Assembly (NCBI RefSeq): GCF_014652875.1
Contig: NZ_BMZQ01000002.1
Coordinates: 1,361,501 to 1,425,500 of the forward strand
Length of the DNA: 64,000 nucleotides
Direction of reading: 5' to 3'
Origin: Tianweitania populi
Lineage (GTDB): Bacteria > Pseudomonadota > Alphaproteobacteria > Rhizobiales > Rhizobiaceae
A program made the translations under genes and the position numbers. Position 1 is the stretch's first letter, and each line of letters begins with the position of its first letter. This document shows positions 1-64,000 of this stretch, one piece after another. The notes beneath the pieces are model-generated. The model was not told the origin of the DNA and did not search any database. It saw nothing but the letters and a program-made list of their open reading frames with translations.

Positions 1-364
1 CCAGTTGCATGACGGGCTGGCCGCAATTCTCCAGCAGTTCTCGCCGGAAGAAGCGGCTGTCGAGCATACGTTCGTCAACGTCAATCCGACCTCCACGCTG
101 AAGCTCGGCCAGGCACGTGGCATTGCCCTGCTGGTGCCGGCACGCGCTGGCTTGGCGGTTGCGGAATATACGCCGAACGCCGTGAAGAAGGCGGTGATCG
201 GCGTCGGCCACGGCGACAAGAAGCAGATCCAGATGATGGTGAAGGTGCTGATGCCGAAGGCCGTTTACAATGGCGCGGACTCCGCCGATGCGCTCGCCAT
301 CGCCATCTGCCATGCGCACCATCGGGTAGTAACCCGGCGCATTTCGCTGGCTGCATCTTCTTAG
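1..364 (+). CDS. ruvC: Crossover junction endodeoxyribonuclease RuvC (3' part)
   Basis: RuvC cuts Holliday junctions symmetrically after RuvAB branch migration. Only the C-terminal ~120 codons are in the window; the reading frame is open at the left edge. Visible family features are the acidic residue in the AAVEHTF strand, the KLGQARG helix, the [11 protein letters not shown] segment and the final [15 protein letters not shown] segment, which carries the paired aspartates of the RNase H-like active site. The gene is followed by a toxin-antitoxin pair and then ruvA and ruvB, so the usual ruvCAB order is interrupted. Identification is firm; the start is not visible. Confidence 0.95.
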
Positions 365-366
365 AT

Positions 367-381
367 GTTCTTGACTTGTTC
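367..381 (+). promoter_or_regulatory. LexA (SOS) box candidate
   Basis: A perfect direct repeat GTTC-N7-GTTC (367-370 and 378-381) lies just after the ruvC stop. This is the form of LexA operator described for alphaproteobacteria. It overlaps the -35 hexamer of the predicted vapB promoter, where repressor binding would block transcription of vapBC-ruvAB. The site is seen directly; its function is inferred. Confidence 0.7.
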
Positions 382-399
382 TGGTGTTGTGGGTAAGTA
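370..399 (+). promoter_or_regulatory. Predicted housekeeping promoter of vapB-vapC-ruvA-ruvB
   Basis: CTTGAC at 370-375, the -35 form typical of alphaproteobacteria, is followed after 18 bases by TAAGTA at 394-399. The start of vapB is 20 bases downstream, so the leader would be very short. The promoter overlaps both the LexA-like box and the VapB palindrome. Confidence 0.5.
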
Positions 400-417
400 A
401 TACCGGCGAGGTATTAC
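397..417 (+). promoter_or_regulatory. Palindromic operator in front of vapB
   Basis: GTAATACC (397-404) and GGTATTAC (410-417) form a perfect 8-bp inverted repeat with a 5-base centre. It ends one base before the vapB start codon. The position over the -10 region and ribosome-binding region fits an autoregulatory VapB/VapBC operator. Confidence 0.6.
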
Positions 418-418
418 C

Positions 419-688
419 ATGCGTGTGACATCAAAGGGCCAGGTGACCATCCCGAAGCCGATCCGCGATCGTTTGGGGATCGAGGAGGGGAGCGAAGTGG
501 CCTTCATCGAGGATCAGGATGGGGTGCGTTTGGTGAGACAGACTGAGCGCGATGATCCCGATCTGCAAGCGCGCGAATTTCGCGAATGGCTGGAGTCAGT
601 TCGCGGGACGATCGACACGAACGGGATGGACGGCAAGGACTTCGTCGACTGGTTGCGCGGGCCCTATGAAGACCTCGACCCTCATTGA
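419..688 (+). CDS. vapB: VapB-type antitoxin, SpoVT/AbrB fold
   Basis: This 89-residue protein starts with a classic AbrB/MazE-type swapped-hairpin DNA-binding domain (residues 1-45: MRVTSKGQVTIPKPIRDRLGI, then EEGSEVAFIEDQDGVRLV). An acidic C-terminal tail should bind and block the toxin. The next gene encodes a PIN-domain toxin and overlaps it by 23 bases, the usual arrangement of a type II toxin-antitoxin operon. The product should repress its own promoter through the palindrome overlapping its start. The position between ruvC and ruvA is unusual. Confidence 0.88.
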   Translation: MRVTSKGQVTIPKPIRDRLGIEEGSEVAFIEDQDGVRLVRQTERDDPDLQAREFREWLESVRGTIDTNGMDGKDFVDWLRGPYEDLDPH

Positions 689-1082
689 TACCAACATCCT
701 GATCGATCTCTTCGGCAGCGGACCGATCCAGGATTCTTCCGCTGATCTGCTGGAACAAGCCATGCGAGATGGGCCAATCGTTTTTAGCGCGATCGTATGG
801 GCGGAGTTTGCCGCGCCGGGCATCAGCGAAGAGCAGCTTTGGAAAAAGCTGCAATGGCTGAAACCCAAGCGCGAGGACTTTCCGTTTGAAGCAGCCTATT
901 CTGCCGGTCTGGCACACCGAACCTACAAAGCGCGCGGCGGAACTCGGGAAAAGACATTGCCGGACTTTCTTATCGGCGCCCACGCGCTTGTTGCCGGCCA
1001 CCGGCTTCTGACACGTGACGCACGGCGCTACCGCACCTATTTCCCCGACCTCGACCTCATTGCACCGGACACGCATCCATGA
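666..1082 (+). CDS. vapC: VapC-type PIN-domain ribonuclease toxin
   Basis: I place the start at the ATG at 666, inside the end of vapB, giving 138 residues. The frame is open further upstream, but that part only overlaps vapB. The four PIN-domain acidic residues are present: D8 in LIDTN, E47 in VWAEF, D100 in [12 protein letters not shown] and D118 in LLTRDARRY. VapC toxins cleave RNA, often tRNA or rRNA, once the antitoxin is lost. The stop overlaps the ruvA start (ATGA at 1079-1082), so ruvA translation is probably coupled to vapC translation. The toxin appears intact. Confidence 0.88.
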
Positions 1083-1696
1083 TCGGCAAGCTCAAGGGCC
1101 TCCTAGATGAGATCGGCGAGGATCATTGCGTCATCGATGTCGGCGGCGTCGGTTATGTCGCATTCTGTTCGGCGCGGACGCTCGGCGCCTTGCCAGGCGC
1201 AGGTGAAGCGGTTTCGCTTTTTATCGAAACCTATGTGCGCGAGGACATGATCCGGCTTTACGGCTTTCGCACCCATCTCGAGCGCGAATGGTTCCGGCTG
1301 CTGCAATCGGTGCAAAGCGTCGGCGCCAAGGTTGCGCTGGCCGTGCTTTCCACGCTGACGACGTCCGAACTCGCCAATGCGATTGCGCTCCGGGACATCA
1401 CCATGGTGTCGCGCGCGCCGGGTGTCGGCAAGAAGGTGGCCGAGCGGATCGTGACCGAATTGAAGACCAAGGCGCCGGCCTTTGCGGGCGAGGCGACCGG
1501 CACGATCGGGCTGAAGCAGGAACTGGGCGAAGGCGTTGCGCCCGCACCCGTGGCCGATGCCGTCTCGGCGCTGACCAATCTCGGCTATTCCCGCGACATC
1601 GCGGCCAATGCGGTTGCGGCGGCCTTGAAGGAAGCCGGCGAGGGCGCGGATTCGGCCAAGCTGATCCGGCTCGGCTTAAAGGAACTGGCGCGTTGA
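1079..1696 (+). CDS. ruvA: Holliday junction branch-migration protein RuvA
   Basis: RuvA binds the four-way junction as a tetramer and loads the RuvB motor. The 205-residue product has the N-terminal OB-fold start ([13 protein letters not shown], then VGGVGYVAF), two helix-hairpin-helix segments including [17 protein letters not shown] (~115-131), and a C-terminal RuvB-binding domain (~160-205: [19 protein letters not shown]). The ATG overlaps the vapC stop by 4 bases. ruvB follows after 10 bases. Length is normal for the family. Confidence 0.96.
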
Positions 1697-1706
1697 GTTT
1701 GGCCTG

Positions 1707-2747
1707 ATGAGTGATGCACCCCGCCTGATTACACCGGAAAAGCGCGCCGAGGATGTTGATGCCTCCTTGCGGCCGCAAGTGCTGGACGATTTCGTCGGCC
1801 AGGCGGCTGCGCGTGCCAATCTGAAAGTCTTCATCGAGGCCGCGAGGGGGCGCGGCGAGGCGCTGGATCATGTGCTGTTCGTGGGACCGCCCGGTCTCGG
1901 CAAAACCACGCTGGCGCAGATCATGGCGCGCGAACTGGGCGTCAATTTCCGCTCGACCTCCGGGCCGGTGATCGCCAAGGCGGGTGATCTTGCGGCACTG
2001 CTAACCAATCTCGAAGATCGCGACGTGTTGTTCATCGACGAGATCCATCGCCTCAGCCCGGCGGTGGAGGAAATCCTCTATCCCGCGATGGAGGATTTCC
2101 AGCTCGATCTCATCATCGGCGAGGGGCCGGCGGCGCGGTCGGTGAAGATCGACCTTGCCAAATTCACGCTGGTTGCGGCGACCACGCGTCTTGGGCTGTT
2201 GACGACGCCGCTGCGCGACCGCTTCGGCATTCCGGTGCGGCTCAACTTCTACACCGTGGACGAACTGGAACTGATCGTGCGGCGCGGCGCGCGGCTGATG
2301 GGCCTGCCGATCGACGATGCGGGCGCGCTGGAGATCGCGCGGCGCGCACGGGGTACGCCGCGTATAGCGGGGCGCCTGCTTCGCCGCGTGCGCGACTTCG
2401 CGGATGTCGCGAAGTCGGAGAAGGTCACGCGCCAGATTGCCGATGCGGCCCTGTCGCGGCTCGATGTGGACTCGTTGGGCCTGGACCAGCTCGACCGGCG
2501 TTACCTGACGATGATTGCCAATAATTTTGGTGGCGGGCCGGTGGGGATCGAGACGATCGCGGCGGGGCTGTTCGAGCCGCGCGATGCAATCGAGGACATC
2601 ATCGAGCCGTTCTTGATCCAGCAGGGCTTCATCCAGCGCACGCCACGCGGCCGCGTGTTGACGGCCAATGCCTGGAAGCATCTCGGGCTGGAAGCGCCGC
2701 GCGATCTGGCACAGCAGCAGATCGCGCTGTTCCAGGAAGAAGACTGA
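1707..2747 (+). CDS. ruvB: Holliday junction DNA helicase RuvB
   Basis: RuvB is the hexameric AAA+ ATPase that drives branch migration with RuvA. The 346-residue protein has Walker A (GPPGLGKTT, ~61-69), Walker B (FIDEIHRL), sensor 1 (AATTRLG), the arginine finger region (PLRDRFG) and a C-terminal winged-helix domain ending in [15 protein letters not shown]. Its stop codon is directly abutted by the stop of the convergent minus-strand gene (2748), with no bases between. Confidence 0.97.
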
Positions 2748-3278
2748 TCAGTCGCGCACGATCAAACCAAGCTTGCGGCGCAGGAGCTCGATGCGGCGCT
2801 CGAACATGTGATGCCGATCCTCGCGCAGGGTGACGTTCTGGACCATGCCGAGCAGCTGTTCCTTTTCGTGCTCGCTGAGCTTGTCCTTGAGGAGCGCTGC
2901 GGCCTTGTCGATCACGATCGGCACGTCGGCGACCTGGTTTGTGGCCCACTTCGCATAAACCACGGCCTCGTCGACCTGGCGGTCGGATGCGGCGATGGTC
3001 GCGACTTCGAGGCGCAGCCGTTCTTCCAGCTCATCGGAGATCAGGGCGTCTTCGGCGGCGATGGCTAGGATGAGGGTAGCGGCCGCGACGACCGGATCAT
3101 CGATGGCCGTGACCGGCGAGATCGCGGACTTCTTGCGCATGGCGTTGCGCCGGATATTGCCACGCACATGGCCGATCGCATCCGCCACTTCGCCGGCGGC
3201 CTTGCCCATATATTGAATGCGGTACCACCAGAACGCGGCTGCGGCGACGATACCAACGATCGCGATCAGAATATGCAT
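2748..3278 (-). CDS. TerB-like membrane-anchored protein, paralogue A
   Basis: The 176-residue product begins with one hydrophobic segment (residues 2-19, ending FWWYRIQ). An all-helical cytoplasmic domain follows, with the pattern DDPVVAAATLILAIA...EEQLLGMVQNV that resembles the TerB/DjlA-type fold. TerB-like domains occur in tellurite-resistance and envelope-stress proteins, but no enzymatic role is known here. A close paralogue (3321-3854) lies immediately upstream on the same strand with a 42-base gap, so the two are probably cotranscribed. The gene converges on ruvB with no intergenic base. Function is unknown; the fold call is moderate. Confidence 0.7.
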   Translation of the reverse strand: MHILIAIVGIVAAAAFWWYRIQYMGKAAGEVADAIGHVRGNIRRNAMRKKSAISPVTAIDDPVVAAATLILAIAAEDALISDELEERLRLEVATIAASDRQVDEAVVYAKWATNQVADVPIVIDKAAALLKDKLSEHEKEQLLGMVQNVTLREDRHHMFERRIELLRRKLGLIVRD

Positions 3279-3320
3279 CGAAGTCCTCTGCGGTAAGCTG
3301 TTGGTGGTTGGGACGGCGCC

Positions 3321-3854
3321 TTAGGGCTGGGCTTCGGTGAGGCCGAGCGCTTCACGCAACGCGACGATCCGGTTGGCAGTGTGAGCAGGCCGGTGCGGGC
3401 TGGCGGAAAAGACGTTCTGCACCATGTCGACAAAGCGCAGACGCTCGGCGACCGTGAGGCGCTCGCTCAAAGTTGCGCCGAGGATCTGGATGACGTCCAT
3501 GACGCGCGTTGTCTTGCGCTGAAGCCGCTTGGCTTCGCGGATGGCGGTCTCGATCTGGTCAGGACCGGCTACTTCGGAGAGCGCTTCTTCAAGCCGGTAT
3601 TCGACACGCTGCGGCACGTCCTTGCCTTCGCAGACGATGGACAGGATCAGCGTAGCGGCGATCGTGACGGTGTCGTCGACCTGCAGCATGGGCGCGACGG
3701 AGCCGAGATGGGCTTGATGATCGGCGCGCAGGCGCTTGGCCGTGCTGGAAAGCGCCGTCGTCATCTCCTTGCCGGCTTTGCGCGCGTGCTGGATACGATA
3801 CCACCAGTAACCAACGGCAATTAACAGGCCGACGAGGCCGACTAGAATATGCAT
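3321..3854 (-). CDS. TerB-like membrane-anchored protein, paralogue B
   Basis: This 177-residue paralogue of the neighbouring protein shares the N-terminal pattern MHIL-x-x-x-VG followed by WWYRIQ, the central DDTVTIAATLILSI helix and the VDMVQNVF helix near the C terminus. It has one membrane segment (~2-18) and a helical TerB-like domain. The pair looks like a tandem duplication that has diverged considerably. No catalytic motif is visible. The likely promoter lies in the 74 bases before the GH5 gene, where I see no clear known operator. Confidence 0.68.
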   Translation of the reverse strand: MHILVGLVGLLIAVGYWWYRIQHARKAGKEMTTALSSTAKRLRADHQAHLGSVAPMLQVDDTVTIAATLILSIVCEGKDVPQRVEYRLEEALSEVAGPDQIETAIREAKRLQRKTTRVMDVIQILGATLSERLTVAERLRFVDMVQNVFSASPHRPAHTANRIVALREALGLTEAQP

Positions 3855-3928
3855 TCCCTCTCCCGTCGGTCCGCGTGTGGCGACGTTGTTGAATTCCTAT
3901 GATGATCCGAAGCGGATTTGAAGAGGTT

Positions 3929-5182
3929 TTACTTTGCTAAGTTGCGAATGACCTGAAGAACATCAGGCTCGGCGGCCTCGCCACCAAAGCTTTCCACTAT
4001 GCCGAAGGCGCCGCCATAGCCCCATATGGCCCAGGCGAAATCATGCTTTTCCGCGGCCGCAATAACGTCTTTCGCATATTTGGCGCGGCTGGCGGCGGGC
4101 ATGACGAAGGGGTTCTGGTATTCCTGCCGGATCATGCCGAACTCACCGAGCAGGATCTGGTCGGGCGCTACGCGATTGCGTTTGGCCCAGTCGGCGACCT
4201 GGTCGAACGGGCGCTGGATCAAGGCGTCGAGCTTTTCGGGCGTGTCGAGTTCGGCCAGCTGCTCGTCTAGGTAAGCGAGCATGCCGGCGCGGCGATGAAG
4301 AGGGGCTTCGTTCTCAATGCGTTTGCGGATTGTCTCGCGTGTTTTGTCCGTGGACGCGTCGAGCGGGTAGGGGAGGCCGGTCACATAGCGGATGAAGTCG
4401 CCCGCCCACTCCGCGCCCTGATGGGTAAGGAGGAAGGGCTGGTAGGAATGAAAGGTCCAGATGACGTTCTGGTCCGGAATGTCCTTCGCTTTCATCGCGA
4501 CCAGCCCCTCGGCATTTCCCGCGCAGCCCCCGGTGAGAACGAGGGTGAGCTTGGTGGCGGACGAGCGGGCGGCGGCATAGAGTTTCAGCAATCGGTCGCG
4601 CCAGTCGGCGTTGCCGGCCTCGTCGCACACCGTGCCAGGCTCGTTCATGAGTTCGAGCGCAACGCGCGACGGGTCTTCGTTTGCAAGGGTGCGGCCCATG
4701 CGGCGGGTAAGCTCGATGTAGCGGCCGAAGGTCTCGGTTGAGCCGAGCACGCCGGACATGCTGTTGGCGGGATTGTCGTCACGCTCGATCAGGTGCAGAT
4801 CGACGATGACCTTCAGGCCGGCTGCGTTGATCATGCGCACGGCATCGTGAACTTCGGCGAACAGGCGGTCATGCAGGGCTTGCGCCTTGTTGGACAGAAA
4901 CGGTGCGGGATCGATCGGCATGCGCACGAAGTCGAAACCGTCCGCTTTCAGCTTGGCGAGTTTGTCGGGACCAACGAAGCGCTTCCATTCGGGGAAGGGA
5001 AAGAGGGCCGTTTCATCATGCCAGCGATCTTCCATCGGCCAGGTGACCCATTGGTCGAGATTGATGCCGCGCTTCATCGTAAAGCTGGCCGCCGGCGAGG
5101 GCAGGGCTGCGGCCAGCAGAAGGCCGGCGGCGAGGAGGCAAGTCTTGATCCAGACAAATGATGGTGCCATGCGGCAAGTCAT
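3929..5182 (-). CDS. Secreted glycoside hydrolase family 5 (endoglucanase-like)
   Basis: The 417-residue protein has a signal peptide (~1-32, ending PSPAAS). A GH5 TIM barrel follows: FDFVRMPIDP (~83-92), the acid/base glutamate E181 in ELMNEP, the histidine-containing TFHSYQP (~243-249) and the nucleophile E347 in LLGEFG. It should hydrolyse beta-1,4- or mixed-linkage glucans in the periplasm or outside the cell. In rhizobia such enzymes act on plant cell walls or trim the cell's own polysaccharides; the substrate cannot be read here. M1 or M6 could be the start, as both keep the signal peptide. It is divergent from ybgC with only 30 bases between. Confidence 0.88.
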   Translation of the reverse strand: MTCRMAPSFVWIKTCLLAAGLLLAAALPSPAASFTMKRGINLDQWVTWPMEDRWHDETALFPFPEWKRFVGPDKLAKLKADGFDFVRMPIDPAPFLSNKAQALHDRLFAEVHDAVRMINAAGLKVIVDLHLIERDDNPANSMSGVLGSTETFGRYIELTRRMGRTLANEDPSRVALELMNEPGTVCDEAGNADWRDRLLKLYAAARSSATKLTLVLTGGCAGNAEGLVAMKAKDIPDQNVIWTFHSYQPFLLTHQGAEWAGDFIRYVTGLPYPLDASTDKTRETIRKRIENEAPLHRRAGMLAYLDEQLAELDTPEKLDALIQRPFDQVADWAKRNRVAPDQILLGEFGMIRQEYQNPFVMPAASRAKYAKDVIAAAEKHDFAWAIWGYGGAFGIVESFGGEAAEPDVLQVIRNLAK

Positions 5183-5212
5183 GTCAGCTCGAGATCACAG
5201 AGAAAAGACCGC

Positions 5213-5704
5213 ATGACCGATCATGGCGAATTCGACGCCGCCGCTGCCCAAGTGAACCCGAGCGTCGGGCTGGCGGGCACGCTGTTTCCCGGCGGCCATC
5301 GCCTGGAAGCGCGCGTTTACTTCGCCGATACGGATTTTTCCGGCGTGGTTTATCATGGCCGCTATCTTGAATTCTTCGAACGCGGACGTTCGGATTATCT
5401 GCGGCTCGCCGGCGTGCATCACAAGGAACTGGCGGCCGGTCAGCACGGGGAAGCGCTGATCTGGGTGGTGACGCGCATGGAGATCGATTGGCGCTCGCCG
5501 GCACGGATCGACGACATTCTGACGATCGAGACGCGCACGCAGGCGATTTCGGGCGCGCGCATCACCATGGCGCAGGTCATCAAGCGCGGCGCCACCGTGC
5601 TGGTGCAAGCCAAGGTGCAGGCTGCGGTGCTCGGGCCCGATGTCCGCCCGCGGCGATTTCCCAAGGAATGGATCGACGCTTTTCAGCCGGACAAGCCCGC
5701 CTGA
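5213..5704 (+). CDS. ybgC: Tol-Pal associated acyl-CoA thioesterase YbgC
   Basis: This 163-residue hot-dog fold thioesterase carries the YbgC/4-hydroxybenzoyl-CoA thioesterase signature YFADTDFSGVVYHGRYLEF, whose second aspartate is catalytic. It stands at the head of the tol-pal cluster, as in most Gram-negatives. YbgC hydrolyses acyl-CoA or acyl-ACP and is linked to phospholipid metabolism at the division site. A 204-base gap separates it from tolQ, which may have its own promoter. Confidence 0.93.
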   Translation: MTDHGEFDAAAAQVNPSVGLAGTLFPGGHRLEARVYFADTDFSGVVYHGRYLEFFERGRSDYLRLAGVHHKELAAGQHGEALIWVVTRMEIDWRSPARIDDILTIETRTQAISGARITMAQVIKRGATVLVQAKVQAAVLGPDVRPRRFPKEWIDAFQPDKPA

Positions 5705-5908
5705 GTTTCATCGTTACCGATCCTTAACCTTACTGCTTCATGAACGAAAGCTGGATGATTAGAGGATTTCGACGCGCCTTCGTTTGACCAAGATTTGCCG
5801 AGAGAAGCCGAAACAAGCGTGAAAATGCAGGTTCGGCTTTGTCGGTAGACCAAGTTAGTCGCAGCGCGAGGGTGTTTCACAACCCGCTTCGATCAAGGAT
5901 CTGTTGAG

Positions 5909-6625
5909 ATGGAAACGTTGCCATTGGCTGCGACAGCCCATGATATGTCGATCTGGGGTCTGTTCTGGCAGGCCGGCTGGATCGTCAAATTCGTGATGAT
6001 CGGTTTGTTGGTGGCCTCGGTCTGGACCTGGGCCATCGTGGTGGACAAGGTCATCTCGTTCAACCGCATGCGCGCGGCGCTGAACCGCTTCGAGCAGACC
6101 TTCTGGTCGGGCCAGTCGCTGGAAGAGCTTTACCGCAGCCTTTCGGACAAGAACACGATGGGCATGGGCGCGATCTTCGTGGCCGCCATGCGCGAATGGA
6201 AGAAGAGCTTCGAGAAGGGCGCGCGTTCGCCCATCGGTCTGCAGAACCGCATCGACAAGGCGATGGACCTTGCCCTGACCCGCGAGATGGAGCGCCTTGA
6301 GGGCCGCTTGAGCTTCCTCGCCACCGTCGGCTCGGCAGCCCCTTTCGTCGGCCTGTTCGGTACGGTTGTGGGCATCATGACCTCGTTCCAGGCCATTGCC
6401 GGATCGAGCTCCACCAACCTTGCAGTTGTTGCGCCGGGTATTGCCGAAGCGCTGCTGGCGACCGCGATCGGCCTCGTTGCCGCTATTCCGGCGGTTATCG
6501 CCTACAACAAGCTCTCCACCGATGCCGCGAAGCTGTCCAGCCGCATGGAAGGCTTTTCGGACGAGTTCTCTGCCATCCTTTCGCGCCAAATCGATGAAAA
6601 GGTCGTGCAGCGTGCAGCGGCTTAA
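5909..6625 (+). CDS. tolQ: TolQ, proton-channel subunit of the Tol-Pal motor
   Basis: TolQ is the inner-membrane stator of Tol-Pal, homologous to ExbB and MotA. The 238-residue protein has one N-terminal membrane helix (~22-45) and two more after the cytoplasmic loop. These include the conserved VGSAAPFVGLFGTVVGIM region (~140-158) and LLATAIGLVAAIPAVIAYN (~185-203). AAGGA lies 9 bases before the ATG. tolR follows after 31 bases. Confidence 0.97.
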   Translation: METLPLAATAHDMSIWGLFWQAGWIVKFVMIGLLVASVWTWAIVVDKVISFNRMRAALNRFEQTFWSGQSLEELYRSLSDKNTMGMGAIFVAAMREWKKSFEKGARSPIGLQNRIDKAMDLALTREMERLEGRLSFLATVGSAAPFVGLFGTVVGIMTSFQAIAGSSSTNLAVVAPGIAEALLATAIGLVAAIPAVIAYNKLSTDAAKLSSRMEGFSDEFSAILSRQIDEKVVQRAAA

Positions 6626-6656
6626 AGCCCAAGCCCAGCACAAGGAGTGATCTCAG

Positions 6657-7106
6657 ATGGGTATGTCAGTCAGCCAGGGTGCAGGTAAGGGCGGTCGTCG
6701 CCGCCGTGGCCGCAAGCACGGCGTGATGTCCGAGATCAACGTTACGCCGATGGTGGACGTGATGCTCGTGCTCCTCATTATCTTCATGGTTGCAGCACCC
6801 ATGCTGACCGTCGGCGTGCCGATCGACATGCCGGAAACGCAGGCCAAGGCGCTGAATGCCGATACGCAGCCGATCACGGTGACCGTGAACCAGGCCGGCC
6901 AGGTTTATCTGCAGGAAACCGAGATCCCGGCGGAAGAGATCGTGGCCAGGCTGCAGGCGATCGCGCAGACCGGCTATGAAGAGCGCATCTTCGTGCGCGG
7001 CGACAAGTCGGCGGATTACGGCATGGTGATGCAGGTCATGGCGCGCATCAACGCGGCCGGCTACCGCAATCTCGGCCTCGTGACGCTGCCGGACCAGACG
7101 AACTGA
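6657..7106 (+). CDS. tolR: TolR, Tol-Pal motor subunit
   Basis: TolR pairs with TolQ to use the proton gradient. The 149-residue protein has a basic cytoplasmic N terminus, one membrane helix containing the essential aspartate (INVTPMVDVMLVLLIIFMV, ~24-42) and a periplasmic domain. AAGGAG lies 9 bases before the ATG. tolA starts one base after the tolR stop, indicating cotranslation. Family: ExbD/TolR. Confidence 0.97.
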   Translation: MGMSVSQGAGKGGRRRRGRKHGVMSEINVTPMVDVMLVLLIIFMVAAPMLTVGVPIDMPETQAKALNADTQPITVTVNQAGQVYLQETEIPAEEIVARLQAIAQTGYEERIFVRGDKSADYGMVMQVMARINAAGYRNLGLVTLPDQTN

Positions 7107-7107
7107 G

Positions 7108-8226
7108 ATGGACATGAAGGCGGGGCTCACCACATCGGTAGTTCTGCATGCGGCAGCGCTTGGCATTGGCCTGCTGACGCTGTCGGCGCCTGCGCCGCTT
7201 GACGCGGGTTCGCAGGAGTCGTTTCCGGTCGATATCGTGCCGATGGCCGAATTTGCCGAAAGCGTGAAGGGCGACAAGGAAGCACCGGTTTCCGAAAAGC
7301 CGGCGCCTGTTCCCACCACGCGGCCTGAAACGATGGCCGAAGCGCAGAATGTCGGCGACAACGATGCCGACCTTTCGACGCCACCGACCGACAAGCCCGC
7401 CAAGCGCGAAGTCGAAACGGCCGCCGCGCCACCGCCTGCGCCCGAGCCGACGCCGAAGCCCGTTGAAGAGCAGAAGCCGGAACCGAAGCCGGAGCCAATT
7501 CCAGAACCAACACCGGCGCCCGAGCCGACACCTGCACCGACGCCGGAACCCACACCCGCGCCAGAGCCTGTGGTGAAGCCCGAGCCTGCGCCGGAAAAGC
7601 CGGAACCGGCTCCGCAGGCGGAAGCCTTGCCGCTGCCGACCAGCGCGCCGGCACCGCAGACCCGCCCGCAGCAAGAGCCGCCGAAGCCGGTGCAAACCGC
7701 CAAGGTCGAGGAAAAGCCGAAAGAGCCGGAAAAGAAGAAGCCGGAAGAAGCCAAGAAGTCCGACAAGCCGAAGGATACGGCTGCGTCTTCTAAGCCGAAG
7801 TCGGAAGAAAAGACCTTCGACGCGGATGAGGTTGCGGCGCTCCTGAACAAGGCTGCCGCACAGGGCGGTGGCGCCAAGCGTTCCACCGAAACCGCTTCGC
7901 TCGGCGGCAAGCAGACCACGGGCGCTAAGCTGTCGCAAAGCGAGATGGGCGCATTGTCGAGCCAGTTGGCCGGCTGCTGGTCGATCCCGGCCGGTGCCGA
8001 AGGCGTCGAGTCCATGCGCGTGAGCGTGCGCTTCCGCCTCGATCCGACCGGCAAGCTCGATGGCGAGCCGGTGGTGGACACGTCGAGCGGCAATTCCGCG
8101 TTCGACCGCAGTGCTGTCCGCGCCGTTCAGAAGTGCAATGCCGAAGGGCTGCAGGTTCCCGCCAGCAAGGCCGAAGTCTGGGCCAGCGGCGTCGTTGTTA
8201 ATTTCGATCCGAGCGAGATGTTCTGA
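7108..8226 (+). CDS. tolA: TolA, periplasm-spanning Tol-Pal protein
   Basis: TolA links the TolQR motor to Pal and TolB. The 372-residue protein has an N-terminal membrane anchor (~5-27), then a long low-complexity region. This is Pro/Glu-rich around residues 110-165 (repeats of PEPTPAPEP type) and Lys/Glu-rich around 195-235. A C-terminal globular TonB-like domain (~270-372) carries LAGCWSIP and the VRAVQKC motif, with two cysteines that may pair. The repeat region is Pro-rich rather than the Ala/Lys helix of enterobacteria, common in alphaproteobacteria. Confidence 0.93.
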
Positions 8227-8276
8227 CCTTCGAGGCCAGGACCGCTCCCGACCATGAGACCAAGAGGCTGGATGGA

Positions 8277-9584
8277 ATGATCCGAAAACTCAGAGTTCTT
8301 TTCGCTGTTGCCACTGTCGCCATGAGCGCCGGCTTTGTTGTGGCACCGGCCCATGCCCAGCTCGTCATCGACGTCAACAAGGGCAATGTCGCGCCTCTGC
8401 CGATCGCCATCACCGACTTCGTGTCGGCCGATGCGATGGGTGCCGAGATCTCGTCGATCGTGACGGCGGATCTGAAGCGCTCCGGCCTGTTTGCGCCGAT
8501 CGCCAAGTCGGCCTTTATCGAGAAGATTTCCAATCCGGATGTCGCGCCGCGCTTCCAGGACTGGCAGGTCATCAATGCGCAGGCGATCGTCACCGGCCGT
8601 GTCACCAAGGAAGGCGATGGCCGTTTGCGCGCCGAGTTCCGCCTGTGGGACACGTTTGGCAACAAGCAGATCACCGGCGAGCAGTTTTTTGCCAATCCGC
8701 AGAATTCGAGGCGCGTCGCCCATATCATCGCCGATGCGATCTATGAGGCCCTGACGGGCGAGAAGGGCTATTTCGACACGCGCGTCGTTTACATCGACGA
8801 AGCGGGCTCAAAGACCCAGCGCGTGAAGCGTCTGGCCATCATGGACCAGGACGGCGCCAACAAGCGCTTCCTGTCGGACGGCAAGACCATTGCCCTGACG
8901 CCGCGCTTTTCGCCGACGCGCCAGGAAATCACCTACATGTCTTATGAAAGCGGTCAGCCGCAGGTGTACCTGCTGCAGATCGAAACCGGACAGCGCGAGC
9001 TGGTCGGCAACTTCCCGGGTATGACTTTTGCGCCGCGCTTTTCGCCCGATGGCCAGAAGGTCATCATGAGCCTTCTGCGCGACGATGGTAACTCCAACAT
9101 CTTCACCATGGACTTGCGCAGCCGCAACACGATGCGCCTGACCAATTCCAACGCCATCGACACTTCGCCCTCCTATTCGCCGGATGGCTCCAAGGTGGTG
9201 TTTACGTCGGATCGCGGCGGCCAGCCGCAAATCTATGCGATGGGTGCTGACGGTTCGGGTGCGACCCGCATTTCGTTCGGCGGCGGCAGCTATTCCACGC
9301 CGGTCTGGTCGCCGCGTGGTGATCTGATCGCCTTTACCAAGCAGACAGGCGGTGACTTCCAGATCGGGGTGATGCGCACCGATGGTTCGGGCGAGCGCAT
9401 CCTGTCGTCAGGTCACCTGCAGGAGGGCCCGACATGGGCACCGAATGGCCGTGTCTTGATGTTCTTTCGAGAAAGTTCGGGTGGACCAAAGCTTTATTCT
9501 GTCGATCTGACCGGTCGCAACGAGCAGCCAATCCCGACATCCGGCTTCGGTTCCGACCCGGCCTGGTCGCCGCTTCTGGAATGA
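8277..9584 (+). CDS. tolB: TolB, periplasmic beta-propeller
   Basis: TolB shuttles between Pal and TolA in the periplasm. The 435-residue protein has a signal peptide (~1-29, ending PAHAQ), an N-terminal domain (~30-165) and a six-bladed propeller with repeated [13 protein letters not shown] motifs from ~200 onward. The ATG at 8277 is preceded by GGATGGA. It is followed by a hairpin terminator and then pal under its own control region. Confidence 0.97.
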
Positions 9585-9612
9585 TCGGAGCGGTCCGTAC
9601 TGAATTTGGGAT

Positions 9613-9642
9613 GGAGGCTCCTTCGTGGGCCTCCTTCTTTTT
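9613..9642 (+). terminator. Intrinsic terminator after tolB
   Basis: GGAGGC (9613-9618) pairs with GCCTCC (9629-9634) around a loop containing TTCG and is followed by TTCTTTTTG. It separates ybgC/tolQRAB from pal. Confidence 0.75.
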
Positions 9643-9821
9643 GTCACGTTTGCGCCGCATTGCGGCAGGTATGCCGGCGATTCGCATAGGTCATTTTCGC
9701 TCGGCCGCGCATTCAGTTACACGGCAGAAACAGATAATTAACCTTGTTCGTTGAATCAGCATTAACCCAAACGTGGTTACTTCGACCTCAACGAATTCAC
9801 TCGAATGCTCAGGAGATGGCG

Positions 9822-10343
9822 ATGCGCCGTATCGCAGCAATTACCCGCAACCCGGTCGCTATCGCTTTGCTTGCAACGCTGGCGGTTGCCGGCTGCGCCA
9901 ACAAGAAGAACAACCTGCCCAACAGCAGCTCCGAACTCGGCCTCAACGGCGGTCGCGGTGCTGGCGCGGCAACGCCGGGCTCCAGCCAGGACTTCACGGT
10001 CAATGTCGGCGACCGCATCTTCTTCGACACCGACTCCTCGGCCATTCGTGCCGATGCACAGCAGACCCTGTCGCGTCAGGCCCAGTGGCTGCAGCAGTAT
10101 TCCAGCTACGCGATCACCGTTGAAGGTCACTCCGACGAGCGCGGCACGCGCGAATACAACCTGGCACTCGGCGCTCGTCGCGCAGCAGCTGCCCGTGACT
10201 TCCTCGCTTCGCGCGGCGTTCCGTCCAACCGCATCCGCACCATCTCCTACGGCAAGGAACGTCCGGTCGCCGTTTGCGACGACATTTCCTGCTGGTCGCA
10301 GAACCGTCGCGCCGTCACCGTGCTCAACGGCGCCGGCAGCTGA
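9822..10343 (+). CDS. pal: Pal, peptidoglycan-associated lipoprotein
   Basis: Pal anchors the outer membrane to peptidoglycan. I choose the ATG at 9822 because AGGAG (9811-9815) is 6 bases upstream of it, whereas the ATG at 9816 directly abuts AGGAG. The 173-residue product has a lipoprotein signal with lipobox VAGC. An OmpA-like domain follows, with the peptidoglycan-binding motifs FFDTDSSAI (~65-73), EGHSDERGTREYNLALGARRA and YGKERPV. The C terminus is RRAVTVLNGAGS. Confidence 0.96.
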   Translation: MRRIAAITRNPVAIALLATLAVAGCANKKNNLPNSSSELGLNGGRGAGAATPGSSQDFTVNVGDRIFFDTDSSAIRADAQQTLSRQAQWLQQYSSYAITVEGHSDERGTREYNLALGARRAAAARDFLASRGVPSNRIRTISYGKERPVAVCDDISCWSQNRRAVTVLNGAGS

Positions 10344-10372
10344 TTGTCGCATTAATGCCGCATGAACAGGTG

Positions 10373-10399
10373 AAAAGGCGGTCCTCGGATCGCCTTTTT
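10373..10399 (+). terminator. Intrinsic terminator after pal
   Basis: AAAAGGCG (10373-10380) pairs with CGCCTTTTT (10391-10399), with GGTCC/GGAT partly extending the stem and a T run following. Confidence 0.8.
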
Positions 10400-10521
10400 G
10401 CTGTCATGCGGTTCCAACCCCATCTGCCAACAAAATTTGGCCGAAGTCCCGGGTGCAGCTCATCTCCAACCTGCAAAGCAACGGTTCTCCAACGGCCGGA
10501 TTGATCGATCGAGAGACACGG

Positions 10522-11607
10522 ATGATTTTAGCAAAGACCTTCAAAGGCAAACTGGTTCTCGGGCTCATGGCCGTGCCGCTGCTGTTGTCAGCAGCCCCGG
10601 CATCCGCGCTGACCGGCCAGTCTCCCGCTGCCTCGCACACCGCTGCCGGACAGGAACTGGCGCTTCTCAACGGCTTGTTCGAGCGTCAGGCTCCGGCACC
10701 GCGTCAGGGCCGCGCCGATGTGCAACTGGCGCAGGCCGGCGACCCTCGCGTTCAGGCGCTGGAAGAACAGGTCCGCTCGCTGAACGGCAAGCTAGAAGAG
10801 TTGAACTTCCTGATCCTGCAAACGCAGGAACAGTTGCGCAAGCAGCAGGAAGACAATGAATTCCGCTTCCAGGAGCTGGAAGGCGGCAAGAGCGGGGGCG
10901 CCAAGGCTCCGGCCAAGAAGTCCGACCTCGGCACTACCGACACCGGAACCCAGACGGCGAGCGTTCCCCCGCTCGCCACGCCCGACACCTCAGCAGCCGG
11001 CACGACTCCGGCTGCAACGCTGCCTTCAGCCGACACCAACAATCAGGTTGCCGCGACCGGTCAAGCAAATGGCGGCCTGCCGAACAATCTCGGCTCGATC
11101 CGCTTCGACACCAACGGCAATCTCGTTGGCGGCACAACGAGCGCGGATCCGGTCGATCTCTTAAGCGGCACGCAGACCCCGCCCGCTCAAGCCAACACCA
11201 ATGTCGCGGCGCTTCCGTCGACGGAGGATCCGGAAGAACTCTACCGCAACTCCTACGAGTTCATCCTGTCGGGCGATTACAAGACGGCTGAAGCCGGGTT
11301 CCGCTCTTATATCGACCGCTTCCCCTCGGCCAACCGCGTGCCGGACGCCAATTTCTGGCTCGGCGAGTCGCTTGCCGCGCAGAAACGCCACCGCGAAGCC
11401 GCCGAAGTGTTTTTGGCCACCAGCCGTCAGTATCCGGATTCCAAGAAGGCGCCCGACACGCTGCTCAAGCTCGGTATCAGCCTGTCCGCGCTCAAGCAGC
11501 GCGAAGTTGCCTGCGCTACCCTGCGCGAAGTCGGTTCGCGTTACCCCAAGGCCTCTGACGCGCTCAAGGAGCGGGTTCGGCAGGAACTCGCAACGAACGG
11601 TTGCTGA
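10522..11607 (+). CDS. cpoB: CpoB/YbgF, Tol-Pal associated coordinator protein
   Basis: CpoB coordinates peptidoglycan synthesis with outer-membrane constriction in the periplasm. The start at 10522 (MILAKTFKGK) is preferred over an in-frame codon 69 bases upstream, because it gives a proper signal peptide (~1-29, PASALTG) and has GAGAG just before it. The 361-residue protein has a coiled coil (~75-115: VQALEEQVRSLNGKLEELN), a long Thr/Pro/Ala-rich linker (~125-240) and three TPR-like repeats at the C terminus (LYRNSYEFILSGDYKTAE; FWLGESLAAQKRHREAAEVF). The stop overlaps the first codon of tilS. Confidence 0.93.
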   Translation: MILAKTFKGKLVLGLMAVPLLLSAAPASALTGQSPAASHTAAGQELALLNGLFERQAPAPRQGRADVQLAQAGDPRVQALEEQVRSLNGKLEELNFLILQTQEQLRKQQEDNEFRFQELEGGKSGGAKAPAKKSDLGTTDTGTQTASVPPLATPDTSAAGTTPAATLPSADTNNQVAATGQANGGLPNNLGSIRFDTNGNLVGGTTSADPVDLLSGTQTPPAQANTNVAALPSTEDPEELYRNSYEFILSGDYKTAEAGFRSYIDRFPSANRVPDANFWLGESLAAQKRHREAAEVFLATSRQYPDSKKAPDTLLKLGISLSALKQREVACATLREVGSRYPKASDALKERVRQELATNGC

Positions 11608-12740
11608 ACCCGGCTCAAGCTTCGGGTTCGGATCTTCGGCCTGAGCGCCTGTTCGGCAAGCTCGGCCTTCTTCAACGCCGATCGGTCATCGTGGCCGTTT
11701 CAGGCGGAAGCGACTCCCTGTCGCTGCTTACACTTCTTCACCGCTGGTTTCTTGAACACGGACGCACCAATTTAGCTGTCGCCGTCACCGTGGATCACCG
11801 TTTGCGCGCGCAAGCCGCGGATGAGGCGCGCGCCGTCGCTGCCTTCTGCGCAACACGCACCATTCCCCACATCACGAAAGTCTGGTCCGGCGACAAGCCG
11901 CAAACCGGTTTGGCTGCCGCCGCGCGTGCCGCACGCTATCGCCTGCTGATCGAGGCCGCTCGCGAGGCCGGAACCGACATCGTGTTGACCGGCCATACGC
12001 AGGACGATCAGGCCGAAACGGTCGCCATGCGCGCGCAACGGTCCGCCGGCATCGGCCTTGCCGGTATGGCGCCGGAAACGCTGCTGGACGGTTCGATCTG
12101 GCTGATGCGGCCGCTGCTGGGTGTCAGCCGTAGCGCGCTGCGGGAGCATCTCCAGAACTCGGACATTCCTTGGATCGATGATCCCAGCAACAGCAATCCG
12201 ACGTCCGAGCGCGTGCGGGTGAGGGCAGGGCTGGCGCCAGAGCGAAGGACGCTTCTGGCTGAACAGGCGAAACGAGCAGGGGCTTTGCGGCGCGAGTTGT
12301 CCGAGCGGGCTGCTTCACTTCTGGCCGAGCACGTGACGGCAGACGCAGAGGCGGTGATGATCGCGCCGGCCTTCCTGCAAACCCTGGATCGGGATGCGGC
12401 AATCCACGCTTTCCGGCTTCTGCTTTGCGTTCTCGGTCGGCAGCCGCATTGGCCTGACCTCCCGCGTGCCACCCTGTTGTTCGATCAGTTGGGCCTGCTT
12501 GGCTTCTCCGGATCGCTGGCCGGCTGCGTCGCGCGCCATCGCCGCGCGGGGATCACGGTGCGGCCGGAGCGTCGTGACGCTAGCGATCACGGCACGATCA
12601 CGACGATGTTTGCCGCAACGGTGCTGCGACCAATCGTTCCTGGCTTCGACCTCGCCGCCATGCAGGCCTTGGCGAAGATGTTGAAGGCAAACGATTTGCC
12701 GGCACCGCCTTCCTCCCAACACAATGCGCCATTCCCTTAA
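11601..12740 (+). CDS. tilS: tRNA(Ile)-lysidine synthase TilS
   Basis: TilS converts the wobble cytidine of tRNA-Ile(CAU) to lysidine using ATP. The PP-loop motif SGGSDS (~34-39) and the ILTGHTQDDQAETV motif (~130-145) are clear. The start is probably TTG at 11601, overlapping the cpoB stop by 7 bases. At 379 residues it is somewhat short. After VRPERR (~320) the sequence passes directly to LRPIVPGFDLA without the WDGRF-like motif I expect in related alphaproteobacterial TilS, so the C-terminal tRNA-binding part may be reduced. The catalytic half is intact and the gene is probably essential. Confidence 0.9.
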   Translation: MLNPAQASGSDLRPERLFGKLGLLQRRSVIVAVSGGSDSLSLLTLLHRWFLEHGRTNLAVAVTVDHRLRAQAADEARAVAAFCATRTIPHITKVWSGDKPQTGLAAAARAARYRLLIEAAREAGTDIVLTGHTQDDQAETVAMRAQRSAGIGLAGMAPETLLDGSIWLMRPLLGVSRSALREHLQNSDIPWIDDPSNSNPTSERVRVRAGLAPERRTLLAEQAKRAGALRRELSERAASLLAEHVTADAEAVMIAPAFLQTLDRDAAIHAFRLLLCVLGRQPHWPDLPRATLLFDQLGLLGFSGSLAGCVARHRRAGITVRPERRDASDHGTITTMFAATVLRPIVPGFDLAAMQALAKMLKANDLPAPPSSQHNAPFP

Positions 12741-12906
12741 CCCATCGCGTGTGATCTCCTTGGCAAGGGAGATGGCTCCACCTATGTTACGAGGTAGTTC
12801 CCGAAGCGCTGCACCGTTTTTCAGCGCGCTGAGGGAAACCGGGGCGAGATGAACGGGCCGCGAGGCCACAAAGCGGTTCGTGCAAACGGGCCCGACAGGA
12901 CAAAGA

Positions 12907-14850
12907 ATGAATCCGAATTATCGCAATCTCGCTCTTTGGGCGATTATCGCTGTCCTTCTGATTGCGCTCTTCAATCTGTTTCAAACCCCGCAGCAGCGTG
13001 GCGCATCGCGCGATGTCGCTTATTCCGAGTTCCTGCAGGAAGTGGATGCCGGGCGCGTCAAGAGCGTGACCATCGCCGGTGACCGCATTTCCGGCACCTA
13101 TTCCGACAATGCGACCGGCTTCCAGACCTATTCGCCGGGCGACACCAACCTCGTCCAGCGCCTTGAAGGCAAGAACGTTACCATCACCGCACGGCCGGAA
13201 ACCGATGGCCAGAGCGGAATTCTCGGCCTGCTCCTGTCCTGGCTGCCGATGATCCTGATCCTGGGCGTGTGGATCTTCTTCATGCGCCAGATGCAGTCCG
13301 GTTCGGGCCGCGCCATGGGCTTTGGCAAGTCCAAGGCCAAGCTGCTCACCGAAGCGCATGGCCGCGTGACCTTTGCCGATGTCGCAGGCGTAGACGAAGC
13401 CAAGCAGGATCTGGAAGAAATCGTTGAATTCCTGCGCGATCCGCAGAAGTTTCAGCGTCTCGGCGGCAAGATCCCGCGCGGCGTATTGCTCGTAGGCCCT
13501 CCCGGTACGGGTAAGACGCTGACTGCGCGTGCCGTTGCCGGTGAAGCCAATGTGCCGTTCTTCACGATCTCCGGCTCTGACTTCGTTGAAATGTTCGTCG
13601 GCGTGGGTGCAAGCCGCGTGCGCGACATGTTCGAGCAGGCCAAGAAGAACGCGCCCTGCATCATCTTTATCGACGAAATCGACGCGGTCGGCCGTCATCG
13701 CGGCGCCGGTCTCGGCGGCGGCAATGACGAGCGCGAACAGACGCTCAACCAGCTGCTGGTCGAGATGGACGGCTTCGAGGCCAATGAAGGCGTGATCCTG
13801 ATCGCCGCCACCAACCGTCCGGATGTACTCGATCCCGCGCTGCTGCGTCCAGGCCGCTTCGACCGTCAGGTCACGGTGCCCAATCCGGACGTCAACGGTC
13901 GCGAGAAGATCCTCAAGGTTCACGTCCGCAATGTGCCGCTGGCGCCGAATGTCGACCTCAAGATCTTGGCACGCGGTACGCCGGGCTTCTCCGGCGCCGA
14001 TCTCATGAACCTCGTCAACGAGGCGGCCTTGATGGCTGCGCGGCGCAACAAGCGTCTGGTCACAATGGCCGAGTTCGAGGACGCCAAGGACAAGGTGATG
14101 ATGGGCGCCGAGCGTCGCTCGCTCGCCATGACGCCTGAGGAAAAGAAGAACACCGCCTATCATGAAGCCGGCCACGCGATCATCGCGCTGATGCTGTCGT
14201 CGACGATCGACCCGATCCACAAGGCGACGATCATTCCACGCGGTCGTTCGCTCGGCATGGTGATGACGCTGCCGGAATCCGATCGCTACAACTGGACCTA
14301 TGAAAAGGCGATTGCCCGCCTGGTCATGCTGTTCGGTGGCCGCGAAGCCGAGATCATTACCTTCGGCAAGGAGAAGGTCACCACGGGTGCCGCAGGCGAC
14401 ATCCAGATGGCGACCGGCCTTGCCCGCTCGATGGTGATGGAATGGGGCATGTCCGAGAAGCTCGGCCGCGTTCGCTATAAGAGCAATGACCAGGAAGTGT
14501 TCCTCGGCCACTCGGTTGCGCAGAGCAACAACATGTCCGAGGAAACCGCTCGTTTGATCGACGAAGAAGTGCGCCGCCTTATCGAGTATGGCGAAACGGA
14601 AGCGCGCAAGATCATCACGGAAAACCACGACGCGTTCATCGAGATCGCGGAAGGTCTGCTGGAATACGAGACGCTGACGGGCGACGAGTTGCGCGGCATG
14701 CTGGAAGGCAAGAAGCCGGCCCGCGACCTTGGCGACGATACGCCGCCTTCGCGTGGATCTGCCGTGCCGAATGCCGGTTCCACCGGCGGCCGCCGCAAAA
14801 AGGGTGGCGAAGAGCCGGAAGGCGGGATGGAGCCGCAGCCGCAGGGCTGA
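12907..14850 (+). CDS. ftsH: ATP-dependent zinc metalloprotease FtsH
   Basis: FtsH is a membrane AAA protease that degrades damaged membrane proteins and regulators such as RpoH and LpxC. I use the ATG at 12907 ([11 protein letters not shown]); an in-frame codon 27 bases upstream would add an unlikely extension. The 647-residue protein has two membrane helices (~7-24 and ~100-118), Walker A GPPGTGKT (~198-205), Walker [11 protein letters not shown], the second region of homology around [19 protein letters not shown], and the zinc site HEAGH (~418-422). The last ~45 residues are a low-complexity tail. rpoH is ~11 kb downstream. Confidence 0.98.
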
Positions 14851-14879
14851 GGTTCCCGCCTCGAAAGGCTTCAACAATC

Positions 14880-14910
14880 AAAATGCCAGCGGTGATCCTG
14901 CTGGCATTTT
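14880..14910 (+). terminator. Intrinsic terminator after ftsH
   Basis: A perfect 11-bp inverted repeat: AAAATGCCAGC (14880-14890) and GCTGGCATTTT (14900-14910). Further T-rich sequence follows. Confidence 0.85.
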
Positions 14911-15068
14911 ACGTTTTATATCCAAGCTTTGATCCTTGCGCCAACCTTGCCTTGTAGTGGGTTGCTTAGGAAGAAGTAACATCTGCTCATATAATGTGAT
15001 GCTCGCATCTTGCGATTCCGTGTCAAAGCAAACGCCATGACCCAAACCATTGCGGGCAATCGAACAGC

Positions 15069-16418
15069 ATGAGCAGGAAATATTTCGGAACCGACGGTAT
15101 CCGCGGAACGGCCAACCAGTTCCCGATGACCGTTGAAGTCGCGATGAAGGTCGGCATGGCTGCAGGGCTTTGCTTCCATCGCGGCAATCACCGCCACCGC
15201 GTGGTGATCGGCAAGGACACGCGTTTGTCCGGCTATATGATTGAGAACGCGCTGGTCGCGGGCTTCACGGCTGCGGGCATGGACGTGTTTCTGCTTGGGC
15301 CCATTCCGACGCCGGCCGTCGCGATGCTGGCGCGCTCGCTGCGCGCCGATCTGGGCGTGATGATCTCGGCCTCGCACAACCCCTACAACGACAACGGCAT
15401 CAAGCTGTTCGGCCCGGACGGCTACAAGCTGTCGGACGAGATCGAAGCGCGCATCGAGGCGATGCTCGACCAGAAGGAGCCGTTGCAGGTCGCGGCACCC
15501 GATCAGATCGGCCGCGCCAAGCGTATCGACGGCGTGCATGACCGTTACATCGAATTCGCCAAGCGCACCCTGCCGCGCTCGATGTCCCTGTCCGGCCTGC
15601 GCATCGTGATCGATTGCGCAAACGGCGCCGCCTACAAGGTCGCGCCCGCCGCCCTTTGGGAACTCGGCGCCGAGGTCATCGCGATCCATGACGAGCCGGA
15701 TGGCATCAACGTCAACAAGGAATGCGGTTCAACCCATCCGTTGAGCCTGTCCAAGAAGGTTCACGAAGTGCGCGCCGATATCGGCATCGCGCTCGATGGC
15801 GATGCCGACCGCATGATCATCGTCGATGAAAACGGCACGTTGATCGATGGCGACCAGATCATGGCGCTGATCGCCGAAAGCTGGGCCAAGTCCGGTCGGC
15901 TGGCCGGCGGTGGCTTAGTCGCGACAGTGATGTCCAATCTCGGGCTGGAGCGCTTCCTGACCGAACAAGGCCTGTCGCTTCATCGCACCAAGGTCGGCGA
16001 CCGCTATGTGGTGGAACATATGCGCGCCCACGGCTTCAATGTCGGCGGCGAGCAGTCCGGCCATATCGTGATGTCGGACTTCTCCACGACCGGCGATGGC
16101 CTCGTTGCCGCTCTGCAGGTTCTGGCCTGCATCAAGCGCGAGGGACGGCCGGCATCGGAAGTCTGCGCCAAGTTCGAACCGGTGCCGCAGGTTTTGAAGA
16201 ATGTTCGCTTCTCCGGCGGCAAGCCGCTCGAAAGCAAGCCGGTTCAGAAGATGATCGAAGACGTGCGCTCGCGCTTGGGCGAGGGCGGTCGTCTCGTGAT
16301 CCGTCCTTCCGGCACCGAACCCCTGATCCGCGTCATGGCGGAAGGCGACGATCGCAATCTCGTCGAGACCGTGGTCAACGACCTGATCGGCGTTATCGCT
16401 GACCAGCGCGCGGCCTGA
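15069..16418 (+). CDS. glmM: Phosphoglucosamine mutase GlmM
   Basis: GlmM converts glucosamine-6-phosphate to glucosamine-1-phosphate for peptidoglycan and lipopolysaccharide synthesis. The 449-residue protein has the N-terminal [10 protein letters not shown] signature, the phosphoserine loop MISASHNP (~98-105), the metal-binding DGDADR loop (~243-248) and the sugar-binding GGEQSGHI. The C terminus has [12 protein letters not shown]. The ftsH-glmM order matches related genomes. There is a 218-base leader region holding the ftsH terminator and probably the glmM promoter. Confidence 0.98.
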
Positions 16419-16438
16419 ATATTAGCTATGCTGCAAAC

Positions 16439-16465
16439 AAAGCCGGCCTCCAGGCCGGCTTTTTT
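16439..16465 (+). terminator. Intrinsic terminator after glmM
   Basis: AAAGCCGGCCT (16439-16449) pairs perfectly with AGGCCGGCTTT (16452-16462), followed by a T run. Confidence 0.88.
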
Positions 16466-16512
16466 GTTGCTGCACAGATAAACTGGTCGATAATCGTGGT
16501 TAAGGAAGACGG

Positions 16513-16527
16513 TTAAGCGTGATTTAA
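16513..16527 (+). promoter_or_regulatory. CtrA-type site upstream of the first outer-membrane protein gene
   Basis: TTAA (16513-16516), 7 bases, then TTAA (16524-16527) matches the full CtrA consensus TTAA-N7-TTAA. The site is flanked symmetrically as GGTTAA...TTAACC. It lies 70 bases before the start codon, in the expected promoter region. Another TTAA lies 9 bases to its left. Confidence 0.6.
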
Positions 16528-16596
16528 CCAATGAATGTCATCGTTCCCAAAGTTCATCCGGCGCCGTGCGATCGGCGAACGTTCAGGGGTACGACG

Positions 16597-17385
16597 ATGT
16601 TCAATTTCCGCATGCCGTTGGCCGGCGCATTGCTGCTCGGCAGCCTGGCAGTTCCGGCTGTTGCTGCCGATCTCTACGAGCCGGTGCCCGTCGAAGCACC
16701 TGTTGCCGCTCCGCAATATGGCGGTTGGTATCTGCGCGGCCATGTCGGCATGAGCAACCAGAAGCACAAAGGTCTGGACTACGACTATTTCGACGTCGAC
16801 GGTTTCACGCAGAACTGGCTGGATGATGGCGATTTCGACTCGGCCCCGATCGGGGGTGGCGGTGTCGGTTACCAGTTCAACAACTGGCTGCGCGCGGATG
16901 TCACCGCCGAGTTCCGCGGCAAGTCGAGCTTCCATGCGCTCGACAGCTTCACAGAAGATGCAACGGGCGACCTTGTCGGCACCAACTCCTACTCGGCAAC
17001 CAAGTCGGAATGGCTTCTGCTTGCCAACGCTTATGTCGATCTCGGTGAATTCCGCGGAATCTCGCCTTATATCGGCGCCGGTATCGGTGCATCGCGCAAT
17101 ACGATCTCGAACTTCAACGACACCAATGTATTCGCAGGCGGCGGTGGTTATGCGCCCAAGGATTCGCAGTGGGAGTTCGCTTATGCGCTGCATGCCGGCT
17201 TGGGCTATGCGGTGACCGATCGCCTGATGATGGATCTCGGCTACAGCTTCGTTCACCTGGGTGACGGCAAGACAGGCGAGGCGCGCAATTACGATGCCGC
17301 CTTCTCGCGCCCGAATGACGGCTTCACCTTCAAGGATCTCTACTCCCACGACTTCAAGCTGGGCTTCCGCTACAAGTTCAACTGA
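16597..17385 (+). CDS. Outer-membrane beta-barrel protein (Omp25/Omp31/RopB-like)
   Basis: The ATG at 16597 is preceded by CAGGGG and gives a 262-residue protein with a signal peptide (~1-24, VAADL). Alternating amphipathic strands rich in aromatic and glycine residues follow, ending in the beta-barrel C-terminal pattern FKLGFRYKFN with a terminal aromatic. The family is the 8-stranded porin-like surface proteins of Rhizobiales. They are abundant and affect membrane stability and host interaction. A related gene follows at 17551. A CtrA-type site lies upstream. Confidence 0.85.
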   Translation: MFNFRMPLAGALLLGSLAVPAVAADLYEPVPVEAPVAAPQYGGWYLRGHVGMSNQKHKGLDYDYFDVDGFTQNWLDDGDFDSAPIGGGGVGYQFNNWLRADVTAEFRGKSSFHALDSFTEDATGDLVGTNSYSATKSEWLLLANAYVDLGEFRGISPYIGAGIGASRNTISNFNDTNVFAGGGGYAPKDSQWEFAYALHAGLGYAVTDRLMMDLGYSFVHLGDGKTGEARNYDAAFSRPNDGFTFKDLYSHDFKLGFRYKFN

Positions 17386-17407
17386 CCCTGTAGCACGCGC
17401 TTCGACC

Positions 17408-17436
17408 AAGGCCCGGCATCCTGTGCCGGGCCTTTT
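17408..17436 (+). terminator. Intrinsic terminator between the two Omp genes
   Basis: AAGGCCCGGCA (17408-17418) pairs with TGCCGGGCCTT (17424-17434), followed by a T run to 17437. The downstream omp gene therefore probably has its own promoter. Confidence 0.87.
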
Positions 17437-17476
17437 TCGTTGCGGAAAAGCATCAGCCGCCGTTTCGCCGTTATGC

Positions 17477-17491
17477 TTAACCGGCGGTTAA
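17477..17491 (+). promoter_or_regulatory. CtrA-type site upstream of the second outer-membrane protein gene
   Basis: TTAA (17477-17480), CCGGCGG, TTAA (17488-17491): an exact TTAA-N7-TTAA, 59 bases before the start codon. A third TTAA follows at 17501-17504. Confidence 0.58.
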
Positions 17492-17511
17492 CCCACATAG
17501 TTAATGATTGC

Positions 17512-17549
17512 CTGATCAGGAGACCGGCACCCGCCGCTGATCAGGAGAC
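17512..17549 (+). repeat. 13-bp direct repeat carrying a duplicated ribosome-binding site
   Basis: CTGATCAGGAGAC occurs at 17512-17524 and again at 17537-17549, 25 bases apart. Both copies contain AGGAG, so the leader carries two Shine-Dalgarno-like sequences. Only the second is positioned to serve the omp start. Confidence 0.8.
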
Positions 17550-17550
17550 T

Positions 17551-18261
17551 ATGTCGATGCAATCAGGTCTGCGCCTCTTTTTACCCGCCGCTTTGGCCGC
17601 AGCGCTGGTTACCCCTTCGCAGGCAGCCGATTACGATCCGCCGATCATCATCGACGACGCTCCGGAAGTCGTTCCGGTGGAGGTCGGCTCCGGCTGGTAT
17701 CTGCGCGGCGATGTCGGCTACACGATCTCCGACGGCTCGGATAATGGCGGCGGTGGTGCCTTCGACTTTGACGAGGACCATACGAGCGTCTTCGGCGGCG
17801 GCGGTATCGGCTATCATTTCACCGACTATTTCCGGGCCGACATCACCGGCGCCTTCCTTCAGCAGGAAGAAGCGAGGCTTGATCTTGGCGATCTGCGCGG
17901 CAGCATCAAGTCGACGATGAGCTATGGCATGGCCACAGGCTATGTCGATCTCGGCACGGTCGTTGGCATCACGCCCTATATTGGTGCGGGCGCCGGCTTC
18001 ATCTATTCGCACAACACCAATTCCGGCGATGTCGCGTTTGCAGACTTCCCCGGCGCCTATCCAGATGACGACTTCGCCTTCGCCTACACGCTCAATGCCG
18101 GTTTCGCTTACCGCATGACCGAGAACCTGTCGCTCGATGTCGGCTACCAGTATCTGAACTCCCCGGACGCCAAGTACTTCTCGGCTTCCAGCGACGGTTA
18201 CGTCGATGAGGGGTTCGACATGCACCAGGTCAAGGTCGGTTTGCGCTACGACCTCTGGTAA
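17551..18261 (+). CDS. Second outer-membrane beta-barrel protein (Omp25/31-like)
   Basis: The 236-residue protein has a signal peptide (~1-24, PSQAADY). The barrel pattern is similar to the upstream gene product: GWYLRGDVGY, GGGGIGYHFTDYFRADITGAF, YVDLGTVVGITPYIGAGAGF, and a C-terminal VKVGLRYDLW ending in an aromatic. The upstream paralogue shares the GWYLRG start and the YVDLG...ITPYIGAG blocks, so this is a tandem family pair. The start at 17551 has AGGAG 3 bases before it. An ATG six bases further on would have 9-base spacing and is a possible alternative. Confidence 0.85.
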   Translation: MSMQSGLRLFLPAALAAALVTPSQAADYDPPIIIDDAPEVVPVEVGSGWYLRGDVGYTISDGSDNGGGGAFDFDEDHTSVFGGGGIGYHFTDYFRADITGAFLQQEEARLDLGDLRGSIKSTMSYGMATGYVDLGTVVGITPYIGAGAGFIYSHNTNSGDVAFADFPGAYPDDDFAFAYTLNAGFAYRMTENLSLDVGYQYLNSPDAKYFSASSDGYVDEGFDMHQVKVGLRYDLW

Positions 18262-18284
18262 CAGGCCAACCAGGCGAGATCAGG

Positions 18285-18304
18285 CGGCGGGCTTCGGCTC
18301 GCCG
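18285..18304 (+). terminator. GC-rich hairpin after the second Omp gene
   Basis: CGGCGGGC (18285-18292) pairs with GCTCGCCG (18297-18304) around a TTCG tetraloop, with one G-T pair. Only a broken T run follows, so termination is plausible but weak. Confidence 0.5.
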
Positions 18305-18347
18305 TTGTCGTTTCCGCAAATAGCTTGGTTGCGACGCTTTGTTTGTT

Positions 18348-18376
18348 CTTGACGGCAAGGCGCTTCATCAATAAAC
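18348..18376 (+). promoter_or_regulatory. Predicted serC promoter
   Basis: CTTGAC (18348-18353), 17 bases, then ATAAAC (18371-18376). Transcription from here would begin just before the two leader hairpins, matching the short leader expected for the serC element. Confidence 0.5.
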
Positions 18377-18390
18377 ACGTCCGTGGGCCA

Positions 18391-18428
18391 CACCTCCCCA
18401 ACGAGGTGCCGACTATCTGGAAGGATAG
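18391..18428 (+). ncRNA. serC-type cis-regulatory RNA leader
   Basis: Two adjacent hairpins lie just before serC. The first is CACCTC (18391-18396) with GAGGTG (18403-18408) and loop CCCAAC. The second is CTATC (18413-18417) with GATAG (18424-18428), whose loop holds the Shine-Dalgarno GGAAGG (18419-18424). The serC ATG is 6 bases beyond. A serC leader whose final stem overlaps the ribosome-binding site is an established alphaproteobacterial motif upstream of serC-serA. The match here is by structure and position; I could not run a covariance search. Confidence 0.65.
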
Positions 18429-18434
18429 ACCACG

Positions 18435-19610
18435 ATGACGACACAGACCAAGCCGGCATTGCGCCCGGCCAATCCCCAATTTTCTTCTGGACCTTGCGCC
18501 AAACGACCGGGATGGTCGTTGGATGCCCTGAGCGATGCCGCACTCGGCCGCTCGCATCGCGCCAAGGTCGGCAAATCCAAATTGCAGGAAGCGATCGACC
18601 TCACGCGTGAGGTGCTGCAGGTGCCGGCGGATTACCGCATCGGCATTGTACCGGCTTCCGATACCGGCGCTGTCGAAATGGCGCTCTGGTCGCTGCTCGG
18701 CGCGCGCGGTGTCGATGTTCTCGCTTGGGAAAGCTTCGGTTCGGGCTGGGTGACGGACGTAGTCAAGCAGCTCAAGCTTCCTGACGTCCGCACAATCGAT
18801 GCGCCCTATGGCGCGCTGCCAGATCTCACGACGGTCGATTTCAACCGTGATGTGGTGTTCACCTGGAACGGCACGACCTCCGGCGTGCGTGTGCCCAATG
18901 CCGACTTCATCCCCGCCGACCGTCAGGGCCTGACGATTTGCGACGCGACCTCGGCAGCGTTCGCGCAGCGGCTCGACTTCGCTAAGCTCGACGTCGTGAC
19001 CTTCTCCTGGCAGAAGGTGCTTGGCGGCGAGGCGGCGCATGGCATGCTGATCCTCAGCCCGCGTGCCGTTGAACGGCTGGAAAGCTACAAGCCGGCCTGG
19101 CCGCTGCCGAAGATCTTCCGCCTGACCTCCGGCGGCAAGCTGATCGAAGGCATCTTCAAGGGCGAAACGATCAACACGCCCTCCATGCTTTGCGTGGAAG
19201 ACTACATCGACGCGCTGAATTGGGCGAAGTCGATCGGTAGCCTTGAAGGCCTGATTGGACGTGCTGACGCAAACTTCGCGGCGCTCGACCGCTTCGTGGC
19301 CGACAGCGACTGGCTGGGTCATCTGGCGGTGGAGCCGGCAACGCGCTCCAACACCTCCGTTTGTTTGTCGATCACCGATCCTGAGATCGAGGCTCTGGAT
19401 GCCGACGGCAAGGCGGCCTTCGCCAAGGGTCTCGTTTCTGTGCTGGAAAAAGAGGGCGTCGCGCTCGATATCGGTGCCTATCGCGATGCCCCTCCCGGTC
19501 TGCGCATTTGGTGCGGCGCGACCGTCGAGACGGCCGATATCGAGGCGCTTCTGCCTTGGCTGGATTGGGCTTTTGCCGCCCAGAAGGCAAAGCTCAAGGC
19601 TGCTGCCTGA
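18435..19610 (+). CDS. serC: Phosphoserine aminotransferase SerC
   Basis: SerC converts 3-phosphohydroxypyruvate and glutamate to phosphoserine, the second step of serine synthesis; it also acts in pyridoxal-phosphate synthesis. The 391-residue protein has [15 protein letters not shown] at the N terminus and the PLP lysine in [14 protein letters not shown] (~191-204). It belongs to the longer, bacterial/archaeal-type SerC subgroup common in alphaproteobacteria. serA follows after 112 bases, so the two form an operon behind the serC RNA leader. Confidence 0.95.
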
Positions 19611-19722
19611 CGCTTCCGCGATGCGGCTCCGGCCGCTTCGCTCACCACAACATTCTCCGATCTTTTTTCTTCGCTTCGCCCTTTGGTGCTGAGAGGCGAA
19701 ATCCAACGCAAAGGACCTTCCT

Positions 19723-21324
19723 ATGCCTCGCGTACTCGTTTCCGATAAACTCTCCCCGACCGCCGTTCAGATCTTCAAGGATCGCGGCGTCGATGTCGAC
19801 TACCTGCCGGATCTCGGCAAGGACAAGGAAAAGCTGCTTGCCGTCATCGATCAGTATGACGGTCTGGCCATCCGCTCGGCCACCAAGGCGACGGAAAAGC
19901 TGATCAATGCCGCGACCAAGCTGAAGGTGATCGGCCGCGCCGGTATCGGTGTCGACAATGTCGACATCCCCGCTGCCAGCCGCAAGGGCATCATCGTGAT
20001 GAACACGCCCTTCGGCAATTCGATCACGACCGCCGAACACGCCATTGCCCTGATGTTCGCGCTCGCCCGCCAGCTGCCGGAAGCCAATGCTTCCACTCAG
20101 GCCGGCAAGTGGGAAAAGAACCGCTTCATGGGTGTCGAGATCACCGGCAAGGTGCTGGGTGTGATCGGCTGCGGCAATATCGGTTCGATTGTGGCCACGC
20201 GCGGCGTCGGCCTCAAGATGCGCGTCATCGCCTTCGATCCGTTCCTGTCGGAACATCGCGCGGAAGAACTCGGTGTCGAAAAGGTCGAGCTCGACGATCT
20301 GCTGAAGCGCGCCGACTTCATCACCCTGCACACGCCGATGACGGACAAGACCAAGGGCATCATCAATGCCGAGGCCTTTGCCAAGATGAAAAACGGCGTG
20401 CGCATCATCAATTGCGCACGCGGCGGTTTGATCGTCGAGGCCGATCTCGTTGAAGCCCTGAAGAGCGGCAAGGTCGGCGGTGCGGCCGTCGATGTGTTCG
20501 AAACCGAGCCGGCAACAGAAAACCCGCTGTTCGGCATGGAAAATGTGGTTGCAACGCCGCATCTCGGCGCATCGACTTCGGAAGCGCAGGAGAATGTCGC
20601 GCTGCAGGTTGCCGAGCAGATGGCCGACTACCTGATCAAGGGCGCGGTCACCAACGCGATCAACATGCCGTCAATCACCGCCGAGGAAGCGCCGCGCTTG
20701 AAGCCGTTCGTGAAGCTCGCCGAAGTGCTCGGCGCCTTTGTCGGCCAGGTGACCGAAGATCCGATCACGGAAGTCGAGATCCTGTTCGACGGCGCAACCG
20801 CCACCATGAACACGCGTGCGCTGATCAGCGCAGCCCTGGCCGGCCTGATCCGGCCGCAGGTGGCTGACGTCAACATGGTGTCGGCGCCGATCATGGTAAA
20901 GGAGCGCGGCATCATCGTGTCCGAGGTCAAGCGCGACAAGTCCGGCGTGTTCGACGGCTATATCAAGCTGACAGTGAAGACTGAGAAGATGTCGCGCTCG
21001 ATCGCCGGCACCTGCTTCTCCGACGGCAAGCCGCGCTTCATCCAGATCAAGAACATCAACCTCGATGCCGAGGTCGGCCAGCACATGCTCTACACCACCA
21101 ATGCCGATACGCCGGGCATGATCGGCCTTCTTGGCACCGTGTGCGGCAGGAACGGCGTCAACATCGCCAACTTCCACCTCGGCCGCGATCATCCGGGCGG
21201 CGACGCGATTGCGCTCTTGTATCTCGACGCGCCGTTCCCTGAGGCGGTCATTCAGGAACTGAAGGATCTCAACGCGATCCAGTCCGCCAAGCCGCTGACC
21301 TTCGACGTGGCCCCGGCCGCTTAA
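19723..21324 (+). CDS. serA: D-3-phosphoglycerate dehydrogenase SerA
   Basis: SerA catalyses the first step of serine synthesis with NAD. The 533-residue protein is the long form: a substrate and nucleotide-binding part with GVIGCGNIGSIVA (~145-157), the catalytic arginine in NCARGG and histidine in ATPHLGAST. An intervening ASB-like domain (~315-450) follows, then a C-terminal ACT domain (~460-530, TPGMIGLLGTVCGRNGVNIANFHLGR), which usually gives serine feedback control. The spacer from serC contains a weak hairpin (TTCGCC 19675-19680 with GGCGAA 19695-19700). Confidence 0.97.
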   Translation: MPRVLVSDKLSPTAVQIFKDRGVDVDYLPDLGKDKEKLLAVIDQYDGLAIRSATKATEKLINAATKLKVIGRAGIGVDNVDIPAASRKGIIVMNTPFGNSITTAEHAIALMFALARQLPEANASTQAGKWEKNRFMGVEITGKVLGVIGCGNIGSIVATRGVGLKMRVIAFDPFLSEHRAEELGVEKVELDDLLKRADFITLHTPMTDKTKGIINAEAFAKMKNGVRIINCARGGLIVEADLVEALKSGKVGGAAVDVFETEPATENPLFGMENVVATPHLGASTSEAQENVALQVAEQMADYLIKGAVTNAINMPSITAEEAPRLKPFVKLAEVLGAFVGQVTEDPITEVEILFDGATATMNTRALISAALAGLIRPQVADVNMVSAPIMVKERGIIVSEVKRDKSGVFDGYIKLTVKTEKMSRSIAGTCFSDGKPRFIQIKNINLDAEVGQHMLYTTNADTPGMIGLLGTVCGRNGVNIANFHLGRDHPGGDAIALLYLDAPFPEAVIQELKDLNAIQSAKPLTFDVAPAA

Positions 21325-21341
21325 GGCGAAACGACGATGAG

Positions 21342-21368
21342 GCTCGTCAGTCCCAAGGATTGACGAGC
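21342..21368. terminator. Shared hairpin between convergent serA and vapC-like gene
   Basis: GCTCGTCA (21342-21349) pairs with TGACGAGC (21361-21368). The right arm and loop encode the last codons of the minus-strand PIN gene, and its stop codon lies in the left arm. There is no clear T run, so termination is uncertain. Confidence 0.4.
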
Positions 21369-21760
21369 TTCAGCCCTAGACCTTCGAAATCGCGGATGTT
21401 GCGCGTGGCGAGTGTGGCGTTGTTGGCAAGAACGATGCCGGCGATCTGGGTGTCTGGAAAATCTAGGTTGCGGCCGACGGAATGAGCGTTGGCAAGGAGC
21501 GTGGCGGTAAATTCGGCTGCGTCTTGATCAAAGGCGAGAACCTCTTGCAGGTATTGCCTGCGCAAGGTCTGGAGGCTTTCCGTAAGTTCCCGCCGTTTTC
21601 GTCCAAACGGCAGTCGATGGATGCCGTAGTTCAATTCCATGATCGTGATGGACGTCGTTCGGACCAGCCGTTCAGGCCACTGGTTGAGCCATCCCGCGAT
21701 ATCGGGATGGTCGCTCGGCTTCATGAGAGCCGACACTACATTCGTATCGAGAACTATCAT
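21347..21760 (-). CDS. PIN-domain toxin, VapC/FitB type
   Basis: The 137-residue protein begins MIVLDTNVVSALM and has PIN acidic positions D5, E42 (IMELNYGI) and D103 (FPDTQIAGI), with the conserved LATRNIRDF motif near the C terminus. This pattern matches the FitB subgroup of VapC ribonuclease toxins. Its start overlaps the antitoxin stop by 4 bases (21757-21760). It is unrelated in detail to the vapC at 666-1082, which differs in both toxin subgroup and antitoxin fold. Confidence 0.88.
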   Translation of the reverse strand: MIVLDTNVVSALMKPSDHPDIAGWLNQWPERLVRTTSITIMELNYGIHRLPFGRKRRELTESLQTLRRQYLQEVLAFDQDAAEFTATLLANAHSVGRNLDFPDTQIAGIVLANNATLATRNIRDFEGLGLKLVNPWD

Positions 21761-22011
21761 TCGTCGAAGCTGAATGGCTTATAGGGCTGATGTGGGAGCC
21801 GGGGCAATTCCTCGCCTTCCCAGTCGATGTGCCGAAACAGATCCGCAATCTTGGTGCCAATTCCGCGTGTATCCTCAGCCTCGACCGGCGCAAGCTGCCC
21901 AACCAAAATCGTCCGCGCCTCTTCTTCCATGCTCACACCATGCGCCTTGGCGCGGCTGCGCAGGCGTTCTTTGACCTCATCGTCGAGGCGGCGGATGAGA
22001 AGCTGGGCCAT
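21757..22011 (-). CDS. FitA-like ribbon-helix-helix antitoxin
   Basis: The 84-residue protein has an N-terminal ribbon-helix-helix (LLIRRLDDEVKERLRSRAKAHGVSMEEEARTIL, residues ~4-36), as in FitA/Arc-type antitoxins, and a C-terminal tail rich in acidic and aromatic residues for toxin binding. It should neutralise the adjacent PIN toxin and repress the operon. An inverted repeat of TGATATCA elements lies 13-43 bases before the start. Confidence 0.85.
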   Translation of the reverse strand: MAQLLIRRLDDEVKERLRSRAKAHGVSMEEEARTILVGQLAPVEAEDTRGIGTKIADLFRHIDWEGEELPRLPHQPYKPFSFDE

Positions 22012-22023
22012 CGTTTCTGCTCC

Positions 22024-22054
22024 GTGATATCAGCTTGCAGACCAATGATATCAC
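22024..22054 (-). promoter_or_regulatory. Operator of the FitAB-like toxin-antitoxin operon
   Basis: GTGATATCA (22024-22032) and TGATATCAC (22046-22054) form a perfect 9-bp inverted repeat with a 13-base spacer. Each arm is itself the palindrome TGATATCA. This suits binding of two ribbon-helix-helix dimers just upstream of the antitoxin gene. Confidence 0.65.
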
Positions 22055-22063
22055 TCGGTGCGT

Positions 22064-22951
22064 TCAAGGTCGAGTCAGACTCCGCCGCTCAGCCAGTGCG
22101 ATGCCGGCCAGGATCATGGCGAGCGCGATCGCGTGGTAGAGGTGGAACTCTTCGCCGAGGATCAGCACGGCCAGCAGTGCGCCCCATAGAGGCAGCAGGT
22201 TGATGAAGAGGCCGGCGCGGTTCGAGCCGATCAGTTCGACGCCCTTGATGTAAAGCACCTGTCCCAGCAGGGACGGGAACAGCACGATGAAGGCGATCAG
22301 CGCCGAGCCCTCCAGATCCGGCAGGATGGTCGAACCGGATGCCGCTTCCAGTGCCAGGAAGGGCAGGGCGGATAGTGTCGCGCCCAGGCACAGCATGATC
22401 ATCAGGCTCGTCCAGTGCAGCATCGGCTTGGCTTTGAGGGCCGCGGTGTAGAAGCCGTAGGCGATGATGGCGAGCAGCATCAGCGCATCGCCGAAGTTGA
22501 CGTTGAGCGTGACTAGGTTTGCCCATTCGCCGCGCAGGGCAATCACCAGCACGCCGATGAAGGACAGCGAAAAGCCGAGTACCTGTTCAAGATGCACCCG
22601 GCTGCCGAACAGCGCGAAGCTTGCGGCGAAAACGAACAAGGGCATGCCGCCCTGCAGAATGCTCGTATTCACCGCCGTCGTGAAATGCAGCGCGTAATAC
22701 AGCGCGACACTGAAGCCGGTGAAGCCGATCGCGCCCCAACTTAGCAGATAGACCCAGCGTGCGCGGATCAACGCCCAGTCGCGCTTCAGCTGACTCGCTT
22801 GCGTGGCGAGCAGGATGAGGAAAACGGCGCCCCATCGCACCGTCACCAATACCATCGGCGACACATGCCCAACAGCGAGCTTGCCGGCGATGGAATTGCC
22901 GGCCCAAAGCAGCATCGTCAGTGCCAGAAGAGGATAGGCTGTTTTGCGCAT
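22064..22951 (-). CDS. EamA-family (DMT) inner-membrane transporter
   Basis: The 295-residue protein has about ten membrane helices in two homologous EamA halves: LLALTMLLWAGNSIAGKLAV at the N terminus, and the second half beginning around residue 145 (NFGDALMLLAIIAYGFYTA). Members export or import metabolites and amino acids; the substrate cannot be inferred. I take the start at 22951 (MRKTAYPLL); the frame stays open for 35 more codons upstream without membrane-protein character. It is divergent from purA with 197 bases between. Confidence 0.85.
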   Translation of the reverse strand: MRKTAYPLLALTMLLWAGNSIAGKLAVGHVSPMVLVTVRWGAVFLILLATQASQLKRDWALIRARWVYLLSWGAIGFTGFSVALYYALHFTTAVNTSILQGGMPLFVFAASFALFGSRVHLEQVLGFSLSFIGVLVIALRGEWANLVTLNVNFGDALMLLAIIAYGFYTAALKAKPMLHWTSLMIMLCLGATLSALPFLALEAASGSTILPDLEGSALIAFIVLFPSLLGQVLYIKGVELIGSNRAGLFINLLPLWGALLAVLILGEEFHLYHAIALAMILAGIALAERRSLTRP

Positions 22952-23148
22952 GGATGCTCCCGACTGCAGGGGAGGCAGTAGCGGGGAAGGCTCGCGTAAG
23001 TAAATGGTCAGCCGCCTGAGTTTGTTGTGCCTGACTTTGCCCAAATCGTTAATCAAGGGTCGCGCAACGGCAGTCCAGCGGTTATAGAGGCGTCTGTTTT
23101 CAACTGTTTGCGGCTTGTTTGACCGCGAGAACCTGTACGGAAGATAGC

Positions 23149-24447
23149 ATGGCCAACGTAGTGGTCGTCGGCTCGCAATGGGGCGATGAAGGCAAGGGCA
23201 AGATCGTAGACTGGCTGTCGGAGCGCGCCGATGTGGTGGTCCGCTTTCAGGGCGGCCACAATGCCGGTCATACGCTGGTCGTGGATGGCAAGACCTACAA
23301 GCTTTCGCTTCTGCCGTCCGGCGTCGTGCGTCCCGGCAAGCTTTCGATCATCGGCAGCGGCGTGGTGTTTGATCCGCATGCTTTCGTGGCTGAACTCGAG
23401 CGCATCCGCGCGCTGGGCGTTGAGATCGGGCCGGACCGGCTCAAGATCGCCGAAAACACGCCGCTGATTCTGTCGCTGCATCGCGAGCTCGACGGGTTTC
23501 GCGAGGATGCCGCATCGAATTCCGGCACCAAGATCGGCACGACGCGTCGCGGCATCGGCCCGGCCTATGAAGACAAGGGCGGCCGCCGTGCGATCCGTAT
23601 CATGGATCTTGCCGAGCCTGACACGCTGCCGATGAAGGTCGACCGCCTGCTGACGCATCACAATGCGCTGCGCCGCGGCCTCGGTCATCCGGAAGTGGCG
23701 CATGAAACGATCATGGCCGAGCTGACATCGGTGGCCGGCGAGATCCTTCCTTACATCGACCGCGTCTGGAAGGTACTGGACGACAAGCGCCGCGCTGGCG
23801 AGCGCATCCTGTTCGAAGGCGCGCAGGGCACCTTGCTCGACGTCGACCACGGCACCTATCCCTTCGTGACCTCATCCAACACGGTGGCTGGTCAGGCTGC
23901 GGCCGGGTCGGGCGTCGGGCCTGGCGCGATCGGCTATGTGCTGGGCATCACCAAGGCCTATACGACGCGTGTGGGCGAAGGGCCGTTCCCAAGTGAGCAG
24001 GACAATGAAGTCGGCCAGTTCCTGGGCGAGCGTGGCCATGAATTCGGCACAGTTACCGGGCGTAAAAGGCGCTGCGGTTGGTTCGATGCGGTGCTTGTTC
24101 GCCAGGCGGTCGCCGTCAACGGCATCGACGGCATCGCGCTGACCAAGCTCGACGTGCTGGATGGGTTGGACGAGATCAAGGTCTGCACCGGCTATCGTCT
24201 GGACGGTGAGGTGATCGACTATCTGCCGGCCAGCCAGGGCGCGCAAGCTCGGGTCGAGCCGATCTACGAAGTGCTCGAGGGCTGGCAGGGCACCACGAAG
24301 GGTGCCCGCAGCTGGAATGACCTGCCGGCGCAGGCAGTCAAATATGTGCGCCATATCGAGGAATTGATCGGCGCGCCGGTGGCGCTTCTTTCAACCAGCC
24401 CGGAACGCGACGACACGATCCTTGTGACCGATCCGTTTCAAGATTAA
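23149..24447 (+). CDS. purA: Adenylosuccinate synthetase PurA
   Basis: PurA converts IMP, aspartate and GTP to adenylosuccinate in AMP synthesis. The start at 23149 ([18 protein letters not shown]) has GGAAG 5 bases before it; an in-frame upstream codon adds ten unlikely residues. The 432-residue protein has the GTP-binding [11 protein letters not shown] loop (~8-18), GGHNAGHTL, the catalytic [19 protein letters not shown] region, [21 protein letters not shown] and the C-terminal GPTG-like positions. Length is normal. Confidence 0.97.
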
Positions 24448-24511
24448 TTCGTGAAACACCAGACGCCGGTGATTTGGCTGGTGTCCCCGCCGAGATAAGG
24501 TTTCAACCCGA

Positions 24512-26116
24512 ATGGCAGATTTCGTCGCCGTCCTTAAGAAGACGATCGAAGGGCTGAGCGAAAACACGCCGGAAGTGCGCGCCAAGGTTTATGCCAAGGC
24601 GCGCGCGACCATCGACTCCAAGCTGGCAGCGATCAATCCTCCGCCGCCGGCAGCCGTGGCCGAGCGTCAGCGGCAGGCGATCGAAGACGCGATCCAGGCG
24701 GTGGAGCAGTATTACGCACCGCCGGAAGAGGATCTCGACGAACTCGATACGCTGTTCGACACCTACCAATCGGACGACGATCATTTCCCCGAGCCGCAGC
24801 TTGAACGCGAGCAGCCGGCCGTGCTTCCGCGCACCGGCGAGTTTGCCGTTTCCGAACCACGCCAGGAAGATGCGTATGCGCGCGCGGCACTTCCCGGTGA
24901 CACGGTCGATGACGAGCCTGCGCTCGATGAGGTCGGTCATGATCGCGAGCGGGATCGTCCGTTTATCCCGCAGCCTGTTTATCGCGACAAGCCGCGTCGT
25001 GGCGTTTCCGGCGGTCTGATCGCTGCCGTTCTGGCGCTGCTGGTTCTCGGCGGTGGTGCTTATGCTGCATGGTCAAACAAGGACGCGCTGACGGCCTGGG
25101 TCGGCTTGAATGGTGCGGGCGATGTTGCCGAAGGAACGGATCTGCCTGATGATGCGGCGGTGAACGACGAGGCTGCCGGCGGTGCAACAGCCGCCGCGAC
25201 CGATCCGGCAACGGCGGAAACCACCGAGCCTGAAGCTACGGAAGACGCCGAGCAGCCGCAAGTTGCCGCTGCGACGCCAAGCCAGCCGGAGCAGGCGGCC
25301 GCCACACCTGCGGCGCAGCCCGCCGCAAATGGCGCCGAGCCTTTGCGCAAATACACGCAGCGCCTTCAGGCCGATGGCAGCGAGGTCGATCCCGGCCCAG
25401 CCGATGGCAGCGTAGCGATCGGCGAGGGCACCTCGGTTGCCGAGCTGACGCAAACCGCGCAAGCAGAAACGCCTGCCGCCAGCGATGCTCCGGCATCCGG
25501 TTCTGCTGCACCAACAACGACGCCAGCCGGCACCACGCCTGCCACTTCCGAGCCGACGGTTCAGGTCGGCCAGCGCGCGATCTTCTATGAAGAGCGGACG
25601 TCAACTGCGCCGAACACCGCTGAAAGCGGATCGATCGTCTGGTCGGTCGTGCAGGAATCGCCCGGCGGTGATGCGCCGCCCGAGCCAGCCATTCGCGCGG
25701 AAGCCACGATTCCCGGCAAGAATATGCAGCTGCGCATGACGATCCGCCGCAATGCCGATCCGACGCTGCCGGCCAGCCACATTATGGAAATGATCTTCCT
25801 CACGCCGGAAGGTTTCGAGGGCGGCGGCATCCAGAACGTCGTTCGCGTGGCGATGAAGGATAGCGAGCAGGCCACCGGCAGCCCGCTGCTCGGCATTCCC
25901 GCCCGAATCGCGGAAGGCTTCTTCCTTGTCGCGCTGAGCGACTCGCCGGCCGAAATCCAAGCCAACATGACGCTGCTGCGCCGCCAGAACTGGATCGACG
26001 TGCCGTTGATCTACAATTCCGGCCGCCGCGCACTCATTACCATGGAAAAGGGTGTGCCCGGCGAACGCGTGTTCGAGGAAGCGATGCGAGCCTGGCAGGC
26101 CGCCGGCAATCGCTGA
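24512..26116 (+). CDS. Unknown membrane protein with long Ala/Pro/Thr-rich linker
   Basis: I do not recognise a named family. The 534-residue protein has a helical cytoplasmic N-terminal part (~1-65: VLKKTIEGLSENTPEVRAK, VAERQRQAIEDAIQAVEQYY) and an acidic segment (~70-160). One membrane helix follows (~168-190: GLIAAVLALLVLGGGAYAAW). Then comes a disordered Ala/Glu/Thr/Pro region (~205-350) and a compact C-terminal domain (~355-534: VGQRAIFYEE, then LRMTIRRNADPTLPASHIMEMIF). The layout suggests an inner-membrane anchor presenting a periplasmic domain across a linker. It lies 64 bases after purA and before a strong terminator. Confidence 0.75.
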   Translation: MADFVAVLKKTIEGLSENTPEVRAKVYAKARATIDSKLAAINPPPPAAVAERQRQAIEDAIQAVEQYYAPPEEDLDELDTLFDTYQSDDDHFPEPQLEREQPAVLPRTGEFAVSEPRQEDAYARAALPGDTVDDEPALDEVGHDRERDRPFIPQPVYRDKPRRGVSGGLIAAVLALLVLGGGAYAAWSNKDALTAWVGLNGAGDVAEGTDLPDDAAVNDEAAGGATAAATDPATAETTEPEATEDAEQPQVAAATPSQPEQAAATPAAQPAANGAEPLRKYTQRLQADGSEVDPGPADGSVAIGEGTSVAELTQTAQAETPAASDAPASGSAAPTTTPAGTTPATSEPTVQVGQRAIFYEERTSTAPNTAESGSIVWSVVQESPGGDAPPEPAIRAEATIPGKNMQLRMTIRRNADPTLPASHIMEMIFLTPEGFEGGGIQNVVRVAMKDSEQATGSPLLGIPARIAEGFFLVALSDSPAEIQANMTLLRRQNWIDVPLIYNSGRRALITMEKGVPGERVFEEAMRAWQAAGNR

Positions 26117-26135
26117 ACACAGACATCGAAGCATC

Positions 26136-26173
26136 AAAAAAGCCCGCCGGGAGCGATCCAGGCGGGCTTTTTA
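26136..26173. terminator. Bidirectional terminator between unknown gene and rpoH
   Basis: A run of A, then AGCCCGCC (26141-26148) pairs with GGCGGGCT (26161-26168) and a T run follows. The A/T runs on both sides let it end transcription from both convergent genes. Confidence 0.85.
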
Positions 26174-26213
26174 TTTAATCAGATAATTGCAGGGATCAGG
26201 GATGATCCTGGGA

Positions 26214-27122
26214 TCAGGCGGGTTCCGCCTCGATGGTGCGCAGGGCCTGCGCCTGACGGCGCGCGGCGACCTGAACGGCTTCCTGCACCTTTTCAAAAGC
26301 GCGGACTTCGATCTGCCGAACGCGCTCGCGGCTGATGTCAAATTCCGACGACAGTTCTTCCAGGGTCAGCGGGTCTTCCGACAAGCGGCGCGCTTCGAAG
26401 ATGCGGCGCTCGCGATCGTTCAGGACCGCCATGGCCGACGACAGCATGCTGCGGCGATTATCCAGCTCATCCTGCTCGATCAGCATGGCTTCCTGGCTTT
26501 CCGAATCGTCGACCAGCCAGTCCTGCCATTCGCCGCTTTCGCCTTCGCTGGCGCGGATCGGCGCGTTCAGCGATGCGTCACCGGACAAACGGCGGTTCAT
26601 CGACACGACTTCGGCTTCCGAGACGTTCAGCTTGGTGGCGATCTCGGCAATCTGGTCAGGACGCAGATCGCCATCTTCCAGCGCCTGGATCTTGCCCTTC
26701 ACCTTGCGCAGGTTGAAGAACAGCCGCTTCTGGTTGGCGGTGGTGCCCATCTTCACGAGGCTCCACGAACGCAGGATGTATTCTTGGATCGAAGCCTTGA
26801 TCCACCACATCGCGTAGGTGGCCAGACGGAATCCGCGTTCCGGCTCGAACTTCTTCACGGCCTGCATGAGGCCGACATTGCCTTCGGAAATGACTTCGCC
26901 GATCGGCAGACCATAGCCGCGATAGCCCATGGCGATCTTGGCCACGAGACGCAGATGGCTGGTCACGAGTTTGTGGGCCGCCTTGGTGTCCTCATGCTCG
27001 AGATACCGCTTGGCGAGCATGTACTCTTCCTGCGGCTGCAGCATGGGAAAGCGGCGGATTTCTTCCAGGTAGCGGGACAAGCCGCCTTCGCCGGAAACGA
27101 TACTGGGTAGTGACTGGGCCAT
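26214..27122 (-). CDS. rpoH: Heat-shock sigma factor RpoH
   Basis: RpoH directs RNA polymerase to heat-shock promoters. The 302-residue protein has sigma region 2 (GLPIGEVISEGNVGLMQAVKKFEPERGFRLATYA, split here only for reading), the diagnostic RpoH box QKRLFFNLRK (~129-138), region 3 and a region 4 helix-turn-helix (LTLEELSSEFDISRERVRQIE). It converges on the preceding unknown gene with a shared terminator. FtsH, encoded in this window, is the usual protease for RpoH. No second rpoH copy is present here, though many rhizobia carry one elsewhere. Confidence 0.96.
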   Translation of the reverse strand: MAQSLPSIVSGEGGLSRYLEEIRRFPMLQPQEEYMLAKRYLEHEDTKAAHKLVTSHLRLVAKIAMGYRGYGLPIGEVISEGNVGLMQAVKKFEPERGFRLATYAMWWIKASIQEYILRSWSLVKMGTTANQKRLFFNLRKVKGKIQALEDGDLRPDQIAEIATKLNVSEAEVVSMNRRLSGDASLNAPIRASEGESGEWQDWLVDDSESQEAMLIEQDELDNRRSMLSSAMAVLNDRERRIFEARRLSEDPLTLEELSSEFDISRERVRQIEVRAFEKVQEAVQVAARRQAQALRTIEAEPA

Positions 27123-27287
27123 AAAGCACCCTCCTTCTCGAACGGCCTCCTGCTGGCAGGCCTGCCGCGCGCACTCGGATAAGCCATGCGCGACGACGTT
27201 CTTATATCAGAACAAATCGAGAAATTGCACTTTTTCTGTGGCACGCAACACAGCGTCACCCAAGCGTGAACGATGCGGCCCAGAGTG

Positions 27288-28349
27288 TTACAAAGCGCGA
27301 AATCCCGCCAGCAATGCAGCCATATCGGCGGGCGGTGGCGCTTCAAACCGCATCGGCTCGCCCGTAACCGGGTGTGAAAAGCCGAGGAGCCAAGCGTGCA
27401 GGGCCTGCCGAGGGAATGCAACGACCTGGGCGCGCAACGGTTCCGCCAGCCGGTTGGCCTTGGTGCGAAAAGCTTGACCATAATCCGCATCGCCGATCAC
27501 GGGGTGACCGAGATGGGCCATATGCACGCGGATCTGATGGGTGCGGCCGGTTTCCAGCGTGCATTCCACCAGGGAAGCCGACGGCGCCGTCTTGTCGCCG
27601 AAGGTCTCGGCCACCGCATAATGCGTGACAGCATGGCGCGCATCTTCGCGAGTTTCGCGAACAACCGCGCGCCGGACCCGGTCCGAGGCACGACCAAGGG
27701 CCGCGTCGATCGTCCCGGTGGCCCGATCGGGAGTGCCCCAGACCAGGGCCAGATAAGCGCGTTCGAGATCGCCGCTGCGGCCATGGTCGGCAAAGGCGTC
27801 CGACAGGACACGATGGGCCTGGTCCGTTTTCGCCGCCACCATGACGCCGCTGGTGTCCTTGTCCAACCGGTGCACGATGCCCGGCCGCTTTACGCCGCCG
27901 ATGCCCGACAGGCTTTGGCTGCAGTGATGGATCAGCGCATTGACCAGCGTGCCCGTCCAGTTGCCGGCACCTGGATGCACGACGAGGCCCGCCGGCTTAT
28001 TGATGACGATGAGATGCTCGTCCTCAAACAGCACGTCGAGCGGGATGTTCTCGCCCTGCGGTTCCGGATCTTGCGCCGGCGGCACGTCGATGGTCACGCT
28101 CTGGCCGACGCCAAGCTTGCGCTTCTGGTCGCTGACCGGCACCTGATCGATCTGCACTGCGCCGGCCTTGATCAGAGCCTGAATGCGGCTGCGCGAATAA
28201 TCAGGCGCCATTTGCGCCGACAACCATTGATCGAGCCGCATGCCAGCGCCGTCTTCTTCAACGAGCAAAGTAAGCAGGTCGGTTCCGGCAGTTGCATTCA
28301 TCTCGGCACCTTCCTTTGCGGCGGCGGCTTCGCTATCACGGCCACTCAT
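27288..28349 (-). CDS. rluD: 23S rRNA pseudouridine synthase RluD
   Basis: RluD modifies uridines in helix 69 of 23S rRNA. The product has an N-terminal S4 domain (~35-85: MRLDQWLSAQMAPDYSRSRIQALIKAG), the catalytic aspartate in HRLDKDTSGVMV, and the family motifs INKPAGLVVHPG and LETGRTHQIRVHM. Start choice is open: ATG at 28361 abuts AGGAG, ATG at 28349 lies 12 bases from it, and a third ATG at 28301 also keeps the S4 domain. I use 28349. It is divergent from the small membrane protein gene at 28379. Confidence 0.93.
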   Translation of the reverse strand: MSGRDSEAAAAKEGAEMNATAGTDLLTLLVEEDGAGMRLDQWLSAQMAPDYSRSRIQALIKAGAVQIDQVPVSDQKRKLGVGQSVTIDVPPAQDPEPQGENIPLDVLFEDEHLIVINKPAGLVVHPGAGNWTGTLVNALIHHCSQSLSGIGGVKRPGIVHRLDKDTSGVMVAAKTDQAHRVLSDAFADHGRSGDLERAYLALVWGTPDRATGTIDAALGRASDRVRRAVVRETREDARHAVTHYAVAETFGDKTAPSASLVECTLETGRTHQIRVHMAHLGHPVIGDADYGQAFRTKANRLAEPLRAQVVAFPRQALHAWLLGFSHPVTGEPMRFEAPPPADMAALLAGFRAL

Positions 28350-28378
28350 TATGGCACGCATCTCCTGGAAGTGAGTTC

Positions 28379-28765
28379 ATGAATCAGCAGGATCCCGATC
28401 TCGACGACGACAAGCCGCTCGATCCGGCGGTGGAGAATGTTCGCCGCAAGCTCGTGCGCTTCATGGCGATCAATCTCGGCCTGCTGTTTTTGGCGCTTAT
28501 GGCGGTCGTGCTGGCAATTGTCTACCGCTGGACCCGAACACCCGAACCCGAAGCAGTCCCTGCCGCCGAAACCGCGACGATCCCGCAAGGCGACGACCGC
28601 ATCCAGTCCGTGCCCTTAGCTGAAGGCACGCGCGTCACCGGCCAATCCCTGTCCGGCAACCGCGTCGCGCTCGACACGATCGAGCCGAACGGCAACCGTG
28701 TTCTGGTGATCTACGACTTCACCGCCGGCCGCATTATTGCCCGCGTCGCCCTGCCGGCACTCTGA
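28379..28765 (+). CDS. Small single-helix membrane protein of unknown function
   Basis: The 128-residue protein has an acidic N terminus (NQQDPDLDDDKPLD), one membrane helix (~28-47: FMAINLGLLFLALMAVVLAIVY) and a C-terminal domain of beta character ending VLVIYDFTAGRIIARVALPAL. GGAAGTGAG precedes the ATG. It is divergent from rluD with about 30 bases between and is followed by the tRNA gene. The type is common beside rluD in related genomes, to my knowledge without assigned function. Confidence 0.75.
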   Translation: MNQQDPDLDDDKPLDPAVENVRRKLVRFMAINLGLLFLALMAVVLAIVYRWTRTPEPEAVPAAETATIPQGDDRIQSVPLAEGTRVTGQSLSGNRVALDTIEPNGNRVLVIYDFTAGRIIARVALPAL

Positions 28766-28846
28766 TCCGCACAGGTTTTTGGCCTGCGCATCAACAGGCC
28801 ATTGCCTTTTCGCAAAGTGCCGTTTATATCGCGGTCACTCCGGCTA

Positions 28847-28921
28847 GCGCCCATCGTCTAGCGGTTAGGACGGCGCCCTCTCACGGCGCAAACAGGGGTT
28901 CGATTCCCCTTGGGCGTACCA
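28847..28921 (+). tRNA. tRNA-Glu (anticodon CTC)
   Basis: A complete cloverleaf of 75 bases including an encoded CCA end. The acceptor stem is GCGCCCA with TGGGCGT (first pair G-T). The D arm has TCGTCTAGCGGTTAGGAC. The anticodon stem is GCGCC/GGCGC around the loop CTCTCAC with anticodon CTC, and the T arm is AGGGG-TTCGATT-CCCCT. It reads GAG codons. Confidence 0.96.
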
Positions 28922-28944
28922 CCTCTTCTCCCCATTCAAGCTCT

Positions 28945-29967
28945 TCAAGCCTTGGTTTCCACGGCTTGCACCACCGTGTTCACGGCGTTGGCATCGGCGT
29001 CCGCGTGGGCTGCGTAGCGCTGTGCCAGAAGGGCGCAGATGAAGAGCTGGATCTGGTGGAAGATCATCAGCGGCAGCACGACCAGGGATACGGACTGCCC
29101 GGCAAAGAGGATGCCGGCCATGGGCACGCCGGTGGCGAGGCTTTTCTTTGAGCCGCAGAACAGGATCGTGATCTGGTCTTCGCGGCTGAAGCCGAGCAGC
29201 TTTCCTAGCAATGCCGTGATCGCGAGGATCAAAGCGAGCAGAATGCAGGCGGTTGCCAGGATCCAGATGAGGTCGGTGCCGTCCACATGCGACCACACGC
29301 CCGCCACCATGCCTTCGCTGAAGGCAGCATAAACCACCAGCAGGATCGCGCCGCGATCGGTGAATTGGGTCATGCGCGCATGACGCTGAAGGAACTTGCC
29401 GATCAGCGGGCGGCACAGCTGGCCGATCGCGAAGGGCAGCAGGATCTGCAGCGCGATGTCGCCGACCGAGCTCAGATCGAAGCTTTCGCCACCCTGGGCG
29501 CCGATGATCAGGCCGACCAGAAGCGGTGTCACAAAGACGCCGGCTAGGTTCGACAGGCTGGCGCTGGTGATGGCGGCTGCGACATTGCCTCTGGCGATCG
29601 AGGTAAAGGCGATCGAGGACTGCACGGTCGACGGCAGCAGGCACAGAAACAAGATGCCGAGCACCAGATCATCCGGCAGATGACCGCGTAAGACATGCGA
29701 CGCGATCAGCCCGAGAACCGGGAAGATGCCGTAGGTGCAGATGAAGACAAGCGATTGCAGCCGCCAATGCAGCAAGCCGGACGCAACGGCTGATGGTGAC
29801 AGCTTGGCGCCATACAGAAAGAACAGCAGCGCGATGGCCGCGGTCACGACCCAGTCGAGCACGTCGGCTGCGTCGCCGCGCGCGGGCAGCAAGGCTGCCA
29901 GGAGCATCGCCCCCAGAAGCATGATCAGGAACGGGTCGAGAAGGATCTTGCGGAGGAGCATTTGCAT
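28945..29967 (-). CDS. BASS-family (SBF-like, YfeH-type) transporter
   Basis: The 340-residue protein has about ten membrane helices. It carries features of the bile acid:sodium symporter-like group: FLYGAKLSPSAV, the LPSTVQSSIAFTSIARGN crossover helix (~110-127) and the second crossover GSKKSLATGVPMA (~275-287). These resemble the SBF-like YfeH branch. The substrate in bacteria is unclear; organic anions or arsenical compounds are possible. It begins downstream of the tRNA on the opposite strand, 23 bases from it. Confidence 0.85.
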   Translation of the reverse strand: MQMLLRKILLDPFLIMLLGAMLLAALLPARGDAADVLDWVVTAAIALLFFLYGAKLSPSAVASGLLHWRLQSLVFICTYGIFPVLGLIASHVLRGHLPDDLVLGILFLCLLPSTVQSSIAFTSIARGNVAAAITSASLSNLAGVFVTPLLVGLIIGAQGGESFDLSSVGDIALQILLPFAIGQLCRPLIGKFLQRHARMTQFTDRGAILLVVYAAFSEGMVAGVWSHVDGTDLIWILATACILLALILAITALLGKLLGFSREDQITILFCGSKKSLATGVPMAGILFAGQSVSLVVLPLMIFHQIQLFICALLAQRYAAHADADANAVNTVVQAVETKA

Positions 29968-30122
29968 GGAGGCGGGCTTTCGAGGAATCGAACGGCCCGC
30001 ACTATGGCATCATTCCCAGCCCATTGCAGGGGCAGACGGGGAAGGATGGATCGTCCAGCCGCGCCCGGTCATCGCAGAGTTGCAACGGCCGCGATGAAGC
30101 GGCCGGTGCAAGAGCGGGTCGA

Positions 30123-30446
30123 TTACCGTGCAGCAGCGATGCCGGCAACGACACCCGTCGCCAGGGTGATCAACAGGTAGTCATTGTCGACCTTGACCCA
30201 ATGCTGGCCGCGACCTGGAGCCCGCAGACCGTGGCGCTTGTAGTCGCGGATCGCCGCGCGCTTGCGCCAATCGGATACACGCTCGCCGCGCTTCCAGCTG
30301 TGGCGCTTGGCATCCTGATGCTTCTTCTGGCTGTAATGGTGACCCTGGCGTGTATCCTGGTGACGGCTCTGCGCCTGCGCGACGGGAACAGCGAGCATGG
30401 CAACGGCCGCGGTGGACAGAACGAGACGCTTGAAAATCTTGGACAT
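30123..30446 (-). CDS. RcnB-like periplasmic protein
   Basis: I take the start at 30446 (MSKIFKRLVLSTAA), giving 107 residues with a signal peptide (~1-25, VAQAQ). The mature part has a His/Lys-rich segment (SRHQDTRQGHHYSQKKHQD). It then shows the RcnB domain pattern WKRGERVSDWRKRAAIRDYKRHGL...GQHWVKVDNDYLLITLATG. RcnB assists nickel/cobalt homeostasis in enterobacteria. Many rhizobial paralogues have no proven metal role. Confidence 0.8.
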   Translation of the reverse strand: MSKIFKRLVLSTAAVAMLAVPVAQAQSRHQDTRQGHHYSQKKHQDAKRHSWKRGERVSDWRKRAAIRDYKRHGLRAPGRGQHWVKVDNDYLLITLATGVVAGIAAAR

Positions 30447-30514
30447 GAGAAACTCCTTGAACTCAACGCATGCTTTTTGAGCCCGTGCTGATGAACGAGG
30501 TGTGAATGACTGCA

Positions 30515-30528
30515 TTACAAATCTGTAA
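30515..30528 (-). promoter_or_regulatory. Inverted repeat upstream of the RcnB-like gene
   Basis: TTACA (30515-30519), 4 bases, then TGTAA (30524-30528), about 70 bases before the start codon. It could be an operator for a two-component or TetR-type regulator; the regulator is not identifiable. Confidence 0.35.
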
Positions 30529-30604
30529 CTGAATCAGAGGCTTGACTTGCCTCTTCCTGCTTCTAGGAAGCGCCATCGTTCGCTTAAGAAAAAGCTTAGC
30601 TGGC

Positions 30605-30856
30605 TTACAGGATGGTCTGTTCTATGGCTGCCTGGCTGGGCTTGAACGGGCCGTCGAAAGCCAGGGGGCAGCGATGGCGCACCGCGCTGATGGCGATCAG
30701 CTGAACCAGTTCTTCATCCGTGTGTTCGCAGTCCGACACGGTTTCGCGCAGATGCGCAACGGCAGCCTTGGTGGAAAGCGGGCGCGACGAGGTACGGCGC
30801 AGCAGGATGTAGGCTTCTGTAACCGACCAGGCCGACTGCTCATTGGTGGACGACAT
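30605..30856 (-). CDS. Small protein of unknown function (83 residues)
   Basis: The frame is well placed, with GAGGGGAG upstream of its ATG. The product is a soluble, probably helical protein (EAYILLRRTSS, then KAAVAHLRETV, CEHTDEELVQLIAISAVRHRCP). It has no signal peptide or membrane helix and two cysteines. No family is recognised. It stands alone between the RcnB-like gene and a 272-base region before the ChaC-like gene. In that region I see only a TTGACG motif near 31075 as a possible promoter. Confidence 0.65.
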   Translation of the reverse strand: MSSTNEQSAWSVTEAYILLRRTSSRPLSTKAAVAHLRETVSDCEHTDEELVQLIAISAVRHRCPLAFDGPFKPSQAAIEQTIL

Positions 30857-31128
30857 GAATGCGGAGCTCCCCTCGAACGCCGCTCATTTAGGAAGCCAGC
30901 CTTCTTTTGCGTAGGGCAGACAGTGCGCAAAAAGGGAGGTCTGCTGACACCAAGAGGGGGTAGCCTGGCGGATAACCATCCAAACTTCACACGCAAGGCG
31001 CCTCTGTCCCGTTTTCGGGCGCTTGAAGCGGCTGCAGCTCATCCATGACAGCCATAACAGGGGGAATGACCCGGTTGACGCTGCGTCGCTGATGACAGGG
31101 TGGGGCTCAGCGCCTAGCTTGTTTTACC

Positions 31129-31827
31129 ATGACCCGCCACATGACGCTGACCCCCGAGCTTGTTGCCTTGAGCGTTCGTCCCGAGCCGGAGCTTGCTCCC
31201 GAGCCCGGCATGACGCTTTTGTCCGATGACGAGCTTGATGTGCTGGCGCGTCGCTACGATGCGGAATGCGGCGATGATCCCTTGTGGGTCTTTGCTTACG
31301 GCTCACTGATCTGGAAGCCGGACTTCGATGCCACCGGTCATATGCGGGCAAGCGCCTATGGCTGGCATCGCTCGTTTTGTTTGATCATGCGGGGTTGGCG
31401 CGGCACGCCGGAACAGCCGGGCTTGATGATGGCGCTGGAGCGCGGCGGGCGTTGCGATGGTGTGATCTATCGCATCGCCGAAGACGACCGCGTGAGCCAG
31501 ATCCGGCGCATGTTGTGGCGGGAATTGCGCTACCACCAGCATGCCCACATGATCCGCTGGATCACGGTAGACACAGACCAGGGCAAGATGCGCGTTCTGG
31601 CTTTTTGGGCAGGACCGACCGGCGAAAACACGGCGCGAAAACTGCCGCTGGCCGACGTCGCCGTAATTCTCGCCCGCGCTTGCGGCCACGCCGGGTCCTG
31701 CGCGGAATACCTTTACAACACCGTCGCCCATCTGGAGGCTTTCGGCATCCACGACCGCAATCTCTGGCGCTTGCAGGATCTGGTGGCGCGGGAACTGCGG
31801 CAGCTGCATCCCGCTGCTGCGGCTTGA
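31129..31827 (+). CDS. ChaC-like gamma-glutamylcyclotransferase (paralogue 1)
   Basis: ChaC enzymes degrade glutathione to 5-oxoproline and Cys-Gly. The 232-residue protein has the substrate-binding loop VFAYGSLIWKPDF (~53-65) and the motifs WHRSFCLIMRGWRGTPEQPGL and LYNTVAHLEAFGI. The glutamate usually acting as the catalytic base should lie in the YRIAEDD or ELRYHQH region. A second, shorter ChaC is encoded at 59311-59847. The stop lies 6 bases from the end of the convergent kinase gene. Confidence 0.9.
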   Translation: MTRHMTLTPELVALSVRPEPELAPEPGMTLLSDDELDVLARRYDAECGDDPLWVFAYGSLIWKPDFDATGHMRASAYGWHRSFCLIMRGWRGTPEQPGLMMALERGGRCDGVIYRIAEDDRVSQIRRMLWRELRYHQHAHMIRWITVDTDQGKMRVLAFWAGPTGENTARKLPLADVAVILARACGHAGSCAEYLYNTVAHLEAFGIHDRNLWRLQDLVARELRQLHPAAAA

Positions 31828-31833
31828 ACCAGG

Positions 31834-33318
31834 CTAGTCGCGCAGGGAAGACAGGTCGGCCGACAAGCGGAAGCGGAAGCCGTCGGGCGCGTAAACCGAC
31901 TCGCTGCTGCAACGGATCGCGCCGGCCAGACCGGCCTTGATGAGGCGGCTGCCGGAACCAGTGGTGGTGGGCTTCACGACCTGCGGGCCGTTGCTTTCGC
32001 TCCAGTCGAGAACGAAGTGCTCGATGCCGTCGCGCATTTCTGCATTCCAGCTGAGATCGATCTGGCCACCTTCCACTGACAAGGCCCCGTGCTTGAAGGC
32101 GTTGGTGGCGAGTTCGTGCAGGATCAGCGACAGAGACAACGCCTGCTTGGCGCCCAGTACAATCTTTGGTCCTTCGATGGTGAATTGCTTGTTGCGCAGG
32201 TCGCTGTGCAGGTTGACGACGGCATCGGCGATTTCGCGCACACCGGTGCGACCACCCACGCCGACCTGGATCATGTCATGGGCGCGTCCCAGAACCTGGA
32301 TACGGTCGCTGATGCTCTTGCGCGCGCCGGCCAGATCTTCGGCCGAGCGCATCGTTTGCGACACGATCGCCTGCACCATTGCCAGCTGGTTCTTCATGCG
32401 GTGCGCCAGTTCCTGATTCAGCACCTCCTGCTGGCGTTCGGACTGCACGCGGTCGGTTACATCGAGTGCCTGGACGAAAATGCCGTCCACATTTCCGGCT
32501 TCATCCCGAAGTGCCTGATATACGAAATCGACGACGCGCTCTTCGAACTTGCCATCCGACAAACGATTGAGCGTGATCGGCATGTTGGTGCCGACATAGG
32601 CCTCGCCGGTGCGATACACCGCATCGAGCAGATCGATGAAGCCTTGTTCGGCGATCTCGGGAAGTGCCTCGCGCACGGAACGGCCAACTAGTTCCTTGCG
32701 CCCGACCAGATGTTCATAGGACGCGTTGGCCATCTCGAACACGTGCTCGGGACTGCGCAGAACGGCGACACTGCCCGGTGCCTGTTCGAAGACCTGCCGC
32801 AACAGATCGCTTTCACGATGATGCTGGCGCCGCGCCATCACCATTCGCGTTGTTTCCGCGCAGGCGCAGAACATGCCGAGCACCGCACCGTCATCGCCGC
32901 GCACCGGCGTATAGGAAAAGGCGAAATGTGTTTCCTCGGGATAGCCATGGCGGTGCATGGTCAACTGGATGTCGTCCATCTGCGTGCCGATGCCTTGATA
33001 GGCACGCGCAAGAATCGGCTCGATGTCGTCCCAGATATCGAACCACAAATCGCGAAAGGGCTGGCCGAGTGCGGCCGGGTGGCGATTGCCGCACATCGGG
33101 GCATAGCCATCATTGTAAAGCGTGATCTGTTCCGGTCCCCACACGATCAGCATGGGCTGAACCGAACCCAGCGCCAGACCAACCGTCGTGCGCAGCTGCG
33201 GCGACCACGTGCTTGGAACGCCGAGAGGCGACCGGGCCCAGTCAAAGCCGCGCATCAGCGCACCGCATTCGCCGCCATTTTGCAGAATCGGGTCGTCCAC
33301 CCAGTCAGTCGTCGTCAT
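31834..33318 (-). CDS. PAS-PAS HWE-family histidine kinase
   Basis: The 494-residue soluble protein has two PAS-like sensor regions (~40-160 and ~170-290) and an HWE-type kinase core. The phospho-accepting histidine is H306 in ELAHRMKNQLAMVQ, the N box is HELATNAFKHGALS (~401-414) and the W-x-E motif is W439-S-E441. It has no membrane helix, so it should sense a cytoplasmic signal such as light, redox state or a ligand. HWE kinases commonly feed the PhyR general stress pathway, encoded ~13 kb away. No response regulator is adjacent and I see no EcfG-type promoter in front. Confidence 0.88.
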   Translation of the reverse strand: MTTTDWVDDPILQNGGECGALMRGFDWARSPLGVPSTWSPQLRTTVGLALGSVQPMLIVWGPEQITLYNDGYAPMCGNRHPAALGQPFRDLWFDIWDDIEPILARAYQGIGTQMDDIQLTMHRHGYPEETHFAFSYTPVRGDDGAVLGMFCACAETTRMVMARRQHHRESDLLRQVFEQAPGSVAVLRSPEHVFEMANASYEHLVGRKELVGRSVREALPEIAEQGFIDLLDAVYRTGEAYVGTNMPITLNRLSDGKFEERVVDFVYQALRDEAGNVDGIFVQALDVTDRVQSERQQEVLNQELAHRMKNQLAMVQAIVSQTMRSAEDLAGARKSISDRIQVLGRAHDMIQVGVGGRTGVREIADAVVNLHSDLRNKQFTIEGPKIVLGAKQALSLSLILHELATNAFKHGALSVEGGQIDLSWNAEMRDGIEHFVLDWSESNGPQVVKPTTTGSGSRLIKAGLAGAIRCSSESVYAPDGFRFRLSADLSSLRD

Positions 33319-33429
33319 CGGTGGGCGTTCATCCAGCTCCGAAGGAACTTACGTCTTAGCGTCATCCACCGGCAGGGTCACCATCATCTGTAAGTGTCGG
33401 GCCAGTCCGTCCGACAATCTCCTGACATA

Positions 33430-33460
33430 AAAAACGCCCGGCTGATGAAGCCGGGCGCTT
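33430..33460 (-). terminator. Terminator of the acidic-protein gene
   Basis: CGCCCGGCT (33434-33442) pairs with AGCCGGGCG (33448-33456), flanked by A and T runs that provide a T tract on the minus strand. Confidence 0.82.
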
Positions 33461-33484
33461 TTTCATTACCCGCGATCGAAGCGA

Positions 33485-33850
33485 TCAGACTTCGCCGAAG
33501 CGTGAGCCTTCACGCGAGTTGTCGCGGGCGATCGAACGCTCTTCGTCGTCGTCCGGCAGGGCTTCATCGGACTCCTGATACGGATTGTCGTCATCCTGGC
33601 CGGTTACGTCCTCGGCTTCGTCGTCTTCGATTTCGTCAAGCGAGACGAGGTCTTCATCGTCGTCGAACAGATCGGCTTCGGCGAGATCCGCATCTTCCGT
33701 GTCGATCTCGTCGTCACCCAGTAGATCGTCGTCTGCAAGTACGGCACCGTCTTCTGTCCCTGCGGTGTCGGCACCGGGGAGACGGTTCTCGTCGCTGGGC
33801 AAGCGATCTTCGTTCAACGCATCGTTTCGGCGATTATCTTGGTCGGCCAT
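33485..33850 (-). CDS. Highly acidic, probably disordered protein
   Basis: The 121-residue protein is about 40% Asp plus Glu, with long runs such as DDDLLGDDEIDTEDADLAEA, and has no membrane helix or cysteine. It is probably intrinsically disordered and could buffer cations or bind basic partners. No enzymatic function is visible. The promoter appears to be the minus-strand reading of the palindromic EcfG element at 33958-33984, so it should be a general stress response gene. A strong terminator follows. Confidence 0.72.
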   Translation of the reverse strand: MADQDNRRNDALNEDRLPSDENRLPGADTAGTEDGAVLADDDLLGDDEIDTEDADLAEADLFDDDEDLVSLDEIEDDEAEDVTGQDDDNPYQESDEALPDDDEERSIARDNSREGSRFGEV

Positions 33851-33957
33851 GGTGGTCTCCTTCCCGAGACAGGTTGATCGAACCTAGAACCATTCTGGTG
33901 GCGGTTTGTTGCGGCCGCACGAGGGCATTTCTGTATGCGTCCTGTCACTTCGATCGG

Positions 33958-33984
33958 GGAACAAAGCTTGGTCCCATCCGTTCC
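33958..33984. promoter_or_regulatory. Palindromic, bidirectional EcfG-type promoter
   Basis: Plus strand: GGAAC (33958-33962), 16 bases, CGTT (33979-33982), driving the gene at 34019. Minus strand: GGAAC (complement of 33980-33984), 16 bases, TGTT (complement of 33961-33964 region), driving the acidic protein. The two overlap almost completely because GGAAC-N17-GTTCC is an inverted repeat. Confidence 0.75.
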
Positions 33985-34018
33985 TAGAACTTCCATTCAT
34001 TGATTTGAGGACCGATCC

Positions 34019-34330
34019 ATGACGTCTTTCTCGAAATTCCGCGACGATCTTGGAGGCGACGTGAGCGATCAGCTTGCTTCCCTGCAGAAGGAAGTGGCCG
34101 TGCTGCGCAAGCAGGTGAGGAAGCAGTCGTCGCAGGTTTATGACGATGCGTCTGAAACCATTGCGGACCTGATCGACAGCTTCCTCACCAACACCAAGGG
34201 CGCGCGCAAGGAGCTGTATTCCAAGGCTCGTTTCGTGGAAGCCACAGCCAAGGACAACCCGGTCGCGACAGCCGTTGTCGGCTTCACCATTATCGGCCTT
34301 CTGATCGCGCTGTTTTCCTCGCGCCGCTGA
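34019..34330 (+). CDS. YqjD/ElaB-like (DUF883) membrane-anchored protein
   Basis: The 103-residue protein has a helical, coiled-coil-like N-terminal part (LASLQKEVAVLRKQVRKQSSQVYDD). A C-terminal membrane helix follows (~80-98: ATAVVGFTIIGLLIALF), ending SSRR. This is the arrangement of the YqjD/ElaB (DUF883) family, stress-induced inner-membrane proteins that bind ribosomes in E. coli. The EcfG-type promoter 37-61 bases upstream fits stress induction. A related protein is encoded at 49291-49596. Confidence 0.82.
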   Translation: MTSFSKFRDDLGGDVSDQLASLQKEVAVLRKQVRKQSSQVYDDASETIADLIDSFLTNTKGARKELYSKARFVEATAKDNPVATAVVGFTIIGLLIALFSSRR

Positions 34331-34357
34331 TCTGAACGACGAGACTGATCCAAGCAG

Positions 34358-34383
34358 AAGCCGGCCTCGCGCCGGCTTTTTGC
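34358..34383 (+). terminator. Terminator after the YqjD-like gene
   Basis: AAGCCGGC (34358-34365) pairs with GCCGGCTT (34371-34378), followed by a T run. Confidence 0.85.
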
Positions 34384-34483
34384 TGTTTGAAGCTGACGCC
34401 TAGACTCTGCATGACAAGAATTTGCAGCCGCTCTTGTAGCCGATCGGCGGATGATCTTCACTCATCATTGAGCCGATATAAAA

Positions 34484-34501
34484 CTGTCATGTAACTGTTA
34501 C
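34484..34501 (+). promoter_or_regulatory. Pho box upstream of pstS
   Basis: CTGTCAT (34484-34490), GTAA, CTGTTAC (34495-34501): two PhoB half-sites in the standard CTGTCAT-N4-CTGTCAT arrangement with two changes in the second. It lies about 90 bases before pstS, and phoB ends the operon. Confidence 0.8.
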
Positions 34502-34591
34502 ACAGACCCCCTAAGCCTCCCCTCGCAGCCCGCGGGCAAGACGCCCCACGGTGCATCCGAATTTGAATTTATCCGGAACGGAGTAGGCTCC

Positions 34592-35614
34592 ATGAACAAG
34601 CTTTTGCTTTCGACCGCCGTTGCGGCGATCCTCCTCGCAGGCCCAGCCTCGGCTCAGTCCCGCGACACCATCCAGATCGCCGGTTCCTCGACCGTGCTGC
34701 CTTTCGCCTCGATCGTGGCCGAAGAATTCGGCAACGCTTTCCCTGACTTCAAGGCACCTGTTGTCGGCTCCGGCGGCACCGGCGGTGGTTTGAAGCAGTT
34801 CTGTGAAGGTGTCGGCGAAAACACCATCGACATCGCCAACGCTTCGCGTCCGATCAAGAAGGAAGAGATCGAGGCCTGCAAGGCCAAGGGCGTCGAGAAG
34901 ATCCAGGAAGTCCAGTTCGGCTTCGACGGCATCGTGTTCGCCACCAGCAGCAACCAGGGCGACTTCAAACTGCAGCCGGTCCACGTCTACAAGGCGATCG
35001 CTGCACAGGTTCCGGTTGACGGCAAGATGGTCGCCAACCCTTATAAGAACTGGAAGGACATCGACGCATCGCTTCCGGACCAGGAAATCAACGTCGCCAT
35101 CCCCGGTTCCAACCACGGCACCCGCGAAGTCTTCCAGGAGAAGATGATCGCTCCAGGCTGCAAGGAAGCCAAGCTGCCGGAAATGGACAAGGAAGCCATG
35201 ACCAAGGCTTGCGAAACCTTCCGTCAGGACGTCGTCGTTGAAATCTCCGGCGATTACACCGAGACGCTGGCTCGCCTGCAGGCCAATCCGTCCACCGTTG
35301 GCGTGTTCGGCCTTTCCTTCTACGAGCAGAACCGCGACACGCTGAAGGTTGCCGACGTTTCCGGCGTTACGCCTTCGCTCGAGACCGTTGCTTCGGGCAA
35401 GTATCCGGTGTCGCGTCCGCTCTACTTCTACGTCAAGGGCGAGCACATCGGCACGATCCCGGGCATCAAGGAATATACCGAGTTCTTCCTGTCCGACGCG
35501 GTGACCGGCTCGGGCGGCACGCTGGAAGGCGCTGGCCTCATCCCGATGCCGGACGACAAGCGCGCCGAAGCCTTGAAGGCTTTCGAAGACGGCAAGACCG
35601 TCGCAGCGAAGTAA
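34592..35614 (+). CDS. pstS: Phosphate-binding periplasmic protein PstS
   Basis: PstS binds inorganic phosphate for the PstCAB importer. The 340-residue protein has a signal peptide (~1-22, PASAQS), the phosphate-loop start IAGSSTVLPF (~30-39), GSGGTGGGL (~60-68), the NASRPIK segment and SNHGTREVFQEK (~172-183). A Pho box upstream indicates induction by PhoB during phosphate starvation. A hairpin terminator between pstS and pstC probably allows a higher level of PstS than of the membrane subunits. Confidence 0.97.
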   Translation: MNKLLLSTAVAAILLAGPASAQSRDTIQIAGSSTVLPFASIVAEEFGNAFPDFKAPVVGSGGTGGGLKQFCEGVGENTIDIANASRPIKKEEIEACKAKGVEKIQEVQFGFDGIVFATSSNQGDFKLQPVHVYKAIAAQVPVDGKMVANPYKNWKDIDASLPDQEINVAIPGSNHGTREVFQEKMIAPGCKEAKLPEMDKEAMTKACETFRQDVVVEISGDYTETLARLQANPSTVGVFGLSFYEQNRDTLKVADVSGVTPSLETVASGKYPVSRPLYFYVKGEHIGTIPGIKEYTEFFLSDAVTGSGGTLEGAGLIPMPDDKRAEALKAFEDGKTVAAK

Positions 35615-35628
35615 AACTTTTGGAGAAG

Positions 35629-35657
35629 GGCGGGGCGCATCGGCGCTCCGCCTTTTT
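35629..35657 (+). terminator. Attenuating terminator between pstS and pstC
   Basis: GGCGGGGCGC (35629-35638) pairs with GCGCTCCGCC (35643-35652, one G-T pair) and five T follow. Confidence 0.78.
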
Positions 35658-35755
35658 CGGTGTCTTGCCACGCGCGCAGCTGACGGCATTGTCTTTGCCT
35701 TAAAGCCTGGTCGCGCATAGCCGACTTGTTTTGACGTCTTTTCTGGAGTGGGTTC

Positions 35756-37132
35756 GTGAACAGCCTGGTCGTTGCCGCTCTGCTTCTCCTTCTCCTGGCC
35801 GCATCCTATCAGATCGGCCTTTCGCGTAGCCGCGCCGTTGCCGGCAGCAGCACGCTGAAAATGCATTCGCGCCCGAATTATCATGGCATGATGGTCGCGC
35901 TCTGGTGCCTGGTGCCCGCGCTGGCCATCCTGCTTGTCTGGTTTTTCGTCGGCGACGACGTCGTTCGCACCTACACGCTGTCGCTTCTGCCGCCCGAGGT
36001 GGTGAACGGCGACGCCACGCAACTGCGTGATGCGCTTCGTCGCGTCGAACAGATTTCCACCGGCTATGGCGTGGTTGGCGATGCGCAGCCCTACGAAAAC
36101 GCGGCCGGGCAGTCCCTACACGAATTTCGCTTGCTGACCTTCTGGGCCACCGTTGCGGTGGCTGCCGGCCTCGGCATCATCGGGCTGCTCGTCATGCGCG
36201 CGCGCATCGCTCCAAGGCTGCGCGCCCGCAACGAGTTTGAAGCCGTTGTGAAGGTGCTGCTGGCGATCTGCTCGGGCATCGCGATCCTCACCACGGTCGG
36301 CATCATCGCCTCGCTTCTGCGCGAGGCGCTGCACTTCTTCTCCTTTATCTCGCCGATGGACTTCTTCTTCGGCACCGTGTGGGCACCGCGCTTTTCCGCG
36401 ACAGCGGGCGGCGATTACGGTCAGTACGGCCTGCTGCCGCTCTTGTGGGGTACGATCATGGTGTCCACCATCGCCATGCTGGTCGCTATCCCGCTCGGGC
36501 TGATGTCGGCGATCTACCTGGCCGAATATGCGCCGCGCAAAGTGCGTGCCTTCGCCAAGCCGGCCATCGAAATCCTCGCCGGTATCCCTTCGATCATCTA
36601 CGGCTTCTTCGCCCTCGTCACGCTTGGACCGGCCCTGGCTGCTCTTGGCGGCATGATCGGCGTGCCGATCCGTGCCACATCAGCGCTCACCGCCGGCATC
36701 GCGATGGGCATCATGATCATCCCCTTCGTGTCTTCCTTGTCCGACGACATCATCACCCAGGTGCCGGGCGCCATGCGTGACGGTTCGCTGGGCATGGGTG
36801 CCACCAAGTCCGAAACCATCCGCCGCGTGGTTCTGCCTGCAGCACTGCCTGGCATCGTCGGCGCCTTTCTTCTGGCCGTGTCCAAGGCTTTCGGCGAAAC
36901 CATGATCGTGGTTCTCGCTGCCGGCAACGCGCCGATCCTTCGCTTCAACCCGTTCGAGGCGACGTCCACCGTCACCGTGTCCATCGTCAACCAGCTGACC
37001 GGCGACACCAACTTCGCCAGCCCACAGAGCCTTGTCGCCTTCGCGCTCGGGCTCACGCTGTTTGCCATGACGCTCTGCCTCAATGTCATCGCGCTTTATG
37101 TCGTGCGCAAATATCGGGAGCAGTACGAGTAA
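35756..37132 (+). CDS. pstC: Phosphate ABC transporter permease PstC
   Basis: PstC is one of the two channel subunits. The start is GTG at 35756 after TCTGGAGTGG. The 458-residue form is longer than the enterobacterial protein, with extra N-terminal membrane helices (~1-20, ~40-62 and ~125-148) and a periplasmic stretch. This is typical of rhizobial PstC. The binding-protein-dependent permease domain (~230-445) has the EAA-type loop around GATKSETIRRVVLPAALPGI. pstA starts 4 bases after the stop. Confidence 0.95.
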   Translation: MNSLVVAALLLLLLAASYQIGLSRSRAVAGSSTLKMHSRPNYHGMMVALWCLVPALAILLVWFFVGDDVVRTYTLSLLPPEVVNGDATQLRDALRRVEQISTGYGVVGDAQPYENAAGQSLHEFRLLTFWATVAVAAGLGIIGLLVMRARIAPRLRARNEFEAVVKVLLAICSGIAILTTVGIIASLLREALHFFSFISPMDFFFGTVWAPRFSATAGGDYGQYGLLPLLWGTIMVSTIAMLVAIPLGLMSAIYLAEYAPRKVRAFAKPAIEILAGIPSIIYGFFALVTLGPALAALGGMIGVPIRATSALTAGIAMGIMIIPFVSSLSDDIITQVPGAMRDGSLGMGATKSETIRRVVLPAALPGIVGAFLLAVSKAFGETMIVVLAAGNAPILRFNPFEATSTVTVSIVNQLTGDTNFASPQSLVAFALGLTLFAMTLCLNVIALYVVRKYREQYE

Positions 37133-37136
37133 GACC

Positions 37137-38510
37137 ATGACCGTTTCCGCTGTGTCCTCTCCCAAGTCATCGGCTGCCGCCAGCTCGCCCAACCGCAGCC
37201 GCATCCAGGCCAGCCTGAAGCGCCGGCGCGGTGCCGAAACCCGCTTCCGCTTCTACGGCATCGCCTCCGTCACGATTGCCATCGGCTTCGTGCTCTTCCT
37301 GTTCGGCACGATCCTGCATGATGGCGTGCCGGCCTTCTGGCAGCCGGTGGTGAAGGTCGATGTGACCTTCGATCCGGCCGTCATCAAGGTCGAGCCCAAG
37401 CCGGTCCAGCAGCCCGACCAGTCGCCCGCCGCTTTCCAGCGTGCGAACCTGGATTGGCAGCGCAAGGTGTCGCTGCTGAACTGGAACCGCATCGTGGAAA
37501 ACAGCGTCCGCGCTGAAGCCCCCGATATCCAGATGACGCCGCGCGACATTCAGGCGATGATCTCGCAGAACGAGCGCTATCGTCTGCGCAACATGTTCAT
37601 CGAGAACCCTGATCTGCTCGGCAAGACCGTGCCCGTCGAGTTGCTCGCTTCGGCCAATGTCGATGTCTGGCTGAAGGGCGACATCGATCGCTCGATCGCC
37701 AGCGACCGCCAGCAGCTGCCGGAAGCCGCGCGCACCTTGGCCGATCGTTTCTATGAAGACGGCCGCATCCGCATGGCCTTTGCATCCGTGCTGTTCACCA
37801 ACACCGATTCCCGCAATGCCCCTGCCGAAGCCGGCCTGCTCGGTGCCTTTATCGGTTCGCTTTACATGATGATCATCGTCATTGTGCTGGCGGTTCCGGT
37901 CGGTGTGGCCAGCGCTATCTATCTCGAAGAGTTCGCCCCGAAGAACCGGCTGACCGACCTGATCGAGGTCAACATCAACAACCTCGCAGCCGTGCCGTCC
38001 ATCGTGTTCGGTTTGTTGGGTGCCGCGGTCTTCATCAACTACTTTCACCTGCCATTGTCGGCGCCGCTGGCTGGCGGTCTCGTGCTCAGCCTGATGACGC
38101 TGCCCACCGTGATCATCGCGACCCGCGCCGCTCTTCGCGCCGTGCCGCCTTCGCTTCGCCAGGCCGCACTTGGCCTCGGTGCGTCGCGCACCCAGACCGT
38201 GTTCCACCACGTTTTGCCGGTCACCTATCCCGGCATCCTGACCGCCACGATCATCGGCGTGGCGCAAGCGATCGGCGAAACCGCGCCGCTGCTTCTGATC
38301 GGCATGAACGCCTTCGTGACCTCGCTGCCGGTCAGCCCGCTCGACCAATCCACCGCTTTGCCGGTTCAGATCTTCCTTTGGGAAGGCAATGAGAACCGCA
38401 ACTACTTCGAGCCGAAGACAGCGGCGGCGATCATTATCCTTCTCACTGTAATGTTGGCCCTCAATGCGATCGCGATTGTTCTGCGGTCACGCTTCGAAAG
38501 GCGCGCATGA
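37137..38510 (+). CDS. pstA: Phosphate ABC transporter permease PstA
   Basis: PstA pairs with PstC. I use ATG 37137 ([10 protein letters not shown]); the frame is open upstream but overlaps pstC. The 457-residue protein has a basic Ser-rich N terminus, one membrane helix (~43-62) and a ~180-residue periplasmic insertion. The permease domain (~240-455) has the EAA loop [21 protein letters not shown]. The large insertion is a rhizobial feature. The stop overlaps the pstB start (ATGA). Confidence 0.95.
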
Positions 38511-39391
38511 TGTTTAATGCTCCGGAGACCCAGAAAATGAACGCGAACGTCGCCCCGGTTTCTATTCCCGACCCGGCCTCGGTTGCGTTGCCCAAGACCT
38601 TCCAGACGGTGCGCACGCCAGATCCCGAACCCCGCCAAGTGCGCGTTCACGCCAAGGATGTCAGTGTCTTCTATGGTCCGAAGCAGGCGCTGTTCGATGT
38701 CTCGATCGATATTCCGGAAAAGGCCGTCACCGCCTTCATCGGCCCGTCGGGTTGCGGCAAGTCGACCTTTTTGCGCTGCCTCAACCGCATGAACGACACG
38801 ATCGAAGGCGCGCGCGTGTCCGGCACGATCCAGCTGGACGGCGAGGATCTCTATGATCCCAAGCTCGACGTAGTGGAATTGCGCGCCCGCATCGGCATGG
38901 TGTTCCAGAAGCCGAACCCGTTCCCGAAGACCATCTTCGAGAACGTCGCTTACGGCCCGCGCATTCACGGCCTCGCCACCTCAAAAACCGATCTCGAACA
39001 GATCGTCGTGGAAAGCCTGCAGAAGGCCTCGCTCTTCAACGAGGTGAAGGACCGTCTGCATGAAGTCGGCACCGGCCTGTCCGGCGGCCAGCAGCAGCGC
39101 CTTTGCATCGCCCGCGCCATCGCCGTGTCGCCGGAAGTGATCCTTATGGACGAGCCGTGCTCGGCACTCGATCCGATCGCGACCGCTAAGATCGAGGAGC
39201 TGATCGACGAGTTGCGCGCCAACTACACGATCGTCATCGTGACCCACTCGATGCAGCAGGCGGCCCGCGTGTCGCAGCGCACGGCGTTCTTCCATCTCGG
39301 CATTCTGGTCGAGGAAGGTCCCACCGAGATGATGTTCACGAGCCCCGCCGAAAAGCGCACGCAAGACTACATCACCGGTCGCTTCGGCTGA
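38507..39391 (+). CDS. pstB: Phosphate ABC transporter ATPase PstB
   Basis: PstB powers phosphate import. Walker A is GPSGCGKST, the signature is [15 protein letters not shown] and Walker B is [13 protein letters not shown]. The start at 38507 overlaps the pstA stop; ATG 38537 (MNANVAP), with GGAGA before it, would give a 284-residue protein and is equally plausible. The ~45 residues before the ABC domain look unstructured. phoU follows after 20 bases. Confidence 0.96.
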
Positions 39392-39411
39392 TCGGGGAAG
39401 GGAGCAGCATC

Positions 39412-40119
39412 ATGGTTGCACATACCGTTACTTCCTTCGACGAGGAACTTGCCGCCATCGACCGGATCATCCGTGACATGGGGCATTTTTCGGCCGCTAT
39501 GGTTCAAGCCGCGACGGTCGCCCTGCTTGAAGGCGAGCAGGATATGGCGCGTCGCGTCATTGCCGATGACGCCGTCATGGATGCCCGTCAGCGCGAGTTG
39601 GACGAACGCGCCATAACGCTGATCGGCAAGCGCCAGCCGATGGCCGACGATCTGCGCACGGTTGTCGGCGCCATCCGCATCGCGTCCGATCTCGAGCGCA
39701 TCGGCGATCTCGCCAAGAACCTCGGCAAGCGCGTTGCGGCAGTCGACAAGAGCCCGGCCTCGCAGACTTTCGCGCACAGCATCGAGTCCATGGCCGAACT
39801 GGTCCAGCACCAGCTCGAACGCGTCGTCGACATCTATATCGAGCGCGACGCCGAGGCTCTGGTGCCGCTGCGGGCCGATGACGAGAAGATCGACGTGCAA
39901 TATACGGCCGTGTTCCGCGAACTTCTGACCTACATGATGGAAGATCCGCGCAACATCACCGCCTGCACGCATCTCCTGTTCTGCGCCAAGAACCTGGAGC
40001 GCATCGGCGATCATGTTACCAACATCGCCGAAAACGCCTATTATGTCATGACCGGCTCGCAGCTTCCGGCCAACCGACCCAAGGTCGATGAAACGGGAAC
40101 GCAGCCGTCACTGGCGTAA
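39412..40119 (+). CDS. phoU: Phosphate signalling regulator PhoU
   Basis: PhoU links the Pst transporter to the PhoR kinase and restrains the Pho regulon when phosphate is sufficient. The 235-residue all-helical protein has two repeats of the three-helix PhoU domain with metal-binding E/D motifs (SDLERIGDLAKNLGKR ~93-108, and CAKNLERIGDHVTNIAE ~187-203). It lies between pstB and phoB in the operon. Confidence 0.96.
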   Translation: MVAHTVTSFDEELAAIDRIIRDMGHFSAAMVQAATVALLEGEQDMARRVIADDAVMDARQRELDERAITLIGKRQPMADDLRTVVGAIRIASDLERIGDLAKNLGKRVAAVDKSPASQTFAHSIESMAELVQHQLERVVDIYIERDAEALVPLRADDEKIDVQYTAVFRELLTYMMEDPRNITACTHLLFCAKNLERIGDHVTNIAENAYYVMTGSQLPANRPKVDETGTQPSLA

Positions 40120-40146
40120 GAATGCTGATCCGAGATTGATTATTGA

Positions 40147-40836
40147 ATGATCGCGCCGAAAATCATGATCGTGGAGGATGAGGAGCCCTTGGGCGTCCTC
40201 CTCCAGTACAATTTGGAATCCGAAGGCTATCAAGTCGAGATCGTTACCCGTGGGGACGAGGCCGATCTGCGGCTGCAGGAGCATGTGCCGGACCTTCTTG
40301 TCCTTGACTGGATGGTGCCCGGCGTATCCGGCATCGAGATCTGCCGCCGTTTGCGGGTGCGCCCCGAAACCGAACGCCTGCCGGTGATCATGCTCACGGC
40401 CCGCGGCGAAGAAAGCGACCGCGTACGCGGTCTGGCGACCGGCGCCGACGATTATCTCGTGAAGCCGTTCTCGACGCCGGAGTTTCTCGCACGCGTCCGC
40501 GCGCTGCTGCGTCGCGCCAAGCCGGAAGTCCTGTCCAGCGTGCTCAAGGTCGGCGATCTCGTGCTCGATCGCGAGTCCCATCGCGTGTTCCGCAAGAAGA
40601 GCGAAGTGAAGCTCGGTCCAACTGAGTTCCGCCTGCTCGAATTCATGATGCGCCATCCCGGCCGCGTATTTTCGCGCGGTCAGCTGCTCGACAATGTCTG
40701 GGGCGAAACGATCTATATCGACGAGCGCACCGTCGACGTGCATGTCGGCCGCCTACGCAAAGCGGTAAACACCAACCGCATGCCGGACGTGATCCGCACC
40801 GTGCGCGGCGCCGGTTATTCCATCAGCGAGGAATAG
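40147..40836 (+). CDS. phoB: Phosphate regulon response regulator PhoB
   Basis: PhoB activates the Pho regulon. The 229-residue protein has a receiver domain (phospho-accepting D54 in LVLDWMVPG, conserved K in LVKPFS) and a C-terminal OmpR-type winged helix (~130-229: TEFRLLEFMMRHPGRVFSRGQLLDNVWG, then RTVDVHVGRLRKAVN). It ends the pst operon. The cognate sensor phoR is not in the window, neither here nor upstream of pstS. Confidence 0.96.
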   Translation: MIAPKIMIVEDEEPLGVLLQYNLESEGYQVEIVTRGDEADLRLQEHVPDLLVLDWMVPGVSGIEICRRLRVRPETERLPVIMLTARGEESDRVRGLATGADDYLVKPFSTPEFLARVRALLRRAKPEVLSSVLKVGDLVLDRESHRVFRKKSEVKLGPTEFRLLEFMMRHPGRVFSRGQLLDNVWGETIYIDERTVDVHVGRLRKAVNTNRMPDVIRTVRGAGYSISEE

Positions 40837-41077
40837 CCGCGTCACGCGACTAGCCGGGCAGGGCGCTGATGCCGTTGCCCGACGCGTCCACGCTAAGAGT
40901 GATGCTGCCGTTCAGCAGCCATCCGCCTCTCCGCTTTCCTTCTCCACTGCCATTCCCACATGCTCCCAAGGGCTACGTTGACAGGTGCCCCACCGCCGGG
41001 TCACTCTTTCTAAGAAGGTCGGCTACGCCGGCTTCGGTGAGGATCGTCGCGCGCTTTTCGCGTGCAGGGAGGAAATC

Positions 41078-42115
41078 ATGAATCGTTTGGCAACCGCCTT
41101 GTTGGCGGGTGTGACGCTGTCGTTCGCCTTTGCCGGCATGGCGCAGGCGAAGGACAAGGTTATCGGCGTGTCCTGGTCCAACTTCCAGGAAGAGCGCTGG
41201 AAAACCGATGAAGCCGCCATGAAGAAGGCCATCGAGGCCGCCGGCGACAAGTATATCTCTGCCGACGCCCAGTCTTCGGCATCCAAGCAGCTGACTGATG
41301 TGGAATCGCTGATCTCGCAGGGCGCGAATGCCCTGATCATCCTGGCTCAGGATGCCAGCGCGATCGGTCCGGCCGTGCAGAAGGCGGTCGACGAGGGCAT
41401 TCCGGTTGTCGGCTATGATCGCCTGATCGACAGCAAGGATGCCTTCTACCTCACCTTCGACAATGTCGAAGTCGGCCGCATGCAGGCCCGCGAAGTGTTC
41501 AAGGTGAAGCCCGAAGGCAATTACGTCTTCATCAAGGGCAACGGCGCCGATCCCAATGCCGACTTCCTGTTTGCCGGCGCGACCGAAGTGCTGAAGGACG
41601 CCATCTACTCTGGCAAGATCAAGAATGTCGGTGAGGCCTATACCGACGGCTGGCTGCCCGCGAACGCCCAGAAGAACATGGAGCAGTTCCTCACCGCCAA
41701 CGACAACAAGGTTGATGCCGTGGTCGCCGCCAATGACGGAACCGCCGGCGGCGCGATTGCCGCGTTGAGCGCCCAGGGTCTCGCCGGCTCGGTTCCGGTT
41801 TCCGGCCAGGATGCCGACCATGCCGCGTTGAACCGCGTTGCGCAGGGCACGCAAACCGTCTCCGTCTGGAAGGACTCGCGCGAACTCGGCAAGACCGCCG
41901 CTGAAATCGCGTCTCAGCTGGCCGATGGAAAAGCGATGACCGACATCGCCAACGTAAAACCGTTCAAGTCGCCGTCCGGCACCGAACTCACCTCGCTCTT
42001 CCTCACCCCCGTTCCTATCACCAAGGACAACCTCAACCTGGTGATCGACGCCGGCTGGATCTCAAAGGAGGCCGCTTGTCAGGGTGCCGCTCAGGGCGTG
42101 AAGGGCTGCGAATAA
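41078..42115 (+). CDS. xylF: Xylose-type sugar-binding protein of an ABC transporter
   Basis: The start at 41078 ([11 protein letters not shown]), after AGGGAGGAA, gives 345 residues with a signal peptide (~1-24, GMAQAKD). The mature protein is a periplasmic-binding protein of the ribose/xylose class: [43 protein letters not shown], and [16 protein letters not shown]. The pattern is closest to XylF. Permease and ATPase genes follow. A strong hairpin after the gene probably lowers their expression relative to the binding protein. Confidence 0.88.
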
Positions 42116-42130
42116 ATCGCTGAACCAGGA

Positions 42131-42157
42131 AAACGGGGCGCTCCAAGCGCCCCGTTT
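42131..42157 (+). terminator. Attenuating terminator after xylF
   Basis: A perfect 12-bp inverted repeat: AAACGGGGCGCT (42131-42142) with AGCGCCCCGTTT (42146-42157), with a 3-base loop. Confidence 0.8.
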
Positions 42158-42220
42158 CGTGCTGCCATTTGGCCAAATGGTGCGCCAAGTCGCGTGTTGC
42201 GCGCGGCTGGAGGAGCAGAA

Positions 42221-43534
42221 ATGACGGATATCACAACCACGCCGGTTGATCGCGCACGCGCTTCCGAGCTCGGCCCTTTTGCGCGCTTTTTGAAAGCAAC
42301 CGAGCTGGATGTACGCATGCTCGGCATGCTGGCCGCGCTCGCCATCATCTGGGTCGGCCTGCATTTCCTCTCCGGCGGCCTGTTCCTAACCCCTCGCAAT
42401 CTCTGGAACTTGTCCGTTCAATCCGCTTCCGTTGCCATCATGGCGACCGGCATGGTGCTGGTGATCGTCACTCGCAACATCGACCTTTCGGTCGGCTCCA
42501 TCCTCGGCTTTTCCGGCATGGTCATGGGCGTCATGCAGGCGCAATGGCTGCCGCAATACCTAGGCATCCCGCTTGGCAGCCACTGGCTCTGGATCATCGC
42601 CCTGTGTTCCGGCCTGATCGTCGGCACGGCTATTGGTGCCCTACAGGGCTATGTCATTGCTTATATGGGCGTTCCTGCCTTTATCGTCACGCTCGGCGGC
42701 TTGCTGATCTGGCGCGGTGGGGCCTGGTGGCTAACCTCTGGCCAGACCGTTGCCCCGATGGACGAGACCTATCGCCTGATGGGCGGCGGGCCGGAAGGCT
42801 CGATCGGCGCGACCTGGAGCTGGATCGTTGCCGTCATAGCCTGTCTCGGCGTTATCTGGCTGCTGCGCTCGGCCCGCACCCAGCGCAAACGCTTCCATTT
42901 CCCGCTCCGCCCGGTATGGGCTGAGGTTTTCTTGGGCGCTGTCGCCTGCCTCGTCATTCTCGGCGCTGTCTTAGTCGCCAATTCATACGGCTGGCCGATC
43001 GGCATCGTGCGCCGCTATGCGCAGGAAAACGGCATCACCTTGCCCGAAGGCGGCTTGTTCATCGCCCACGGCATCGCCATTCCCGTTCTGATGGCCGTCG
43101 CGGTTGGTATCGTCATGACCTTCCTGACCCGCCGCACCCGTTTCGGCCGCTACGTCTTTGCGATCGGCGGCAATCCTGAAGCGGCAGCGCTGGCCGGCAT
43201 CGCGACTCGTTGGGTGACGATGAAGATTTTTATGCTGATGGGGCTTCTGGCCGCCATCGGGGCTGCGATTTCGTCAGCACGCCTGAACGCGTCCACCAAC
43301 GCACTGGGAACGTTGGATGAATTGCTCGTCATCGCGGCAGCGGTCATTGGCGGCACGTCGCTGGCCGGCGGCGCAGGGACGGTTCTTGGCGCCATGCTGG
43401 GCGCCTTGCTGATGCAATCGCTGCAGTCCGGCATGGTGCTGCTCGGCATCGACACGCCGCTGCAAAACATCATTGTCGGCTTTGTTCTGGTGCTCGCCGT
43501 GTGGCTCGACACCATGTACCGCAAGCGCGTCTAG
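42221..43534 (+). CDS. xylH: Xylose-type ABC transporter permease
   Basis: The start at 42221 has GGAGGAG 9 bases upstream. The 437-residue protein has about ten or more membrane helices. It carries the RbsC/XylH-family signatures [12 protein letters not shown] (~87-98), [22 protein letters not shown] and [14 protein letters not shown]. The extra ~60-residue loop and helix in the middle (~205-290) is typical of XylH rather than RbsC. xylG follows 10 bases after the stop. Confidence 0.9.
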
Positions 43535-43544
43535 GAGGCGAAGC

Positions 43545-44345
43545 ATGGTTCCCCTCGCACCCACCACCGAAGTGCCGCTCGTCGAAATGCGCGACATCTC
43601 CATCGCCTTCGGCGGCATCCGCGCCGTCGATGATGCTTCGATCGACCTTTATCCCGGCGAAGTGGTCGCCCTGCTCGGTCACAACGGGGCCGGCAAGTCG
43701 ACGCTGATCAAGATCCTCTCGGGTGCCTACAAGCGCGATAGCGGCGCCATCCTCGTGAACGGCGCGGAGGTGGCGATCAACAGCCCGCGCGATGCAAAGC
43801 AGTATGGCATCGAGACGATCTATCAGACACTGGCTTTGGCCGACAATGTCGATGCCGCAGCCAACCTGTTTCTCGGCCGCGAGTTGATGACGTCCTGGGG
43901 CACGCTGGACGATGTTGCGATGGAAGCCGAAGCGCGCAAGGTGATGGGGCGTCTCAATCCGCGCTTCCAGCGTTTCAAGGATCCCGTTGCGCGTCTGTCT
44001 GGCGGTCAGCGCCAATCGGTGGCAATCGCCCGCGCCATCCTGTTCAACGCCCGCATCCTGATCATGGATGAGCCGACGGCAGCGCTTGGACCGCAGGAAA
44101 CAGCGCAAGTCGGTGAGTTGGTGAAGCAATTGAAGTCGGAAGGGATCGGCATCTTCCTGATCAGCCACGACATTCATGATGTCTTCGATCTGGCCGATCG
44201 CGTCTGCGTCATGAAGAACGGTCAGGTGGTCGGCACGGCCAAGACCACGGATGTGACACAGGATGAAGTGCTAGGAATGATCATCCTAGGCAAATGTCCG
44301 CCAGGCGCCATTCCTGGTCCCGGCGCAATGAAGGCGGCAGCATAG
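43545..44345 (+). CDS. Sugar ABC transporter ATPase, single-domain
   Basis: The 266-residue protein has one ABC domain: Walker [10 protein letters not shown] (~46-54), signature [16 protein letters not shown] and Walker [15 protein letters not shown]. coli XylG has two fused ABC domains (~510 residues). This gene encodes only one, as in FrcA-type systems, so it should act as a homodimer. The start at 43545 follows GGAGG and is preferred; the frame is open upstream within xylH. It belongs to the xylF-xylH operon. The sugar could be xylose or another pentose/hexose. Confidence 0.88.
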
Positions 44346-44363
44346 TCTGAAGGTCGGCCTATA

Positions 44364-44396
44364 AAAAAGAGGCCCCGAAGGACCTCTTTCGTTTTC
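44364..44396. terminator. Bidirectional terminator between the sugar ATPase gene and the glycine-zipper gene
   Basis: AAAAAAGAGG on the left pairs with CCTCTTT on the right around a GGCCCCGAAGGA centre with one mismatch. A run before and T run after serve both convergent genes. Confidence 0.75.
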
Positions 44397-44413
44397 CAAG
44401 AAACGTCGCCGGA

Positions 44414-44665
44414 TCAGCAGCGCGCTTCGTAACGACGGCCGGTGCGGCGGTCTTCATAAAGGCAGTAGCCAGGGGTTGCTGCCTTGCCAATAACGTAGCC
44501 GGCAACTGCGCCAGCACCAGCACCGATGAGGGCGCCCGAAGTACGGCCGGTTGCGAGGCCACCGATGGCAGCGCCACCAGCCGCGCCAACAACTGCGCTC
44601 TGCTCAGCCGTGGTGCAACCAGCTACCGTGCCGAGCGCGGCCAACGCGAAAATGGTGTTCTTCAT
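44414..44665 (-). CDS. Glycine-zipper lipoprotein
   Basis: The start at 44665 (MKNTIFALAALGTVAGC) gives an 83-residue protein with a lipoprotein signal and lipobox VAGC at residues 14-17. A glycine-zipper region follows (VVGAAGGAAIGGLATGRTSGALIGAGAGAVAGYVIGKA, split for reading), with a short C-terminal Cys/Arg segment. Such proteins insert into or associate with the outer membrane; function is unknown. It ends at a terminator shared with the sugar transporter operon. Confidence 0.8.
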   Translation of the reverse strand: MKNTIFALAALGTVAGCTTAEQSAVVGAAGGAAIGGLATGRTSGALIGAGAGAVAGYVIGKAATPGYCLYEDRRTGRRYEARC

Positions 44666-44730
44666 AGTCTGCTCTCCTAAAACGCGTCCCTTGCCGCGGA
44701 TCATTGGACAAGGACCAAGACAATAGCAAG

Positions 44731-45054
44731 TTACTCTTGCCCGACGTAGCGATCCTGCTTGGTGGCGTTTTCGGCGACCATGACATCCGGAACCTCTACA
44801 GCGGCGTATAACGAACCATCAGCCTTAAGGTTCCAGACGAGTTCAGCGTCTTCTTCTTCCATGGCCGGATCGACGGCAACGCACTTGCCCATGACCTGGG
44901 AGAACGTCGTTGTCATGCCAGCAATGGCCGGGTTGATTTCCGCTTCGCATTCCTCGGCGCTTTCGAAGATCGCGGTCTGCACGGGAAGCTCCCGGCACGC
45001 GCTCATGTCGTCAGAACAACCGATCAGCAGAAGGACAGCAGCAATATGTTCCAT
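44731..45054 (-). CDS. Small cysteine-containing protein, possible lipoprotein
   Basis: I take ATG 45054, giving 107 residues beginning MEHIAAVLLLIGCSDDMSAC. The LIGC sequence resembles a lipobox, but the leader is short and lacks basic residues, so export is uncertain. Four cysteines could form disulphides. The frame continues 25 codons upstream without a better start. No family is recognised. An EcfG-type promoter with a 17-base spacer lies 26-51 bases upstream, suggesting stress control. Confidence 0.65.
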   Translation of the reverse strand: MEHIAAVLLLIGCSDDMSACRELPVQTAIFESAEECEAEINPAIAGMTTTFSQVMGKCVAVDPAMEEEDAELVWNLKADGSLYAAVEVPDVMVAENATKQDRYVGQE

Positions 45055-45079
45055 GTCGAACACCTCATTTGCTGCTAGT

Positions 45080-45105
45080 AACGGAACATCAATGTTTGTG
45101 GTTCC
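45080..45105 (-). promoter_or_regulatory. EcfG-type promoter of the small cysteine-containing protein gene
   Basis: On the minus strand GGAAC (complement of 45101-45105), 17 bases, CGTT (complement of 45080-45083). Confidence 0.58.
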
Positions 45106-45233
45106 AAAAATTTTTGCTGGCATCCACAATGCTTCAAAGTGCGGTGCAACAAGATGCTGCGCGCAGCTTGAACGATGCTTGATGCCTGCAGAATAAAAAA
45201 TTTGCAGCCAGTCAGATTTTTCGTGCTGGTGGT

Positions 45234-45258
45234 GGAACCAAGTGCCGGCCGTGTTGTT
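45234..45258 (+). promoter_or_regulatory. EcfG-type promoter of a predicted small RNA
   Basis: GGAAC (45234-45238), 16 bases, TGTT (45255-45258). TGTT instead of CGTT is also seen in the phyR promoter here. The predicted transcription start, ~45265, lies just before the first hairpin of the candidate RNA. Confidence 0.6.
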
Positions 45259-45264
45259 ATTGAT

Positions 45265-45388
45265 GCGAACACGGCGCGCCGCACCCCTATCGCCCCCACC
45301 CCAGCGGCAGTCGTGTCTTTACCGAGAACGATCCCCCCTCGGTTCTCGGTACTAAAAAAGCCGGCCCTTTGAGGCCGGCTTTCTTTTT
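45265..45388 (+). ncRNA. Candidate EcfG-dependent small RNA with C-rich loops
   Basis: The 439-base interval 45055-45493 has no credible gene but holds this structured element. Hairpin 1: ACACG (45269-45273) with CGTGT (45312-45316), then GCCGC (45278-45282) with GCGGC (45304-45308), capped by a 21-base loop (45283-45303) with three C runs. Hairpin 2: TACCGAGAAC (45320-45329) with GTTCTCGGTA (45342-45351), perfect 10 bp, loop with six consecutive C. Terminator: AAAGCCGGCC (45357-45366) with GGCCGGCTTT (45373-45382), then TTTCTTTTT. C-rich loops suit pairing with Shine-Dalgarno sequences. The layout resembles the sigma-T-controlled RNA GsrN of Caulobacter, but I claim no homology. Confidence 0.6.
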
Positions 45389-45444
45389 GTCCGAATGCAT
45401 GACTTTCTGTTAATCCCTTCCAGCAGTTGAAGCTTGGAGGAGGC

Positions 45445-45479
45445 AACAAAAAAGGGCGACCGAGGCGCCCTTTTTTGTT
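45445..45479 (-). terminator. Terminator after the DUF1328-like gene
   Basis: A perfect 14-bp inverted repeat: AACAAAAAAGGGCG (45445-45458) with CGCCCTTTTTTGTT (45466-45479). It lies 15 bases beyond the stop of the minus-strand gene and could act on both strands. Confidence 0.88.
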
Positions 45480-45493
45480 GCTGGTCCGATATG

Positions 45494-45658
45494 TCAACGC
45501 ACCCGGCGCATCACACCCGTAAACAGCGAAATCACAACAAACGCGCACAGCATCATAACCAGAACCTGCGCCATGCCGATCGAAGTTGCAGTGACGCCCA
45601 CGCTCAAAGCGCCGGCGATTGCGGCAACTACAGCAGATACGAGAAACCAATAGAGCAT
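45494..45658 (-). CDS. DUF1328-like 54-residue membrane protein
   Basis: A short gene: MLYWFLVSAVVAAIAGALSV, followed by a second hydrophobic stretch (GMAQVLVMMLCAFVVISLF) and the basic end TGVMRRVR. Two membrane helices and the MLYW start match the DUF1328 (YtjA) family of very small inner-membrane proteins. AGGAG lies 8 bases before the ATG. An exact EcfG-type promoter is 26-50 bases upstream and a strong terminator is 15 bases downstream, so it forms a complete monocistronic stress gene. Confidence 0.85.
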   Translation of the reverse strand: MLYWFLVSAVVAAIAGALSVGVTATSIGMAQVLVMMLCAFVVISLFTGVMRRVR

Positions 45659-45683
45659 CGTCTTCACTCCTTACGCCGAGGGA

Positions 45684-45708
45684 AACGTGCTTGGGAGGCA
45701 GCCGTTCC
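45684..45708 (-). promoter_or_regulatory. EcfG-type promoter of the DUF1328-like gene
   Basis: On the minus strand GGAAC (complement of 45704-45708), 16 bases, CGTT (complement of 45684-45687): an exact consensus match. Confidence 0.78.
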
Positions 45709-45810
45709 CGATGTTGAATCTTAATGAAGCACAACCAGAAGGTTGTGGTTTCATCAATGATCTTCAACACCGTATTAAGGCTGTCTCCCTGAACGATGCC
45801 TGAACGTTTT

Positions 45811-46602
45811 TCAGGCAGCCGCTTTTTGCTGGTCGAAAAACAGCGCCTGGCTGATCAAGGCCTTCACCATGTCCGGGTTGAACGGCTTGGTCACGAGGAA
45901 GGCAGGCTCAGGACGCTCGCCGGTCAGCAGGCGCTCAGGGAAGGCGGTGATGAAGATCACCGGCACGGCGCGGTCGGCCAAGATTTCGTTGACCGCATCG
46001 ATGCCCGAGCTGCCATCAGCAAGCTGAATGTCAGCCAAAATCATCTTTGGCTGGGTACGATGGAACAGTTCGGTGGCTTCCGAATGGGTGCGCGCAACGC
46101 CGACCACGCGATGGCCGAGGCTTTCCACCATTTCTTCGATGTCCATGGCGATCAGCGGCTCGTCCTCGATCACCATGATCTCGGTGGCAACCTGACGCGA
46201 GATTTCGTTGCTGGCTTCCGTGAGAAGGTCGCCGAACTCAGCGGTCGGAACGTCCAGGATTTCGGCAGCTTCGGCGTCGGTGAAACCTTCAACGGCCACG
46301 AGCAGGAAAGCCTGGCGGGGAAGCGGTGCCAAAGCGGAGAGGTTCGCGACCGCGCTTCTTTCCCAGGCAGAGGCCGGGGATTCTTCGGGAACGCGTACGG
46401 CGATCGAGGTGAAAAGCTTGGCGAAGATCTTGTAAAGCGCGATCTTGTCGCTGCTCGCCTTCGGAAAAATGCTGACATCCGCGATAATCGCTTCGAGCAT
46501 TGCGGCAACGAGCGCGTCACCGCTGGTCTGAGAACCGGACACTGCCCGCGAAAAGCGCCGCAGATACGGCAGGTGCGGAGCAATCGACGAGGAAAGGCTC
46601 AT
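45811..46602 (-). CDS. phyR: PhyR, anti-anti-sigma response regulator of the general stress response
   Basis: PhyR, when phosphorylated, sequesters NepR and so frees EcfG. The 263-residue protein has an N-terminal sigma-like domain (~1-135: LPYLRRFSRAVSGSQTSGDALV, then LLVAVEGFTDAEAAEIL) and a C-terminal receiver with D191 (MILADIQLADG), T219 (FITAF) and K239 (VTKPF). I use ATG 46602; an in-frame codon 12 residues upstream is less likely. It is divergent from nepR-ecfG, and both carry EcfG-type promoters. Confidence 0.96.
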   Translation of the reverse strand: MSLSSSIAPHLPYLRRFSRAVSGSQTSGDALVAAMLEAIIADVSIFPKASSDKIALYKIFAKLFTSIAVRVPEESPASAWERSAVANLSALAPLPRQAFLLVAVEGFTDAEAAEILDVPTAEFGDLLTEASNEISRQVATEIMVIEDEPLIAMDIEEMVESLGHRVVGVARTHSEATELFHRTQPKMILADIQLADGSSGIDAVNEILADRAVPVIFITAFPERLLTGERPEPAFLVTKPFNPDMVKALISQALFFDQQKAAA

Positions 46603-46657
46603 TCTGTGATTATCCCTGGAATAAGAAGTCGTGCCCATTAAAGTGGGTCGAGGCTAT

Positions 46658-46682
46658 AACATCGTCCATGGAAAAAAGTTCC
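46658..46682 (-). promoter_or_regulatory. EcfG-type promoter of phyR
   Basis: On the minus strand GGAAC (complement of 46678-46682), 16 bases, TGTT (complement of 46658-46661). This gives EcfG feedback on its own activator. Confidence 0.7.
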
Positions 46683-46689
46683 GCGTCGA

Positions 46690-46714
46690 GGAACATTTTT
46701 GCCATAAGCCCGTT
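46690..46714 (+). promoter_or_regulatory. EcfG-type promoter of nepR-ecfG
   Basis: GGAAC (46690-46694), 16 bases, CGTT (46711-46714), an exact match lying 94 bases before nepR. Its -35 is only 8 bases from the -35 of the divergent phyR promoter. Confidence 0.8.
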
Positions 46715-46807
46715 TAGAGCCGCTTGCGTGTGCCCGGATTAGACCGGGCTGTCTACAAGCGCAGGGGCTGCACACCTTACCTATCGATTTTAGAAGGCGG
46801 TTTTGGA

Positions 46808-47005
46808 ATGAGCGACGAGGAAAATACCGGGCAGCACGAAGCTGCGCGGCAGGGTGGGCATCTTGATCCGCTTGGAACCAATACCGAAATAGGACGGAAG
46901 CTGAAGCAGTTCTACGACGGGATCATTTCCGATCAGGTCCCTGATCGTTTCATGGATCTGTTGAGCAAGCTGGAAGCAGCGGATTCCGGTCGGAAAAAGG
47001 ACTGA
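46808..47005 (+). CDS. nepR: NepR anti-sigma factor
   Basis: NepR binds EcfG and blocks its access to RNA polymerase until PhyR removes it. I use ATG 46808, giving 65 residues with a disordered N terminus. The family core is IGRKLKQFYDGIISDQVPDRF, then MDLLSKLE (residues ~28-56), which form the two helices that wrap the sigma factor. ecfG starts 2 bases after its stop, giving coupled synthesis. Confidence 0.94.
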   Translation: MSDEENTGQHEAARQGGHLDPLGTNTEIGRKLKQFYDGIISDQVPDRFMDLLSKLEAADSGRKKD

Positions 47006-47007
47006 CG

Positions 47008-47559
47008 ATGTCGGACAGCCTGCAGTTCAAGCAAGACTTGCTTGGCGCGATTCCCAGCCTGCGTGCGTTCGGCGTTTCGCTGACGCAAAATTCCGACAAG
47101 GCCGACGATCTTGTTCAGGAAACGCTGGTCAAGGCGTGGGACAAGCAGTCGAGCTTCCAGCCCGGTACAAATCTCAAGGCCTGGTTGTTCACCATCCTTC
47201 GCAACGAGTTCTATTCGCAGATGCGCAAGCGCGGCCGCGAAGTGCAGGACAGCGATGGCGCGATGACGGCCCGGCTAGCCATCCATCCTTCCCAGCACGG
47301 CTCGCTCGACCTGGAAGATTTCCGCACCGCCCTCGAGAAGTTGCCCGAGGACCAGCGCGAAGCCATCATCTTGATCGGCGCATCGGGCTTTTCCTATGAG
47401 GAAGCTGCCGAAATCTGCAATTGCGCGGTCGGCACCATCAAGAGCCGCGTCAGCCGTGCCCGCACCCGTTTGCAGGACATCCTGAAGGTGTCGGGCGAGG
47501 CGGATTACGGCCCGGACGCCATTGCTGCCCATGTGATGGGATCAGGCGCCGGCGTCTAA
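47008..47559 (+). CDS. ecfG: EcfG, general stress response sigma factor
   Basis: EcfG is the ECF sigma factor that directs the alphaproteobacterial general stress response at GGAAC-N16/17-CGTT promoters. The 183-residue protein has region 2 (~10-75: LRAFGVSLTQNSDKADDLVQETLVKAW, NLKAWLFTILRNEFYSQMRK) and region 4 (~105-160: LEKLPEDQREAIILIGASGFSYEEAAEI, GTIKSRVSRAR). The short linker between the two regions is typical. It is regulated post-translationally by NepR/PhyR and transcriptionally by itself. Confidence 0.95.
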   Translation: MSDSLQFKQDLLGAIPSLRAFGVSLTQNSDKADDLVQETLVKAWDKQSSFQPGTNLKAWLFTILRNEFYSQMRKRGREVQDSDGAMTARLAIHPSQHGSLDLEDFRTALEKLPEDQREAIILIGASGFSYEEAAEICNCAVGTIKSRVSRARTRLQDILKVSGEADYGPDAIAAHVMGSGAGV

Positions 47560-47569
47560 CCTTTCGACG

Positions 47570-47593
47570 ACAGGCGCGGTTAGCCGCGCCTGT
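47570..47593. terminator. Hairpin between convergent ecfG and receiver gene, enclosing a stop codon
   Basis: ACAGGCGCGG (47570-47579) and CCGCGCCTGT (47584-47593) form a perfect 10-bp stem with loop TTAG. The loop holds the stop codon of the minus-strand gene, whose last residues are encoded in the stem. The T tract is weak. Confidence 0.5.
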
Positions 47594-47963
47594 TCCCCAG
47601 TGCGGCCTGCATGGCGGATACGAGGTGGTGGCTGGCATAAGGCTTCGTCACCACCGGTACATCGGGAAAAGCGCGAAACGTGTCTTCGTGCCGCGACAGG
47701 CCGGTCGCGAAGATAAACGGCAGGCCCCGGCTTTGCAGCCGTTCCGCCAGGGGCAGGGTGACGCCATCGCCGATCATGACATCCACGATGGCGATGTCGA
47801 AGCGGTGTTCATCCAAGACGGCATCATCGATTTCGGCGAGATCGCGAAAGGTTATAACCTCCGCGCACCCTTCGTCGTGGCAGATTTGCTCAACATCCAG
47901 CGCTATCAGAAATTCATCTTCGAGCAACATAACCCGAAGCCCTTCAAGGGCCCGATCTGCCAA
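47580..47963 (-). CDS. Single-domain response regulator, FATGUY-like
   Basis: The 127-residue protein is a receiver domain alone: acidic pocket E15/D16, phospho-accepting D61 (DIAIVDVMI), T87 and K107 (VTKPY). The segment PFIFATGLS resembles the PFxFATGY motif of the FATGUY subgroup, whose members (such as SdrG and MrrA) act as phosphorelay hubs to PhyR. The start is probably TTG at 47963 with GGAG 10 bases before it; ATG at codon 12 would remove the first strand. The position next to ecfG supports a stress-signalling role. Confidence 0.82.
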   Translation of the reverse strand: MADRALEGLRVMLLEDEFLIALDVEQICHDEGCAEVITFRDLAEIDDAVLDEHRFDIAIVDVMIGDGVTLPLAERLQSRGLPFIFATGLSRHEDTFRAFPDVPVVTKPYASHHLVSAMQAALGNRRG

Positions 47964-48056
47964 TCACGTATTCTCCAACCCGGTTCGTCTGCTGCATTGC
48001 CGCAAATGCAGGTGCTGTCATTTAAATAAGACATGTTGCGGACAAGGTAGAGGCCG

Positions 48057-49172
48057 TCAAGATGCGCGGTTTTCCGACCTTGAAGCAGCGTTATCCGCAG
48101 CAACGCCGGGGATCAGGTTCCACACCACGGCATAAAGGATCAGCAAAAAAGGTATGGCGATAAATCCGCCGATCGGTCCCCAAAGCCAGATCCAGAACGC
48201 CAGCGCGATCAGCACTGCGAACGGATTGAGCGTCATGGCTCGACCGATCACCATCGGCGTCACGAATTGCGCTTCGGTGAGGTGGATGGCGAGATAGATG
48301 ATGACGGGCAGCAGGCTTCCCATCAGCGTGTCGAATTCCGCCAAACCAACGGCAAACAGGATCACCGCGGTCAGCGCCGGGCCAAGGTAGGGCACGAAGT
48401 TGAAGATCGTGGCGATCGCGCCCCACAGCATGGGTGAGGGGACACCGAGCGCCCACATCGCGATGACCACGGCCGCACCATGGGCGATGTTGATCAGGGC
48501 GATCGACAGGAGATAGCGCGAAACCAGTCGCTCAATATCGCGGAAGATATGGGCGACGCGCCAGCGCAAACGGCGACGGATGCACAGCTTCAGGATCGCC
48601 GCGCGGGTCTCGTGCCTCGTGGCGATAAAGAAATACAGGCTGGCGAAGAACAGCAGGATCTGCGCGATCAACCCCGGCGCCAGGGTCGCGAGGCTGGCAA
48701 CCGCGGAATCATCGTCCACTGATACCGGAAGGCTTTCACCCCCGCCGGTCACTGAGCGCAGTTGTTCGCGCATGGTGCGTATCGTTTCGATGGGGGCCTG
48801 GAACTCCGTCAAGCGCAGCCGCAGATCAGTAAGGATGGTCGGGATGCGCTCGATCCAGAACGACAGGGGTGCTGCGACCGCAAAGACCAGCACGCTCAGC
48901 AGCGCTAGAAAGATCAGAACAACGATGGCGCCCGTCAGGCTTGCGGAAACCGCATAGCGCTCGACGCGGGTGGCCACGGGACCCAGCATCAGCCCGATGG
49001 TCACGCCGAGAAAGATGGGCGACAGGATGAACTTGCCCGCATAAAGCGCGGTGATCACCGCCAGGATACCGACAAGGATCGTCGCCACCTGCGCGGAACG
49101 GGCAATCACGATCTCGATGTTGGATCGCGGGGGAAGCCGGACGATCGCTGCGCGCTTGGTAGTCCGGTTCAT
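48057..49172 (-). CDS. AI-2E family membrane protein
   Basis: The 371-residue protein has about seven or eight membrane helices with the AI-2E (PerM/TqsA/YdiK) pattern: paired helices at ~28-70, a cytoplasmic or periplasmic middle region (~110-165), and the C-terminal block FNFVPYLGPALTAV (~255-268), then LTEAQFVTPMVIGRAMTLNP. Members export quorum signals, act as Na+/H+ antiporters or have no known substrate. An exact EcfG-type promoter lies 34-58 bases upstream, so stress-controlled membrane transport is likely. Confidence 0.85.
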   Translation of the reverse strand: MNRTTKRAAIVRLPPRSNIEIVIARSAQVATILVGILAVITALYAGKFILSPIFLGVTIGLMLGPVATRVERYAVSASLTGAIVVLIFLALLSVLVFAVAAPLSFWIERIPTILTDLRLRLTEFQAPIETIRTMREQLRSVTGGGESLPVSVDDDSAVASLATLAPGLIAQILLFFASLYFFIATRHETRAAILKLCIRRRLRWRVAHIFRDIERLVSRYLLSIALINIAHGAAVVIAMWALGVPSPMLWGAIATIFNFVPYLGPALTAVILFAVGLAEFDTLMGSLLPVIIYLAIHLTEAQFVTPMVIGRAMTLNPFAVLIALAFWIWLWGPIGGFIAIPFLLILYAVVWNLIPGVAADNAASRSENRAS

Positions 49173-49205
49173 CCTGATGCTTTACCTGTTCTTAGCGAGC
49201 CCCCA

Positions 49206-49230
49206 AACGTAGAGCCTCATTGATGGTTCC
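49206..49230 (-). promoter_or_regulatory. EcfG-type promoter of the AI-2E family gene
   Basis: On the minus strand GGAAC (complement of 49226-49230), 16 bases, CGTT (complement of 49206-49209): an exact match. Confidence 0.75.
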
Positions 49231-49235
49231 TGAGG

Positions 49236-49260
49236 GGAACATAGCTGCTTGCGTTGCGTT
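49236..49260 (+). promoter_or_regulatory. EcfG-type promoter of the second YqjD-like gene
   Basis: GGAAC (49236-49240), 16 bases, CGTT (49257-49260): an exact match, back to back with the promoter of the AI-2E gene. Confidence 0.78.
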
Positions 49261-49290
49261 ATAGCAGCGTTGATGGAACAGGAGTCATTC

Positions 49291-49596
49291 ATGGCCAACT
49301 CGCCGAACACCGAATCGCAGAACAAAGAGAATGCCGACCGCACGCCGCAGGATCTCGAAGCCGAGATTTCCCGCCTGCGTAGCGACCTGGCAAACTTGAC
49401 CAAGCAGATCGGCGCTGCTGGCACGCAGTCCTTCGACACCGCTAAGGCTGTTGCGCAGCAGAGCGTCGATCGTCTCCGCACCAACGCTCAGGATCTCGAA
49501 GAGCAGGTCGTTGCCCGCGTTCAGGAAAAGCCGCTCACCGCGCTCGCCGTTGCGGCAGCCGTCGGCTACTTCTTTGCGCTGATCAACCGTCGGTAA
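49291..49596 (+). CDS. YqjD-like (DUF883-type) membrane-anchored protein
   Basis: ATG 49291 follows AGGAG by 6 bases, giving 101 residues. The N-terminal 75 residues are helical and charged (LEAEISRLRSDLANLTKQIGAAG, then VDRLRTNAQDLEEQVVARV). The C terminus is one membrane helix (PLTALAVAAAVGYFFAL) ending INRR. The plan is the same as the product of 34019-34330. The next gene starts 5 bases after its stop, so they form a stress-induced two-gene operon. Confidence 0.8.
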   Translation: MANSPNTESQNKENADRTPQDLEAEISRLRSDLANLTKQIGAAGTQSFDTAKAVAQQSVDRLRTNAQDLEEQVVARVQEKPLTALAVAAAVGYFFALINRR

Positions 49597-49601
49597 GTCT
49601 G

Positions 49602-50054
49602 GTGATCGGACCGCTCATCGCGGCCTTCGCCACCGGCGAGATCGGGCTGACCGTCGAGCGCACGAAGCGCGCAGTGCTTGCCTATGTGGTGGCACTGCTA
49701 TTCGTGCTGCTTGGGGTCAGCTTTCTGCTGGTTGCCGGTTACATTCAGCTTGCACGCATGTTCGGGCCCCTGGTTGCCGCGCTGGGGCTTGGCATCGGTT
49801 TTGTCGTGATCGGCGGTATCGTGTTGGTCGTTCATCAGTCGCGTGCCCGTACAGAACAGCGCCGGGTGGCTGAGAAGCGTAAGACTGATTTGGTCAGCCT
49901 CGGCGCGACCGCCGCCATCGCTGCTTTGCCGAACATGATGCGCGGACGTCGCGGTCGCGCGACAGGCGCGGCTGCAGCCGTCACGCCACTGGTTCTCGGT
50001 GTCGCCTACGCGCTTTATCAAAGGCGCCGCAACGCCGACGATCCGGGCGCCTGA
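49602..50054 (+). CDS. Holin-superfamily-like membrane protein
   Basis: The start is GTG at 49602. The 150-residue protein has two membrane helices in the middle (~27-50: AVLAYVVALLFVLLGVSFLLVAGYI; ~57-80: VAALGLGIGFVVIGGIVLVV) and a basic C-terminal half with a further hydrophobic stretch. It resembles small phage-holin-superfamily proteins often paired with YqjD-like proteins in proteobacteria. The family call is tentative. It should share the EcfG promoter of the preceding gene. Confidence 0.68.
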   Translation: MIGPLIAAFATGEIGLTVERTKRAVLAYVVALLFVLLGVSFLLVAGYIQLARMFGPLVAALGLGIGFVVIGGIVLVVHQSRARTEQRRVAEKRKTDLVSLGATAAIAALPNMMRGRRGRATGAAAAVTPLVLGVAYALYQRRRNADDPGA

Positions 50055-50067
50055 TCCAGCGCTCAAA

Positions 50068-50090
50068 GACCGCGCAGTCTTTGCGCGGTC
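50068..50090 (+). terminator. Hairpin after the holin-like gene
   Basis: GACCGCGCA (50068-50076) pairs with TGCGCGGTC (50082-50090); a broken T run follows. Confidence 0.65.
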
Positions 50091-50119
50091 ACTCTTTCGC
50101 GTAAGTCGATGTTCAAACC

Positions 50120-50146
50120 ATATCAGCGTGAACTCCGCGCTGATAT
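50120..50146 (-). terminator. Hairpin after the GAF-PAS kinase gene
   Basis: ATATCAGCG (50120-50128) pairs with CGCTGATAT (50138-50146), 10 bases beyond the stop of the minus-strand kinase gene. The T tract on the minus strand is poor. Confidence 0.45.
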
Positions 50147-50155
50147 TCGCCACTG

Positions 50156-51679
50156 TTATTCCAGTGGCAGCGAAATCTCGGCTTGTACGCCTTCCGGCTC
50201 AAAGCGATGATCGACCTTCGCGCCAAGCACCTTGTCCAGACTACGCTTGATCAGGATAGAGCCGAACCCTGAACGCGATGGCCTGCTGACGGCAGGACCG
50301 TCATGCTCTTCCCACAACAGCGATACGCGCGGATGTTCGCGGTCGCCATCCAGGCGCCAGGTCAGGTCAACCCGTCCCGTGCTGACCGAAAGCGCGCCGT
50401 GCTTCAGCGCATTGCTGCCGAGTTCATGCAGGATCAGTCCCATACCCAAGGCCTGATCCGGTGAAAGCGAGATGGCCGGACCGGTCGCATTGATGCGCGG
50501 GTCAGCCTTGTCCGTGAACGGCATTGCCTGCAAGCGAACCACTTCGGCGAGATCAATGCCGCCCCATTCCATGTCCGACAAAAGCCCGTGCGCCAGACCG
50601 AGCGCCTGAAGCCTGCCGGTAAAGGCTGCCAAGAATTCGCGAGGCTCGCGTGCATGTCGAACAGTTTGGGTCGCGAGGGCCTGCACGGTCGCCAGCGTGT
50701 TCTTCACGCGGTGGTTGATTTCGCGCAGCAGCAGGCGCTGGCGTTCCTGTGAGGTCTTGGTTGTGGTGATGTCGAAGTTGACGCCGAAAACCAGCGTGGG
50801 CGTTCCCTTCGCATCGCGATCCAGCACCCGCCCGCGGGTTCCCAACCAACGCTCCGGCTGGCTTCTGCCGACCCGATATTCGCCGGCATACTCACCATTC
50901 GTTTCCAGAGCCTGGCGCAACTGAAGCATCGACTGCCGTCGGTCGCGCCGATCGATTGCCCGAAACAGGTCACTTGCGCGAAGGCTGCTGGTGATCGGAA
51001 GACCGAGCATTTGCGGAAGCAGATCGTCGCATTCGATCCTGTTGGTACGCAGGTCCCAGACCCAGCTTGCGATCGACGCCGCTTCCAGCGCCAGCGTGTG
51101 CCGCTTCTTTTCCCGAATTAACGCAGTTCGCGCTATGTCTCCCCGCCGCGCGCTGTCTTTAAGATGCAGCAAGGACGAGACCAGGGTGGCCATGCTTTCC
51201 AGTTGTGAAAGCTGGGCTGGTCGCGGCTGTTCGCGCGGCTCGGTGTCGAGAACGCAAAGCGAGCCGACCTTTTCCCCGGCAACGGTCAAGGGAACACCGG
51301 CATAGAACCGGATGTGAAGAGGGCCCGTTACCAGCTCGTTCTCTGTGAACCGGCTGTCATCAGCGGCGTTCGGAACAAGGAAAGGGGCGTTGCCGGCTTC
51401 CGCGATCGTGTGGGCGCAAAAGGAGATGTGGGATGGCGTACCGTCCAGTTCCGTTCCGACCTTGGATCGAAATTCCTGCCTTTCACGGCCAAGCAGCGTC
51501 ACCAGCGCAACCGGCGTCTGCATGATCTGCGACGCCAAAGCCGTAATCGCATCGAAATCCGCATCGCTGCCGCTCAACGCGATATCGAGGGACCTTAAGG
51601 CTTCATTGCGTGAGTCACTTTCCAACACGTCACGAACGTGTTGCGGGAGGATGCCACGCTGGTCTTCGGCTACCGTCAA
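50156..51679 (-). CDS. GAF-PAS HWE-family histidine kinase
   Basis: The 507-residue soluble kinase has a GAF domain (~25-165: SQIMQTPVALVTLLG, SFCAHTIAE, YAGVPLTVAGEKVGSLCVLD), a PAS domain (~195-308) and an HWE core. The phospho-accepting histidine is H323 in REINHRVKNTLATVQ; the N box is HELGSNALKHGALS and the W-x-E motif is WEEHDGP. The start is probably TTG at 51679, since an in-frame stop lies five codons upstream. It sits 2.6 kb from ecfG and is the best candidate in the window for a PhyR-pathway sensor kinase. Confidence 0.88.
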   Translation of the reverse strand: MTVAEDQRGILPQHVRDVLESDSRNEALRSLDIALSGSDADFDAITALASQIMQTPVALVTLLGRERQEFRSKVGTELDGTPSHISFCAHTIAEAGNAPFLVPNAADDSRFTENELVTGPLHIRFYAGVPLTVAGEKVGSLCVLDTEPREQPRPAQLSQLESMATLVSSLLHLKDSARRGDIARTALIREKKRHTLALEAASIASWVWDLRTNRIECDDLLPQMLGLPITSSLRASDLFRAIDRRDRRQSMLQLRQALETNGEYAGEYRVGRSQPERWLGTRGRVLDRDAKGTPTLVFGVNFDITTTKTSQERQRLLLREINHRVKNTLATVQALATQTVRHAREPREFLAAFTGRLQALGLAHGLLSDMEWGGIDLAEVVRLQAMPFTDKADPRINATGPAISLSPDQALGMGLILHELGSNALKHGALSVSTGRVDLTWRLDGDREHPRVSLLWEEHDGPAVSRPSRSGFGSILIKRSLDKVLGAKVDHRFEPEGVQAEISLPLE

Positions 51680-51791
51680 ATTGCGATCGTTCTACCTGGA
51701 CTCCCCGCCATAGCTAGGAACAAGGATGGCCTTGAAAAGGGTTTAAAACGCATTTTGGGCGATCCCGCCGGATGGCCTTACGGCAGCAGGC

Positions 51792-51816
51792 GGAACAAAG
51801 CGGGGATCACCGCATT
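51792..51816 (+). promoter_or_regulatory. Degenerate EcfG-type promoter candidate
   Basis: GGAAC (51792-51796), 16 bases, CATT (51813-51816), one base from consensus, 41 bases before the next gene. Confidence 0.35.
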
Positions 51817-51856
51817 GCGGGGATGTTCAATTTAGCAATTATGGTGGGAGACCGAC

Positions 51857-52096
51857 ATGGATAGGCAGCAGAATACCGGTAGGCCGGTGGTGGACAAGAA
51901 AGTGTCGACCGACAAGGCACGGCAGGGAAAAGCTGGCCGGCCAGTGCTCGTCGTGTTGATCGCCGCCTTAGTTCTGGCAGCAATCGCCTGGTTTGCAGCC
52001 GAAATGTTCGGCCAGTCGATCGATCCGCAGCCGGACAATGCACCAGCGCCGTCGACTCAGACCGAACCGGCAGGGAACAGCGGCGTCAACAACTGA
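51857..52096 (+). CDS. Small single-helix membrane protein (79 residues)
   Basis: The protein has a basic N terminus (~1-28), one membrane helix (~30-48: VLVVLIAALVLAAIAWFAA) and a Pro/Gln/Thr-rich periplasmic tail. GGGAG lies before the ATG. No family is recognised. It may belong to the same stress regulon if the degenerate EcfG-like promoter upstream is real. Confidence 0.65.
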   Translation: MDRQQNTGRPVVDKKVSTDKARQGKAGRPVLVVLIAALVLAAIAWFAAEMFGQSIDPQPDNAPAPSTQTEPAGNSGVNN

Positions 52097-52122
52097 TCGG
52101 CCGCCTTTTCGCTACGTTTAAA

Positions 52123-52147
52123 GACGCCCGCTCATTCAGCGGGCGTC
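52123..52147 (-). terminator. Hairpin overlapping the end of the lipid-kinase-like gene
   Basis: GACGCCCGCT (52123-52132) and AGCGGGCGTC (52138-52147) form a perfect 10-bp stem. The stop codon and last codons of the minus-strand gene are inside it. TTTAAA follows on the minus strand. Confidence 0.6.
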
Positions 52148-53034
52148 AGCACTTTCAGCGCACCGGGATGGATCTTGATCACCGTCTCGCGCGCCAGATC
52201 GCCTGACTCGCCGTCCATCACACAACGATAGGGTTTGCGCCGTCGGCCCCGTACGGTCAGCGTCAGCGCCTTCGTTTCATGAATTTCGACCTTGGCATTG
52301 TTCTTCCAGCGCCCGACGGCGAGATTGAACAGGAAGCTGACGATCTCGCGCGAGGTCTGCGCCGTGGTCAGATAAACGCCAAGCACTCCCTCATCGAGCC
52401 GGTCGGCGTAGGGTAGATGGCCTTCTCCAAACAGATTGTTGGTGACGCCAATCCCCGTTGTGCGGGCGATGATCTCGGACTGATCGGTCTTGATCGTGAT
52501 GTTGACGCGCGGCGGCTGGAAAACGGTCAGGAAGGCTGCGCGCAGCGACGCGCGCATCTTACCGACACGCGACGCATATTCCATCTTGTCTCTGAGATCG
52601 ACGAGCTTGGCGTGAAGACCGAGCGAGAATTGGTGCACGAACGGCTTGCCGTTGGCCGAGGCAATGTCGACAGCTTTGACCTGACCCGTGGCGAAGGCGG
52701 TCATCGCCGCATCGAGCCCGAGCGGGATCTTCAAACTGCGCGCGAACAGGTTCATGGTTCCAGCAGGCAGCACCGCCAGGGCCGTGTCGCTGTTCATCAG
52801 GCAGGTTGCGGCTGCCGAGATCGTTCCGTCGCCGCCGCCCGCGATCACGACATCCGCAGCGCCGTCCTTTGAAGCCTTCTCTAGGGCTGAAACAAGCTCC
52901 TTACCGGAGACGATTTCCACCTCCAACGTGTGCCCCGCTTTTTCCAGCGTGGCGCGGCTTCGCTCGGCAAAGGCATCGAGATCGGTGGTGCGCAGCGTGC
53001 CCCCGTCACGATTGAGAACTGCAAGAAAATGCAT
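52132..53034 (-). CDS. Diacylglycerol/lipid kinase family protein
   Basis: The 300-residue protein belongs to the DAGK/YegS/LCB5 lipid kinase family: ATP-binding GGGDGTISAAA (~67-77), LPAGTMNLFARSL (~89-101) and the family block GEGHLPYADRLDEGVLGVYL (~205-224). Substrates in bacteria include diacylglycerol, phosphatidylglycerol and sphingoid bases. It has no membrane helix. No EcfG-type promoter is seen in front of it, although its divergent neighbour has one. Confidence 0.87.
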   Translation of the reverse strand: MHFLAVLNRDGGTLRTTDLDAFAERSRATLEKAGHTLEVEIVSGKELVSALEKASKDGAADVVIAGGGDGTISAAATCLMNSDTALAVLPAGTMNLFARSLKIPLGLDAAMTAFATGQVKAVDIASANGKPFVHQFSLGLHAKLVDLRDKMEYASRVGKMRASLRAAFLTVFQPPRVNITIKTDQSEIIARTTGIGVTNNLFGEGHLPYADRLDEGVLGVYLTTAQTSREIVSFLFNLAVGRWKNNAKVEIHETKALTLTVRGRRRKPYRCVMDGESGDLARETVIKIHPGALKVLTPAE

Positions 53035-53180
53035 CGCCTCGACGTCCTTCTGGTCTGGTGCCGGCCGCCGGACGCGGAGACCTTCACAGAGATAGACAAT
53101 TCAATCGTGGTTGAAGAGTGGGCACACAGAAATTCTATTCGCGGACAAACTTCCGTGTTCCCGAACGAGCCGAACTGGCC

Positions 53181-53205
53181 GGAACGATTTCCGTGACACG
53201 CCGTT
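53181..53205 (+). promoter_or_regulatory. EcfG-type promoter of the PRC-barrel gene
   Basis: GGAAC (53181-53185), 16 bases, CGTT (53202-53205): an exact match 87 bases before the ATG. Confidence 0.75.
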
Positions 53206-53291
53206 TGCTCATCGGAACGGCCGCATCGGATATCCGGTTTAATGGATAATCGCGGTTTGGTCCCTCAAAACACGAACAAGGAGAGCTTACT

Positions 53292-54260
53292 ATGATCCGC
53301 AAGCTTTTAGCTACGACCGCCATCGCATCCGTTATCGCCACCGGCGCTTTCGCGCAGAGCGGCACCACGACTGCACCGGCTACGACCGACGCACCGGCCA
53401 CGACCGCCGCACCGGCAACGCCGGCCGACGCTAACGCCAACGTCAACACCGCCGTCGTGCCAGCTGACGGACAGCTCGCGAGCAACCTGATCGGCGAAAC
53501 AGTTTACAACGGCACGGGCGACGACGCCGAGAACATCGGCAACGTCAACGACCTGATCCTGAGCGACAGCGGCCAGATCGAATCCGTGATCGTCGGCGTC
53601 GGCGGCTTCCTCGGCATCGGTGAAAAGAACGTTGCCCTGTCGTACAGCGACATTGATTGGGCTGAGAAGGACGGCGATCGTTGGATCGTTCTCGCGACCA
53701 CCGCAGACGCGCTGAAGCAGCTGCCTGCCTTCGACCGCCGCGCCTATGACCCGGCCAATGCAAATGCCGCCAACGGCGGTGGCACGGCTACCACGGCAAC
53801 GGGCACGTCGGGAACAGCCATGGCGCCGGCTTCGGGCACGGCTACGACCACCACGGCTCCGGCCGCTGGTACGGCTGCAACGACCGACACGGCTGCGAAC
53901 GACACCGCAGCAGTTGATCGTGCGACGCTGAAGGAAGTTCCGGCAGCAGACCTGACGTCGGAGAACCTCGAAGGCACGACTGTATACGGCGCTGAAGACG
54001 CCAATGTTGGCGATATCGGTGACGTCGTGCTGACCCAGGATGGCAAGGTTGACGCGGTCATCATCGACGTCGGCGGCTTCCTCGGCATCGGCGAGAAGCA
54101 GGTTGCTGTCGGCTTCGACAACCTGAAGTTCATGCAGGACGAGGATGGTGATCGTTACCTCTACACCACCTTCACCAAGGAGCAGCTCGAGTCTCAGCCT
54201 GAGTATGACGAAAGCACCTGGGCAGCTCAGCGTGATCAGCAGCGTTTGATGTCGAAGTAA
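53292..54260 (+). CDS. Periplasmic protein with two PRC-barrel domains
   Basis: The 322-residue protein has a signal peptide (~1-21, GAFAQS), a Thr/Ala/Pro-rich segment (~22-55) and a first PRC-barrel (~60-150). A second low-complexity linker (~155-215) and a second PRC-barrel (~225-305) follow. Both barrels contain the identical GGFLGIGEK motif, showing internal duplication. PRC-barrel proteins of this type are recurrent in alphaproteobacterial stress regulons, but their role is unproven. It has an exact EcfG promoter and a strong terminator. Confidence 0.85.
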   Translation: MIRKLLATTAIASVIATGAFAQSGTTTAPATTDAPATTAAPATPADANANVNTAVVPADGQLASNLIGETVYNGTGDDAENIGNVNDLILSDSGQIESVIVGVGGFLGIGEKNVALSYSDIDWAEKDGDRWIVLATTADALKQLPAFDRRAYDPANANAANGGGTATTATGTSGTAMAPASGTATTTTAPAAGTAATTDTAANDTAAVDRATLKEVPAADLTSENLEGTTVYGAEDANVGDIGDVVLTQDGKVDAVIIDVGGFLGIGEKQVAVGFDNLKFMQDEDGDRYLYTTFTKEQLESQPEYDESTWAAQRDQQRLMSK

Positions 54261-54277
54261 TCTCGACTGAGATCCAC

Positions 54278-54311
54278 AAAGAGCCCGCGCAGCAATGCGC
54301 GGGCTCTTTTT
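54278..54311 (+). terminator. Terminator after the PRC-barrel gene
   Basis: AAAGAGCCCGCGC (54278-54290) pairs with GCGCGGGCTCTTT around a short AGCAAT loop, followed by a T run. Confidence 0.9.
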
Positions 54312-54335
54312 GTGTAGCGGGGGAAGGAAAGAAGC

Positions 54336-54629
54336 ATGGAAGCCAGGACGACGAGGATCGAACGCGAGGATGGTGCCGGCACGAGCCGCTATGTTTATCG
54401 CATCGACGGCGCTGAAGCCGAGTTGACCTTTAGAGAGACCGGCGATGGCCAGATCATCATCGACCACACTGGCGTGCCGGATGCGTTTCGCGGACAGGGG
54501 ATGGGCGCTAAACTCGTCGCGCAAGCAGTGGAAGACGCACGAGCAGCCGGCAAGACCATCATCCCCTCATGTTCGTTCGCAGCCGCCCAGTTCAAGCGGC
54601 ATCCCGAATGGGCGGATGTGCGCGCTTAA
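54336..54629 (+). CDS. Small GNAT-like N-acetyltransferase (YjdJ type)
   Basis: The 97-residue protein has the short GNAT-like fold: a strand region ending ELTFRETGDGQIIIDHTGV, the acetyl-CoA loop FRGQGMGAKLVAQAVEDAR (~51-69), and the conserved IIPSCSFAAAQFKRHPEW end (~76-93). Related proteins are found across bacteria, with uncharacterised substrates. Its TAA stop shares two bases with the TTA complement of the hpt stop inside one CTTAAG. Confidence 0.85.
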   Translation: MEARTTRIEREDGAGTSRYVYRIDGAEAELTFRETGDGQIIIDHTGVPDAFRGQGMGAKLVAQAVEDARAAGKTIIPSCSFAAAQFKRHPEWADVRA

Positions 54630-55168
54630 GCGTCGCCCTTGACGATGCCGACATAAGGCAGCTCGCGGAAGGCGTGGGCGACGTCCATGCCATAGCCGAC
54701 AACGAAATAATCGGGGCAGTTGAAGCCGACATAATCGGCATTGAGATCGATCTGTCGGCGCGACGTCTTGTCCAAAAGCACGGCGAGCGACACGCTGCGT
54801 GCGCCGCGCGACAAAAGAAGGTCACGCGTGAACTTCAGCGTCTTGCCGGATTCCAGGATGTCGTCGACCAGAAGCACGTCGCGGTCGGTCACGTCATTGT
54901 CGATGTCGCGCAGCACGCGCACTTCGCCGCTCGTTGTGCCGGCGCCGTAGGACGAGATGAACATGAACTCGACTTCCGGTGCCGAACCCATCTCGTGCAT
55001 GGCGCGGATCAGGTCGGCCGCGAAAATGAAGGAGCCCTTCAGGATCGAGATGACCAGCAAGTCCTTGTATTCGTGCGCGGTGATTTCCTTGGCCAGTTCG
55101 AGGTTGCGGCGCGCGATCTCGTCGGCGCTGAACAGAACCTCGATGTCTTTTTGGCGAACAACCGGCAT
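54626..55168 (-). CDS. hpt: Hypoxanthine phosphoribosyltransferase
   Basis: Hpt salvages hypoxanthine (and guanine) with PRPP to IMP/GMP. The 180-residue protein has the PRPP-binding motif VLLVDDILESGKT (~98-110), the ISILKGSFIFAADL loop and the C-terminal YVGFNCPDYFVVGYGMD. PurA for AMP synthesis is also encoded in this window. The stop overlaps the stop of the convergent GNAT-like gene. Confidence 0.95.
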   Translation of the reverse strand: MPVVRQKDIEVLFSADEIARRNLELAKEITAHEYKDLLVISILKGSFIFAADLIRAMHEMGSAPEVEFMFISSYGAGTTSGEVRVLRDIDNDVTDRDVLLVDDILESGKTLKFTRDLLLSRGARSVSLAVLLDKTSRRQIDLNADYVGFNCPDYFVVGYGMDVAHAFRELPYVGIVKGDA

Positions 55169-55225
55169 GAAACCTCACTCAATCAAGCGACCCGCCAATT
55201 CGGGCGGGGAAAACAACAAACCCGC

Positions 55226-55828
55226 CTAGGTGGCGGGCTGCAATGTGACTGCGACCGATCTTACTCCGCCCGGCGGCACCCGCAACCGGCTGGAAAACAG
55301 ATAAAGGTCGCCAGCCGCAACCGGCTGCGCGTTGGTGGATAGCGTATAGCGCGTCACAGCGCCATCCAGTGCGGTCACTGCAATGGCGATTGGCGGCATG
55401 GCCGCAGCACTTGGGCCGGCATTGCGGGCTTCGCCGTCCACCATCAGCGTGGAAAGCTCCGCATGGGTTTCGACGCGGCTTTCCACATGGGCGATGGCGA
55501 GCTTGGGCTGCGCGCCCATCGCGAAACTGCTTGGCACCAGCGCATGGCCGCCCGAAATCCAGAAGGCGGAGACCACCAAGGTCAGGCCGGCCGTCCAGAA
55601 AACCGCGCCGCCCCGACGCGATCCCGCTGGCTGCGGCTGGTTCTGCAGAACACCGAGCCTTGGATTTTGCTGTGTTTCCAAAGGCGCAGCAGGAGCTCGT
55701 ACTACTTCTTCAGCGTTCTCGATGATCTCGGCGTCGATCACCTCACGGACGGGCTTGGGCAGTCCGCGGCGTACGGCAGCTGTCATGATTTCGCCGGAAA
55801 CCAAGCGTGGTGTCGGGTCGACTCTCAT
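55226..55828 (-). CDS. Membrane protein of unknown function next to ftsE
   Basis: The 200-residue protein has a charged N-terminal half (~1-70), one membrane helix (~76-94: AVFWTAGLTLVVSAFWISGG) and a C-terminal domain (~125-200) of beta character with VDGEARNAGPSAAAMPPIAI. This part resembles the DUF3426/FxLYD-like part of zinc-ribbon membrane proteins often found at this site. The N-terminal CxxC zinc ribbon of those proteins is not visible here, so either it was lost or this is another family. AGGAGG precedes the ATG. Confidence 0.65.
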   Translation of the reverse strand: MRVDPTPRLVSGEIMTAAVRRGLPKPVREVIDAEIIENAEEVVRAPAAPLETQQNPRLGVLQNQPQPAGSRRGGAVFWTAGLTLVVSAFWISGGHALVPSSFAMGAQPKLAIAHVESRVETHAELSTLMVDGEARNAGPSAAAMPPIAIAVTALDGAVTRYTLSTNAQPVAAGDLYLFSSRLRVPPGGVRSVAVTLQPAT

Positions 55829-55901
55829 GATGCGCTGGCCTCCTGAATCGCACGCAGGCGTAAAGCGGAATGGTTAACGAAATACGTTTACCGCTCGTTG
55901 C

Positions 55902-55916
55902 TTAACGTCGCCTTAA
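55902..55916 (+). promoter_or_regulatory. CtrA-type site upstream of ftsEX
   Basis: TTAA (55902-55905), CGTCGCC, TTAA (55913-55916), extended on the right to TTAACCAT: an exact TTAA-N7-TTAA, 70 bases before ftsE. It lies in the divergent region shared with the unknown membrane protein gene. Confidence 0.62.
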
Positions 55917-55985
55917 CCATGCCCGTCCGATGCTGGGCGGCAGCCGGTTGGCTGAAGCTGAAACCCAAAGGACCAAAAAGCACCC

Positions 55986-56645
55986 GTGTTCCGCTTCGAA
56001 AATGTCGGCCTGCGTTATGGAATGGGACCGGAAATCCTGCGCGATATTTCGCTGCATATTCCCGAACGCTCCTTCCAGTTCCTGACCGGGCCATCCGGCG
56101 CGGGCAAGACGACCTTGCTGCGGTTGCTGTTTCTGGCGCTGAAGCCGACGCGCGGGCTGATCACAGTGTTCGGCAAGGATCGCGCGCTGATCACCCGAAA
56201 GGAGCTGCCGCACTTGCGCCGCCGCATCGGCGTGGTGTTCCAAGATTTCCGTCTGCTCGACCATATGACGACCTATGAGAATGTCGCTCTCCCACTGCGC
56301 ATTCGCGGGCGCGATGAATCGAGCTACCGCGACGACGTGATCGATCTCCTGAAATGGGTGGGCTTGGGCGAGCGCATGCATGTGCTGCCGCCAATCTTGT
56401 CCGGCGGTGAAAAGCAGCGCGCGGCCATTGCCCGCGCCCTGATCGAACAGCCCGAAATCCTGCTGGCCGACGAGCCCACCGGCAATGTCGATCCGCCGCT
56501 CGCCCGCCGTTTGCTGCGTCTGTTCATCGAACTCAACCGCCTCGGCACGGCCGTGGTGATCGCTACGCATGACCTGCAGCTGATGGAGCAGGTCGACGCG
56601 CGCCGCATGATCCTGTCGGAAGGGCGGCTCGACGTTCATGACTGA
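55986..56645 (+). CDS. ftsE: Cell-division ABC ATPase FtsE
   Basis: FtsE with FtsX activates peptidoglycan hydrolysis at the division site. The start is GTG at 55986 (VFRFENVGLRYG), with no strong ribosome-binding site. The 219-residue protein has Walker A GPSGAGKTT (~35-43), signature LSGGEKQRAAIARALI and Walker B ILLADEPTGNVD. It overlaps ftsX by 8 bases. The CtrA-type site upstream suggests cell-cycle control. Confidence 0.95.
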   Translation: MFRFENVGLRYGMGPEILRDISLHIPERSFQFLTGPSGAGKTTLLRLLFLALKPTRGLITVFGKDRALITRKELPHLRRRIGVVFQDFRLLDHMTTYENVALPLRIRGRDESSYRDDVIDLLKWVGLGERMHVLPPILSGGEKQRAAIARALIEQPEILLADEPTGNVDPPLARRLLRLFIELNRLGTAVVIATHDLQLMEQVDARRMILSEGRLDVHD

Positions 56646-57657
56646 GAGCCATGATCACTTCGACGACGCAGGCCTGGGCGACAACCAGCACACGGCGGCG
56701 CGTCCCGGCCGCGTGACCGCATCGCCTGCGCCACCGCGCCGACGCACCGCGCCGATCGTACCGGAACAAAACATCGCCGGCCGCGCGCTGATCTTCGTGA
56801 TCGCGATCATGACCTTTCTGTCCTGCCTCACGCTCGGCGCGGTTTCCCTCGTGCGCGACACCGCTTCCATGTGGGAAAGCCAGATTTCGCGCGAAGCGAC
56901 GATCCAGATCCGGCCGCGCGAAGGGCTGGACATGGAACAGGCGCTGGTTGACGCCAGCCGCATTGCTTCAGGCTTTGCCGGCGTCCGCAGCGCCACGGTT
57001 GTGGACCGCGCCGCGACCTCGCGTCTGCTGGAGCCGTGGCTCGGAACCGGTCTCAACATCGACGACCTTCCAGTGCCGCGCCTCGTCGTGGTGACGATCG
57101 ATGAATCCAATCCGCCGGATTTCGGCTCCATGCGCAGCCTGCTGGCGTCCGAGATCCCGACCTCGTCCTTGGATGATCACCGCACCTGGGTAGACCGGCT
57201 CGTGGCCATGGCGCGCACAACCGTGACGATCGGTCTGGCGGTTCTGGTGCTGATGTTGTCGGCCACCGTTCTGTCCGTTGTGTTCGCCACGCGTGGGGCA
57301 ATGGCGGGCAATGGTCACATCATCGAAGTGCTGCATTTCGTCGGGGCCGAGGCGCGCTTCATCGCTGCCGAGTTCCGCCGCCACTTCCTGCTTACGGGCA
57401 TGAAGGGCGCGCTGGTAGGCGGCGTTCTCGCGATGCTGGTTTTTCTCGGCTTCGGCTGGTGGTCGTCACGCAATTTGGCGACGCCGGAAGCCGATCAGGC
57501 GACCGCTTTGTTCGGCAATTTCGCCATCGGCATGTCGGGTTATCTCGGCGTCGGTTTGATCGTGCTCTTGATCGGCGCGCTGACCGCAGCCACCAGCCAT
57601 TTCACTGTGGTCCGCTACCTCAGCGAAATGGATCTGTCCCAGCAAGCTTCGGAATAG
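56638..57657 (+). CDS. ftsX: Cell-division membrane protein FtsX
   Basis: FtsX is the membrane partner of FtsE. The 339-residue protein has a cytoplasmic N-terminal tail (~1-45), a first membrane helix (~48-70: ALIFVIAIMTFLSCLTLGAV), a periplasmic domain (~75-185) and three further helices (~195-225, ~250-280 and ~300-325). It lacks direct ATPase motifs, as expected. The start overlaps ftsE by 8 bases, indicating translational coupling. Confidence 0.94.
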   Translation: MTESHDHFDDAGLGDNQHTAARPGRVTASPAPPRRRTAPIVPEQNIAGRALIFVIAIMTFLSCLTLGAVSLVRDTASMWESQISREATIQIRPREGLDMEQALVDASRIASGFAGVRSATVVDRAATSRLLEPWLGTGLNIDDLPVPRLVVVTIDESNPPDFGSMRSLLASEIPTSSLDDHRTWVDRLVAMARTTVTIGLAVLVLMLSATVLSVVFATRGAMAGNGHIIEVLHFVGAEARFIAAEFRRHFLLTGMKGALVGGVLAMLVFLGFGWWSSRNLATPEADQATALFGNFAIGMSGYLGVGLIVLLIGALTAATSHFTVVRYLSEMDLSQQASE

Positions 57658-57722
57658 GACGATGCTGTACAACCACCTTGTTGCAGCGGAGCGAATTTCC
57701 TCGGCGAACGTTCGAGGATAGA

Positions 57723-58427
57723 ATGAGCGTGATGAAGAGCATGGAAGGAGACCGGGCGACCCAACGGGGCCTGGATGTGCTGCGGCAAGGTCAGCCGCAA
57801 ACCCGCCGCCGCGTGCCGCGCATCCTGCGCTGGATCGTCTCGCTCTGCTTGTTTGCAGCCTTCATGCTGGGTGTCGGCTTCCTCGCTTTTGCGACCCATG
57901 TCGCCACGCTGGATACCCCGCAGGATCCACGAAAGGCGGACGCCATCATCGTCTTGACCGGCGGGCTTTACCGGCTCGATGCCGGCGTCAATCTCCTGAA
58001 CGACGGCAAAGGTGAGCGCCTGCTGATCAGCGGCGTCAATCCCAAAGCCGGACGCGATGATCTCCGTTTGGCGACCGGCGGAGACCGCAAGCTGTTTTCC
58101 TGCTGCGTCGACATCGATCACGCAGCGCTCGATACGATCGGCAATGCGGAAGAAAGCGGCAAGTGGATGCAAACGCATCATTATAACAGCGTCATCCTCG
58201 TTACCAATAACTACCACATGCCCCGCAGCCTGCTGGAAATGCGCCGTATCCTGCGCGGCGTCGAGATCCAGCCTTATCCCGTGGTCAACACCAATCTGAG
58301 CGATGGCAGCTGGATGACCGATCCGGACGCGCTTCGGGTGATCGCCACCGAATATGCTAAATTCCTTGCAGCCCTTGCTCGCGGCTGGACCGGTATGGCG
58401 GACGGTTCGACCACGGCCAACGGCTGA
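57723..58427 (+). CDS. YdcF/DUF218-family membrane protein
   Basis: ATG 57723 follows GAGGATA. The 234-residue protein has one membrane helix (~36-57) and a DUF218 domain: ADAIIVLTGGLYRLDAGVNLL (~72-92), GERLLISGVNP (~96-106), VILVTNNYHMPRSLLEMRRIL (~161-181). DUF218 proteins such as SanA/ElyC act in envelope barrier function. It follows ftsX by 65 bases and is probably cotranscribed with it and with the acyltransferase gene. Confidence 0.87.
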   Translation: MSVMKSMEGDRATQRGLDVLRQGQPQTRRRVPRILRWIVSLCLFAAFMLGVGFLAFATHVATLDTPQDPRKADAIIVLTGGLYRLDAGVNLLNDGKGERLLISGVNPKAGRDDLRLATGGDRKLFSCCVDIDHAALDTIGNAEESGKWMQTHHYNSVILVTNNYHMPRSLLEMRRILRGVEIQPYPVVNTNLSDGSWMTDPDALRVIATEYAKFLAALARGWTGMADGSTTANG

Positions 58428-58529
58428 TCGCAGTCCGTTGGCCCTCGTTACGGCATTTCTGACCAGACAGGCCATTCCACTCGGGACCGAAATGCTCTAC
58501 CCAGCAAGCCCCTCCTGCTGGCCCGCCGC

Positions 58530-59321
58530 ATGACCGCAATCCGCTCCTTCCTGTATAACGTCGCCTTTTACGTGAACCTCATCGTCTTGATGATCGTGTT
58601 CACGCCAATCTATTTCGTGCTGCCGCGCTTGAAAGCCTGGTTCGTGCCGAAGTTCTGGGCGCGATCGAGCCTCTGGTTGCAACACGTCATCGCCGGCACG
58701 AAGAGCGAGATCACTGGCGTGGAGAACCTGCCGAACACGTCGTTCATCCTTGCGCCGAAGCATCAATCCTTCTGGGACGTGCTGGCCTTCTTCCCGTACC
58801 TCAAGGATCCCCTGTTCATCCTCAAGCGCGAGCTGATGTGGATCCCTTTGTTCGGCTGGTATGTCGCCAAAATGCAGATGGTGCCGGTCAATCGTGGCGA
58901 GCGCGCCAAGGCGCTGCGCGCCGTTGTTGCCGCGACATCAAAGGAGATGGAACGCAACCGGCAGCTCATCATCTATCCCGAAGGGACCCGCCGCGCCCCT
59001 GGCGACGAGCCGGCCTATAAGTGGGGCATTGCCGAGCTTTACAGCAAGCTGAACGTACCTGTCGTACCGGTTGCCCATGCCGCTGGTCTTTATTGGCCGC
59101 GCCGCAAGTTCCTGCGCTATCCCGGCACGATCCATGCGCGGTTCCTGCCGCCGATCCCGCCCGGCCTCGATCGCAAGGCGTTTCTGGAGCGGTTGATCGC
59201 GGAAACGGAAGCTGCCTGCGATCAGATGCTGATTGAGGCCGCCACCGGTCCCAACCCGCCGCCCTTGCCGCCAACGGCTTTGAAGCGGCTGGGCGAACTC
59301 GGCGTTTCCGTTACGCGCTGA
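58530..59321 (+). CDS. 1-acyl-sn-glycerol-3-phosphate acyltransferase (PlsC-like)
   Basis: The 263-residue protein is a membrane acyltransferase that makes phosphatidic acid or a related lipid. It has one or two N-terminal helices (~8-30), the catalytic H-x4-D motif in KHQSFWD (~77-83), the glycerol-binding IIYPEGTRRAPG (~147-158) and PVVPVAHAAG. A ChaC-like gene converges on it and overlaps its last 11 bases. The cluster ftsE-ftsX-ydcF-plsC occurs together in related genomes and suggests a shared envelope role. Confidence 0.9.
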   Translation: MTAIRSFLYNVAFYVNLIVLMIVFTPIYFVLPRLKAWFVPKFWARSSLWLQHVIAGTKSEITGVENLPNTSFILAPKHQSFWDVLAFFPYLKDPLFILKRELMWIPLFGWYVAKMQMVPVNRGERAKALRAVVAATSKEMERNRQLIIYPEGTRRAPGDEPAYKWGIAELYSKLNVPVVPVAHAAGLYWPRRKFLRYPGTIHARFLPPIPPGLDRKAFLERLIAETEAACDQMLIEAATGPNPPPLPPTALKRLGELGVSVTR

Positions 59322-59847
59322 CGCTTGTAGCCTGCGGCAACAAGGCAGCCACTTCCTCCAGCCACGGATCGCGTATGCGCAAGGCGCGCAGATGCTCCAC
59401 CGTGTTGAGGACGTAATCTTCGTTGGGGCCGGAATAGCCCTTGGCGCCGGAAACAATCGCCGCCGCCTCACGCGCTTCGAGCGTACCGGCATAATGCGGG
59501 TGCTCCCGGTCGACGACGTAGGTCAGCGCAGACACGCGGTAGCCATCGCTCAACGTCACGGTCAAAATGCGCTCGCGATAAACATGCGTCACCAATTCGC
59601 GTTCGCGTAGATAGGCGATGACTTCGTCTCGCAGGGCACCAGGCACGCGAAATGCGAGACCGATGCAGGAGCCGCCGCGATCGAGGCCGAGCACCAGACC
59701 CTTTCGTTCGCGCGTTCCCCGGTGGCCGGTTGAAAGGACGCAAAGCGAGCGCCGAAACCCGTGCAAACGGGCGCGTCTTGTTTCCACATGCGCAAAGCCC
59801 GGCCGCCAAATCAACGAACCGTAGCCAAACACCCAAAAATCGCCCAT
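59311..59847 (-). CDS. ChaC-like gamma-glutamylcyclotransferase (paralogue 2)
   Basis: ATG 59847 gives a 178-residue protein starting MGDFWVFGYGSLIWRPGF, so the active-site loop is at residues 4-16. The frame is open 63 codons further but would run into the promoter and start region of the divergent gene at 59960. Later motifs are FRRSLCVLSTGHRGTRERKGLVLGL and DYVLNTVEHLRALRI. It is shorter than paralogue 1 (232 residues) because it lacks the N-terminal ~50 residues. The gene overlaps plsC by 11 bases. Confidence 0.9.
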   Translation of the reverse strand: MGDFWVFGYGSLIWRPGFAHVETRRARLHGFRRSLCVLSTGHRGTRERKGLVLGLDRGGSCIGLAFRVPGALRDEVIAYLRERELVTHVYRERILTVTLSDGYRVSALTYVVDREHPHYAGTLEAREAAAIVSGAKGYSGPNEDYVLNTVEHLRALRIRDPWLEEVAALLPQATSVSA

Positions 59848-59959
59848 ATCGCCGGAAGAGATGGCTTGTAAACTCCCGCAAGGATTCGAGCCGTTCGCCA
59901 GGTCCAAACCCAGCCACACCGATCTTCCCACTATTCGATAAGAAAAAGCAGACCTTTCC

Positions 59960-60949
59960 ATGACGTCAAGTGACCAGCAGGGTTCACCGATTTTCCGGCG
60001 CATATTGGTGCTTGCGCTCGTGGTGCTGGTGGTCATCTGCGCTTACATCGCCGGCTGGTATTATCTCGCGGGACGGCTGGAAAGCTCGGCCAACCGCTCG
60101 CTGCGCGACATCCGCGCGGCCGGCGGAGAGGCCGATTGCGTCGACCAGACCGTGCAAGGCTTTCCGTTCCGCATCGGCCTGTTCTGCAACGGCGTGCTTT
60201 ATTCCACCCCGGCCCGCGATGTGCAGCTGAAAGCCGGCGCGTTCCGCTCGGCCGCCCAGGTCTATGATCCCCGCACGATTGTCGGCGAACTCGACGGCCC
60301 GATGGAAGCCGTGCTGCCCGGCCTCGTGCCGCTGTCACTGTCCTGGAACCTGATGCATGCCAGCGTGCGCCTGGCCGAACCGCTGCCATCGGCCGTATCG
60401 GTCGAGGGGCGCGATGTGGTTGTCGGGGAAAGTGCCGGGGGAGAGGGCCTGTTCAAGGCCGAAAACGCGCAGGTCCATATGCGCGCCAACAACAGCGATG
60501 TGGATCTCGCAGCGCGCTTCACCAATCTGCGGCTCAACGGCGCTTCGGATGCGGAAGGCGCGCCGGGGCTGAACGCCGAAGGCAATATGACCGTGTTCGA
60601 CGGCGTCACTCTTGCCACGTCTCCGCAGGCGATCGAACTCGGCTACAAGACTGAGATCCGCGCCTTGACCTTGTCCTTTGGCCCGGATGCCTCGATCGGC
60701 CTGTCCGGCCCGCTGTCGGTGGATTCGTCCGGTCTGATCGACGCGCAACTGACGCTGACTGCGCGCCAACCAATCGCCATTGCCCGAGTGCTGACAGCGC
60801 TGTTTCCCGAGCAGCGCAAGGAGATCGAGATGGCCTCGTCCGGCCTGACCATGCTCGGCAACGCGCCGTCTCTGCCCTTGACGATCGCCAAGGGCAGGGC
60901 GTCGATCGCGTTCATCACGCTCGGCGATATTCCGCCGCTGCGGCCTTGA
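59960..60949 (+). CDS. DUF2125 family protein
   Basis: The 329-residue protein has an N-terminal membrane anchor (~14-38: ILVLALVVLVVICAYIAGWYYLAG). A large beta-rich periplasmic domain follows, with the family features CVDQTVQGFPFRIGLFC (two cysteines that probably pair), DGPMEAVLPGL and the repeated layered strands of an AsmA-like or lipid-transport-type fold. DUF2125 proteins are conserved in Rhizobiales with no established function. It is followed by an intergenic palindromic repeat. Confidence 0.85.
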   Translation: MTSSDQQGSPIFRRILVLALVVLVVICAYIAGWYYLAGRLESSANRSLRDIRAAGGEADCVDQTVQGFPFRIGLFCNGVLYSTPARDVQLKAGAFRSAAQVYDPRTIVGELDGPMEAVLPGLVPLSLSWNLMHASVRLAEPLPSAVSVEGRDVVVGESAGGEGLFKAENAQVHMRANNSDVDLAARFTNLRLNGASDAEGAPGLNAEGNMTVFDGVTLATSPQAIELGYKTEIRALTLSFGPDASIGLSGPLSVDSSGLIDAQLTLTARQPIAIARVLTALFPEQRKEIEMASSGLTMLGNAPSLPLTIAKGRASIAFITLGDIPPLRP

Positions 60950-60950
60950 A

Positions 60951-60995
60951 GCAATTCCAGCAAAAGTGCGAAGCGGTTTTGCGTCCGGAGATTGC
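60951..60995. repeat. Rhizobial-type intergenic palindromic repeat
   Basis: A nested imperfect palindrome: GCAATTCC (60951-60958) with GGAGATTGC (60987-60995), and inside it GCAAAA (60960-60965) with TTTTGC (60977-60982). It lies exactly between two convergent genes. The wording closely resembles a short palindrome repeated many times in rhizobial genomes, from memory. Only one copy is seen here. Confidence 0.55.
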
Positions 60996-61005
60996 GTTAT
61001 GAAAG

Positions 61006-61932
61006 CTAGTTCTTGTTGGCAGCCTGTCGGCCGAAGTCCGGCAGGTCGACTTCCTGACCTGCTTCGATGATCGAGCGGCGCACGTCGCGCGTGTGGGTGA
61101 ACATCTCGAACAGCTTGTCTCCGTCGCCCCAGCGGATCGCACGCTGAAGCGAAGACAGGTCCTCTGAAAAGCGTGCCAGCATTTCAAGGATCGCGTCCTT
61201 GTTATGGAGGCAGATGTCGCGCCACATCACCGGATCGGACGCCGCAAGCCGCGTGAAATCGCGGAAACCGGAAGCCGAATATTTGATGACCTCGGATTCC
61301 GTCACTGTTTCCAGGTCATCCGCCGTACCAACGATGTTGTAGGCGATGATGTGCGGGAGGTGTGAAACGATCGCAAGCACCTTGTCGTGGTGGTTCGGAT
61401 CCATCGTATCGAGCCGCGAGCCGCAGGCTTCCCAGAAGCGGCCGAGACGTTCCACCGCATTCTGATCCGTCCCGGGCAGGGGGGTCAGAATGCACCAGCG
61501 ACCCCGGAAGAGCTCCGCAAAACCGGCGGATGGACCCGATTTTTCGGTGCCTGCGATGGGGTGACCGGGAATAAAATGGACGTTTTTCGGCAAAAACGGG
61601 AGCATCTGTCCGATTACTGAGGCCTTCGTGGACCCCACATCGGTCACGATCGCCCCCGCTTTCAGGGCAGGCGCGATCTGCTCCGCGGCGGCACCCGATG
61701 AGCCCACCGGCACGGAAATGATCACGAGATCAGCGTCCAGCACGACCTCTTTCGCATCGATCGAGTAACTGTCGCCCAGCCCCAATTGCCGAGCTTCTTC
61801 AAGTGTTTGCTCGCTGCGGGTGGAAATGGCGATGTGGTTGGTCAAGCCCTCGCGGCGGATCACGCGCGCCAAAGAGGAGCCGATGAGACCGATGCCGATC
61901 AGGGCAATCTTCTCAAACAGAATGTCAGACAT
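61006..61932 (-). CDS. tyrC: Prephenate/arogenate dehydrogenase
   Basis: The enzyme oxidises prephenate or arogenate with NAD(P) toward tyrosine. The 308-residue protein has the nucleotide-binding loop GIGLIGSSLARVIRR (~13-27), the catalytic-histidine region FIPGHPIAGTEKSGP (~116-130) and the HHDKVLAIVSHLPHIIAYN segment (~181-199). No ACT domain or chorismate mutase is fused. It lies 12 bases downstream of hisC, so they form one operon; substrate preference (prephenate or arogenate) is open. Confidence 0.92.
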   Translation of the reverse strand: MSDILFEKIALIGIGLIGSSLARVIRREGLTNHIAISTRSEQTLEEARQLGLGDSYSIDAKEVVLDADLVIISVPVGSSGAAAEQIAPALKAGAIVTDVGSTKASVIGQMLPFLPKNVHFIPGHPIAGTEKSGPSAGFAELFRGRWCILTPLPGTDQNAVERLGRFWEACGSRLDTMDPNHHDKVLAIVSHLPHIIAYNIVGTADDLETVTESEVIKYSASGFRDFTRLAASDPVMWRDICLHNKDAILEMLARFSEDLSSLQRAIRWGDGDKLFEMFTHTRDVRRSIIEAGQEVDLPDFGRQAANKN

Positions 61933-61944
61933 GGATTTGTTTCT

Positions 61945-63057
61945 TCAGGTCTTGAGAAAGTCACTCAAGGCCGCGACGACGCCACGATTGGCCTCCTCGG
62001 AGCCCACGGTCATTCGCAGCGCGTTGGGGAAGCCATATCCCGCAACGCGCCGCAAGATATAGCCTTGGGCGCTGAGATAATCGTCCGCCTTCGCCGCCGA
62101 ATGCGCTTCCGCAGGCGGAAAATGGATGAGGATGAAGTTGCCGACGCTGGGCGTCACGCGAAGGCCCAGCTTGGTCAGCTCTTCCGTCAGCCAGGGCAGC
62201 CAGGTCTCGTTGTGCTGTACCGTCTTTTCGACATGCGCCTGGTCGCGGATCGCCGCAACACCGGCAGCGATCGCAGCAGCATTGACGTTGAAGGGACCAC
62301 GCACGCGGTTCAGCGGATCGAGAATGTGCTCGGGGCCGTACAGCCAGCCGATCCGCATTCCGCCAAGACCGTGGATCTTGGAGAAGGTGCGCGTCATCAC
62401 CACGTTCTGCGCCGACTTCACCAGATCCACGCCGGACTCGTAATCTTCGCGGCGGACATATTCGGCATAGGCCGCATCCAGAACGAGTAACACGGTCTTC
62501 GGCAGTCCGGCATGCAGGCGACGCACTTCAGCAAACGGGATATAGGTGCCGGTCGGATTGTTGGGGTTGGCAAGGAACACGATCTTCGTGCGCGGCGTCA
62601 CCGCCGCCAGGATCGCGTCGACTTCCGCCGTCTCATCCTTTTCCTTGACCACCACCGGCACACCGCCGGCCGACTGGATGTAGATGCGGTAAACCAGGAA
62701 GCCGTGTTCGGTGAAGATGCCTTCGTCGCCCGGCTGCAGGTAGACCTGCGCCAGCAAGCCGATCGCTTCGTCCGAGCCGTTGGTGCACAGGATGTTGGCG
62801 GGGTTCAGCCCGTAAGCTTCGCCGATCGCCTCGCGCAAAACCGTGGCGGAGCCATCCGGATAGAACTCCATGTGGCCGGCAGTGTCGCGCACCGCGGCCA
62901 TCGCCTTGTCGGATGCACCAAGCGGGTTCTCGTTGGACGACAGCTTGTGGATCTTGCTCACGCCAGCCGGCGCGGTCGACTTGCCGGGCACATAGGCCGC
63001 GATGTCCAGCACGCCGGGCTTGGGTGTGGGACGATCCTGGACGGCTTCGATGCTCAT
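61945..63057 (-). CDS. hisC: Histidinol-phosphate/aromatic aminotransferase HisC
   Basis: HisC is a PLP enzyme transaminating histidinol phosphate; many alphaproteobacterial copies also act on phenylpyruvate and 4-hydroxyphenylpyruvate. I use ATG 63057 ([15 protein letters not shown]), giving 370 residues; 12 further open codons lie upstream. Motifs are [10 protein letters not shown] (~37-46), [12 protein letters not shown], the PLP lysine in [17 protein letters not shown] and the C-terminal [12 protein letters not shown]. Pairing with tyrC suggests a tyrosine/phenylalanine role. Confidence 0.92.
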
Positions 63058-63125
63058 GACGGCGCTCGTTTTGCTTCGGCTAACATTCAACACTGACTTG
63101 ATGATCCGCGAATAAACCCGACGCA

Positions 63126-63186
63126 GCGGCTTGTCGAGTTCAAAGCAGCCTGCCGCCTCGACGCCCCATTGACAGGACAGGGCGTC
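63126..63186 (+). promoter_or_regulatory. Metabolic-gene control region with competing inverted repeats before metX
   Basis: GCGGC (63126-63130) can pair with GCCGC (63152-63156) and GTCGAG (63133-63138) with CTCGAC (63157-63162), a crossing, pseudoknot-type arrangement. GACGCCC (63160-63166) pairs with GGGCGTC (63180-63186) and competes with the second stem. TTGACA (63169-63174) and TAGCTA (63193-63198) are a possible promoter, which would leave these repeats upstream of the transcript. Confidence 0.4.
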
Positions 63187-63227
63187 CTTCCCTAGCTAAG
63201 CCGATCTTTCCCTGGGGTTGCCCGACC

Positions 63228-64000
63228 ATGATTACCTTGCCGAAGCTCGCGCGCCCGCGCCGGCTGCTTGCTGCCGACGAGGCAAACAAACCCACCAGCC
63301 AGGTTCTGCGCTTCGGCCCCGACAAACCGCTCAAGCTCGATGCCGGCGTCGATCTCGCGCCGTTCCAGATCGCCTACCAGACTTATGGCACGCTCAACGA
63401 GGCGCGATCCAACGCCGTCCTTGTTTGCCATGCGCTGACAGGCGACCAGCACGCCGCCAACACCCACCCCGTCACCGGCAAGGATGGCTGGTGGGATGTG
63501 CTGATCGGTCCCGGCAAGATCGTCGATACCAACCGCTTCTTCGTCATCTGCTCGAATGTCATCGGCGGCTGCCTCGGCTCCACCGGCCCGGCCTCGATCA
63601 ACCCGTCCACCGGCAAGCCCTACGGTCTCGACCTGCCGGTCATCACCATTCCCGACATGGTGCGCGCGCAATCCATGCTGGTGGATCATTTCGGCATCGA
63701 CCAGCTGTTTTGCGTGATCGGCGGCTCCATGGGCGGCATGCAGGTGCTGGAATGGGCCGCAAGCCACCCGAAGCGCGTCTTCAGCGCGCTGCCGATCGCC
63801 ACAGGCCCGCGTCATTCCTCGCAGAACATCGCCTTCAACGAAGTTGGGCGTCAGGCCGTGATGGCCGATCCCGACTGGTGCGGCGGCAAGTATATCGAGG
63901 AAGACAAGCGGCCGGAGAAGGGTCTCGCGGTGGCGCGCATGGCCGCGCACATCACGTATCTCTCCGAGGCGGCTTTGCACCGCAAGTTCGGTCGCAACCT
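63228..64000 (+). CDS. metX: Homoserine O-acetyltransferase MetX (5' part)
   Basis: MetX acetylates homoserine for methionine synthesis. The ATG at 63228 opens a frame of 257 codons to the window edge. Visible motifs are [13 protein letters not shown], the oxyanion-hole neighbourhood [15 protein letters not shown], and the nucleophile elbow GGSMGGM (~164-170), whose serine is catalytic. The aspartate and histidine of the triad would lie beyond the window. It is divergent from hisC. Confidence 0.96.

Follow-up and report, generated by a model that had tools for sequence, protein, structure and literature searches.

Stress frees the general stress sigma factor EcfG from NepR via PhyR in an established pathway. 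GsrN, a small RNA of Caulobacter, was the subject of a 2018 study that is reportedly the work of Tien et al. In Rhizobium etli, the small RNA ReC64 was seen by Northern blot together with an extra larger band (PMC2881028, 2010) and was later described by Northern blot and 5' RACE, with reporter expression abolished in an ecfG1 mutant (PMC3892343, 2013). A further report described ReC64 as raised under salt and assigned it SigA and RpoH promoters by matrix, at odds with PMC3892343 (PMC4167512). The C-rich loop of GsrN acts on katG by base pairing, as compensatory mutations showed, with activation as the outcome, and for R. etli, S. meliloti, B. abortus, and A. radiobacter, section 14 of the same paper predicted GsrN-like RNAs that are located at the stress locus (PMC5869019, 2018). 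Candidates for these predictions were selected by the presence of an EcfG site, by transcription, and by proximity to phyR, with A. radiobacter added by BLASTn from R. etli (PMC5869019). RpoE2-dependent RNAs are also known in S. meliloti (PMC3616915, PMC6180224), and Bsr6 of Brucella abortus, one of the closest known RNAs, needs the general-stress sigma factor RpoE1 and has an RpoE1 box in its promoter (PMC12772402).

We analyzed a stretch of 64,000 nucleotides from Tianweitania populi, referred to as the window. On the plus strand, an EcfG-type promoter motif, GGAAC-N16-TGTT, occupies positions 45234 to 45258, with GGAAC at 45234-45238, a 16-nt spacer, and TGTT at 45255-45258. The N16 spacing is the same as in the in-genome reference motif, GGAAC-N16-CGTT, that precedes nepR-ecfG (46690-46714, plus strand), which bears out the EcfG-type promoter proposed in an earlier note on this DNA. 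The fold, covariation, and relatives beside phyR together support a small RNA gene of about 124 nt (45265-45388, plus strand), whose start near 45265 we infer from the promoter position. Hairpin 1 (45269-45316) is predicted to combine a 7-bp stem (45269-45275 with 45310-45316) and a 5-bp stem (45278-45282 with 45304-45308) below a 21-nt C-rich loop (45283-45303, ACCCCUAUCGCCCCCACCCCA) that has C runs of 4, 5, and 4. Hairpin 2 (45320-45351) has a perfect 10-bp stem (45320-45329 with 45342-45351) and a 12-nt loop, GAUCCCCCCUCG, with six C, and the intrinsic terminator (45357-45388) consists of a hairpin at 45357-45382 and a T tail. The predicted fold of 45265-45388 reached -52.6 kcal/mol (z = -6.15), and none of 200 dinucleotide shuffles folded as well. 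This computed fold recovered all three elements that the earlier note had described: the C-loop hairpin in two parts, the second C-loop hairpin with its perfect 10-bp stem, and the terminator. We thus confirmed a promoter motif followed by a folded C-loop RNA at this locus. The stretch had also been called gene-free, which is correct insofar as no reading frame is kept among relatives but not literally, as mechanical ORFs cross the RNA.

The RNA gene is part of the stress locus. phyR lies at 45811-46638 on the minus strand (Pfam PhyR_sigma2, PhyR_sigma-like, and Response_reg), and nepR and ecfG lie at 46772-47559 on the plus strand (Pfam NepR, Sigma70_r2, and Sigma70_r4_2). From the 3' end of the RNA, the distance to phyR (45811), on the opposite strand, is about 0.42 kb and that to nepR (46772) is about 1.4 kb, so that of the 0.6 to 1.4 kb given previously the nepR end stands and the phyR end does not. 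The gap between the RNA and phyR in the window is occupied by a 57-aa ORF without a Pfam match (45494-45667, minus strand). A second hairpin with a T run (45441-45479) faces this ORF and could end its transcript, in which case the RNA gene and the ORF would converge without overlap. A Gly-zipper gene (Pfam) adjoins the RNA in the window, as an ORF similar by eye does at locus L015, and a single-domain response regulator (47580-47963, Pfam Response_reg) directly follows ecfG on the opposite strand. In three relatives (L015, L081, and L164), a histidine-kinase-like ORF, presumably a kinase from its HWE/HisKA_2-type motif, is located between phyR and the RNA. ReC64 is likewise found downstream of tcrY in R. 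etli, whereas the window has no kinase-like gene between the RNA and phyR (45388-45811).

Other comparisons with ReC64 and GsrN indicated both shared and divergent features. ReC64 resembles the window RNA in its EcfG consensus promoter and its position at the phyR locus (phyR-tcrY) of a related bacterium (PMC3892343, PMC2881028). ReC64 is reported as a trans-encoded RNA detected in stationary phase, whereas trans action of the window RNA is only proposed, and its length is given as 88 nt in contrast to the approximately 124 nt predicted here. The window RNA is linked to ReC64 by place, promoter, and family, and R. etli ReC64 is probably among its orthologs. GsrN is described as controlled by the EcfG-type sigma factor SigT and as exposing a C-rich 5' loop and a second loop; the window RNA has an EcfG-type promoter motif and is predicted to expose two such loops. 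However, gsrN of C. crescentus is located away from the GSR locus, whereas the window RNA is found at the stress locus. The GsrN-like predictions share the exposed C-rich 5' loop with the window RNA, but the word covariance is absent from the main text of that paper and section 14 does not name Tianweitania (PMC5869019). An EcfG-type promoter ahead of a C-rich two-loop RNA at the stress-sigma locus, as described in the earlier note, is supported, and so is its analogy to GsrN as far as architecture goes.

Orthologs were present beside phyR in both of the other Tianweitania genomes examined, T. aestuarii and T. sediminis, although the -10 element of T. sediminis is CTTT and fails the strict EcfG motif rule. 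Across the three species, the C-rich loops are nearly constant, with the hairpin 1 loop core AUCGCCCCC found in all three, whereas the stems vary with compensatory changes. Both sides had changed in 5 of the 10 pairs of hairpin 2, in none of the 10 terminator pairs, and in 3 of the 12 pairs of hairpin 1, where the 3' arm of T. sediminis is slightly misaligned in the alignment used (A1). In total, both-side changes affected 8/32 pairs among the 3 sequences, compared to 0-2 in slid controls. Across genera, the stems could not be brought into register by plain MAFFT, and we used structural alignments from the covariance model, which lean towards structure. In these model-derived alignments, which are fitted to structure and contain related rows that are not independent, both-side changes affected 25/32 pairs with 9 sequences and 27/32 with 19, compared to 5-13 and 14-19, respectively, in slid controls. 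Conservation of the stems by covariation, set as a test beforehand, was thus observed. These data also bear on whether a short ORF is translated from the transcript, making the RNA an mRNA or a dual-function RNA. Each of the three Tianweitania species keeps one frame open over the length of the RNA, but among 19 sequences the distance from one loop core to the other is spread over every frame (6, 5, and 8 sequences), the compensatory changes fit RNA stems, and no shared start codon was seen. We rejected a coding function on the loop-core spacing and regard it as very improbable.

We then analyzed phyR loci in other genera. A protein search detected phyR in 103 of 126 family genomes, and from these places we sampled 59 loci outside the genus plus the T. 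sediminis locus, followed by 40 more loci; 14 listed phyR places were left out, and some genomes contributed two loci. With phyR set to the minus strand, our strict rule demanded an EcfG motif and, in the 110 nt after it, C runs of 4 or longer that add up to 10 C or more. At the 59 loci outside the genus, 15 of 33 motifs on the left side and plus strand of phyR satisfied this rule, compared to 1 of 313 elsewhere. Other thresholds gave counts of 16 vs 8 (8 C), 13 vs 1 (12 C), and 9 vs 0 (14 C) for the same side vs elsewhere, and the unchanged 10-C rule gave 8/30 vs 2/154 at the 40 further loci. No such gene was detected by the strict rule at 44/59 and 32/40 phyR loci outside the genus, or by a looser rule at 43/59. 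A scan of named genomes for the promoter plus the loop-1 and loop-2 cores returned 18 records, two from Tianweitania and 16 from others, including Rhizobium giardinii, R. herbae, Pararhizobium, and Xaviernesmea; R. etli was absent from the 18. phyR was present in 14 of the 18 stretches; because the query itself contained the loop cores, this co-occurrence is the separate finding and the cores are not. In some members of the bacterial family, relatives of the RNA thus adjoin these stress-control genes as well.

Because compensatory changes within the genus are accompanied by recurrence in other genera with side and strand relative to phyR unchanged, we do not consider the RNA a product of chance. 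A fortuitous mix, in which a GGAAC match and a terminator happen to meet C-rich intergenic DNA, would draw on the ease with which GC-rich intergenic DNA folds and on the tendency of the terminator by itself to match other places. The EcfG motif combined with CCCCC was also not enriched in the own genome (2 matches, the RNA gene and one other, vs 6 in the reversed control). The covariation, the placement controls, and the promoter test described below already disfavor such a mix, which we hold to be highly unlikely.

We searched 62 sources with a covariance model built from the three Tianweitania sequences (R1). The seven top-ranking matches outside the genus (L015, L020, L032, L067, L027, L028, and L040; E values of 2.6e-11 to 2.6e-4) all sit at places predicted from promoters. 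The next matches were on the reverse strand in the window and in L002 (about 5e-4), followed by the predicted place in L060 (7e-4) and a weak tail. Weak model matches in the window occurred at 16430, 33424, and similar places; the match at 16430 was rejected as a relative, as it is weak and has the look of a terminator that follows a different gene. A nine-sequence model (R2) run on 394 family genomes produced a match at E <= 0.01 in 154 of them, many of the weak ones appearing to be terminator driven. Since these models do not include the promoter, an upstream EcfG motif serves as a test of their matches. The strict motif was found just upstream of 16 of 21 untrained matches (L084-L104), compared to 7 of 1,554 background windows, although some of the tested genomes belong to genera that were also used in training, and some of the promoters hardly differ. 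By class, the motif preceded 7 of the 10 RNAs with two loops and 9 of the 10 with a single hairpin, with L095, which lacks the motif, being of uncertain class. Among 20 further weaker R2 matches, hand-picked from a longer list, 6 satisfied the preset motif rule, and in four more the motif appeared by eye to lie slightly inside the match. An R2 search of a draw of 385 class genomes, which bears on homology with Caulobacteraceae GsrN, revealed no clear or credible relative beyond the family; eight weak matches fell outside it, the best with an E value of 2.4e-5, and none of the 8 had an EcfG motif. Rfam yielded no match at the gene in the window and at 15 relative loci, with weak hits far below the cut-off. 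Elsewhere in the window, at 18381-18433, Rfam placed a serC leader above the gathering score.

When folded singly, 35 candidate RNAs had a mean z of -5.3, with 33 below -2. Their C runs had a mean unpaired probability of 0.92 vs 0.65 in shuffles and were more open in 34 of the 35, although these candidates had been picked partly for C runs. Loops that are kept and open on changing stems would be fit seeds for pairing with G-rich leaders, as for GsrN. The sequence itself shows the promoter motif, a folded RNA with its terminator, stems that covary, open loops that are conserved, and a conserved place, whereas transcription, EcfG dependence in this organism, a base-pairing function, targets, and a sign of regulation are inferred. 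The locus very probably encodes a genuine regulatory small RNA that has two C-rich loops and is driven by the general stress sigma factor. We further consider it likely that this is a trans-acting general-stress RNA that uses its C-rich loops as seeds and has its orthologs in the EcfG-type RNAs linked to phyR in Rhizobiaceae. EcfG freed under stress would start transcription near 45265, the transcript would end at the terminator near 45388, and the stable stems would hold both loops open to pair with G-rich stretches of mRNA leaders, altering the translation or stability of several targets.

Our target searches did not identify such an mRNA. In contrast to GsrN, pairing of the window RNA with katG was not supported by prediction in the katG leaders of the three Tianweitania species, two of which have no G run of at least 4 and the third of which has one inside the coding start. 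The fractions of mononucleotide shuffles pairing with katG as well were 0.62, 0.66, and 0.64 for loop 1 and 0.81, 0.30, and 0.07 for loop 2, the value of 0.07 being from the window's own genome. The loop-1 complement GGGGGYGRTRG was not enriched in the three genomes (13, 9, and 21 occurrences vs 11, 9, and 18 in the reversed control, with 13 vs 11 in the own genome), and a duplex scan of 65 window ORFs gave no convincing target. One uninterrupted match near the start of the ORF at 28945-29967 is inside the coding frame, looks like chance, and was set aside. Target prediction with the C loops, as suggested previously, was therefore unproductive, and the proposal that these loops mask Shine-Dalgarno sequences was not supported as stated. 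GsrN itself activates katG, and the katG leaders of the genus offer no support for pairing. As the target search was weak, its failure says little.

The lack of a target in the katG, loop-1 complement, and window ORF analyses, together with loops that are conserved while stems vary, could also suggest an EcfG-driven RNA whose C-rich loops bind and titrate a protein of the cold-shock or Hfq-like type. We consider titration unlikely, as the C-rich loop of GsrN works on katG by base pairing (PMC5869019) and the search that failed was a weak one. Less likely still, the RNA would feed back on the stress circuit or serve as a sponge within it, acting on the phyR or nepR-ecfG mRNA or on another small RNA. 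Such a role would suit an RNA encoded within the regulatory locus behind the same promoter type as nepR-ecfG, but complementarity to the region around the ecfG start was not out of the ordinary (the phyR and nepR starts were poorly scored, with overlapping ORFs kept). A trans-acting RNA with the C-rich loops as seeds thus remains our preferred reading.

Our searches of the open literature found no description of the RNA in Tianweitania. The earlier note had called the RNA undescribed, which applies to its sequence and to Rfam but not to its kind, as ReC64 (PMC3892343) and the GsrN-like predictions (PMC5869019) had been published. It is best filed as a further case of the published ReC64/GsrN-like type that is new in sequence and to Rfam. 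Outside Caulobacteraceae, the proposal of GsrN-like RNAs drew on transcription data together with the site of the promoter and the position. For such an RNA in Rhizobiaceae, the covariance model, covariation, and promoter test provide an evolutionary footing, a family absent from Rfam, and conserved loops that can be mutated. The post-transcriptional stress response of Alphaproteobacteria thereby becomes testable in soil bacteria and symbionts.

The newest part of our findings is the occurrence of a two-loop RNA beside phyR and a single-loop EcfG-type RNA elsewhere. It is possible, although somewhat short of probable, that Rhizobiaceae have a fast-evolving superfamily of EcfG-driven RNAs with open C-rich loops on changing stems, in which a phyR-linked two-loop form and an unlinked single-hairpin form together make up a general post-transcriptional stress arm with the loops as a shared anti-G-tract code.

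The second class consists of RNAs of about 85 nt with one C-rich-loop hairpin, often on a GACGGG...CCCGUC-like stem, and a terminator behind an EcfG motif; our literature search found no paper on it. The strict motif was present at 9 of the 10 loci L093 and L096-L104 (matches at base 1501) and also at L200, L204, L205, L213, and L215, 5 of the 20 weaker loci. By coordinates, the single-hairpin RNA is located away from phyR in genomes G048, G055, G068, G103, and G121, and no two-loop RNA was found at the phyR loci of these five genomes, all of which were checked. Genome G100 has a phyR-linked two-loop RNA and seemingly also a single-hairpin C-loop RNA elsewhere (L198, C19:115659-115784), which does not have the strict EcfG motif but is preceded by GGAACC.
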